Positions 1 to 41,827 of a stretch of DNA of 41,827 bases are shown in pieces. Below the pieces are notes generated by a model, which was not told the origin of the DNA, made no database searches, and saw only the letters and a program-made list of their open reading frames with translations. The position numbers were made by a program, and so were the translations under genes. How positions within the stretch are numbered: the first letter of the stretch is position 1; each line of letters opens with the position of its first letter. Source of the DNA: Saprospiraceae bacterium (lineage in GTDB: Bacteria; Bacteroidota; Bacteroidia; Chitinophagales; Saprospiraceae); contig JAHDDR010000011.1 in NCBI GenBank assembly GCA_020629255.1, positions 1 to 41,827 on the forward strand, in the 5' to 3' direction.

Positions 1-251
1 GTTATGGCATCATTATTTATTATTTCCAAATTTCCACTAATAAAAGTGAGGTTAGATAGATTATTCAAGTTTATGATAGGATCATTACTATTGGCTCCAT
101 TAATGAGAAGATTACCATTAATTACTGTTGTACTCGGATCAAAAGCATTCATTTCTGTTTGGGTGGTAATTGTTACATCTTGGGAGAAGCAAATGGTAGT
201 TAGTAATAAAGTGAGAAAAGAAGTGATAAATAATTGAAGGAGAGATTTCAT
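1..251 (-). CDS. Secreted protein, N-terminal part (signal peptide, then receptor-L-domain/LRR-like sequence); runs off the left edge
   Basis: Reverse-complement reading from ATG at 251-249: MKSLLQLFITSFLTLLLTTICFSQDVTITTQTEMNAFDPSTTVINGNLLINGANSNDPIINLNNLSNLTFISGNLEIINDAI..., open to the edge. Absent from the ORF track because it is truncated. Confidence 0.75.
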   Translation of the reverse strand, partial: MKSLLQLFITSFLTLLLTTICFSQDVTITTQTEMNAFDPSTTVINGNLLINGANSNDPIINLNNLSNLTFISGNLEIINNDAI

Positions 252-440
252 TGTTTTGGTGTTTAATTAATGATTAAGCACCAAATATAAGGTTTTTATG
301 GTTGTTTTTTGGGATCTTAACTTTTGAGGATTAATTCAATACCTTTGTTCTGGCATTCTTTTATGAATAGCAGTTTTTGAGCCCTTGATGAAAGGTGTGT
401 ATTAAAATATTTGCTAGCTTCTCTTTACCTTTAATCCTTT

Positions 441-1505
441 ATGACAGATACAACTTCTATATCGTTACGCAAGGCAGTAGGTTGGATGTTCAATTCACGC
501 CTGAGATGGGTGTACCATGTTTTGTTTTGGATGTTCATCTATTCGGATGAGCTTCTTTCATTTGTAGGCATCACAGAAGAAATGGAAGATATATGGACCA
601 TTCCCTTTTCTCTTATCGTGGATATGATTGTTGTCTATGCCGTTATTTATATTTTGTTGCCCTTATTTTTATTAGTAGGGAAAATTGGGAAATTCATTTT
701 CTTTTCCTTGTTCCTAATTTTATTAAATACGAGCATTCTTTTTTTACTGTGGAATTCTTTAGAGGTCTTACAAGAAGAACCTTTTACTATATTAGCAACG
801 ATGTTCCTTTCGATTTTTGTTCATTCTGGTTTAATGGTTGGTTTTGCAACAGGGATTAAAGTGTTTAAAAATTACATCCTGCAAGAAAATAGGATGAAAA
901 AACTAGAAACTGAAAATTTGAAAACCGAATTGGTTTATTTGAAAAATCAAATCAATCCTCATTTTTTATTTAATTCATTAAATAATATTTATGTATTGAA
1001 TCGGAAAGATCCAAAAATGGCCTCCGAATCCATTTTATTGTTATCCGATTTATTGAGATATCAATTATATGAATGTAATCATGATGAAGTGCTCTTGTCT
1101 GGAGAAATAGAAAACCTGAAAAATTTTTTAGGTCTAGAACAATTACGAAGCGAAAATCGAGAATTGATTTTCGATGTGAAAGGAAATGCCGCAGGATGTA
1201 AAATCGCTCCTTATATATTTTTACCCTTTGTAGAAAATGCCATTAAACATAGCAACAGTTCCAATAACGAAAAAGGATATTTGAAAATTAATTTCGATGT
1301 AAAAAATAATGAAAAAATACTTTTTACCATTGAAAATTCAAAACCCGAATTTCCTTTAATAACCGAAACAGGAGGCATTGGCTTGAGTAATGTTCAAAGA
1401 AGGTTGGAATTGGTGTATCCGAACCAGCATATGTTAGAAATAGAAAATTCTGAAAAATATTATAAAGTAATTCTAAGTATCCAACCAATAAATACCGCAT
1501 CATGA
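441..1505 (+). CDS. LytS-type sensor histidine kinase (His_kinase family, multi-TM N-terminus)
   Basis: Several hydrophobic segments, then NQINPHFLFNSLNNIYVLNRKDPKMASESILLLSDLLRYQLYE (conserved His motif) and an ATPase region FVENAIKH...GGIGLSNVQRRL. Confidence 0.93.
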   Translation: MTDTTSISLRKAVGWMFNSRLRWVYHVLFWMFIYSDELLSFVGITEEMEDIWTIPFSLIVDMIVVYAVIYILLPLFLLVGKIGKFIFFSLFLILLNTSILFLLWNSLEVLQEEPFTILATMFLSIFVHSGLMVGFATGIKVFKNYILQENRMKKLETENLKTELVYLKNQINPHFLFNSLNNIYVLNRKDPKMASESILLLSDLLRYQLYECNHDEVLLSGEIENLKNFLGLEQLRSENRELIFDVKGNAAGCKIAPYIFLPFVENAIKHSNSSNNEKGYLKINFDVKNNEKILFTIENSKPEFPLITETGGIGLSNVQRRLELVYPNQHMLEIENSEKYYKVILSIQPINTAS

Positions 1506-2224
1506 AATGTATCATTGTGGATGATGAACCTTTGGCCCGTGAAGGAATGGAATTAAATGTGAAAGAAATGGGTTTTTTGGAATTGGTGGGACAATTTCCA
1601 AATGTCGTTGCTGCCAATGCCTTCCTAGCAGGAAATGAAGTGGACTTGATGTTTTTGGATATTCAAATGCCAGGCATTACAGGAATAGATTGGTTGAAAA
1701 ATTTGCAACATCCGCCTATGGTGATTTTTGCCACAGCATATCCGGAATATGCCCTAAAAGGTTTCGAGCTAAATGTAGTGGATTATTTGTTGAAACCCAT
1801 CCGCTTAGAACGTTTCATGAATGCAGTGAACAAAGCCAAAGAAATTTATGATTCCAAGAAAAAAGAAAAAAACAAAGAACCAAAAATCGAAAAAGAAAAT
1901 AACTATACTTATATAGCAGCAGATAGAAAATACATTAAAGTCTTTTATGAAGATGTTATATATATCGAAGGGATGAAAGATTATGTAGTAGTGCATACGA
2001 AAGGACAAAAAATAATGCCTGCTATGAACCTCAAGACAATATTGAAACAATTGCCTTCTTCTATTTTTGTTAGAGTCAATAAATCATATATTCTGAATGT
2101 CAATTATATTCAAAGTGTAGACAATGATTTTATTGTAATGGAAAAGATGGAAATTCCCTTAGGCCGCACTTACAAAGAACATTTCATTAATAATTATATC
2201 AGAAATAATTTATTGAAAAGATAG
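1502..2224 (+). CDS. LytTR-family response regulator
   Basis: Receiver domain (IIVDDEPLAREGME, MFLDIQMPGITGIDWL, FATAYPEYALKGFELNVVDYLLKPI) plus a LytTR DNA-binding domain (YIEGMKDYVVVHT...VRVNKSYILNVNYI). The start overlaps the kinase stop (ATGA). Confidence 0.95.
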   Translation: MKCIIVDDEPLAREGMELNVKEMGFLELVGQFPNVVAANAFLAGNEVDLMFLDIQMPGITGIDWLKNLQHPPMVIFATAYPEYALKGFELNVVDYLLKPIRLERFMNAVNKAKEIYDSKKKEKNKEPKIEKENNYTYIAADRKYIKVFYEDVIYIEGMKDYVVVHTKGQKIMPAMNLKTILKQLPSSIFVRVNKSYILNVNYIQSVDNDFIVMEKMEIPLGRTYKEHFINNYIRNNLLKR

Positions 2225-2351
2225 AGTAGGTTCCCGATTTGGTGTCTGTTCATATTTTGGTGATGCAAGTTTTTTACATTATTAAAATAATTTATATTCT
2301 TAATTGAATAACCCTATATTTGTGCCGAATATTTAACAAAAAATCAACATT

Positions 2352-5300
2352 ATGAGAGTTATTTTTACAATTCTTTTATTTTTCTTTTATTTTAATTCTA
2401 TTGTTATTGCTCAAGCACCCTTTGTTACTATTTGGCAATCGGATGCGGCAGAATTGTCTTCAACAAATGATCAAATTACATTTCCCGGAATAGGAAACTA
2501 TAATATTGCATGGGAAATGGTAGGGAATCCTGGCATTAATGGTACGTTATCCGGTACAGGAACGACCACAGTTATTTTTCCTTATCCCGGAACCTACCGA
2601 TTGAGTGTAACGGGAGGCTTAGAACAATTTCGGTTACAAAATATTAATTTTACCGATAGGCAAGAAATAATGAGTATTGAAGCCTGGGGTGATATAGCTT
2701 GGACATCTATGACAGAAGCTTTTAAAGGAGCCGTAAATCTTACTTATGCTGCAACAGATGCACCAGATTTATCCAATGTTACTTCATTGTCTTCCATGTT
2801 TTACGATTGCCCATTATTTAATGGTAATTTGAATAACTGGAATACCTCCACAATTACGAATATGTCTCGCATGTTTTATGAAGCAGAATCCTTTAACGGA
2901 AATATTAGTTTGTGGGATGTTTCGAGTGTAAATAATATGTCTTATATGTTTTATAAGGCATATGCCTTTAACCAAGCAATAAGTTTTTGGGATGTATCTA
3001 ACGTACTCGACATGTCTTATATGTTCGCTAGTTATGCCGTTATTTATCCTATGGCTTTTAATCAGTATATAGGAGGATGGAATGTGTCTAATGTTACTGA
3101 CTTTACAAGCATGTTTCATTTCTGTATAGATTATAATCAGGATATGTCTAATTGGAATGTATCGAATGCTACAAGTTTGAACTGCATGTTTTATTCTGCC
3201 CATAGCTTTAATCAGGATATTAATAGCTGGAATGTGTCCAATACAACTGATTTTGGATATATGTTTTATGATGCAGAGGTGTTTAACCAACCTTTGGATC
3301 AGTGGAACACAATTAATGCATTAGATATGTACTATATGTTTGGTCATACAGATTTCTTTAATCAAGATATAGGATCTTGGAATGTATCTAGTGTACAAGA
3401 TATGACCGGTATGTTTTTCTTTTCTGATAGATTCAATCAGTCCCTTAATTCTTGGAACGTATCTAATGTCATGGATATGAATAAGATGTTTCGTAATGCA
3501 CAAACATTTAATCAACCCTTAGCCTCTTGGAATGTGTCTAATGTTACTGATATGAGTGAAATGTTTCGAGATGCTGATTTCTTTAATCAAGATATAGGAT
3601 CTTGGGATGTATCAAGTGTTACGGATATGGAATTTATGTTTTCCCTGGCATCAGCTTTTAACATGGATATAGGGAACTGGAATGTTTCAAACGTTACCAA
3701 TATGCGTTATATGTTCGAATTTGCATACAATTTTGATCAAGATATCAGTAATTGGAATGTTTCAAACGTTACCAATATGGAGCGGATGTTTTATGGTGCA
3801 GATATATTTAATCAGCCTATTGGTTCATGGGATGTGTCCAGTGTAATTACGATGTCCCAAATGTTTCGTTTTGCAGATTTGTTCAATCAGGATTTGAGCA
3901 ATTGGAATACGCCCAGCCTTACGGATATTGAAAGTATGTTTTATTATGCTGATAATTTTAATCAAAGTTTGGGTAATTGGGATATATCGAATGTTACAGT
4001 CATTGGAAATGTATTCAGTAATACAAGCATGTCTGTAAGCAATTATGATAATACCTTAATTGGATGGGCAAGCCAGAATGTTCAACCTAATATTTCAGTA
4101 TCAGCATCTGGGGTGGATTATTGCAATGGCGAAGCAGCAAGGCAAAGTCTCATTGATAATCATGGTTGGAATTTTTATTCTGATACTAAATTATGCCCTC
4201 CTATGGTAACAACTTGGCAAACGGATAATACTGGAACTTCTGGAAATAATCAAATCCTAATTCCTGCAACGGGATCTTCATATAATATTATTTATTCCAA
4301 AATAGGAAGCCCTTGGATAAGTGGAACGTCAAATGGTAATGGTCCTGGCCCTACTACACTAACTTTGCCAAGTGCAGGAACATATGAGATTAGTATTTCT
4401 GGCGATTTCCAAGCATTGGACTTTTTCAATAATAGTGGCGATCGGTTAAAAATCCTAAGCATTGAAGAGTGGGGTGCAACAGCTTGGTCATCTTTTTTCG
4501 CCGCTTTTTACAGATGCGAAAATTTGAACATCACCGCTACAGATGCCCCAAATTTCATGGGAGTAACAAGCTTGTTCGGAATGTTCGAAGAATGTACAAG
4601 TTTAAACGCCGATTTAAGCCATTGGGATGTGTCAACGATAACGAACATGTCAAGAATGTTTAAGAATGCTTCTTCTTTTAATCAGGATTTAGGTAATTGG
4701 AATGTGTCTAATGTAACCAATATGAGTTCGATGCTAGATCAGACATCTTTGTCATTAGAAAACTATGATAATACGATAATCGGATGGTCCAGTCAACCTG
4801 TTCAGCCTAATATAACCCTAGGTTCAAGTGGTTTGGAATATTGCGAAGCCAAACCCGAAAGGCAAGCGATGATCAATACTTCAAATTGGACATTTTCAGG
4901 AGATACTTACGCCTGTCCATTTACCGATATTTATGTAGACCATACAGCAACGGGTACCAATGATGGAACCTCTTGGACCAATGCATTCACCGATTTGCAG
5001 TCGGCCTTAGCTTTAGGGCAAGATCACCATATCCACATCGCAAAAGGAACCTACAAGCCAACATCGGGACTGGTTAGAGGAATAGCCTTCGAAATTGGTC
5101 ATCGAGTTCATCTATATGGAGGTTATCCCAATGGAGGAGGAACAAGAAATGTTTCAACCAACCTCACCAATTTGTCTGGAGAAATAGATGATATTGCTGG
5201 TTTTACGGGCAACTCCTACCATGTGGTTAAGGTTGCCGATGTTTTTGATGTGGTTCTGGATGGAATTATTGTGAGAGATGGAGCAGCAATTGATCCCGCT

Positions 5301-6332
5301 TCCTTTGGTCGTGCAAGAGGAGGGGGGCTTTATCTGAAAAATACAACCATCACTTTAAATGATGTTGAAGTAAAATGGAACAAGGCAATATATGGAGCGG
5401 GTCTATTTGCCACCTTGTCTCCGGAAGTGAGAATCATAAATTCTGAATTTAAAAAAAATACAGCCGATTATGGTTCGGCATTATACCACAGCAACGAAAC
5501 GAACATGTTCATCGAACATTCTAAAATTGTTGATAATACGTCGTTGAACCGTTGTGCGATAGAAATCAATAATTCATTATACACAAAAATCGAAAACAGT
5601 ATTATCGCAGACAACGCATCAACGAATGCGAATGCGATAGCCTTCATTGCTACAAATCGAGATCAATCTTGTGATATTACCAATACAACCATTGTTGGGG
5701 AAAGCAAGAATAAAAATTTAATTACGATTCAAATCGGTTACAACGATCAAATGGATTTGACGATGAATAACTCCATCGTTGCTCATCAAACAGCATCTTT
5801 TGATAAGAATGTAAAAGCTTTCAATAATGGAGTCTTGAATTTTAATCACAACCATTGTTATTTCCAAGGAACTACAGTTATCGGAAATGGAACGAATACT
5901 TTGTTTTCCGATATGGATGGTGGGTTACAATTAAATTCCGATTACTCGGTAGCGGATTGTTCGCCAGTGGTAGACGCCGGAAATAATTCTTTGGGTGTAG
6001 GTGCGACGGACTATTTCGGGAACCCTCGATATTACAACACCATAGACATCGGTGCTTACGAAGCCCAAGCCGTTTGTAAAACATTTGCCAAAGAAAATAC
6101 GAGAGAGGAAGAAGGTTCTTTCTCCATATATCCCAATCCTACTTCAGGTAAAATTTTCATTCAAACAACACTAGAAAATCCAAGCATCATCATCACCAAT
6201 ATGCTGGGGCGAGAATTAATTTTTACGCAAGAAATGGAAGTGGATTTGAGCCATTTGTCCAAGGGTTTGTATTGGGTGCGTGTATTTGAAAATGGATCAT
6301 TGCATGGTGTCCAAAAAATGATAAAAAATTAA
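2352..6332 (+). CDS. Giant DUF285 (BspA-like repeat) surface protein with beta-helix-like domain and T9SS C-terminal sorting tail, copy 1
   Basis: Signal peptide; about 16 repeats of W(N/D)VSNVTDMSxMFxxAxxFNQDIx; second module; YVDHTATGTNDGTSWTNAFTDLQSAL... beta-helix-like region; FSIYPNPTSGKIFIQTT...KGLYWVRVFENG tail. Confidence 0.93.
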   Translation: MRVIFTILLFFFYFNSIVIAQAPFVTIWQSDAAELSSTNDQITFPGIGNYNIAWEMVGNPGINGTLSGTGTTTVIFPYPGTYRLSVTGGLEQFRLQNINFTDRQEIMSIEAWGDIAWTSMTEAFKGAVNLTYAATDAPDLSNVTSLSSMFYDCPLFNGNLNNWNTSTITNMSRMFYEAESFNGNISLWDVSSVNNMSYMFYKAYAFNQAISFWDVSNVLDMSYMFASYAVIYPMAFNQYIGGWNVSNVTDFTSMFHFCIDYNQDMSNWNVSNATSLNCMFYSAHSFNQDINSWNVSNTTDFGYMFYDAEVFNQPLDQWNTINALDMYYMFGHTDFFNQDIGSWNVSSVQDMTGMFFFSDRFNQSLNSWNVSNVMDMNKMFRNAQTFNQPLASWNVSNVTDMSEMFRDADFFNQDIGSWDVSSVTDMEFMFSLASAFNMDIGNWNVSNVTNMRYMFEFAYNFDQDISNWNVSNVTNMERMFYGADIFNQPIGSWDVSSVITMSQMFRFADLFNQDLSNWNTPSLTDIESMFYYADNFNQSLGNWDISNVTVIGNVFSNTSMSVSNYDNTLIGWASQNVQPNISVSASGVDYCNGEAARQSLIDNHGWNFYSDTKLCPPMVTTWQTDNTGTSGNNQILIPATGSSYNIIYSKIGSPWISGTSNGNGPGPTTLTLPSAGTYEISISGDFQALDFFNNSGDRLKILSIEEWGATAWSSFFAAFYRCENLNITATDAPNFMGVTSLFGMFEECTSLNADLSHWDVSTITNMSRMFKNASSFNQDLGNWNVSNVTNMSSMLDQTSLSLENYDNTIIGWSSQPVQPNITLGSSGLEYCEAKPERQAMINTSNWTFSGDTYACPFTDIYVDHTATGTNDGTSWTNAFTDLQSALALGQDHHIHIAKGTYKPTSGLVRGIAFEIGHRVHLYGGYPNGGGTRNVSTNLTNLSGEIDDIAGFTGNSYHVVKVADVFDVVLDGIIVRDGAAIDPASFGRARGGGLYLKNTTITLNDVEVKWNKAIYGAGLFATLSPEVRIINSEFKKNTADYGSALYHSNETNMFIEHSKIVDNTSLNRCAIEINNSLYTKIENSIIADNASTNANAIAFIATNRDQSCDITNTTIVGESKNKNLITIQIGYNDQMDLTMNNSIVAHQTASFDKNVKAFNNGVLNFNHNHCYFQGTTVIGNGTNTLFSDMDGGLQLNSDYSVADCSPVVDAGNNSLGVGATDYFGNPRYYNTIDIGAYEAQAVCKTFAKENTREEEGSFSIYPNPTSGKIFIQTTLENPSIIITNMLGRELIFTQEMEVDLSHLSKGLYWVRVFENGSLHGVQKMIKN
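2838..4040 (+). repeat. DUF285 array, about 16 units of 25 aa (75 bp), copy 1
   Basis: Manual parsing of the translation into 25-residue units from NWNTSTITNMSRMF to NWDISNVTVIGNVF. One unit carries a 5-aa insertion (ASYAVIYPMAFNQ). Confidence 0.9.
4616..6120 (+). repeat. Long direct repeat, copy A (inside DUF285 copy 1)
   Basis: Matches 9001-10505 at a constant offset of 4385 bp. Translations are identical and all nucleotide lines compared were identical. Bounded by mismatches at 4615/9000 side and at 6121/10506. Confidence 0.88.
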
Positions 6333-6352
6333 TTAAATTCATGATGAAATCT

Positions 6353-6402
6353 AGAGGCCATCTCAAAGAGGCATTTTCCAAAAACACTTTGAGACGGCTT
6401 CT
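6353..6402 (+). terminator. Long inverted repeat, probable transcription terminator or attenuating hairpin after DUF285 copy 1
   Basis: agaggccatctcaaag / ctttgagacggcttct arms (16 bp, one mismatch and one G-U) around an 18-nt loop, 20 bp after the stop codon. No strong T-tract. Confidence 0.5.
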
Positions 6403-6619
6403 AATCCATTGTAAAAGACCTTCTGGAATTTCTTGCCCTAAGTAGTGAATTCCTTTTATTCACTCAATTCTTGTATTCATAAGGAATTTCCATTTATACA
6501 TCAGAATAACACTTTCATCAAGTATTATAGGGGTGTCATATATTATGTAGGGATGAATAGAATTCTCTTGATTATATTTGTCCTCGCACTTAAGATATGT
6601 TTTTAAAATGTTTTCCATC

Positions 6620-9600
6620 ATGAAAGAAATTTTTACTTCAATTATTTTAGCCCTATTGTTTATCAATGTCTCGTTTTCACAGGCCCCCTTTGTTACCACT
6701 TGGCAAGTTGCAGATACCAATATAAAATTTCCGGGCATAGGAGATTACCAAATTGATTGGGCAGAAGTCGGAAATCCATGGAATTCAGGCACTAAAATGT
6801 CTTCGGGTTATCCTACAACATATGTTGATTTCCCTTCTCCGGGGACATATGAAATCAGTGTAACAGGAAATTTGGAGCAAATGCAATTCCAAAATATCAG
6901 CACCAGTGAACGAGAAGAATTTAAGAGTATAGATGCATGGGGAGACATTGCTTGGGTTTCTATGGAAAATGCTTTTGAGGGCTGTAGCCATATGGAATAT
7001 AATGCATCCGATGCCCCGGATTTATCAAATATTACCTCTTTGTCCTATATGTTTGCCAATTGTGAACTCCTGAATGGAAACCTGAACAATTGGAATACAT
7101 CCACCATTACAGACATGTCATATATGTTTTTAGGTACGGACGTTTTCAATGGAGCTATAGATCAATGGGATGTCTCCAATGTGATGAATATGTCCAACAT
7201 GTTTAATAGAGCAGGAATGTTCAATCAACCCATAGGTTTTTGGGATGTATCTAGTGTTACCGATATGTCTTATATGTTTGGATCGGCATTTGAGTTCAAC
7301 CAACCACTGGGTTTCTGGAATACAGCTCAGGTGACCAACATGTCCAATATGTTTCGCGCTAGTATTACATTTAATCAGTTCATAGGAAATTGGGATGTTT
7401 CGAATGTTACGGACTTTTCCCAAATGTTCAATGCTTGTTCATTATACAATCAAGACATGTTGAATTGGAATGTTTCTAGTGGAGCCGACTTCTCTTATAT
7501 GTTTTATGATTGTACGAATTTTAATGGTGATATATCCAGTTGGAACCCTTCCAGTGCAACAACTTTTCATCATATGTTTCATAGTGCTATTAACTTCAAT
7601 CAAAATATCAATAATTGGAATGTATCGAGTGTAACGGATTTCAGTTATATGTTTCGGTTTGCCGATTTGTTTGACCAACCTCTTAATCTTTGGAATACCT
7701 CTAGTGCAACCACCATGAAGAACATGTTCGAATATGCACTAAATTTTAATCAGGACATCAATAGCTGGAATGTTTCCAACGTAGGAGACATGAGCAATAT
7801 GTTGGAAGGAGCGTATGTGTTTAATCAATCACTTAATGCTTGGGATGTTTCTAGTGTTACAACGATGAGCTATATGTTCTTCGGCGCTAGGGAGTTTAAT
7901 GGTGACATTACAACTTGGAATGTTTCTAACGTAACAGATATGTCTAATCTGTTTCATTTTGCCTTGATGTTTGACCAAGATATTGGTGCTTGGGATGTTT
8001 CTAACGTAACTGACATGACAAATATGTTTCAAGAGGCTTATACGTTTAATCAGGATATCAGTACTTGGGATGTTTCAAACGTGACATTAATGACCGGCAT
8101 GTTCGAAAAAACAAAACAATTTAATCAGGATATTAGTACTTGGAGTATTTCCAATGTTACCAGCTTGAGTGCTATGTTCCGAGATGCAGAAGCTTTTAAT
8201 CAAGATATTAGTGCATGGGATGTCTCAAACGTGATGTATATGTCTTCTATTTTTTATGGCACATGGGTCTTCAATCAGGATTTGAGTAATTGGAATACGG
8301 CAAGTCTTGAGAGTATGGCATATATACTTTATGAAGCTCAGGCCTTTGATCAGAGTTTGGCGGCTTGGGATATTTCGAATGTAACAAATATCAATTATGC
8401 TTTTTATTATTCTAATTTATCTATTAATAATTATGATAATACCATTATTAGCTGGGCTAACCAAAATGTAAATAACAATTTGACATTGCGCGCAAACGGT
8501 TTGAATTATTGTAATTCTGAAACAGCTAGGCAAAGTTTGGAGAACGATCACAATTGGGAATTTATTGGAGATTCTAAGGACTGCCCACCATTTGTTACGA
8601 CTTGGAAAACGGATAATCTAGGAGCGACCAATGATAATCAGATTTTATTACCAGCCACAGGAACCTCAATATATGATATCAGTTGGACGAATGTTAATAG
8701 CCCTTGGATAAATGGAACATTTACAGGTAGTGGAGCTACAGTTTTTACTTTCCCTTCTCCTGGTACATATCAATTAACCATAGATGGAGAATATGGAGGT
8801 TTGGATTTTTATAATAATAGTGGAGATCGACTCAAAATTTTGAGTGTGGATGAATGGGGTGGTGTGACTTGGACAGATTTTACTGCCGCTTTTTATAGAT
8901 GCGAAAACTTGAACATCACTGCAACAGATGCACCGAACCTAGTAGCAGTGACAAACCTCTTTGGCCTGTTCGAAGAATGTACAAGTTTAAACGCCGATCT
9001 AAGCCATTGGGATGTGTCAACGATAACGAACATGTCAAGAATGTTTAAGAATGCTTCTTCTTTTAATCAGGATTTAGGTAATTGGAATGTGTCTAATGTA
9101 ACCAATATGAGTTCGATGCTAGATCAGACATCTTTGTCATTAGAAAACTATGATAATACGATAATCGGATGGTCCAGTCAACCTGTTCAGCCTAATATAA
9201 CCCTAGGTTCAAGTGGTTTGGAATATTGCGAAGCCAAACCCGAAAGGCAAGCGATGATCAATACTTCAAATTGGACATTTTCAGGAGATACTTACGCCTG
9301 TCCATTTACCGATATTTATGTAGACCATACAGCAACGGGTACCAATGATGGAACCTCTTGGACCAATGCATTCACCGATTTGCAGTCGGCCTTAGCTTTA
9401 GGGCAAGATCACCATATCCACATCGCAAAAGGAACCTACAAGCCAACATCGGGACTGGTTAGAGGAATAGCCTTCGAAATTGGTCATCGAGTTCATCTAT
9501 ATGGAGGTTATCCCAATGGAGGAGGAACAAGAAATGTTTCAACCAACCTCACCAATTTGTCTGGAGAAATAGATGATATTGCTGGTTTTACGGGCAACTC

Positions 9601-10717
9601 CTACCATGTGGTTAAGGTTGCCGATGTTTTTGATGTGGTTCTGGATGGAATTATTGTGAGAGATGGAGCAGCAATTGATCCCGCTTCCTTTGGTCGTGCA
9701 AGAGGAGGGGGGCTTTATCTGAAAAATACAACCATCACTTTAAATGATGTTGAAGTAAAATGGAACAAGGCAATATATGGAGCGGGTCTATTTGCCACCT
9801 TGTCTCCGGAAGTGAGAATCATAAATTCTGAATTTAAAAAAAATACAGCCGATTATGGTTCGGCATTATACCACAGCAACGAAACGAACATGTTCATCGA
9901 ACATTCTAAAATTGTTGATAATACGTCGTTGAACCGTTGTGCGATAGAAATCAATAATTCATTATACACAAAAATCGAAAACAGTATTATCGCAGACAAC
10001 GCATCAACGAATGCGAATGCGATAGCCTTCATTGCTACAAATCGAGATCAATCTTGTGATATTACCAATACAACCATTGTTGGGGAAAGCAAGAATAAAA
10101 ATTTAATTACGATTCAAATCGGTTACAACGATCAAATGGATTTGACGATGAATAACTCCATCGTTGCTCATCAAACAGCATCTTTTGATAAGAATGTAAA
10201 AGCTTTCAATAATGGAGTCTTGAATTTTAATCACAACCATTGTTATTTCCAAGGAACTACAGTTATCGGAAATGGAACGAATACTTTGTTTTCCGATATG
10301 GATGGTGGGTTACAATTAAATTCCGATTACTCGGTAGCGGATTGTTCGCCAGTGGTAGACGCCGGAAATAATTCTTTGGGTGTAGGTGCGACGGACTATT
10401 TCGGGAACCCTCGATATTACAACACCATAGACATCGGTGCTTACGAAGCCCAAGCCGTTTGTAAAACATTTGCCAAAGAAAATACGAGAGAGGAAGAAGG
10501 TTCTTGTTCCATTTATCCCAATCCAACCAACGGTAGGGTATATGTCGAGACTACTTTAGAAAATCCAAGCATCATTATAACCGATATGTTAGGGCGAGAA
10601 TTAATTTCTACACAAGAAATGGAAATAAATATTCACCATTTACCTAAGGGGGTATATTTGGTTTATTTTTTTGAAAATGGAAATAACATGGGGGTGTCGA
10701 AATTAGTAAAAGAGTGA
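6620..10717 (+). CDS. Giant DUF285 surface protein with beta-helix-like domain and T9SS tail, copy 2
   Basis: Same architecture as copy 1. The track ORF starts at 6578, but the signal peptide begins at internal Met 6620 (MKEIFTSIILALLFINVSFSQAPF). Tail CSIYPNPTNGRVYVETT... Confidence 0.92.
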   Translation: MKEIFTSIILALLFINVSFSQAPFVTTWQVADTNIKFPGIGDYQIDWAEVGNPWNSGTKMSSGYPTTYVDFPSPGTYEISVTGNLEQMQFQNISTSEREEFKSIDAWGDIAWVSMENAFEGCSHMEYNASDAPDLSNITSLSYMFANCELLNGNLNNWNTSTITDMSYMFLGTDVFNGAIDQWDVSNVMNMSNMFNRAGMFNQPIGFWDVSSVTDMSYMFGSAFEFNQPLGFWNTAQVTNMSNMFRASITFNQFIGNWDVSNVTDFSQMFNACSLYNQDMLNWNVSSGADFSYMFYDCTNFNGDISSWNPSSATTFHHMFHSAINFNQNINNWNVSSVTDFSYMFRFADLFDQPLNLWNTSSATTMKNMFEYALNFNQDINSWNVSNVGDMSNMLEGAYVFNQSLNAWDVSSVTTMSYMFFGAREFNGDITTWNVSNVTDMSNLFHFALMFDQDIGAWDVSNVTDMTNMFQEAYTFNQDISTWDVSNVTLMTGMFEKTKQFNQDISTWSISNVTSLSAMFRDAEAFNQDISAWDVSNVMYMSSIFYGTWVFNQDLSNWNTASLESMAYILYEAQAFDQSLAAWDISNVTNINYAFYYSNLSINNYDNTIISWANQNVNNNLTLRANGLNYCNSETARQSLENDHNWEFIGDSKDCPPFVTTWKTDNLGATNDNQILLPATGTSIYDISWTNVNSPWINGTFTGSGATVFTFPSPGTYQLTIDGEYGGLDFYNNSGDRLKILSVDEWGGVTWTDFTAAFYRCENLNITATDAPNLVAVTNLFGLFEECTSLNADLSHWDVSTITNMSRMFKNASSFNQDLGNWNVSNVTNMSSMLDQTSLSLENYDNTIIGWSSQPVQPNITLGSSGLEYCEAKPERQAMINTSNWTFSGDTYACPFTDIYVDHTATGTNDGTSWTNAFTDLQSALALGQDHHIHIAKGTYKPTSGLVRGIAFEIGHRVHLYGGYPNGGGTRNVSTNLTNLSGEIDDIAGFTGNSYHVVKVADVFDVVLDGIIVRDGAAIDPASFGRARGGGLYLKNTTITLNDVEVKWNKAIYGAGLFATLSPEVRIINSEFKKNTADYGSALYHSNETNMFIEHSKIVDNTSLNRCAIEINNSLYTKIENSIIADNASTNANAIAFIATNRDQSCDITNTTIVGESKNKNLITIQIGYNDQMDLTMNNSIVAHQTASFDKNVKAFNNGVLNFNHNHCYFQGTTVIGNGTNTLFSDMDGGLQLNSDYSVADCSPVVDAGNNSLGVGATDYFGNPRYYNTIDIGAYEAQAVCKTFAKENTREEEGSCSIYPNPTNGRVYVETTLENPSIIITDMLGRELISTQEMEINIHHLPKGVYLVYFFENGNNMGVSKLVKE
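7091..8440 (+). repeat. DUF285 array, about 18 units of 25 aa (75 bp), copy 2
   Basis: Manual parsing of the translation from NWNTSTITDMSYMF to AWDISNVTNINYAF. Confidence 0.9.
9001..10505 (+). repeat. Long direct repeat, copy B (inside DUF285 copy 2)
   Basis: See 4616-6120. Confidence 0.88.
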
Positions 10718-10844
10718 CACTTTGAGTTAATGATTCACACCGAACCTTTTTTAACAAGTTTATCAAAAAGGATGAGGAATGCTACTAAAATAAGACTAGC
10801 TTTACAAGCTTATTGTTTTACTAATCCAATTTATTCACAAAATA

Positions 10845-13800
10845 ATGAAAAAGTTAGTTGCTCTTTTTTTTACGATTACAATATTCACATCCTTATATTC
10901 ACAAGCTTTTGTTTCTACTTGGGTAACTGATCCTGGAACATCCATCAGTGAACAAATTCAAATTCCTGCTGAAGGTGGAGGGGTTTACAACATTAGCTGG
11001 GCAAAAATAAATGATCCAAGTATTACAGGTAACCAAACAGGGTCAGGGCCGACGACCATTGTTTTTCCTGATCCAGGCACATATGAAGTTAGCATTACTG
11101 GAGACTTGGAACGATTGAATTTCGATAATTCATCTTACAGTAACAAGCTTAAAATTTTATCCGTTCAAGCTTGGGGAGATATAGCTTGGACATCGATGGA
11201 GAATGCATTCAAAGGCTGTTCTAATTTGCAATATATTGGTGCGGATACTCCTGACTTATCCAATGTAACTTCAATGGCACATATGTTTGATGGTTGTAGA
11301 TTGTTGACTGGAGGAAATATGACAAATTGGAATACTTCTACGGTTACAGATATGGCTCATATGTTTTATGATTGTGAAGTATTTAATGCAAATCTTAGTA
11401 CTTGGGATGTTTCTAATGTAACAGATATGTCCTATATGTTTTATGATAATGAATTTTACAATCAAGAAATGGGCTTATGGGATGTTTCGAATGTGACAAA
11501 CATGTCCAATATGTTTTTCTTAGCCCAGTCCTTTAATCAGGATATACAATACTGGAATACAGGACAGGTAACGGATATGTCCAATATGTTTGCTTCTTAT
11601 TCATATCCTTATACTATGGCATTTAATCAATATTTACGAAACTGGGATGTCTCCAATGTCACCGATTTTAGCGGAATGTTCCGTTATGCCCGAAATTACG
11701 ACCAAGACATGTCGATATGGAATGTTTCTAGTGCCACAGATATGTCGTCTATGTTTGAGGGGGCTTATGCATTCAATCAAGATATCAGTTTATGGGATGT
11801 CTCTAATGTAACGGATATGTTCAGTATGTTCCATGATGCCAGTGTTTTTAATCAACCCTTAAGTTTTTGGAATACAAGTAATGTGACCAATATGGCTCAT
11901 ATGTTTGCAGGTGCACATGAATTCAATCAAGACATCGGCACTTGGGATGTATCTAATGTTGTCTATACGGCTTGGATGTTTGAAGATGCAAACGATTTTA
12001 ATCAGGATATTGGCAATTGGGACGTTTCCAATGTAGTGGATATGCAATATATGTTTTCGATAGCGAATAGCTTCAACCAAAATATAAACTCCTGGGATGT
12101 CTCCCTTGTAACGAATATGCATAGGATGTTTGAATTTGCATCAAGCTTTGACCAAAATTTAGGCAATTGGGATGTTTCCAATGTAACAGATATGCAGTCT
12201 ATGTTTGCGAAGGCTATAACTTTTAATGGGTTCATTGGATCTTGGAATACGAGCAATGTAACCAATATGGCTAATATGTTCGAATACGCTTATTTGTTCG
12301 ATAAAGGAATAGGAGCTTGGGATGTTTCCAATGTAACCTCGATGAGGCAGATGTTTTATAAAGCATATGATTTTAACAGATATCTAGGGAATTGGAATAC
12401 CTCCAATGTAACAGATATGTATTTCATGTTTAATAATGCTCAAAAATTTAACCAAGATATAAGCAGTTGGAATGTATCCAATGTAACAAACATGTGGAAT
12501 ATGTTTGGAGGAGCATTCGAATTTAATCAGAACTTAGGTAGTTGGGATATTTCAAATGTATCTATCATGTACGGCATTTTTATTAGTTCGAACATGTCTA
12601 TTACAAATTACGATAACACAATTATTGGTTGGGCGGCGAACCCCAATGCTCCAAACTTTTTGGACTTGAGTAATGGACTGGTCTATTGTAATTCAGAAGG
12701 GGCAAGACAAAGCTTGATGGATGATCATGGATGGGACTTTTTTGATGATATTAAAAACTGCCCTTCTATTAGGACATTATGGACAACAGATAATATTGGG
12801 ACATCCAATGATAATCAAATCATTTTGCCTATAACAGGAATAGGGGAAGTGACTTGGTCTCAATATATGAACCCTTCAGTGAATGGGACGCAAAATATAA
12901 ATGGCCCAACAACCATTACTTTTCCTAACCCAGGAACATATGAAGTCAGCATTTCGGGAAATTTTGGGCAATTGGACTTTTACAATCATGGAGATGATCG
13001 ATTAAAAATTGTCAGTGTATTAGAATGGGGCGTAACCGCTTGGCCATCGTTGGAAAATGTATTTTATCAATGTGAAAATTTGAATATTGATGCATCGGAT
13101 GCACCGAATTTTTTATTGGTTAATAGTCTCGCAGGAATGTTTGAAGGATGTACCAGCTTAAACACCGATTTAAGTCATTGGGATGTTTCAGGAATTGACA
13201 ATATGTCCCGAATGTTCAAAGGAGCAACGGCATTTAATCAAGATTTAAGCACGTGGAATATTAGTAATGTAACGAATATGGATCAAATGTTGGATCAAAC
13301 CAACCTGTCCGTTGAGAATTATGATAATACTTTAATTGGATGGAGGAATCAATCTGTTCAATCCAATGTGAATTTTGGAGCAGATGGCTTAAGTTATTGT
13401 AATGCAAAAATAGAACGATTATCTCTTATTGATACTTCTGGTTGGTTGATTACAGGAGATGGTTTTGCTTGTCCATTTACAGCAGCGTATGTCGATCATA
13501 CAGCTACGGGGGCTAATGATGGAACGTCTTGGGCAGATGCTTTTACCGATCTTCAGTCGGCCTTAGCCCTAGGAGGCGATCATCATATTTTTGTGGCCAA
13601 AGGAACCTATAAACCAACTACTGGAACACAAAGAGGTCAGTCTTTCGAATTAGCGAATAGAGTTTGGTTATTAGGAGGGTATCCCAATGGTGGAGGAGAA
13701 AGGGATGTTTCCGCTAATGAAACAAATCTGTCTGGTGAAATTGATGGTGTTTCAGGATATACGGGAAACTCTTATCATGTAGTAAAGGTGACAGATGCCA

Positions 13801-14900
13801 ATGAAGTTATAATAGATGGAGTGATTATAAGAGACGGAAGTGCAAATGACCCATCTTCTTTTGGCCGGTCAAGAGGGGGAGGACTATATTTGAAAAATGC
13901 AACGGTTACACTGAACGATGTAATAGTCAGATGGAATAGGGCCATTTATGGAGCAGGCTTGTTTGCCACCTTATCTCCCGAGGTTATTATTCAAAATTCT
14001 ATGTTCAATAAAAACAAAGCCGACTATGGAGCAGCATTGTATCATAGTAATGAAACAAATATGTATATCTATCACTCTAAGATAATAGATAATGAGGCTT
14101 GGGAACGTTGTGCCATAGAAATCAATAACTCTTTATATACAAAGATTGAAAATTCCTTGATTGCGAATAATGCATCCTTAAACGCCAATGCGATTGCATT
14201 CATTGCAACAAACCGGGATCAAAGTTGTGATATTACAAATGCCACTATTTTAGGCGAAACAAAAAATAAAAACTTAGTTACCATCCAAGTTGGATATGGA
14301 GATCAAATGGATTTGAACATTAATAATTCAATCGTTGCACATCAGAATTTATCTTTTGATAAGAATGTAAAAGCATTTAATAACGGTGTACTCAATTTTA
14401 ATCATGTCAATTGTTATTTTCAAGGATCAACTGTAATAGGGAACGGAACGAATACGATGTTTTCTGACATAGATGGAGATTTATTATTAAATGCAGATTA
14501 TTCTGTACATGCTTGTTCACCTGTAGTTAATGAAGGGAACAATCTTTTAGCAGCAGGAACGCAAGGTGGTATGGACCTCGCAGGGAATGATAGATTTTAT
14601 AGTACAGTAGATATCGGTGCTTACGAGGCACAAGCATTATGCAAAACTTTTTCTAGAGAAAATACGAGAGAGGAAGAAGGTTCTTTCTCCATTTATCCCA
14701 ACCCGACCAACGGGAAAATTTTCATTCAAACAACACTAGAAAATCCAAGCATCATTATTACTGATATGCTCAGACGGGAATTAATTTCTACGCAAGAAAA
14801 AGAAACCGATATTAGTCATTTACCTAAAGGGGTATACCTAATTCATGTGCTAAATAATAAAGGTGTGGAAGTTGATGTTCAGAAAATAATCAAGGAATAA
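10845..14900 (+). CDS. Giant DUF285 surface protein with beta-helix-like domain and T9SS tail, copy 3
   Basis: Signal peptide MKKLVALFFTITIFTSLYSQ; about 17 DUF285 units; YVDHTATGANDGTSWADAFTDLQSAL; tail FSIYPNPTNGKIFIQTT...KGVYLIHVLNNKG. Confidence 0.93.
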   Translation: MKKLVALFFTITIFTSLYSQAFVSTWVTDPGTSISEQIQIPAEGGGVYNISWAKINDPSITGNQTGSGPTTIVFPDPGTYEVSITGDLERLNFDNSSYSNKLKILSVQAWGDIAWTSMENAFKGCSNLQYIGADTPDLSNVTSMAHMFDGCRLLTGGNMTNWNTSTVTDMAHMFYDCEVFNANLSTWDVSNVTDMSYMFYDNEFYNQEMGLWDVSNVTNMSNMFFLAQSFNQDIQYWNTGQVTDMSNMFASYSYPYTMAFNQYLRNWDVSNVTDFSGMFRYARNYDQDMSIWNVSSATDMSSMFEGAYAFNQDISLWDVSNVTDMFSMFHDASVFNQPLSFWNTSNVTNMAHMFAGAHEFNQDIGTWDVSNVVYTAWMFEDANDFNQDIGNWDVSNVVDMQYMFSIANSFNQNINSWDVSLVTNMHRMFEFASSFDQNLGNWDVSNVTDMQSMFAKAITFNGFIGSWNTSNVTNMANMFEYAYLFDKGIGAWDVSNVTSMRQMFYKAYDFNRYLGNWNTSNVTDMYFMFNNAQKFNQDISSWNVSNVTNMWNMFGGAFEFNQNLGSWDISNVSIMYGIFISSNMSITNYDNTIIGWAANPNAPNFLDLSNGLVYCNSEGARQSLMDDHGWDFFDDIKNCPSIRTLWTTDNIGTSNDNQIILPITGIGEVTWSQYMNPSVNGTQNINGPTTITFPNPGTYEVSISGNFGQLDFYNHGDDRLKIVSVLEWGVTAWPSLENVFYQCENLNIDASDAPNFLLVNSLAGMFEGCTSLNTDLSHWDVSGIDNMSRMFKGATAFNQDLSTWNISNVTNMDQMLDQTNLSVENYDNTLIGWRNQSVQSNVNFGADGLSYCNAKIERLSLIDTSGWLITGDGFACPFTAAYVDHTATGANDGTSWADAFTDLQSALALGGDHHIFVAKGTYKPTTGTQRGQSFELANRVWLLGGYPNGGGERDVSANETNLSGEIDGVSGYTGNSYHVVKVTDANEVIIDGVIIRDGSANDPSSFGRSRGGGLYLKNATVTLNDVIVRWNRAIYGAGLFATLSPEVIIQNSMFNKNKADYGAALYHSNETNMYIYHSKIIDNEAWERCAIEINNSLYTKIENSLIANNASLNANAIAFIATNRDQSCDITNATILGETKNKNLVTIQVGYGDQMDLNINNSIVAHQNLSFDKNVKAFNNGVLNFNHVNCYFQGSTVIGNGTNTMFSDIDGDLLLNADYSVHACSPVVNEGNNLLAAGTQGGMDLAGNDRFYSTVDIGAYEAQALCKTFSRENTREEEGSFSIYPNPTNGKIFIQTTLENPSIIITDMLRRELISTQEKETDISHLPKGVYLIHVLNNKGVEVDVQKIIKE
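11328..12615 (+). repeat. DUF285 array, about 17 units of 25 aa (75 bp), copy 3
   Basis: Manual parsing from NWNTSTVTDMAHMF to SWDISNVSIMYGIF. Unit 4 has the same 5-aa insertion type as copy 1 (ASYSYPYTMAFNQ). Confidence 0.9.
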
Positions 14901-14905
14901 ATAAT

Positions 14906-14957
14906 AAAACGGGCGGAATTTTAATCCTCTTCAAAATTTAAATCCCGCCCGTTTTTT
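14906..14957. terminator. Bidirectional intrinsic terminator between convergent genes
   Basis: aaaacgggcggaattt ... aaatcccgcccgttttt: A-tract, GC stem and T-tract on both strands. Confidence 0.85.
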
Positions 14958-15946
14958 AAATATTTATTAACCCTATCTTCAACATTACTTCTTATCTCAT
15001 GCCAAAATAAATTGTAATCAAGAATGTGCAAATCCCAAGCCCTTCTAAAAAAAGGAGCCTTCGTTTTTACCAATAGATGATGGTTTTCTATTTGTGCTTC
15101 GACCTTGAAAAGTTTTTTACGATTTAATCGCAGCAGGGTCGCTCCTTTTCCTTGTACTTTTGTTGTGTCTCGGGTCCAAGTAATCGGATTGATACAAATG
15201 TTCCCAACTGTAAATCGAGATAAATCTTTTTTCTTTCCCAAGGTGTACCCTTCTTTATAAGAAGCCCAAGTAAGGTAACAATGTATGTCGTCTGGAGTTT
15301 CACAAGGACGTAAAACTTCATAAGAATTTTTATCAATTCCGAAGCCCACCATATAGGCACAGACCAATTGTTTTTTCTTTTCTTCTGTATCAAAAAAATC
15401 ACGAATCAAACGTCTGGCATGTAAGGTGCCTTGACTATGAGAAGCAATAATGATTGGCCGCCCTTGATTATAATGTTCCAAATAATATTCGAAGGCTTTT
15501 TTCACATCTTCATAGGCAAATACCAATGCCGCAGAACCCGCCCCTGTATTATTCAGGAAACTTTTGAAATGACCCTGCCTATATCTTGGAGCATAAACCC
15601 GCCCGACAGCATTAAAAGCTGTAGCTTGGAATTTTATTGGAAATTTATCTACCCGACGATTCACAGTTCTATTATTGAGATGAGCATTCCATGTTTTTCC
15701 CCTCGAATACATCGTAGGGTGTATGTAGAACACATCTACTTTTTTTAATGAATCCTGGACCCATGTTTCATATTTTGGAATTTTATCCGCCTTGTCTTTC
15801 TGAAAGGGAAGGGCAGACCAATGTTTCGACAAAGAATAATCTGGAGCAGGCGGTTGCTCTTCCGCTTTGAATTTCTGAGGCAGCGAACAAGCATTATGGA
15901 ATAAGAGAACGGCAAGGACTATTACAAGGTATTTGAAAATATTCAT
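14921..15946 (-). CDS. DUF3089 family lipoprotein (alpha/beta-hydrolase-like)
   Basis: Lipobox (VLLFHNACS), DVFYIHPTMYSRGKTWNAHLNN..., nucleophile-elbow-like IIASHSQGTLHARRLI. Confidence 0.85.
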   Translation of the reverse strand: MNIFKYLVIVLAVLLFHNACSLPQKFKAEEQPPAPDYSLSKHWSALPFQKDKADKIPKYETWVQDSLKKVDVFYIHPTMYSRGKTWNAHLNNRTVNRRVDKFPIKFQATAFNAVGRVYAPRYRQGHFKSFLNNTGAGSAALVFAYEDVKKAFEYYLEHYNQGRPIIIASHSQGTLHARRLIRDFFDTEEKKKQLVCAYMVGFGIDKNSYEVLRPCETPDDIHCYLTWASYKEGYTLGKKKDLSRFTVGNICINPITWTRDTTKVQGKGATLLRLNRKKLFKVEAQIENHHLLVKTKAPFFRRAWDLHILDYNLFWHEIRSNVEDRVNKYLKNGRDLNFEED

Positions 15947-15999
15947 GAACGTTTTTTGTGTGGTACGTTAAGTATATAACAACAAGGTCCGTCTCCTAT

Positions 16000-17139
16000 T
16001 TATTTCCCATTCAGATCCCAATTATAAGGAATATATTCGATTTTCGCCTTGCTATCAATTGTTGTGGATGAATATTTATTCAAAAAAGAAATGAGGTCAC
16101 CAAAATCATCGGCATACCATTCGAAGATTTGAGAAACTTTTACGTTCTTTTTTTCTATGATATTATGATTTGGATCATTAATGAATTTTCGGGTTTGTTG
16201 TTCCAAATAAGATTCCACATTCGACTCCGTCCAAGCTCGATTAAGAAGTGGGGGACAAGATTTCGCCGCACAATTCACTGCAAAATGAATTCTGGCATCC
16301 TTGAATTTAGGGCGGATGATTTTATTTTCCACCTCATCCAAAGAATAAGTATTCCTTCCTGATTTCGCCCGCTTCACTTTCCAAGTATTTCCGCCATCCA
16401 AATCCATCGGACTTTTAATCGGATATTTTTCAGCGACAGCCATAATCATCCAAGCATTATATAGATTGAACCAATACGCCATTTCTCGATTCCGACTCCA
16501 ATCGGCTTTGGGTGCAAAAGCTTCCATTTCTACCAAATACGCCTTCAATGTTGAAATTTGATTTTTAAAGGCCCGGTAATCCACAACACCGGAAGCACTG
16601 ACATTTTTCCGAAGCATTTCATCCAACACATCATGACTGAAAGGAACCGGAGCTGGTTTTTCAGGCTGGGTTGGAGGTGTTGTTTTAATGGCCGCGGGTT
16701 TTGTCTCTGGTTGGCTCGTAGGAGTTACTGGTTTTGTTTGGGCTTGACTGGTAGGGGGAATAGGTTTCGGGGTAGGGGAGGGTGTTGGATTCGTAGGGAT
16801 GGGCTTGGGTTGAGGAGTTGAAATATGAGGTTGGGGTGAAGGAGGGCTAACTTTTGTTGTTGGTTTTTCTTCCTTCATATCCGTTTTTTTATGTTCTGAT
16901 TTAGGTGTGCTTTCGTCTTTTTTGTCAGTAATAATGTCCTCATTAGAAGCTATCAAAGAAGAATCGAGGGATGATGTATCTACTAATTCTTCCTCAAGAA
17001 CAGACGTTTCTACTGTTTCAATAGAAGCCGTTTCTGTATGACTTATATCTTCAGAAGATGGGTTTTGGGTTGATTTTTGTCCACAAGAAAAAATAAAGAT
17101 AGACAGGCATACGGTAAATAAGACAAATGCGTTTTTCAT
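16000..17139 (-). CDS. DUF547 domain lipoprotein with Pro/Thr-rich linker
   Basis: Lipobox FIFSCGQ; PTPSPTPKPIPPTSQAQTKPVTPTSQPETKP linker; DUF547 signature YWFNLYNAWMIMAV...RIHFAVNCAAKSCPPL. Confidence 0.87.
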   Translation of the reverse strand: MKNAFVLFTVCLSIFIFSCGQKSTQNPSSEDISHTETASIETVETSVLEEELVDTSSLDSSLIASNEDIITDKKDESTPKSEHKKTDMKEEKPTTKVSPPSPQPHISTPQPKPIPTNPTPSPTPKPIPPTSQAQTKPVTPTSQPETKPAAIKTTPPTQPEKPAPVPFSHDVLDEMLRKNVSASGVVDYRAFKNQISTLKAYLVEMEAFAPKADWSRNREMAYWFNLYNAWMIMAVAEKYPIKSPMDLDGGNTWKVKRAKSGRNTYSLDEVENKIIRPKFKDARIHFAVNCAAKSCPPLLNRAWTESNVESYLEQQTRKFINDPNHNIIEKKNVKVSQIFEWYADDFGDLISFLNKYSSTTIDSKAKIEYIPYNWDLNGK

Positions 17140-17270
17140 ATTGCTGCGAATTTTCTTTTCTTTACAAACGATTATCCTCGCTTATTTCGTTGAAGTACCA
17201 TGAAATAATTGATAGTAAATGTTTTTACTAGGACAAAATAAGGGATAAAAATCAAGGAAATATATAAAAT

Positions 17271-18185
17271 ATGTCGGTTCAAATTACAAATTTGACGAAA
17301 GAATATGGAACAAGAAAGGCTTTGGATGGTATTTCGTTCGAAGCCCAAAGTGGGCAAGTGACCGGTTTTTTGGGCCCCAATGGTGCCGGAAAAACGACCA
17401 CGATGAAAATACTCTCTTGTTTCATCCAACAAGATGGAGGTGAAGCGGAGGTCTGTGGTTTCAACACCCGAAAAAACCCCGAACAAGTCAAAAAAAGTAT
17501 TGGATATTTGCCCGAGCATAATCCTTTATATAAGGATATGTATGTGAAAGAATACTTACGATTTGTTGCGGGGATGTATAACTTGTCCAACAAATCAGGG
17601 AAGGTGGCAGATATGATTGAGATGACCGGTTTGGGGCGGGAACAGAATAAAAAAATCGGAGCTTTGTCCAAAGGATATAGACAAAGGGTTGGCTTGGCTC
17701 AAGCCTTGATCCACGATCCCGAAGTTTTGATTTTAGATGAACCTACTTCCGGTCTCGACCCGAACCAATTAGCCGACATTCGGAATTTGATCATCAATTT
17801 AGGAAAAGAAAAGACGGTGATTTTAAGTACCCACATTATGCAAGAAGTAGAGGCGGTTTGTGATAAAGTGGTCATTATTAATGAAGGGAACATTGTGGCC
17901 AACGGTAGTTTAACAGATTTGAAGGAACGAGCTACCGGAAAAGGTATACATATAACAGTAGGTTTTGGTGATGATGTTCCATTTGATGAAAAATTTAATA
18001 AAGAGGGAGTGACATCCATTAAAAAAGGACAAGCACTGAACGAATGGATTGTTACGACCCATTCCGATATTGATGTAAGACCTGATATTTTTAATTTTGC
18101 CGTAGAGCAAAAAATTACCTTGTTAGAACTGTCTAGGAAAACCTACGAAGTAGAAGATGTTTTCCGATTATTAACGAATGATTAA
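17271..18185 (+). CDS. gldA: Gliding motility-type ABC transporter ATP-binding protein
   Basis: Walker A GPNGAGKTT, signature SKGYRQRVGLAQAL, Walker B VLILDEPTSGLDP; followed by GldF- and GldG-like genes. Confidence 0.88.
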   Translation: MSVQITNLTKEYGTRKALDGISFEAQSGQVTGFLGPNGAGKTTTMKILSCFIQQDGGEAEVCGFNTRKNPEQVKKSIGYLPEHNPLYKDMYVKEYLRFVAGMYNLSNKSGKVADMIEMTGLGREQNKKIGALSKGYRQRVGLAQALIHDPEVLILDEPTSGLDPNQLADIRNLIINLGKEKTVILSTHIMQEVEAVCDKVVIINEGNIVANGSLTDLKERATGKGIHITVGFGDDVPFDEKFNKEGVTSIKKGQALNEWIVTTHSDIDVRPDIFNFAVEQKITLLELSRKTYEVEDVFRLLTND

Positions 18186-18189
18186 ATGT

Positions 18190-18843
18190 ATGAAACATAT
18201 TTATCTTTTATTTTTTTTATGGATGCTTCCTTTTACGTTATTGGCTCAAGATAAATTGAATAATGCATTTCGATTTACCAATGGGATTTATCAAAATTAT
18301 GAAGAATTCAAAAAAAATAAACCGTCTATTTTTTGGAATGACGTCACCTCCGATTTAATTGTGATGGAACCGATCCATAAAGCGAAAATGGGGAATTTAA
18401 AATGGGAGGAAAAAGAATCATCCATTGCATTAGAAAATATTTGGGGTTTCTGCGTAAATGGAATTCCCTATATAAAAGTAGATGATGGAAAAGAATCGGA
18501 ATGGAAAAGTTTTGCGGGAATGCAATTAAGAGGAAAAATCTGTTATTATGAATTTGAATTTACAGAAAAAGAAGAAGTGGAAGTTTCGGCTTATAACCCA
18601 TTAACCAAAAAACCATTCAGAACCGGAAAAGTAGTACAGGAAAAAATAATTCCAAAAAAGATAATGATGGATTTCCAAACCGGAAAAACAGAAATATATA
18701 CACTGGAGAAAGTGAAAGAATGGATTGCGTCCGATGAGGAATTGTTGAAAACATTCGAAACAACCGAAGAAATAAAACGAAGGGAAAAATTATTTAAATT
18801 CCTTCAAATATTTAATGATCGAAATCCGATACAAATTAATTAG
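18190..18843 (+). CDS. Uncharacterised secreted protein within the gld cluster
   Basis: Signal peptide MKHIYLLFFLWMLPFTLLAQ. The track ORF from 18178 overlaps the gldA stop; internal Met at 18190 is an alternative start. No family recognised. Confidence 0.8.
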   Translation: MKHIYLLFFLWMLPFTLLAQDKLNNAFRFTNGIYQNYEEFKKNKPSIFWNDVTSDLIVMEPIHKAKMGNLKWEEKESSIALENIWGFCVNGIPYIKVDDGKESEWKSFAGMQLRGKICYYEFEFTEKEEVEVSAYNPLTKKPFRTGKVVQEKIIPKKIMMDFQTGKTEIYTLEKVKEWIASDEELLKTFETTEEIKRREKLFKFLQIFNDRNPIQIN

Positions 18844-18852
18844 GAGTATATT

Positions 18853-19581
18853 ATGGTAGAAATACTCAAAAAAGAATTGAATATGTTTTTTAGCTCCTTG
18901 ACAGCCTATATTGTTATCGGAGCTTTTCTTGTCGTGATGGGTTTGTTCATGTGGGTCTTTCCGGATTATTCTGTATTGGAATATTGTTATGCCACACTCG
19001 AACAATTGTTCCAAATGTCTCCTTGGATTTTTGTCTTTTTAATTCCAGCAATTACAATGCGTTCTCTAGCAGAAGAAAAACAAACCGGAACCATCGAATT
19101 CTTAATTACAAAACCCGTAAAATTAATGCACATTATTTTCGGGAAATATTTGGCGGCAGTCCTATTAATTATTTTTGCTTTGTTACCCACCCTCATTTAT
19201 TTTTATACCGTTTATGAGTTGGGATCACCCAAGGGGAATTTAGACTCAGGAGCAGTTTGGGGTTCTTATTTAGGATTAATTTTATTGGGAGCATCTTATG
19301 CCTCAATAGGCTTGTTTGCTTCCTCGTTAACGAACAATCAAATTGTTGCTTTTATGTTGGCGGCTTTTTTATGTTTCTTTTTTCATTGGGGATTTTTCTA
19401 TTTGAGCAAATTGCCTGTTTTCTTAGGAGCAACAGATAATTTTATTCAAATGCTAGGAATAGATTATCATTATAATTCGATAAGTAGAGGCGTAATAGAT
19501 TCGAGGGATGTAATTTATTTTTTGAGTTTTATCGGTTTTTTTCTAGGGCTCACATTTTTGAAATTAAAGGCACGTAAATAA
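18853..19581 (+). CDS. gldF: Gliding motility ABC transporter permease GldF-like
   Basis: ABC-2-type permease: EILKKELNMFFSSLTAYIVIGAFL, SLAEEKQTGTIEFLITKPV, multiple TM helices. Confidence 0.9.
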   Translation: MVEILKKELNMFFSSLTAYIVIGAFLVVMGLFMWVFPDYSVLEYCYATLEQLFQMSPWIFVFLIPAITMRSLAEEKQTGTIEFLITKPVKLMHIIFGKYLAAVLLIIFALLPTLIYFYTVYELGSPKGNLDSGAVWGSYLGLILLGASYASIGLFASSLTNNQIVAFMLAAFLCFFFHWGFFYLSKLPVFLGATDNFIQMLGIDYHYNSISRGVIDSRDVIYFLSFIGFFLGLTFLKLKARK

Positions 19582-19602
19582 ATTAAATTTTTATTCTTTT
19601 TT

Positions 19603-21276
19603 ATGGATATAAAATACATCATCGGATTAATAGTAGGAGTAATTTCCATTAATTTTTTAGGGCAACAATTTTATACCACCATTGATTTGACAGAGGATCA
19701 AAGATATACTTTGTCGGCTCCCATTTCTGATATGTTGAATCATTTGGAAAATGATGTGACCATTCGAGTTTTCCTAACCGCCGATTTTTTACCCGCCGAT
19801 TATAAATTATTTAAAAAAAGTATTTCCGAAAAATTAGACGATTTTGAAAACGAATCATCAAGAATAAATTATTTTTTCGAAGACCCCAATAAAGGAGATA
19901 TAGAAACCATCCGACAAAGAGGAATGGCATTGCGTAAAATGGGTGTGAATCCGGTGCGGGTAGGAAAAGACCAACAAGGAAAAGATGTGTATGTTTTTCC
20001 GGCCGCTGTTTTTGAAGGAAAAGATACCGTTGTCGTGAATTTAATGGATAATGATATTCCAGGAGCAGATGAAAAAACAGTCATCACAAATTCCATTGGA
20101 TTATTGGAATATAATTTAGCCAAAGGCGTACAGATGGCATCTGGAAAAATAGGCGGTGTTGTTGCCTTTACCGAAGGACGGGGAGAACTTTCGGCAGGCG
20201 AAATATCCGATTTGGATCGGAGCTTGCGTCAAAGTGGTTATGCCGTGGGTCGACTCCCCTGGGATAACATCGAAGTCTTTGACCCTAAAATAGATGTAGT
20301 GGTCATAGCCAAACCCCAAAAAACATTTTCCGAAAAAGATAAATTTATTTTGGATCAATACATCATGCAAGGCGGTAAAGTAATATGGTTGATTGATCGC
20401 CTAACGGCGAGCTTGGATTCCATGATGCAACGCCAAGTATATACACCTTATGATTATCCCTTAGGAATCGAAGACCAATTGTTTAAATATGGCTTTCGAA
20501 TCCAACCCAATATTATTATGGATATGGAATGTACCCAAATTAAATTAGTGGATGGTACGATGGGTAATGCAGCACAAATGAATGTGTACCCCTGGTATTT
20601 TCATCCGGCGGTGAGACCTTTTTCCGACAATCCCATTGTTAAAAATCTGGATCGGGTGAATTTGCGTTTTGCCAGTGTCATTGATACGATTGCCACAAAA
20701 AAAACACAAACACAAAAAACAATTTTATTACAGACCTCCGATAAATCCATGTTGAAATTTTCTCCCGTAGAATTAAATTTTGAAATATTACGGGTAGAAC
20801 CCGATCCACAATATTTTAATAAAGGCAATTTACCCGTCGCCGTTTTATCCGAAGGAGAATTTACTTCGGCTTTTGAATACACAGCTACAAGCGAAATGAA
20901 ATCCTTAATGGAAAAAAGAAATATGGAAGTCATGACGCGATCCGTCCCAACAAAAATGTTGGTAGTCGGAGATGGAGACATTGCCCGAAATGATTTTGAT
21001 CCCGCCACAGGTAATATACGTTCCCTGGGTTTTGACAGAGTATCCGGATATACTTTTGCCAATAAAGAATTCCTGATGAATGCCATAGAATATATGTTGG
21101 ATGATGGCGGTATCATCCAATCCAAAAATCGGGAAGTAAAACTAAATCTTTTGGATTGTACTCGAGCCAAAGCAGAAAAATCCTATTGGCAATTCTTAAA
21201 TATTATACTGCCACTTTTATTCCTCGCTGGCTTTGGTGCCTTGTATTATTTTATTCGGAAAAGGAGGTTCGGATAA
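19603..21276 (+). CDS. gldG: Gliding motility ABC transporter auxiliary component GldG-like
   Basis: N-terminal TM; YTTIDLTEDQRYTLSAPISDMLNHLENDVTIRVFLT; QGGKVIWLIDRL; C-terminal TM with RKRR. Confidence 0.9.
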   Translation: MDIKYIIGLIVGVISINFLGQQFYTTIDLTEDQRYTLSAPISDMLNHLENDVTIRVFLTADFLPADYKLFKKSISEKLDDFENESSRINYFFEDPNKGDIETIRQRGMALRKMGVNPVRVGKDQQGKDVYVFPAAVFEGKDTVVVNLMDNDIPGADEKTVITNSIGLLEYNLAKGVQMASGKIGGVVAFTEGRGELSAGEISDLDRSLRQSGYAVGRLPWDNIEVFDPKIDVVVIAKPQKTFSEKDKFILDQYIMQGGKVIWLIDRLTASLDSMMQRQVYTPYDYPLGIEDQLFKYGFRIQPNIIMDMECTQIKLVDGTMGNAAQMNVYPWYFHPAVRPFSDNPIVKNLDRVNLRFASVIDTIATKKTQTQKTILLQTSDKSMLKFSPVELNFEILRVEPDPQYFNKGNLPVAVLSEGEFTSAFEYTATSEMKSLMEKRNMEVMTRSVPTKMLVVGDGDIARNDFDPATGNIRSLGFDRVSGYTFANKEFLMNAIEYMLDDGGIIQSKNREVKLNLLDCTRAKAEKSYWQFLNIILPLLFLAGFGALYYFIRKRRFG

Positions 21277-21285
21277 AAGGTGTAA

Positions 21286-21425
21286 TCAAAAATTACCGCC
21301 CTCCAATATTCGAATAAAATCTTTGATTTCATTAATTCTATTGTTGAAGTATGTAATGATAAGGAACAAACCCAATAAAATGGATGAAATAATAAATCCA
21401 ATCGTTTTCCACCACGGTTTCCTTA
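21286..21425 (-). pseudogene. Orphan C-terminal fragment of a membrane protein abutting the IS remnant
   Basis: Minus-strand reading in one frame: ...IKFKIRKPWWKTIGFIISSILLGLFLIITYFNNRINEIKDFIRILEGGNF*. A TM helix plus tail with no start codon, adjacent to the transposase end. Confidence 0.55.
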
Positions 21426-22067
21426 TTTTGAATTTGATTTTCGTACTGCGAGCAGATTTATCTGCTCAAGTTCTTTGTAATAATCTTCTATTTCATAATC
21501 TGTGTAGGCACTATCGGCAAAGAGTTCACTACCTGGAGGCAAATCGATATTCATGCTTTTGAAAGCTGTGATGTCGTGATATGATCCCGCACAGATGAAG
21601 TACTCCACAGGAATACCTTCAGCAGTGGTTATGACCTGAACTTTGAAACCATAGAAGTATTCGCGTTTGGAAGTGTTTTTACCCCTATATGCTTCATGAT
21701 CAAGTAGTTTGCATCTGGGAATACGGATGTTCTTACATACCGCCACAGGAAAAGAATCGATAAGGTATTGACTTTCCGTATTCAATTCCTTCAAGGTCTG
21801 ACCCAGTGTGAAAAACAGATTTGAAATAGAGGGGGCAAGCCGGTGTAGGTGTCGGTTGTAATTGGATTTATGCGGAAATTCAAAACCATGTACTTCCTTA
21901 AGGTACAACCTGCTTTTTGCATAATTACCACTAAAATACCTTGCAGCAACAAGGGCTGTGGTTATTATTTGCGCATCGCTCAACTTGCGTCTGCCACCCT
22001 CTTTTGAGTGGCATATTTTGAAATAATCGTCAACAAAACAGTAAATTGCAATCGTGAAGTCTTCCAT
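21423..22067 (-). pseudogene. Truncated IS982-family-like transposase (214 aa)
   Basis: SDAQIITTALVAARYFSGNYAKSRLYLKE, LIDSFPVAVCKNIRIPR, YFYGFKVQVITTAEGIPVEYF, ELFADSAYTDYEIED, LLAVRKSNSK*. Ends abruptly where the family normally continues. Confidence 0.75.
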
Positions 22068-22137
22068 TGTAAATTTTGTTTAGCGACTTTAACTTACAAT
22101 TTTTGGGAGACTTCATTTTATTTATCGCAACTTGGGT
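21423..22137 (-). mobile_element. IS982-like insertion sequence remnant, 3'-truncated
   Basis: Transposase plus a terminal sequence reading ACCCAAGTTGCGATAAATA on the minus strand (outer end at about 22137). No matching inverse end found on the other side. Confidence 0.75.
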
Positions 22138-22704
22138 TATTTAGTCTGTTGAGTTCATCGTTCGGATGCGCAATGATTGCAAAGAAAGCCTATGGTGTTA
22201 CAAAACCAAAAGTAGAAAATGCTAAATCATTAAAATTGTTTCTTACAAAAAAAGAAATAGATGTAACGAATGTTTATACTGTTGATTTTGAAAATTATAA
22301 ACCCTCCCTTAATTTGATAAACGGTCAAATACCTGAAGTTCTCATCTTTGACAGGGATGGGGTATTTATACCGTATGGTAATGAACAAGCTTGCAATGCC
22401 CATGCCTTTTCATTTGTTGAAAATCTGGATTCTTCTATAAAATATGCAACAAATGATTCTATACAATTAGATGATGCTTTTACATGATTTGGAAGGGAAT
22501 CGATTCGTGGGCGAAAAGGGAAATGAAGATTTCCATGTATTTATTTACTGGGCAAAATTTACAGGAAAACTAAATGATGATCATGTGAAAGTTTGGGGAA
22601 AACAGGCTTTGGAAAATAAGAAATCCAATATAAAAGTGTATAAAGTGAATATGGATTTTCAAGAACATTGGGGCGAAGAAAACTTGAAGAAAATCAATAT
22701 ATAG
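22138..22704 (+). pseudogene. Lipoprotein gene missing its 5' end and apparently frameshifted
   Basis: Frame 1: ...LFSLLSSSFGCAMIAKKAYGVTKPKVENAKSL...NDSIQLDDAFT*. It continues in another frame as LLHDLEGNRFVGEKGNEDFHVFIYWAKFTGKLND...; removing one T from gatgcttttacatgat restores a single ORF. Confidence 0.6.
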
Positions 22705-22706
22705 AA

Positions 22707-23558
22707 TCAAGCTGTTTCTAATATTTCAAGATATTGTGAAGGTTCCGGCCTTACTCGATAATTATCAGTAAGGTCGGCATATCTAATTATGCCATTTTTA
22801 TCTGTAACAACTAAGGTAGGGTAGACATTATCCGAATCGTATCCTAGTATTTCCATGCCAATAGGAGTTCCATAAGCATCGAAAAGACCAAGCTGTTTAG
22901 CAGATCTGAGATCTTCATCCATCAAGAAAATGGCGGGAATGTCGAATTTGTTAGCCAATTTTTGAGTGTGTTTTTGGGATTGTGGGCTGATGAAAATTAA
23001 ATAAGCCCCTTTTTCTTCAATACTTTTATATTCTTTTACCAACTCCTTGATTTGAGCCGTACAGAAGGGACACCAATTTCCCCGATAAAAAAGAAGAATA
23101 GCAGGGCGATCCATGTAATCGGAAAATGAGACCGTTTGCCCATCTAGCATAGTAAATGAAGCATCGGGTAATTTTTTGCCCACCTGGATTTTGGAATGAT
23201 CCCGTTGTCCGAAATCTGTTGACCAATATGTATAAAGCAGCCAACCGATGAAGCCTAAAACTCCTATGGTTAAGGATGGTAAATGCAAAGATTGGAAATT
23301 GAAATATAGATTTCCAAGCAAACCAATTAAGGAAGATAAGGTGAGGGCAGCCATGTTTTTACTCGTCCGAGGTACATGATTGACATAAATCAACCCAAAA
23401 TAGAAAAAGGCAGTACAAAGGATAATTAAATTGCAAAAACCCACTTCAATATTAATCCGCTCGTAGATTTGGAATAAGGTATATATTACACCGAGTACTA
23501 CAAATGCAACATATAAACTAACAAATATTGATTTCAGACGCTCCATCACTATATTCAA
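22707..23558 (-). CDS. Membrane-anchored peroxiredoxin/AhpC-TSA-like protein
   Basis: Four or so N-terminal TM segments; thioredoxin-fold core ILLFYRGNWCPFCTAQIKELVKEYKSIEEKGAYLIFISPQ. Confidence 0.85.
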   Translation of the reverse strand: MNIVMERLKSIFVSLYVAFVVLGVIYTLFQIYERINIEVGFCNLIILCTAFFYFGLIYVNHVPRTSKNMAALTLSSLIGLLGNLYFNFQSLHLPSLTIGVLGFIGWLLYTYWSTDFGQRDHSKIQVGKKLPDASFTMLDGQTVSFSDYMDRPAILLFYRGNWCPFCTAQIKELVKEYKSIEEKGAYLIFISPQSQKHTQKLANKFDIPAIFLMDEDLRSAKQLGLFDAYGTPIGMEILGYDSDNVYPTLVVTDKNGIIRYADLTDNYRVRPEPSQYLEILETA

Positions 23559-23648
23559 CCCAATTTATGAATTTCCCCAAAAGTAAAACAAAAGAATAAA
23601 AAAGAGCCATTCAGCAATTATTATTTAATCTGCCGTTGTAAAGAACAA

Positions 23649-23680
23649 AACCGGATGCCATTTTGAAATGACATCCGGTT
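23649..23680 (-). terminator. Intrinsic terminator for the 24480-23704 gene
   Basis: aaccggatgccatt/aatgacatccggtt stem; minus-strand exit sequence is TTTTGTTC. Confidence 0.75.
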
Positions 23681-23703
23681 GTATCTCCGAAAGAGGAAAG
23701 ATT

Positions 23704-24480
23704 TTATTTATGATCTTTTATTTTGCTCTTCCCCTTGGCTTTTTCAGCTTTGTCCAAACCTTTCGCTTTGGCCTTTTCGGCTTTGTCCAAGCCTTTTTTG
23801 CTCGCTTTTTCGGCTTGCTCTATCTTCTTCTTGATCTTATCATCAGCATTTTTCTTGATTTCTTCCGCTTTTTTCATATTCCCTTTAGGATCTTTTATGT
23901 CACGGATTTCATCTTTCCCTTTGGTAGAACCTTCTAATGTAGGTCTTGTATCTGGTTTGCCTTCCAATTGTTTAACACCACCTTTTACAGGTTTGCCATC
24001 TAGAGTAGGCCTTGTATCCGGCTTGCCCTCTAATTGCTTCACATCTCCTCCATTCACTGGTTTACCATCTAATGTAGGTCTTGTATCTGGTTTGCCTTCC
24101 AATTGTTTGCCCTTGCCTTTACCCGGTTTAGGCGTATTTTTAATGGTGGCCAATTCCGCCTTTTGAGTATTCATTTTGGTTTCGAAAGCAGCAATTTGAG
24201 CTTCTTTCTTAGCAATTACATCGGCAGGAAGCGTACCATTTTTCTTGTGTTCGGCCAATTTGGCTTTTGCCTTCTGGATTTTCTTATCCATAGCGCTTAC
24301 CTTATTGTCTAAGCTTACAGCTTTGCCATATGCACTCTTAGGAGCTTTTTCCTCATTTTGCTTAATGGTTTCTACTGTTTTTGTAGTCTTGACAAGTTCG
24401 GTGCCAACACCTCCTTGTGCCATTATAGTTGTGCTTGTAAAGAAAAACAAAGCACAAAGAATCAATAATTTCGTTTTCAT
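23704..24480 (-). CDS. Secreted Lys/Ala-rich coiled-coil protein with three internal repeats
   Basis: Signal peptide MKTKLLILCALFFFTSTTIMAQ; 3x QLEGKPDTRPTL(D/E)G; C-terminal KGLDKAEKAKAKGLDKAEKAKGK. Confidence 0.82.
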   Translation of the reverse strand: MKTKLLILCALFFFTSTTIMAQGGVGTELVKTTKTVETIKQNEEKAPKSAYGKAVSLDNKVSAMDKKIQKAKAKLAEHKKNGTLPADVIAKKEAQIAAFETKMNTQKAELATIKNTPKPGKGKGKQLEGKPDTRPTLDGKPVNGGDVKQLEGKPDTRPTLDGKPVKGGVKQLEGKPDTRPTLEGSTKGKDEIRDIKDPKGNMKKAEEIKKNADDKIKKKIEQAEKASKKGLDKAEKAKAKGLDKAEKAKGKSKIKDHK

Positions 24481-24534
24481 ATCAAAAAGTGTTTTAATGA
24501 ACAGTTTTGTCGTTAATAATTAGTAATTGAGTGA

Positions 24535-24756
24535 TTAATCCAGTCCGTCTAAAATGTCATCCAATTCCGACTCCAGTTCATCTACTTTAGTCTCTATGGA
24601 ATCTACAACTTCTTGGCTTACTATAGGTTCTGTAACTTCTTGGCTGGTTACAGTGTCATCATTTGGTGTGGGAGTATCACCCCCACTTCCTGATGTACAA
24701 GAAAATAAACCGATGCTTATTAGTAGGGCGAATAAAATGTTGAATGAATGCTTCAT
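24535..24756 (-). CDS. Small acidic lipoprotein (73 aa)
   Basis: MKHSFNILFALLISIGLFSC lipobox; tail VDSIETKVDELESELDDILDGLD. Confidence 0.7.
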   Translation of the reverse strand: MKHSFNILFALLISIGLFSCTSGSGGDTPTPNDDTVTSQEVTEPIVSQEVVDSIETKVDELESELDDILDGLD

Positions 24757-25022
24757 ACTAGCTTGTTTTTGTTTTGATAATAATAAGACGTTAAGTTAAG
24801 TCAAAAGGATATATAATTTGCAATACATTAGCATATATTAACAAAATCCATTATTCGTGGATAAGTAAGAAAATGTCTTTTTTCTTAAAAGAAATCACAT
24901 AAATATATTAAGGATATGAATGGGTGACTCGTCACCTAAGCCTCTAAATCCAAAAGTTTATCAATAATAAAAATCTTTCATTACCGCGATTTTAAAATAC
25001 TATTGAGTAAAGCAATGAAAGA

Positions 25023-26867
25023 ATGAAAAACTTTTTTACACTAATATTGAATATAGTTATATTAGGAGTAAATTTTGCCCAAAACTTTCCACCGGATCTA
25101 AACGGTGAAGCCCTTCGTCTTTGGATGAAGAGCAGCCAATATGATGAATATTATAATTTACTAGGATATACAGAGGCAAGACGAAATATTTATAATTATA
25201 TTGATAATAGGAATGGTGTTATAACTGGAGTTTATTCAGGTTATCAAGTACCCCTTCCTTATGGAGGAACAGAAACAAACCCGATGCCCATTAACTGTGA
25301 ACATACCATTCCGCAAAGTTTCTTTAATTCCGAAGAGCCCATGATGTCCGATATCCATCATCTTTTTCCTACCTATTCTAATTGGAACAGTACCAGGGGC
25401 AACAATCCTTTTGGCGATATTGATGATAACATTGTTACCAAATGGATGTATATGGATACGGAACAAACCCAGATTCCCAATCAGGATATCGATTCCTATA
25501 GTGAATTTTCTCACCCATATTTTGAACCCCGGGAGGAACATAAGGGAAATGTAGCCAGAGCCATTTTTTATTTTTATACCATGTATCCCACTCAGGCAGG
25601 ACCAATGTCTCAAATAGGTGATCTTAACACCTTTTATCAATGGCATTTGCAAGATCCTGTTGATGGCTGGGAAGAATTAAGGAACGATGATATCGAATTT
25701 TATCAAGGCAACAGGAATCCATATATTGATGAACCTGGTGCAGTAGAATTGGCATGGGGCATTAATCAACAACAAGGTATTCCTGTAGGAAGTACAAATA
25801 TATCACTTACCTTAAATGCAGGGAATCTTACCATAGATTGGAATGACGTAGATGCCGAAGTTGGATATCGCCTTTATCGCTCAGGAGATAATGAAATTTT
25901 TGAATTATTAGCAGATTTGGGAGCTAATACAATGACTTGGAATGATACAAATATTCAAGAAGGCAAGACTTTTTATTATTACGTAACTCCCTATAATACG
26001 AACGGTAATGGAGCGGCTAGTCTTATAGAATCGAGATTTATAGATTACACCCCGAATGTTTCGACTTCTTCAGAATTAATCATTTCAGAATATATAGAAG
26101 GTGGTTCATATAATAAAGCAATTGAAATTGCCAATTTTACCGGTGAAACCATCGATTTATCAAATTATGAACTTCAAAAGCAGACCAATGGAGCAGGTGT
26201 TCCGGTTTCGTTATCATTAAATGGTATTTTGGACGATGGGCAAACTTTTGTAGTGGCAAATGATGGTTCTGGAACGGAGCTTTTAACCATTGCTGATGTA
26301 GCAACATCAAGTTCGGTCTTTAACTTCAATGGTAACGATCCAATTTTGTTGGCGAAAAATGGAACCGTGATAGATGCTGTAGGTGTACTCGATGGTGCCG
26401 GAAGCTATTTTGCCCAAGATATAACACTGGTAAGAAAATCGCATATCACACAACCCAATATCCATTATACACTCTCAGAATGGGATATTTATGCCAAAGA
26501 TACATACGAGTATTTAGGGAGCCATAGTATGGATTTGGTGCAAGTGCCTGAAGAACCCTTCGTTCCTTTATCTGGTTTTGATAAACCAATTCTTAATCCG
26601 AAACCTTATTCCCATCAATTGGGGCTTTCTCCAAATCCGCCCAAGGGAGGCACTATCCTTCTCACTCTGAGGACTGAAAACTATAATCCTACAAATATGG
26701 ATTTAATGGTCATGAATATGATGGGGCAAGTGATGGAACAAATGCACTTTGGAAATGAAACATCCATTCACCATTCTTTAGATATCAGCAAATACGCAAA
26801 AGGCATTTATTTTGTAAAGGCAATTATTGGTGGAGAAATTCAAACCCAACAATTGATTATCCAATAG
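25023..26867 (+). CDS. Secreted endonuclease I-like nuclease with lamin-tail-like domain and T9SS tail
   Basis: INCEHTIPQSFF...DIHHLFPTYSNWNSTRGNNPFGDI; SELIISEYIEGGSYNKAIEIANFTGETIDLSNYEL; C-terminal LGLSPNPPKGGTILL...SKYAKGIYFVKAIIGGEIQTQQLIIQ. Confidence 0.9.
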   Translation: MKNFFTLILNIVILGVNFAQNFPPDLNGEALRLWMKSSQYDEYYNLLGYTEARRNIYNYIDNRNGVITGVYSGYQVPLPYGGTETNPMPINCEHTIPQSFFNSEEPMMSDIHHLFPTYSNWNSTRGNNPFGDIDDNIVTKWMYMDTEQTQIPNQDIDSYSEFSHPYFEPREEHKGNVARAIFYFYTMYPTQAGPMSQIGDLNTFYQWHLQDPVDGWEELRNDDIEFYQGNRNPYIDEPGAVELAWGINQQQGIPVGSTNISLTLNAGNLTIDWNDVDAEVGYRLYRSGDNEIFELLADLGANTMTWNDTNIQEGKTFYYYVTPYNTNGNGAASLIESRFIDYTPNVSTSSELIISEYIEGGSYNKAIEIANFTGETIDLSNYELQKQTNGAGVPVSLSLNGILDDGQTFVVANDGSGTELLTIADVATSSSVFNFNGNDPILLAKNGTVIDAVGVLDGAGSYFAQDITLVRKSHITQPNIHYTLSEWDIYAKDTYEYLGSHSMDLVQVPEEPFVPLSGFDKPILNPKPYSHQLGLSPNPPKGGTILLTLRTENYNPTNMDLMVMNMMGQVMEQMHFGNETSIHHSLDISKYAKGIYFVKAIIGGEIQTQQLIIQ

Positions 26868-26899
26868 ATATTTCACTCCCAATGTTTAAGGAGACAAAC

Positions 26900-26934
26900 C
26901 CAAGCCGATGGCTCTTTAAGAGTCATCGGCTTGG
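26900..26934 (+). terminator. Intrinsic-type hairpin after the endonuclease gene
   Basis: ccaagccgatggctc ttta(a) gagtcatcggcttgg, a near-perfect 15-bp stem with a short loop, 33 bp after the stop. Confidence 0.8.
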
Positions 26935-26960
26935 TCATTAGATGATGTTCCTTACCTTTG
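26931..26960 (+). promoter_or_regulatory. Bacteroidota-type promoter for the ABC-F gene (-33 TTG, 19-bp spacer, -7 TACCTTTG)
   Basis: TTG at 26931-26933 and TACCTTTG at 26953-26960 match TTTG/TAnnTTTG spacing; ATG at 26989. Confidence 0.6.
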
Positions 26961-26988
26961 TGGAAATTCAACAGATAAAATATCCAAG

Positions 26989-28923
26989 ATGCTTACAATT
27001 TCTGATGTCTATATCAAATATGGTTTGAGGGTCCTACTCAACAAGGTGAATGTCACGATTAAGAATGGAGAAAAAATCGGACTGGTCGGAAGGAACGGTG
27101 CCGGAAAATCTACACTCTTAAAAGTCATTGCTGGAGATATGACACCCGACGAAGGTAAGGTCTCCCGACCCAACGGAACAACTTTGGGTTTTCTTCATCA
27201 GGAATTGGATTTGCCGCTAGGCAAAACCGTCATGGAAGAAACATTAACGGCGTTTAAAGAAGTCAAGGAAATTGAGCAAAGGATAGAAGATATTAATGTG
27301 GAGTTGGGAGAACGAACAGACTATGAAAGCGATGCGTACTCTGAGTTATTACAAGAATTATCAGATAAAAATGATAGGTTCACCTTATTGGGTGGACATA
27401 CCATGTTGGCAGATGTAGAACGAATTCTGAAAGGCTTGGGTTTCAAACCCACGGATATGGATCGCTTGACGGATGAATTCAGTGGAGGATGGAAAATGAG
27501 AATTGAACTGGCAAAAATGCTACTTCAAAGACCTGATTACCTACTCCTCGATGAGCCGACCAACCATCTCGATATCGAATCCATTATTTGGTTGGAAGAT
27601 TTTCTAAAGAATTATGAAGGAGTAGTAATCCTTATTTCCCACGACAAGATGTTTTTGGATAAAATCACAAAGAGAACCATCGAAATCGAATTGGGCCAAG
27701 TATTCGATTACAAGGCAAATTATAGCAAATACATTGCCTTGCGGGCGGAAAGAAAAGAAAAAACAGCTTCTGCATTCAAAAATCAACAAAGGGTGATTGC
27801 CCATAAGGAGAAAATCATCAACAAATTTATGGCGAAGGCCAACAAGACCAAGATGGCCCAAAGTATGAAAAAACAACTGGATAAGATGGAACGCATCGAA
27901 ATCCTCGATGAGGATACGGCGGTCATGAATATCCAATTTCCTCCTGCACCTCGTTCCGGACGGGTCATTCTGGATGCTAATGACATCAAAAAAAGTTATG
28001 GGGAATTAAAAGTATTGAATGGTGTGGATTTAACGCTGGAACGAGGGGAAAGAGTCGCTTTTGTTGGGCAGAATGGTCAAGGGAAAACGACCTTATCCAA
28101 AATTTTGATTGGAGTGGAAGGAGCAACGGGAGGAAATGTCGAAATAGGGCATAATGCTCAAATTGGTTATTACGCCCAAAATCAGTCAGAAACCTTACAT
28201 CCGGATTTAACGCTAATCGAAACCCTAGAAAGAAAGGCGCCCGAAGATATGAGAACCAAAGTAAGGCATATTCTTGGAGCATTTATGTTTAGTGGCGAAG
28301 ATGCGGAAAAGAAAGTAAAAGTACTTTCCGGAGGCGAAAGAGCTAGATTGGCAATGGCATGTATGTTGCTGAATCCGTTCAATTTGTTGGTGCTCGATGA
28401 GCCGACCAACCACTTGGATATGTTGTCGAAAGAAGTGCTGAAAGAAGCCTTGAAAAAATATGACGGCACATTAATCGTCGTTTCTCACGATAGGGAATTT
28501 TTAAAAGGGCTAACAGAAAAAACCATCGAATTTCGAGACCATCAATTATTCGAATATTTAGGCGATGTGGATTATTTTCTGGATAAAAGAAAATTAAGGA
28601 ACATGCGTGAAGCAGAAAAAAGAACAGAAGTTGCTGCTAAACAAAATGAGGATGTGGAAGAATCTCCCGAAGAGAAAAAAAGAAAATGGGAACGTAAAAA
28701 AGAATTGCAGAAAAAAGTAAATAATGTAGAAAAGAAAATAGCTAAAACCGAAGAACAAATAGAAAATATCGAAGCAAAAATGAGCGAAGAAAATTTTTAT
28801 ACCACGCCGGATGCTTCTAAAGTTATGGAGGAATATAATCAAATGAAAAATAATTTGGAACAATTAATGGAGGATTGGGAGAAAGCTCAGGACGAATACG
28901 AAACACTAGGAGGGGATTCATAA
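26989..28923 (+). CDS. ABC-F family ATP-binding protein (Uup/EttA-like)
   Basis: Two ABC domains (GRNGAGKSTLLK / GQNGQGKTTLSK), two LLLDEPTNHLD/LVLDEPTNHLD motifs, inter-domain linker, C-terminal coiled coil. Confidence 0.95.
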   Translation: MLTISDVYIKYGLRVLLNKVNVTIKNGEKIGLVGRNGAGKSTLLKVIAGDMTPDEGKVSRPNGTTLGFLHQELDLPLGKTVMEETLTAFKEVKEIEQRIEDINVELGERTDYESDAYSELLQELSDKNDRFTLLGGHTMLADVERILKGLGFKPTDMDRLTDEFSGGWKMRIELAKMLLQRPDYLLLDEPTNHLDIESIIWLEDFLKNYEGVVILISHDKMFLDKITKRTIEIELGQVFDYKANYSKYIALRAERKEKTASAFKNQQRVIAHKEKIINKFMAKANKTKMAQSMKKQLDKMERIEILDEDTAVMNIQFPPAPRSGRVILDANDIKKSYGELKVLNGVDLTLERGERVAFVGQNGQGKTTLSKILIGVEGATGGNVEIGHNAQIGYYAQNQSETLHPDLTLIETLERKAPEDMRTKVRHILGAFMFSGEDAEKKVKVLSGGERARLAMACMLLNPFNLLVLDEPTNHLDMLSKEVLKEALKKYDGTLIVVSHDREFLKGLTEKTIEFRDHQLFEYLGDVDYFLDKRKLRNMREAEKRTEVAAKQNEDVEESPEEKKRKWERKKELQKKVNNVEKKIAKTEEQIENIEAKMSEENFYTTPDASKVMEEYNQMKNNLEQLMEDWEKAQDEYETLGGDS

Positions 28924-30159
28924 ATATTCGTCGAGTTCAAAAACGAACTTCATTTTTGTATTATCCCGTTTTATGATTAATTTAATTTTTTTTCCTGTTT
29001 TTTGATTTAATTTTTTATCAATGCTTTCCATGTTGGATAAAGCAGTTAACTTTCCATTTATTTTTTTAATGATATCACCGGATTTAAGCCCGGCTTTTTC
29101 TGCCGGAGAATCAGGATAAATTTCCTCAATATTAAATTGGTTTAAAAATGCACCCGAAGCAACAATACTGATACCGCTAATATTTCTATTTGTTTTTTTA
29201 TCGAAATTTTTATTGGGTTTAATGTGCATTTTTCTTTGTTGGTAATCAAATACAATATGGAATTGTTTTAATAATTTATTGCCGATTAAACCCTCCGTCA
29301 TTTCATGTTCTTCTCGAGTATAAATAGAGTCGGGTAATTGCTGGAAATTGCCAATAACATCTTTGAATTGGTAAGGACCCATATTCAACTCTTTAATTTT
29401 TCCCAAGTAGCCAAGAATATATCCGCCTAGCCCCCGCCCTATATTTCCAGGCACTTTTTTTTGCGGAAGTAAGATCGTGTCAGATTCATTACTATGCAAT
29501 AAAGCAGTAAGAGCCGCTCCCGAATCTATGAGCCATTTTACTTGTATCGAACTATCATTTTTTATTTTTGATATGTCGGTCATGTACATTTTGTCCCTAT
29601 CCTCGGTGAACTCGATAGTAGAATATTTTGAAGTATTGTAATTGTGGTTTTTAGGTTCGAATAAATAAATGAATTTTGCGCTGTAATCAATCTTTACAAT
29701 AAATCGTTTAAATAAATCCATGCCTAGGATTCCATCAATTTGAATGCCCGAATATTTATCGAATTCTATTTTTGTGTTTTCCAAAACCAACACATTTTGA
29801 TCCTTGGCAGAAATATCCTTAATTTGCAAATTTACATTGTCCGTTAATAAAACACTGATGAGTTCAGAACGATCAACGCCTTGTATATAGAGTCGCTTTC
29901 TATAATTTACACCAATTAAATCCGTATATTCTTTGTAGATGATAATCGTGTTGGTTGCTCCGGTATCTAAAATGAATTTTAAAGGTAATTTTCCTCCCAA
30001 AGAAACAGGCACAACAATGAAATCGTTATGCATTTCAAAAGGAATAATAGAGTAGGTCTGTCCGGTACTGATGGAGTAATTAATAAATTGTGCTTGGCAG
30101 CAACAATGAATAAGAATAAAAAATAAGATGAAATTCAACTTGGCAAAAAACGATGTCAT
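28918..30159 (-). CDS. Retropepsin-like aspartyl protease with C-terminal PDZ domain
   Basis: Two DTGA/DSGA-type motifs (FILDTGATNTI, WLIDSGAALTAL) and PDZ signature IEEIYPDSPAEKAGLKSGDIIKKINGK. Confidence 0.88.
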   Translation of the reverse strand: MTSFFAKLNFILFFILIHCCCQAQFINYSISTGQTYSIIPFEMHNDFIVVPVSLGGKLPLKFILDTGATNTIIIYKEYTDLIGVNYRKRLYIQGVDRSELISVLLTDNVNLQIKDISAKDQNVLVLENTKIEFDKYSGIQIDGILGMDLFKRFIVKIDYSAKFIYLFEPKNHNYNTSKYSTIEFTEDRDKMYMTDISKIKNDSSIQVKWLIDSGAALTALLHSNESDTILLPQKKVPGNIGRGLGGYILGYLGKIKELNMGPYQFKDVIGNFQQLPDSIYTREEHEMTEGLIGNKLLKQFHIVFDYQQRKMHIKPNKNFDKKTNRNISGISIVASGAFLNQFNIEEIYPDSPAEKAGLKSGDIIKKINGKLTALSNMESIDKKLNQKTGKKIKLIIKRDNTKMKFVFELDEYL

Positions 30160-30435
30160 ATAGAATACGTTTTAATTATTGTGATATAGGATAGGCCAAG
30201 ATGTATTTATTGAAGTTGTTTAAAAAGTGGTTGATGAAAATGATTGTAAAGGCTTGGTTTCTAAGTCGAAGCTTATTTTGAGATTCGTAGCCAACGCTAC
30301 GGGGCAAAAAATAGCTGAAGAATTTAGGAATTAATGTTTTGCAATCAGATTATTGAATCATTTTTAAACAATTTCATTTTTTTATAAGTATGGGGTTTTG
30401 TTTAATTTACAAGAAATAAAATTAAGATGCCACTT

Positions 30436-30870
30436 TTATTCCATAAAATCCAAAGTCAATGTTTCTTCGTCATCCAGAAAATACAATTCAATTTTATTGG
30501 AAGGAGTTTTTAATTCTTTCACATCAAAACAAAGTTGGTGGACTTTGTTCATGCCGTCTCCTTCCTGGGTTTTTACAACAATTTTCACATTGGCTTTAGG
30601 AGGGTACGATTCCATGATAGAACCGTTCCAATACAAAGCAGAAGAAGACAGCTCCATACCACTGCTGATTTCCGCCACGATATGATTGCCATCCTGTCTC
30701 ACCGATTCAAGCCCATACATATCTGATGATAATTCATTAAAATCTCCGGCACTGACTTTTTGTAGCTGGTTACATCCACTATTGCTATCTGTTTTTCCTC
30801 CTTTTTTCAAAGAGTCACAACTCCATAAAGAAAAGCAGAATAAGAAGCATATCCCCCAAAAATATCTCAT
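30436..30870 (-). CDS. Uncharacterised small lipoprotein (144 aa)
   Basis: MRYFWGICFLFCFSLWSCDSLKKG lipobox; no recognised domain. Confidence 0.75.
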   Translation of the reverse strand: MRYFWGICFLFCFSLWSCDSLKKGGKTDSNSGCNQLQKVSAGDFNELSSDMYGLESVRQDGNHIVAEISSGMELSSSALYWNGSIMESYPPKANVKIVVKTQEGDGMNKVHQLCFDVKELKTPSNKIELYFLDDEETLTLDFME

Positions 30871-30900
30871 AATTGAGCTTAGATTTATTCAGTATTCAAA

Positions 30901-30919
30901 TATTATTGCTTCAATAATA
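30901..30919. promoter_or_regulatory. Palindrome TATTATTG-CTT-CAATAATA upstream of the 30870 minus-strand gene
   Basis: Perfect 8-bp arms with a 3-bp spacer, 31-49 bp upstream of the start codon. Confidence 0.35.
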
Positions 30920-31147
30920 GGAATTTATTCTATATCACAATAATAATTACGCTGAATATAGAGTTAATGTCTTTTTTCAGGGTGTATATTTTGATGATGA
31001 TGCCCTCATAATGGGGTTTGTTTGGGCTTTATTGGCATATCTATAAAAAATATCATACATTACACCCCTGAAATACTAGAGCCATATTACGGTCTCTAAT
31101 AATATTCTTGAATTACAAATCGTTAAACCATAAAATAGTCTGAAATC

Positions 31148-31819
31148 ATGTTAGATTATCCTATTCTATTGTTTCAGGATGCTTCGGGAGAAGAAGCACA
31201 AAGTATAATGACAGTCATTATGCAAGGAGGTATCTTAGGAATGATAATCGTTGCGATCCTTCTGGTTCTTTCCATCCTTGCCCTGTATATTTTTATCGAA
31301 AGATATCTTACCATATCAAGAGCAGAAAATGTGGATCAGAATTTTATGAATTCCATCCGAATGAATGTTCAGAATGGTAATTTGAATGCCGCCCGTTCCT
31401 TGTGCCAAAGAACGGATACACCCGTGGCAAGAGTCGTAGAAAAAGGCTTGATGAGAATAGGCAAACCTCTGAAAGATATTTCCACGGCCATCGAAAATGT
31501 AGGGAATTTGGAAGTATTCAAACTAGAAAAAAATCTGTCCAATTTGGCAAGTATTGCTGGTGCAGCTCCCATGATTGGGTTCTTCGGTACGGTAACAGGT
31601 ATGATTATTACCTTCCAGACCATGGCATCCAATCCGGAAGCTTCCGAACTGGCAGGGGGTATCTATCAGGCATTGATGACCACGGCATTCGGTCTTTTTG
31701 TAGGTATATTGGCTTTTGTAGGATATAATGTCTTGGTTTCGAAAGTGAACAAAGTAATGTTCAAAATAGAAGCCTCAGCAATGGAGTTCATCGATCTCTT
31801 GCAAGAACCGGCAGGCTAA
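31148..31819 (+). CDS. exbB: MotA/TolQ/ExbB proton channel family protein
   Basis: LEKNLSNLASIAGAAPMIGFFGTVTGMIITFQTMA...GIYQALMTTAFGLFVGILAFVGYN. Confidence 0.93.
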   Translation: MLDYPILLFQDASGEEAQSIMTVIMQGGILGMIIVAILLVLSILALYIFIERYLTISRAENVDQNFMNSIRMNVQNGNLNAARSLCQRTDTPVARVVEKGLMRIGKPLKDISTAIENVGNLEVFKLEKNLSNLASIAGAAPMIGFFGTVTGMIITFQTMASNPEASELAGGIYQALMTTAFGLFVGILAFVGYNVLVSKVNKVMFKIEASAMEFIDLLQEPAG

Positions 31820-31876
31820 CCCATAGTCGTAAGTTAAATCAAAAACATTATTACTTAGGACTTAAAACTGTAAGAA

Positions 31877-32290
31877 ATGGGATTGAAAAGAAGAAATAAG
31901 GTGAGTGCGGAATTCAGTATGTCTTCATTGACAGACATCATTTTCCTTTTACTCATCTTCTTTATCCTCACATCAACATTGGTCAGCCCAAATGCTTTGA
32001 ACCTCAAATTACCTTCATCTAGCTCTACAACAGTAGCACCATCATCGATACCCGTTTCCATAACAAGAAAAGGGGAATGGTATGTAGACGGAAAACGATT
32101 GTCGAGTTCAGGTAAATTGAGTTCGGCAGTAAGGCAAAGGATAAGCCAAGAAAAAGGGAAAAGCAGAAAAGATATCACACTCACCATCGTTGCCGAAAGG
32201 GGAGTGCCGATAGAGAATGTGGTAAAAGTCATGGATTTGGCTTTAAGTTTGAGAGTCAATGCTATATTGGCTACTGATCCATCAAAGTAA
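31877..32290 (+). CDS. exbD: ExbD/TolR family biopolymer transport protein
   Basis: FSMSSLTDIIFLLLIFFILTSTLV, VSITRKGEWYVDGK, DITLTIVAERGVPIENVVKVMDLA. Confidence 0.93.
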   Translation: MGLKRRNKVSAEFSMSSLTDIIFLLLIFFILTSTLVSPNALNLKLPSSSSTTVAPSSIPVSITRKGEWYVDGKRLSSSGKLSSAVRQRISQEKGKSRKDITLTIVAERGVPIENVVKVMDLALSLRVNAILATDPSK

Positions 32291-32402
32291 TGGAATGCCT
32301 TGCATTTGGACTTTCTTTGTCGGATATTAAAAATTAATCAGAGAAACGAATTTTCAACGATACGGATGAAATAATATAATTACCACTTAAAACCGAAGTA
32401 TC

Positions 32403-33332
32403 ATGGAAAGTTTTGAAAGTCCGGGCGAAGAAGAAAATAAAAAGAAAAGTGCTATTATCACAAGTGTGGTTTCTGCCTTGCTTTTTATCTTGTTGTTTTT
32501 GCCCATCGTCTCTTCTGTAACCGAAATAGATCGGGAAGAAGGTATTCTTATCGCATTGGGACGTCTTGAAGCTACCACCTCGTCCGGTCCGAACTCTTCT
32601 CCGGAACCTTCTTCCAGTGAAGCAGAAAGCTCTAGCGAGGCTGAAAGCTCCGAAGCGGAATCATCATCATCATCATCTTCTTCTTCTTCTTCTTCTTCTT
32701 CTTCTTCTTCTTCTTCTTCTGATAAGAAGGTAGAACCTAAAGATGACAAGAAGAGTGTGAAAGTGGATGAGGATAAAAAGGAAGAATCCAGGAAAAAAGA
32801 AGATAAAAAGGAATCGGAGGAAGCTAAGAAAAAAGCAGAAGCCGAAAAGAAAAAAGCCGCTGAGGCGGAAGCAAAAAGAAAAGCAGAAGAGGCAAAAAAA
32901 GCCGCCGAAGAAGAGAAAAAACGAAAGGAAAAAGAATTAGCGGATAAGAAAAAACAATTCAGCGATTTCCTTGGAGGAGGAGATGGAGATGATTCCGCTT
33001 CGCAAGGAGACACCGAAGGAGATCCGGATGCCAAAAACCTAGAAGGAATGACCACAGGTACAGGAAATATTGGTGGAGGTTTGTCGGACAGGGGAGTACT
33101 CGAACGGCCCACCATCAAGGATGAAACACAAAAGACCGGAAAAGTGGTGGTGAAAGTATGCGTGAACAGTGCAGGGGAAGTCGTTTCATCAAAATTCACC
33201 CAATCCAATTCAACAACCAATGATCCTCATTTAATAAAACTTGCCGAAAAGGGAGCCAAGGATTATGTGTTCAAGAAAGGAGAATTGGATAAGCAATGTG
33301 GTACCATCACTTTCGATTTTGATGTGAAATAA
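32403..33332 (+). CDS. TonB-like energy transducer with Ser/Glu and Lys/Ala-rich periplasmic linker
   Basis: N-terminal TM (SAIITSVVSALLFILLFLPIV); long poly-Ser and KKAEAEKKKAAEAEAKRKAEEAKK linker; C-terminal GKVVVKVCVNSAGEVVSSKFTQSNSTTNDPHLIKLAEKGAKDYVF. Follows exbB and exbD. Confidence 0.82.
   Translation: MESFESPGEEENKKKSAIITSVVSALLFILLFLPIVSSVTEIDREEGILIALGRLEATTSSGPNSSPEPSSSEAESSSEAESSEAESSSSSSSSSSSSSSSSSSSSDKKVEPKDDKKSVKVDEDKKEESRKKEDKKESEEAKKKAEAEKKKAAEAEAKRKAEEAKKAAEEEKKRKEKELADKKKQFSDFLGGGDGDDSASQGDTEGDPDAKNLEGMTTGTGNIGGGLSDRGVLERPTIKDETQKTGKVVVKVCVNSAGEVVSSKFTQSNSTTNDPHLIKLAEKGAKDYVFKKGELDKQCGTITFDFDVK
32661..32717 (+). repeat. Trinucleotide microsatellite (TCA)5(TCT)14 encoding poly-Ser
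   Basis: Counted directly: TCA x5 at 32661-32675 and TCT x14 at 32676-32717, in frame. Confidence 0.93.
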
Positions 33333-33371
33333 TCTAATGCCAAAATTATTGGATAAATTGAATTAGAACGA

Positions 33372-34676
33372 ATGCCAAAGAAGAAGAAAAGATCGTATAA
33401 AGAAACCCTGAATTACTTGTTTACCTTATTGCCGATGTACCAGAATGTAGGCAAAAAAGCGATGAAAAAAGACTTGAAAAACATCGTAGCCCTTTGTAAG
33501 CATTTGGGTAATCCAGACCAAAAATTTCCCAGTATACACATTGCCGGAACCAACGGCAAGGGCTCTACAACACATATTTTGGCAGCCATCCTTCAGCAGA
33601 AAGGCAAAAAAGTAGGGGTCTATACCTCCCCTCATTACAGGGATTTCAGAGAACGGATCAAAATTAACAAACAACTGGTTTCCGAATCTTTTGTCGTTGA
33701 TTTCGTAGAGGAAAATCAAAAAATCATAAATAAAATAAAACCCTCTTTCTTTGAAATTACAGTAGCGATGGCTTTTGCCTATTTTGCTGATAAAGAGGTA
33801 GATATAGCTGTGATAGAAACCGGTCTCGGCGGAAGGTTGGATTCTACGAATATTATTAATCCCCTCTTGAGCATCATTACCAATATCAGTTTGGATCATA
33901 CTGATATGTTGGGGAATACTCTAAAAGAAATAGCCTCCGAAAAAGCAGGCATCATCAAACAAGGCGTTCCCGTGGTAGTGGGGGAGTACCACAAGGAGAC
34001 AGCCTCGATCTTTAACAAGAAAGCCAAAGAATTGTTATCTCCGATTTATTTTGCATCACAACATTTTACGACGATTTCTACCGTGAAAGCCCTTACACAT
34101 TCCATTTTTAATGTGTATAAAAATAAGAGATTATATATTAAGGATCTTGAAACCGATTTAGCCGGGAAATTCCAAGCCCACAACTTTACAACAATTATTC
34201 AAGCTATAGAAGTTTTGAATGAACAAGGGTTTGGTATCTCCGAAAAAGATATTCTTATATCTTCCCGAAGAATTGCCTCTTCTACACTCTTTATAGGTCG
34301 GATGCAAACCTTGGGGTATCATCCATTCACCCTATTGGATAGCGGACATAATGAAGGGGCATTGTCCAAAACCATTCAAGAAATTACCAAACGTAATTTT
34401 GAGCAGATTCACTTTGTACTCGGATTTGTAAAGGACAAGGATATCAGTAAACTGCTGAAGTTTTTCCCTAAAAATGGTAAATATTACTTTACACAAGCCG
34501 ATATTCCAAGAGCCTTGCCCGCCAAAGAATTAGGAAAGGAAGCCAAGAAATTCAAACTTAAGGGCAAGGTTTATGAAACAGTTGCACAAGCACTGGAACA
34601 AGCCCAATCAGAAGCATCATTAGACGATATGATCTTTGTTGGAGGTAGTACTTTTGTGGTAGCAGAAGTCGTATAG
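33372..34676 (+). CDS. folC: Folylpolyglutamate synthase / dihydrofolate synthase
   Basis: IHIAGTNGKGSTTHILAAIL, VGVYTSPHYRDFRERIKIN, FFEITVAMAFAYFA, IETGLGGRLDSTN, DHTDMLGNTLKEIASEKAGIIK. Confidence 0.95.
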   Translation: MPKKKKRSYKETLNYLFTLLPMYQNVGKKAMKKDLKNIVALCKHLGNPDQKFPSIHIAGTNGKGSTTHILAAILQQKGKKVGVYTSPHYRDFRERIKINKQLVSESFVVDFVEENQKIINKIKPSFFEITVAMAFAYFADKEVDIAVIETGLGGRLDSTNIINPLLSIITNISLDHTDMLGNTLKEIASEKAGIIKQGVPVVVGEYHKETASIFNKKAKELLSPIYFASQHFTTISTVKALTHSIFNVYKNKRLYIKDLETDLAGKFQAHNFTTIIQAIEVLNEQGFGISEKDILISSRRIASSTLFIGRMQTLGYHPFTLLDSGHNEGALSKTIQEITKRNFEQIHFVLGFVKDKDISKLLKFFPKNGKYYFTQADIPRALPAKELGKEAKKFKLKGKVYETVAQALEQAQSEASLDDMIFVGGSTFVVAEVV

Positions 34677-34685
34677 AACCGAATG

Positions 34686-35543
34686 CTAACGAATCAATAA
34701 TTTTTGCTGTTGCCTCTCCCCGGATTCATGAAGGATATGGATGATGTAAGTCCCCGTTGTTGCATGGGGATAAACAACTTCCCTAGAAACCGCTTTTTCC
34801 GACTCTTGGACGAGCTGACCACAAATGTCATACAAATACCAAGTAAATGTTGACTCATTTTGGGATGAAACAACAAAATGATTGTTTACCGGATTGGGAT
34901 AAATATCTATGGAATTTTTGTCGGATTCTTCAGAAACCCTTGGCGTTGACATAGCCATGTTAGTGGTTTCATCAGTAACATAAATACTTTTTTCAAAAGT
35001 GCTATTCAAAGGGTTTTGATCATTCATACTAGGCCAAATCACAATGATATTTTCATCGCCTACTTTAAGATTATCGTTGGATATAGATAATTCTGTTTCA
35101 AAGTAAATTTCTTCTCCTGGCTGAAGTATAGAAAGATTGGAACCTGCAGAAAAAGAGATTTTATGGGGTGAACTCTCATTTAATGATGGATTGTTTCCAT
35201 CATCCGAATTTTCTTCATTTTCTTCTTGCTCCTCATTGGATTGTCGTACAGACCAATGAAGAGATGTAACATTGATTGGGGTATTGCCATTGTTCTTTAA
35301 ATATCCGGATAAAAATATGGTTTGATCGGCAAAGATTAAATCAGGAAGTTCGAAGTCTATAAATTCGATATCATATATAGAACCCTCATTGTTAGATGAG
35401 TTATTGTTTTGTGCTTTAGAATCTTTGTAAGTAAAAAATGTAAGGATTAAGGCAAATAACGAAAATTTGAATGTGTGCATGTGATAGTATAGATTAAATC
35501 TGAATTGCAACTTACAAAATATCACCGATATAATGAATGACAT
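34686..35543 (-). CDS. Secreted CARDB-like protein with T9SS C-terminal tail
   Basis: DLIFADQTIFLSGYLKNNGNTPINVTSLHWSVR; tail NSIDIYPNPVNNHFVVSSQ...TGTYIIHILHESGERQQQKLLIR. A Met at the beginning of MHTFKFSLFALILTFFTYKDSKAQ is a more plausible start. Confidence 0.75.
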   Translation of the reverse strand: MSFIISVIFCKLQFRFNLYYHMHTFKFSLFALILTFFTYKDSKAQNNNSSNNEGSIYDIEFIDFELPDLIFADQTIFLSGYLKNNGNTPINVTSLHWSVRQSNEEQEENEENSDDGNNPSLNESSPHKISFSAGSNLSILQPGEEIYFETELSISNDNLKVGDENIIVIWPSMNDQNPLNSTFEKSIYVTDETTNMAMSTPRVSEESDKNSIDIYPNPVNNHFVVSSQNESTFTWYLYDICGQLVQESEKAVSREVVYPHATTGTYIIHILHESGERQQQKLLIR

Positions 35544-35795
35544 TAATTGCCTGTTTATTATTAATGCTATTTCTTTAGAAGAAATTCATATTTTGTCTTT
35601 ATAAGAAAAATTTGCTTAAATAGATCGAAGTTAATTTTTGTTCTTTTCTATTACGCTGGTAATTAATATACTATGGATTTTAATTTATTTTTGCATGAAA
35701 AATAAAAAAGTTGAAAAATTAATTTTTTCATGTCTTGGGTCATGTTTTTGATTACATGTTTAGCGAAAGGGGGGTGAAATCTTACAAATTCAAAT

Positions 35796-37307
35796 ATGAA
35801 ACATCAGTTGACAAAGTTGATTATTAGCCTTTCAAAAGAAGAAATTCGGAACTTTAAACTGTACAGTTCTCGATTTCGATACAAAGGAGAGGATAAAAAG
35901 ATGATTCGTCTTTTTGATTATATCAAAAGTGGGCAATATGATGAATATGATTTGACCTTAACAGAATTGCTTTTTTCAAATGCATCAAAGAATGCTTACT
36001 ATCAACTAAAAAATCGACTGATTAAAGAAATTGAAGAATCCTTATTGCTACTTCATAAACCCCAAAATGAAGAATATTCGATTTACAAGTTGCTACAATT
36101 GGTCAATGTCTTTTCTAGCAAAGCAGAGTATGATAAATCATTGTTCTACTTACAAAAAGCAGAGAAATTAGCAAATAAAACCAACAATACCCTCGTCCTT
36201 AATGTGATATATGACAAATGGATGGATGACATCGGTTCCATGATGTCTGAAACGGAAATTCAGGGTTTTGAAATGAAATCTTTGGGTAATTTAGAAAATT
36301 CCCTAACCGAATTTAAATATAAAGTTTTGGTTTCTTCATTGAGAACCAAATTATCAAAAGCAAATTTTTCCTCAAAATCTACGCAGACTATTGCTGAAAT
36401 ATTGGATGAAACCATTCGGACATTAAAAATCGAAAACAAAGCCCTTTCATCTACTAAACTTAGGCTTAGACTTAATGAATCAATTCGAAACGTACTTTTA
36501 ATTCGGAAACAATATAAAGAATTAAGTGAGTATCTCATCGAAGACTTTTCTAGGTTTGAAAACGAATCAATATTTGAATCCCAAATCGAAGAAAAAATAA
36601 AACAACTAACTTGGATCATCAATGTCCTGCTTCGATTAAAAAGAGTTGCTGAAATGAACATCTATATTTCTCAACTTGAGAAGGTATTGGATGCTCCCGA
36701 AAATTCTAGATTGTCCGAACGGTATAAATGGCTATTCGCACAATGCAAGTTGATTTCCTTTACCTACAATAATCAATTGGGCAATGCGATAGAATTACTC
36801 GAATCTCTTGTTCCTGAAAAAGATAAAGTTCCTCATTTTCCGATTTTTGTTAATCTGAACTTGGCCGTTCTGCATTATTACAATAAAAATATAGAAATCT
36901 CCCTAGATTATCTGGCAAAGATTATTTTAGATGATTCTTTCGGGAAAATTTCAACCCCTCTTCAGCTTACGGTACTGATTGTCGAACTGGTACTTAGGGT
37001 GGAAAACGGGGATCATTTTTATGCAAAAAACAAATATGGAAGCCTGAGACGGAAATATCGGAACCACCTCACCAACAAAGATTATAAACGAGACAAGGAT
37101 TTTTTAGACCTGTTAAGAGACCTTATCAAAGACAAGCAAAAGGAAAGGGTGAATCCAGTCCTTTTGCAAAAAATTAAAGGATTCATAGAAGCTTCCCCTC
37201 CCTTCGAACCGGGTTCTAATGAAGTAATTTGCTATCATTTATGGCTAGAAGCCCATATGCGAAAAATAACATATTTTGAGAGGGTTTTGCAGGAAATTAA
37301 ATGTTAA
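35796..37307 (+). CDS. Uncharacterised helical (TPR-like) cytoplasmic protein, 503 aa
   Basis: Long ORF, alpha-helical character (KAEYDKSLFYLQKAEKLANKTNNTLVLNVIYDKW), no signal peptide. Family not recognised. Confidence 0.85.
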   Translation: MKHQLTKLIISLSKEEIRNFKLYSSRFRYKGEDKKMIRLFDYIKSGQYDEYDLTLTELLFSNASKNAYYQLKNRLIKEIEESLLLLHKPQNEEYSIYKLLQLVNVFSSKAEYDKSLFYLQKAEKLANKTNNTLVLNVIYDKWMDDIGSMMSETEIQGFEMKSLGNLENSLTEFKYKVLVSSLRTKLSKANFSSKSTQTIAEILDETIRTLKIENKALSSTKLRLRLNESIRNVLLIRKQYKELSEYLIEDFSRFENESIFESQIEEKIKQLTWIINVLLRLKRVAEMNIYISQLEKVLDAPENSRLSERYKWLFAQCKLISFTYNNQLGNAIELLESLVPEKDKVPHFPIFVNLNLAVLHYYNKNIEISLDYLAKIILDDSFGKISTPLQLTVLIVELVLRVENGDHFYAKNKYGSLRRKYRNHLTNKDYKRDKDFLDLLRDLIKDKQKERVNPVLLQKIKGFIEASPPFEPGSNEVICYHLWLEAHMRKITYFERVLQEIKC

Positions 37308-37512
37308 AAAGATCCCATTCTCCTTGAAAATACTGCTGAAATCACCAGAAACGCAGCTTTTGTAATAATATTGATATTCTTTCCTCTTTTCATTCTAATT
37401 TTCAACATAAAAAAAGTATATTGAGTAGTTTAATAGGGGTGTCCCAAGAAATTTTGGAATACTTTGATTAACTCACACTTTTTTATTAGGCGTAATTAAA
37501 ACTTAAATCACC

Positions 37513-37959
37513 ATGCACCTTCTTAAAATATACCTTGTTGTTATTGGGCTTATCATGTCCTTTTCTTCACCACTTATGGCTCAATCATCTCAAGAGCCTA
37601 AAAAGCAAAAACCACCTCAACAGGAATTCAAATACAAAAAATCCTTCAAGACAGTTAAAATTCTTGAAGACGGTGCCGATTCCAATATAAAGGAAGAAGT
37701 AAAAACAAACACATCCATAAAAGCACATAATAAATCAATAACATATAAACCCACAACAGCCTCTAGGAAATTTGGTAAACAAACCAAAATGGAAGCAAGA
37801 CCAAACCCACCAAGAAAAGCCAAAACCAAACAAGAGATGATCCTACAAATAGAGGCAGATATCCAAAAGGTTGTAAGGTCAAATCACCCCAAAAAAGCCG
37901 AAATGGTAGAAAAACTACGGAAAGAATTAGAAGATGTCAAACGGCATGTTGAAAAATAG
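37513..37959 (+). CDS. Small secreted Lys-rich protein (148 aa)
   Basis: Signal peptide MHLLKIYLVVIGLIMSFSSPLMAQ; basic linker, C-terminal helix KAEMVEKLRKELEDVKRHVEK. Confidence 0.7.
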   Translation: MHLLKIYLVVIGLIMSFSSPLMAQSSQEPKKQKPPQQEFKYKKSFKTVKILEDGADSNIKEEVKTNTSIKAHNKSITYKPTTASRKFGKQTKMEARPNPPRKAKTKQEMILQIEADIQKVVRSNHPKKAEMVEKLRKELEDVKRHVEK

Positions 37960-38068
37960 ATTTGTATCATTCACTTTTCAATTTACCTAAAAGAATAACA
38001 CAACCCAACCCAAACACATTTAAAAATAAACCAAAACGCTTAGATATCAGGTTTAAATATACTGACGA

Positions 38069-41000
38069 ATGGAAAAACAAAATAAATCACTTAATAAGAT
38101 GCTACACAAAGCCTGTGCTGTTTTACTCACAATATCCATTACAGCTTTTTCATTAAACGCTCAAAACGATTCCTGTTCTGCTCCAGATCCTTTCTGTACA
38201 GATTATGGGGCAGCTTTCTCAGCCAACTTTGATCCAGATGATCCTGGACCAGGAAACGGCCCTCAGGCTTCAGACATTGACCCCGGCAATAACTACGGTT
38301 GTTTGGGGGCAACAGGAAACCCCGCTTGGTTCTACTTTGAAATATCAACCCCAGGTGCATTGGATATCGAGCTGACCAATACCTCAGATATTGATATCGA
38401 TTTTGCCCTATGGGGCCCCTTCCCCGATTTGGCAACAGCACTAGGTAGTTGTGGATCTTTGGGAGCACCAGAAGATTGTAGTTTTTCTACAGCTTCCGTA
38501 GAACAAGTTGATATTCCAGTCTCTTCTACAGGTGAAGTCTATCTTTTATTGATAACCAACTATGCCAATACTTTTACAGATATTGAAGCAGCTCAAATCA
38601 ATGGTATGGGAGATACCAATTGTGATATCCTGCCAGAATGTTTAGCCGATGCAGGAACAGTAACGACGAACACAGACGGTACAGGTTCAGGAACCAATGA
38701 AATCACAGTTTGTATTGGTGAAAGTTTGAGTATTACTTCTAATGATGACTACATACTCCCTCCAAGTTTTCCGGGAGAGGTTTCTGAGTTGATGTATGCT
38801 ATCTATAATTGTGAACCACCAGCAGATCCCGACCCTTTAGCAGATGCTGCTTGTTGGTCGGGAATATTATGGACAGGTGAAGATTTCGAAGTAGGAGACC
38901 CAGGATCCATCAATAGTAATACTACAGGGGGGATTCCTTTGGTGCTTACCAATGCAGGAATTACAGGAACAGGAGGAACAACCGTATGGTACGTCCCTGT
39001 GACAGTGGATGATAGTGATAACAGTGGTATTCCGGGTAATAATGGAAACGGAAATGGAAATACAGATGGAAATGGAGTCATAGCCATCGACCAAATTGGA
39101 GATGGTTGTTATGCTACTGGCACACCAGTACAAATCAATTATATACAAAATGTCACACCTTCTTTCGAAACCGACTGCCAAGACCCCTTAGCAGGAACAG
39201 GAGCTGTTATTGTAACATTGGAAGGAGGAGGTCCGGCTCTAGATCCAACAACCGATTATACCGTAACAAATACAGGACCTGGAACAGTATCCCCAACAAC
39301 AGTTTCTGCAGGAGGAACAACCACGGTATCGGGCTTGACAGATGGGGATATTGTGACATTAACCATTACCGATGATTTTGGTTGTTCATACATATTAGAC
39401 CCATTTGAATTCAGCTGTACCAATGATGCCTGTCTAATTGATTCTGAAATCTTCATTTCTCCACCAGCATCAGATTTTCCGAACGACCAATATCCCCCAG
39501 GGACAGTAGTAACCTTCTGTTTCGACATCAATAAATACAGACAAACAAACTTAAACTTCTTGCAAGCAGTCGTCCCAAATTATGATCCAACAGGCTGGGC
39601 CGCTGGTTCATTTGTGCCAGGAGCACCTCCTCCAACAGCTTCTCCAATAGAATTAGCATTAGGTTCTGAATGGATTTGGGAAGCAGGACCAACGATGACC
39701 TATAATAATATACCCGGAGCTACACTTCCTCCAGGAGAAGATATAACCTACAATGCAGATGGAGCTTGGATATTTCATAGTAATTTCTTTGATCCGGGGC
39801 CAGCAAGTGGCAATAACCCAGAGTTATATTTTGGAGATGGTTGTGTACCCCTAACAACATATATTAATACAGGAGTAACTCAGAATTATTGTAATAATAC
39901 AGGTGGAAATTGGATTGCGGGGCAAGGTTGCGAATATTCTTCTTTTAATTCTTTAACAGATGAAGCCACTTGTAATACATTAGGTGGACTTTGGGTGCCA
40001 GGTTATGGTTGTACGTTCTATTCTCATTATGAAAATGATGGGATAACAGAAACCATTTGTAATAATGCGGGTGGAGTATGGATCGATCCTGGAGGTAACA
40101 ACAATGACCGTTGTAATTTCCTGCCAGGGCAACCTTGTTTTTATGACCAATCCGTAGATGGAGCAGGTTATCAATGGACTTTCTGTTTCTCATTAACAAC
40201 AGAAGCTTGTGATCCTACGCAAGCAGTAAACCCAGATTTGGGGGCTGTTTCATTCACTACCTATGCAGATGGTGAAGTTGGAGGTTGGGATGAACCCGGC
40301 TGTAGGGATGATTTACCCGTAACCCAAGACGTGGATTATGTGTGTTGTATTCCTCCTCCAAATGTGACAACTCCCATAGAGTTTTGTGAAAATGAAACCA
40401 TTACTTTAACAGCAGTAATAGATAATACAATTCCTCCTCCTCCTACACCTACATGTGATTATGAACTGGACATCAGAGATTCCTTTGGGGACGGATGGGA
40501 TGGCGCTACAATAGAAGTTGTTGTTGGAGGTGTTTCAGCAGGAGTCTTTTCTCCAGGGGGATATGGAGCTATGGAAATAATAACGGTAGAAGATGGCCAA
40601 AGCATAGAATTAATTTATACGGCAGGATCATTTGAAGCAGAACATTCTTATGAATTTTTAGATTCGGATGGAAATGTAATTTTTGCAGATGGACCATCAC
40701 CATCAACAGGTTCTGTTTTTACAACCACAGCTTCCTGTCCAGTTGCAGCTCCTTTAGCCACCAATTATGAAATAAATTGGTATGCAGACGAGAATGGATT
40801 ACCTATTCTCGAAGGTTCAAATACACTTGATTTAAGCGGAATTGCTCCAGGAACCTATACCTATTATGCAGAACAAGACAATAACGGTTGCCTAAGTGAA
40901 AAGGAACCGGTGGATGTGACAATACACCCACTTCCAAATGCGGTTTTTGATCCAATTAATCAGGTAATTTGCTTAGGAGAAACAATAACGCTAAATGTTA

Positions 41001-41827
41001 CAGTAACAGATGGTACGATTGCGGGTTGGACAGGTGAAGGAACTTCAGGAACAAGCCCAACTCAAGTAGTGACTCCTACATCGAGCCAAACTTATACAGT
41101 GACACTTAATAGTATACATGGCTGCGATCCAGTTACAATTCCGTTACCTATAACTGTTGTACCTATCCCTGACATAAGTACTCCTACAGATCCACTTACC
41201 TGTGTTTGTACACCTTTTGATTTAACTACAATAACAATAAATGATACCAACACTTGGGATCCCGCTGATACAACAATAACATATCATTCAGCTTCTCCCG
41301 CAGATGATACAAACGAATTGCCTTCCCCAATTGTAAGTCCGGTAACCCCAACTACATATTATATAATGTCAGACCACAATGGCTGTACGGATGAACTTTC
41401 AGTTACAATAGAACCAGATTTGACAACTGCAATTATAGCTCCAGATGACTTAAGTCTAACGGGATGCCCTGTAGGAACAACAGTGACTGCTGCTAATGCA
41501 GGTTTTGCATATTCTGAATCAACTGTAACCCTTACAGCGGCACAAGTCACAGCTTATTTGGGCTTAACAGGAACATCTATTACAGAAGACTGTACTTATA
41601 ATATTGAGTATTCAGATTCTTCAACAGGAACATGTACATTAACGGTTACAAGAACATTCACAATCGAAGACGGATGTGGTAATACTGATACTGATACTCA
41701 AACAATAACAATAACAGATAATACACCTCCAACAATAGACGGGACGGTGCCGGGTGCTACGAGCATAGAATGTGGTAGTGGGCTGCCTACCTTGTCAGCT
41801 TTGTCGGCCTCCGATGTATGCGACGCT
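38069..41827 (+). CDS. 5' portion of a giant secreted adhesin-like protein (runs off the right edge)
   Basis: ATG at 38069: MEKQNKSLNKMLHKACAVLLTISITAFSLNAQNDSCSAPDPFCTDYGAAFSANFDPDDPGPGNGPQAS... The frame was checked at several points and reaches the last base in frame (3759 nt = 1253 codons). Not in the ORF track. Contains YELDIRDSFGDGWDGATIEV and, at the end, ITITDNTPPTIDGTVPGATSIECGSGLPTLSALSASDVCDA. Confidence 0.88.
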   Translation, partial: MEKQNKSLNKMLHKACAVLLTISITAFSLNAQNDSCSAPDPFCTDYGAAFSANFDPDDPGPGNGPQASDIDPGNNYGCLGATGNPAWFYFEISTPGALDIELTNTSDIDIDFALWGPFPDLATALGSCGSLGAPEDCSFSTASVEQVDIPVSSTGEVYLLLITNYANTFTDIEAAQINGMGDTNCDILPECLADAGTVTTNTDGTGSGTNEITVCIGESLSITSNDDYILPPSFPGEVSELMYAIYNCEPPADPDPLADAACWSGILWTGEDFEVGDPGSINSNTTGGIPLVLTNAGITGTGGTTVWYVPVTVDDSDNSGIPGNNGNGNGNTDGNGVIAIDQIGDGCYATGTPVQINYIQNVTPSFETDCQDPLAGTGAVIVTLEGGGPALDPTTDYTVTNTGPGTVSPTTVSAGGTTTVSGLTDGDIVTLTITDDFGCSYILDPFEFSCTNDACLIDSEIFISPPASDFPNDQYPPGTVVTFCFDINKYRQTNLNFLQAVVPNYDPTGWAAGSFVPGAPPPTASPIELALGSEWIWEAGPTMTYNNIPGATLPPGEDITYNADGAWIFHSNFFDPGPASGNNPELYFGDGCVPLTTYINTGVTQNYCNNTGGNWIAGQGCEYSSFNSLTDEATCNTLGGLWVPGYGCTFYSHYENDGITETICNNAGGVWIDPGGNNNDRCNFLPGQPCFYDQSVDGAGYQWTFCFSLTTEACDPTQAVNPDLGAVSFTTYADGEVGGWDEPGCRDDLPVTQDVDYVCCIPPPNVTTPIEFCENETITLTAVIDNTIPPPPTPTCDYELDIRDSFGDGWDGATIEVVVGGVSAGVFSPGGYGAMEIITVEDGQSIELIYTAGSFEAEHSYEFLDSDGNVIFADGPSPSTGSVFTTTASCPVAAPLATNYEINWYADENGLPILEGSNTLDLSGIAPGTYTYYAEQDNNGCLSEKEPVDVTIHPLPNAVFDPINQVICLGETITLNVTVTDGTIAGWTGEGTSGTSPTQVVTPTSSQTYTVTLNSIHGCDPVTIPLPITVVPIPDISTPTDPLTCVCTPFDLTTITINDTNTWDPADTTITYHSASPADDTNELPSPIVSPVTPTTYYIMSDHNGCTDELSVTIEPDLTTAIIAPDDLSLTGCPVGTTVTAANAGFAYSESTVTLTAAQVTAYLGLTGTSITEDCTYNIEYSDSSTGTCTLTVTRTFTIEDGCGNTDTDTQTITITDNTPPTIDGTVPGATSIECGSGLPTLSALSASDVCDA

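Follow-up and report, generated by a model that had tools for sequence, protein, structure and literature searches.

Probable recent recombination between tandem genes behind a 1.5-kb near-identical tract in PARCEL-array surface proteins of a Saprospiraceae bacterium

Two neighbouring genes of an uncultured Saprospiraceae bacterium carry the same 1.5 kb of sequence in the midst of otherwise strongly diverged coding regions. This raises two questions: how did the shared tract arise, and how far can its seemingly perfect identity be trusted? The window analysed here (41,827 nucleotides) is the whole contig C102 of an assembly with 271 contigs, 4.38 Mb and 89% completeness. It contains three tandem genes:

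2352 to 6332, plus strand: gene 1, 1,326 aa, open reading frame with matches to PF03382, PF18962, TIGR02167, TIGR04183 and NF041518
6578 to 10717, plus strand: gene 2, 1,379 aa as listed from a TTG start, open reading frame with profile matches
10845 to 14900, plus strand: gene 3, 1,351 aa, architecture as in genes 1 and 2

The true start of gene 2 is likely an ATG a few codons inside the listed TTG. Gene 1 encodes, in this order, a signal peptide-like start, a PARCEL/DUF285 array, a second short PARCEL module, a predicted beta-helix domain and, at the end, a T9SS tail; gene 2 has the same architecture, but its array and tail differ. The layout is common to all three genes (1,326-1,379 codons): PARCEL/DUF285 array, a second PARCEL head of a few units, predicted beta-helix, T9SS type A tail. 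The tandem 25-residue repeats score above the curated cut-offs for PARCEL (PF03382, 575-800 bits; TIGR02167, 177-216 bits), as do the C-terminal regions for the T9SS type A sorting domain (TIGR04183, 35-39 bits with a cut-off of 23; PF18962, 39-42 bits with a cut-off of 27). The predicted model of the candidate beta-helix domain consists of regular short strands (pLDDT 73, pTM 0.70), and its best PDB matches are beta-helix proteins, e. g. 1ru4 with an E-value of 2e-5, but at TM-scores below 0.5. The domain of short strands is predicted to be a right-handed parallel beta-helix. Genes 1 to 3 are genes for surface proteins with a PARCEL/DUF285 array, a predicted beta-helix and a T9SS tail. The unit of beta-helix and T9SS tail occurs in at least 37 copies in the genome, mostly on non-PARCEL proteins with varied N-terminal parts; judged by their sequences, these copies make up a large domain-shuffling family.

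Alignment of genes 1 and 2 at a constant offset of 4385 bp gives the following features:

4615 to 6120, plus strand: tract copy in gene 1, 1,506 bp exact, seen in the alignment at offset 4385 and as a step in dS
9000 to 10505, plus strand: tract copy in gene 2, 1,506 bp exact, seen in the alignment at offset 4385
4582 to 4614, plus strand: extension of the tract at its 5' edge, 32 identical bases plus one silent mismatch
6121 to 8999, plus strand: unique loop between the tract copies, comprising the gene 1 tail, the spacer and the N-terminal part of gene 2

The 1,506 bp are the longest exact run at this offset in the window, where the next-longest exact repeat measures only 42 bp. The original prediction had placed the tract at 4616-6120 and 9001-10505; its offset and ends hold, and its start is one base late. 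The base before the tract (4614) is a silent Leu difference, TTA/CTA, preceded by 32 identical bases (4582-4613). If this extension is counted, the tract is 1,539 bp long with one mismatch. The tract starts within the penultimate PARCEL unit (4581-4652), with the extension at the start of that unit, and ends two codons short of the T9SS tail domain (about 6126). The reading frames of both genes are intact through the junctions. Dense mismatches flank the tract at either end. The step-like edges that had been expected are found on one side: at the 3' end identity falls cleanly from 100% to 65% at 6121, whereas the 5' side is graded, with identity at 82-85% for about 120 bp, next at 62-65% and finally at background level.

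Synonymous divergence was calculated by NG86 on the codon alignment, in which the tract covers 501 codons and 330 synonymous sites. Between genes 1 and 2, dS is 1.49 before the tract, 0 inside (0/330 synonymous sites differ) and 1.48 in the tail; a dS of about 1.5 is near saturation and says only that the flanks are old. The N-terminal heads of the two genes are 62% identical. Gene 3 lies outside the homogenised tract and is diverged throughout: its homologous domain is 70-73% identical at the nucleotide level, with a pS of 0.74 to genes 1 and 2. The comparison of dS along the three genes, proposed with the original prediction, thus bears out that arrays and tails of genes 1 and 2 differ and that the third copy is clearly diverged. 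A step-like drop in synonymous divergence between diverged flanks, the mark of gene conversion, is present with a sharp 3' edge and a graded 5' edge.

Is such a tract unusual in this genome? A within-genome comparison covering the stretches with paralogues and their neighbouring genes included 37 distinct beta-helix domains (703 pairwise comparisons, one pair being a single gene entered twice). A long shared tract was found only in the adjacent genes 1 and 2. The next exact run in the 703 comparisons was 61 bp, which excludes chance as the origin of the 1,506-bp run. A 1,467-bp run on contig C121 (L048) was rejected as a second tract pair, since here one gene had been compared with itself. Likewise, a dispersed "palindromic repeat" of about 100 bp from the exact-match scan turned out to be runs of 100 N. 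No third copy with more than 72% identity over the tract was found in the 89%-complete assembly; hence no third locus was donor to the two genes, unless it is absent from this assembly. Only about 4 partial domains are cut by contig ends, no excess over a rough expectation for 271 contigs, so nothing suggests that identical tracts lie hidden in large number. Two paralogues located on separate contigs have about 107 bp with one mismatch in common in their tail regions (L035:360-466, L053:620-726), possibly another short conversion as far as sequence comparison can tell.

No close relative was found among 61 genomes or in a further scan of genome contigs; the best congener matches were 68-70% identical. 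Immediately upstream of the PARCEL cluster (441-2224) lie a histidine kinase and a LytTR response regulator, a pair which is kept in congeners without the cluster. Downstream (17271-21276) follows an operon for an ABC transporter and an auxiliary protein (PF09822), whose gene order is kept across congeners and which we take to resemble the gliding-motility gldA/F/G set. In congeners the two loci sit apart from each other, and no PARCEL cluster was found beside the kinase-regulator pair (three congeners) or the ABC operon (five). The data thus hold no outgroup for the direction of conversion. Elsewhere in the window there are three imperfect tandem repeats of 66-69 bp (23929-24129) in a minus-strand open reading frame (23704-24480), a short repeat with a 3-bp period (32676-32720) within another (32403-33332), neither frame having a Pfam match, and a partial DDE transposase (21423-22067; PF13612, PF01609). 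No second copy of the 3.3 kb around the transposase was found in the assembly.

How much the perfect identity is worth depends on how the assembly was made. Artefact had been named as a point to check together with the original prediction, and the contigs make this caveat concrete. Seven exact 55-bp matches in contigs of this genome end precisely at contig ends or at gaps of 100 N, and gaps of 10 N are present as well. By default, SPAdes finishes with a k-mer of 55, and it leaves gaps of such sizes. Matches of 55 bp in these positions are characteristic of a k=55 de Bruijn graph, so the assembly was very probably made in this way from short reads. An overlap of exactly 55 bp links contigs C66 (L035:1-55) and C206 (L053:1-55); the C206 junction appears to fuse a PARCEL head to the middle of a beta-helix and is probably an assembly misjoin. 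Every one of the 1,452 55-mers that recur in the window falls within the tract, at a single offset, so that the tract forms one graph path with two entries and two exits. Very probably it is this single path written twice, and the identity was not independently observed for each copy.

A possible interpretation is therefore that the assembler, walking one k=55 path in the order upstream part, tract, loop, tract, downstream part, created the second copy or its perfect identity. Only this walk uses every piece, which would explain how a repeat exceeding the span of a read pair could be written out. Sequenced fragments in metagenomes are shorter than 1,000 bp. Compared with the isolate mode, metaSPAdes is more aggressive in merging bulges into a consensus, and it resolves repeats using strain contigs built before the collapse (PMC8021871). 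Copies differing at scattered sites would thus emerge identical. No 16S rRNA gene was found in the assembly either, which is common in short-read metagenome bins and no proof. Furthermore, immunity to collapse is limited to the 110 bp that lie no more than 55 bp from a tract edge, and one mismatch is found there. On the other hand, the loop path is unique, and reading both of its junctions requires two copies in some molecule; both genes are also intact and in frame across the junctions. In a simple simulation with assumed bulge-length limits, complete collapse had a chance of 13-33% when the copies differed by 1%, of no more than 8% when they differed by 2% and of less than 2% when they differed by 3%. 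Isolated differences of up to about 1-2% could thus have been collapsed, and a divergence of 3% or more could hardly be hidden. Simulation and edge bases together indicate that the copies are alike within about 1-2%. The perfect identity claimed at the outset is exact in the assembly over 1,506 bp, but with collapse at k=55 possible it is not established as a measured fact; it would be sound if the assembly was made from hybrid data with long reads. What stands firm is the drop from a dS of about 1.5 to near zero, and for this reason we consider an assembler's creation unlikely.

The remaining explanations take the tract as real. A recent segmental duplication of the whole 4.4-kb gene unit, with both flanks replaced afterwards by recombination with other paralogues, would account for the tandem order and the constant 4385-bp offset, and arrays and tails do look shuffled across the family. 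Yet the tandem genes are older than the tract: on either side of it, genes 1 and 2 are long-diverged paralogues (dS about 1.5), and gene 3 is laid out in the same way. A duplication and two replacements would be needed instead of one conversion. The duplication is very unlikely, and of the two origins originally offered, conversion or segmental duplication, the first is favoured. That purifying selection or a nucleotide-level constraint holds the domain identical would fit its conservation across the family. However, genes 1 and 2 differ at none of 330 synonymous sites while gene 3 and the copy on contig C66 diverge without restraint, either at silent sites or overall. Selection acting on the protein or the RNA is insufficient for this pattern, and the synonymous divergence of gene 3 already refutes it; its probability is negligible. 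Recombination is the only ordinary explanation, as had been suggested.

Hence we think it probable that recent homologous recombination between genes 1 and 2, either a non-reciprocal conversion or an unequal exchange to the same effect, made the tract; one conversion event between neighbours explains the data best, with the fewest steps. Both genes are tandem paralogues of old standing and encode secreted surface proteins. A recent recombination would have copied about 1.5 kb from gene 1 into gene 2 or the reverse. The copied piece would span the final two PARCEL units together with the predicted beta-helix domain and the linker, halting just before the T9SS tail, and the N-terminal arrays and tails would have retained their old divergence. 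RecA-type recombination, being the usual bacterial route, is presumably the agent. Against conversion stands the fact that genes diverged by about 30% recombine poorly; for mycobacteria a limit of about 10-12% heterology has been cited (PMC1762029). Either the exchange was a rare one that set out from a short stretch of identity, or the core has been kept similar throughout by repeated conversion. Short patches that gene 1 has in common with gene 3 are found around the 3' edge:

6092 to 6127 (= 14657-14692), plus strand: patch of 36 identical bp in genes 1 and 3, spanning the 3' edge of the tract
6150 to 6190 (= 14715-14755), plus strand: T9SS-tail patch of 41 identical bp in genes 1 and 3

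Of the 36-bp patch, 29 bp are common to all three genes. The 41-bp patch is a probable short and older exchange between genes 1 and 3, and together with the 36-bp patch and the graded 5' flank it suggests smaller, earlier exchanges in the gene cluster. A donor direction derived from the 36-bp patch was not accepted, since it would depend on two or three sites only; either gene 1 or gene 2 may have been the donor. It is conceivable, though decidedly improbable, that repeated recombination keeps the core identical as a crossover platform for swapping or deleting variable N-terminal PARCEL arrays and T9SS tails between the tandem genes. This would then be a surface-variation system in a living population of free-living Saprospiraceae.

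We read the tract as the genuine trace of ordinary recombination among tandem genes for surface proteins, of a kind that is well known. Collapse as in metaSPAdes (PMC8021871) predicts one sequence for copies differing at scattered sites, but alone it cannot yield the fall of dS from about 1.5 to near zero. Perfect long repeats in metagenome-derived contigs should nevertheless be checked against the k-mer signature of the assembler before zero divergence is inferred. In tubercle bacilli, gene conversion between the neighbouring paralogous surface-protein genes PE_PGRS17 and PE_PGRS18 is documented (PMC1762029). As proposed for genes 1 and 2, homologous recombination has made adjacent surface-protein paralogues locally alike and left differences elsewhere. 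There, however, a short polymorphism in otherwise nearly identical genes was tested in hundreds of strains, whereas here a 1.5-kb tract lies in genes diverged by about 30% in a single assembly. PARCEL (DUF285/TIGR02167) proteins are known as surface proteins with tandem 25-residue repeats which spread within genomes by duplication (PMC2996958); the term "gene conversion" is absent from the main text of that study. Whereas they have been described mostly as lipoproteins of mollicutes and others, the proteins of genes 1 to 3 have the repeats joined to a predicted beta-helix and a T9SS tail. The locus adds one more case in which tandem surface-protein genes have become locally alike, here with PARCEL arrays joined to a predicted beta-helix and T9SS export.
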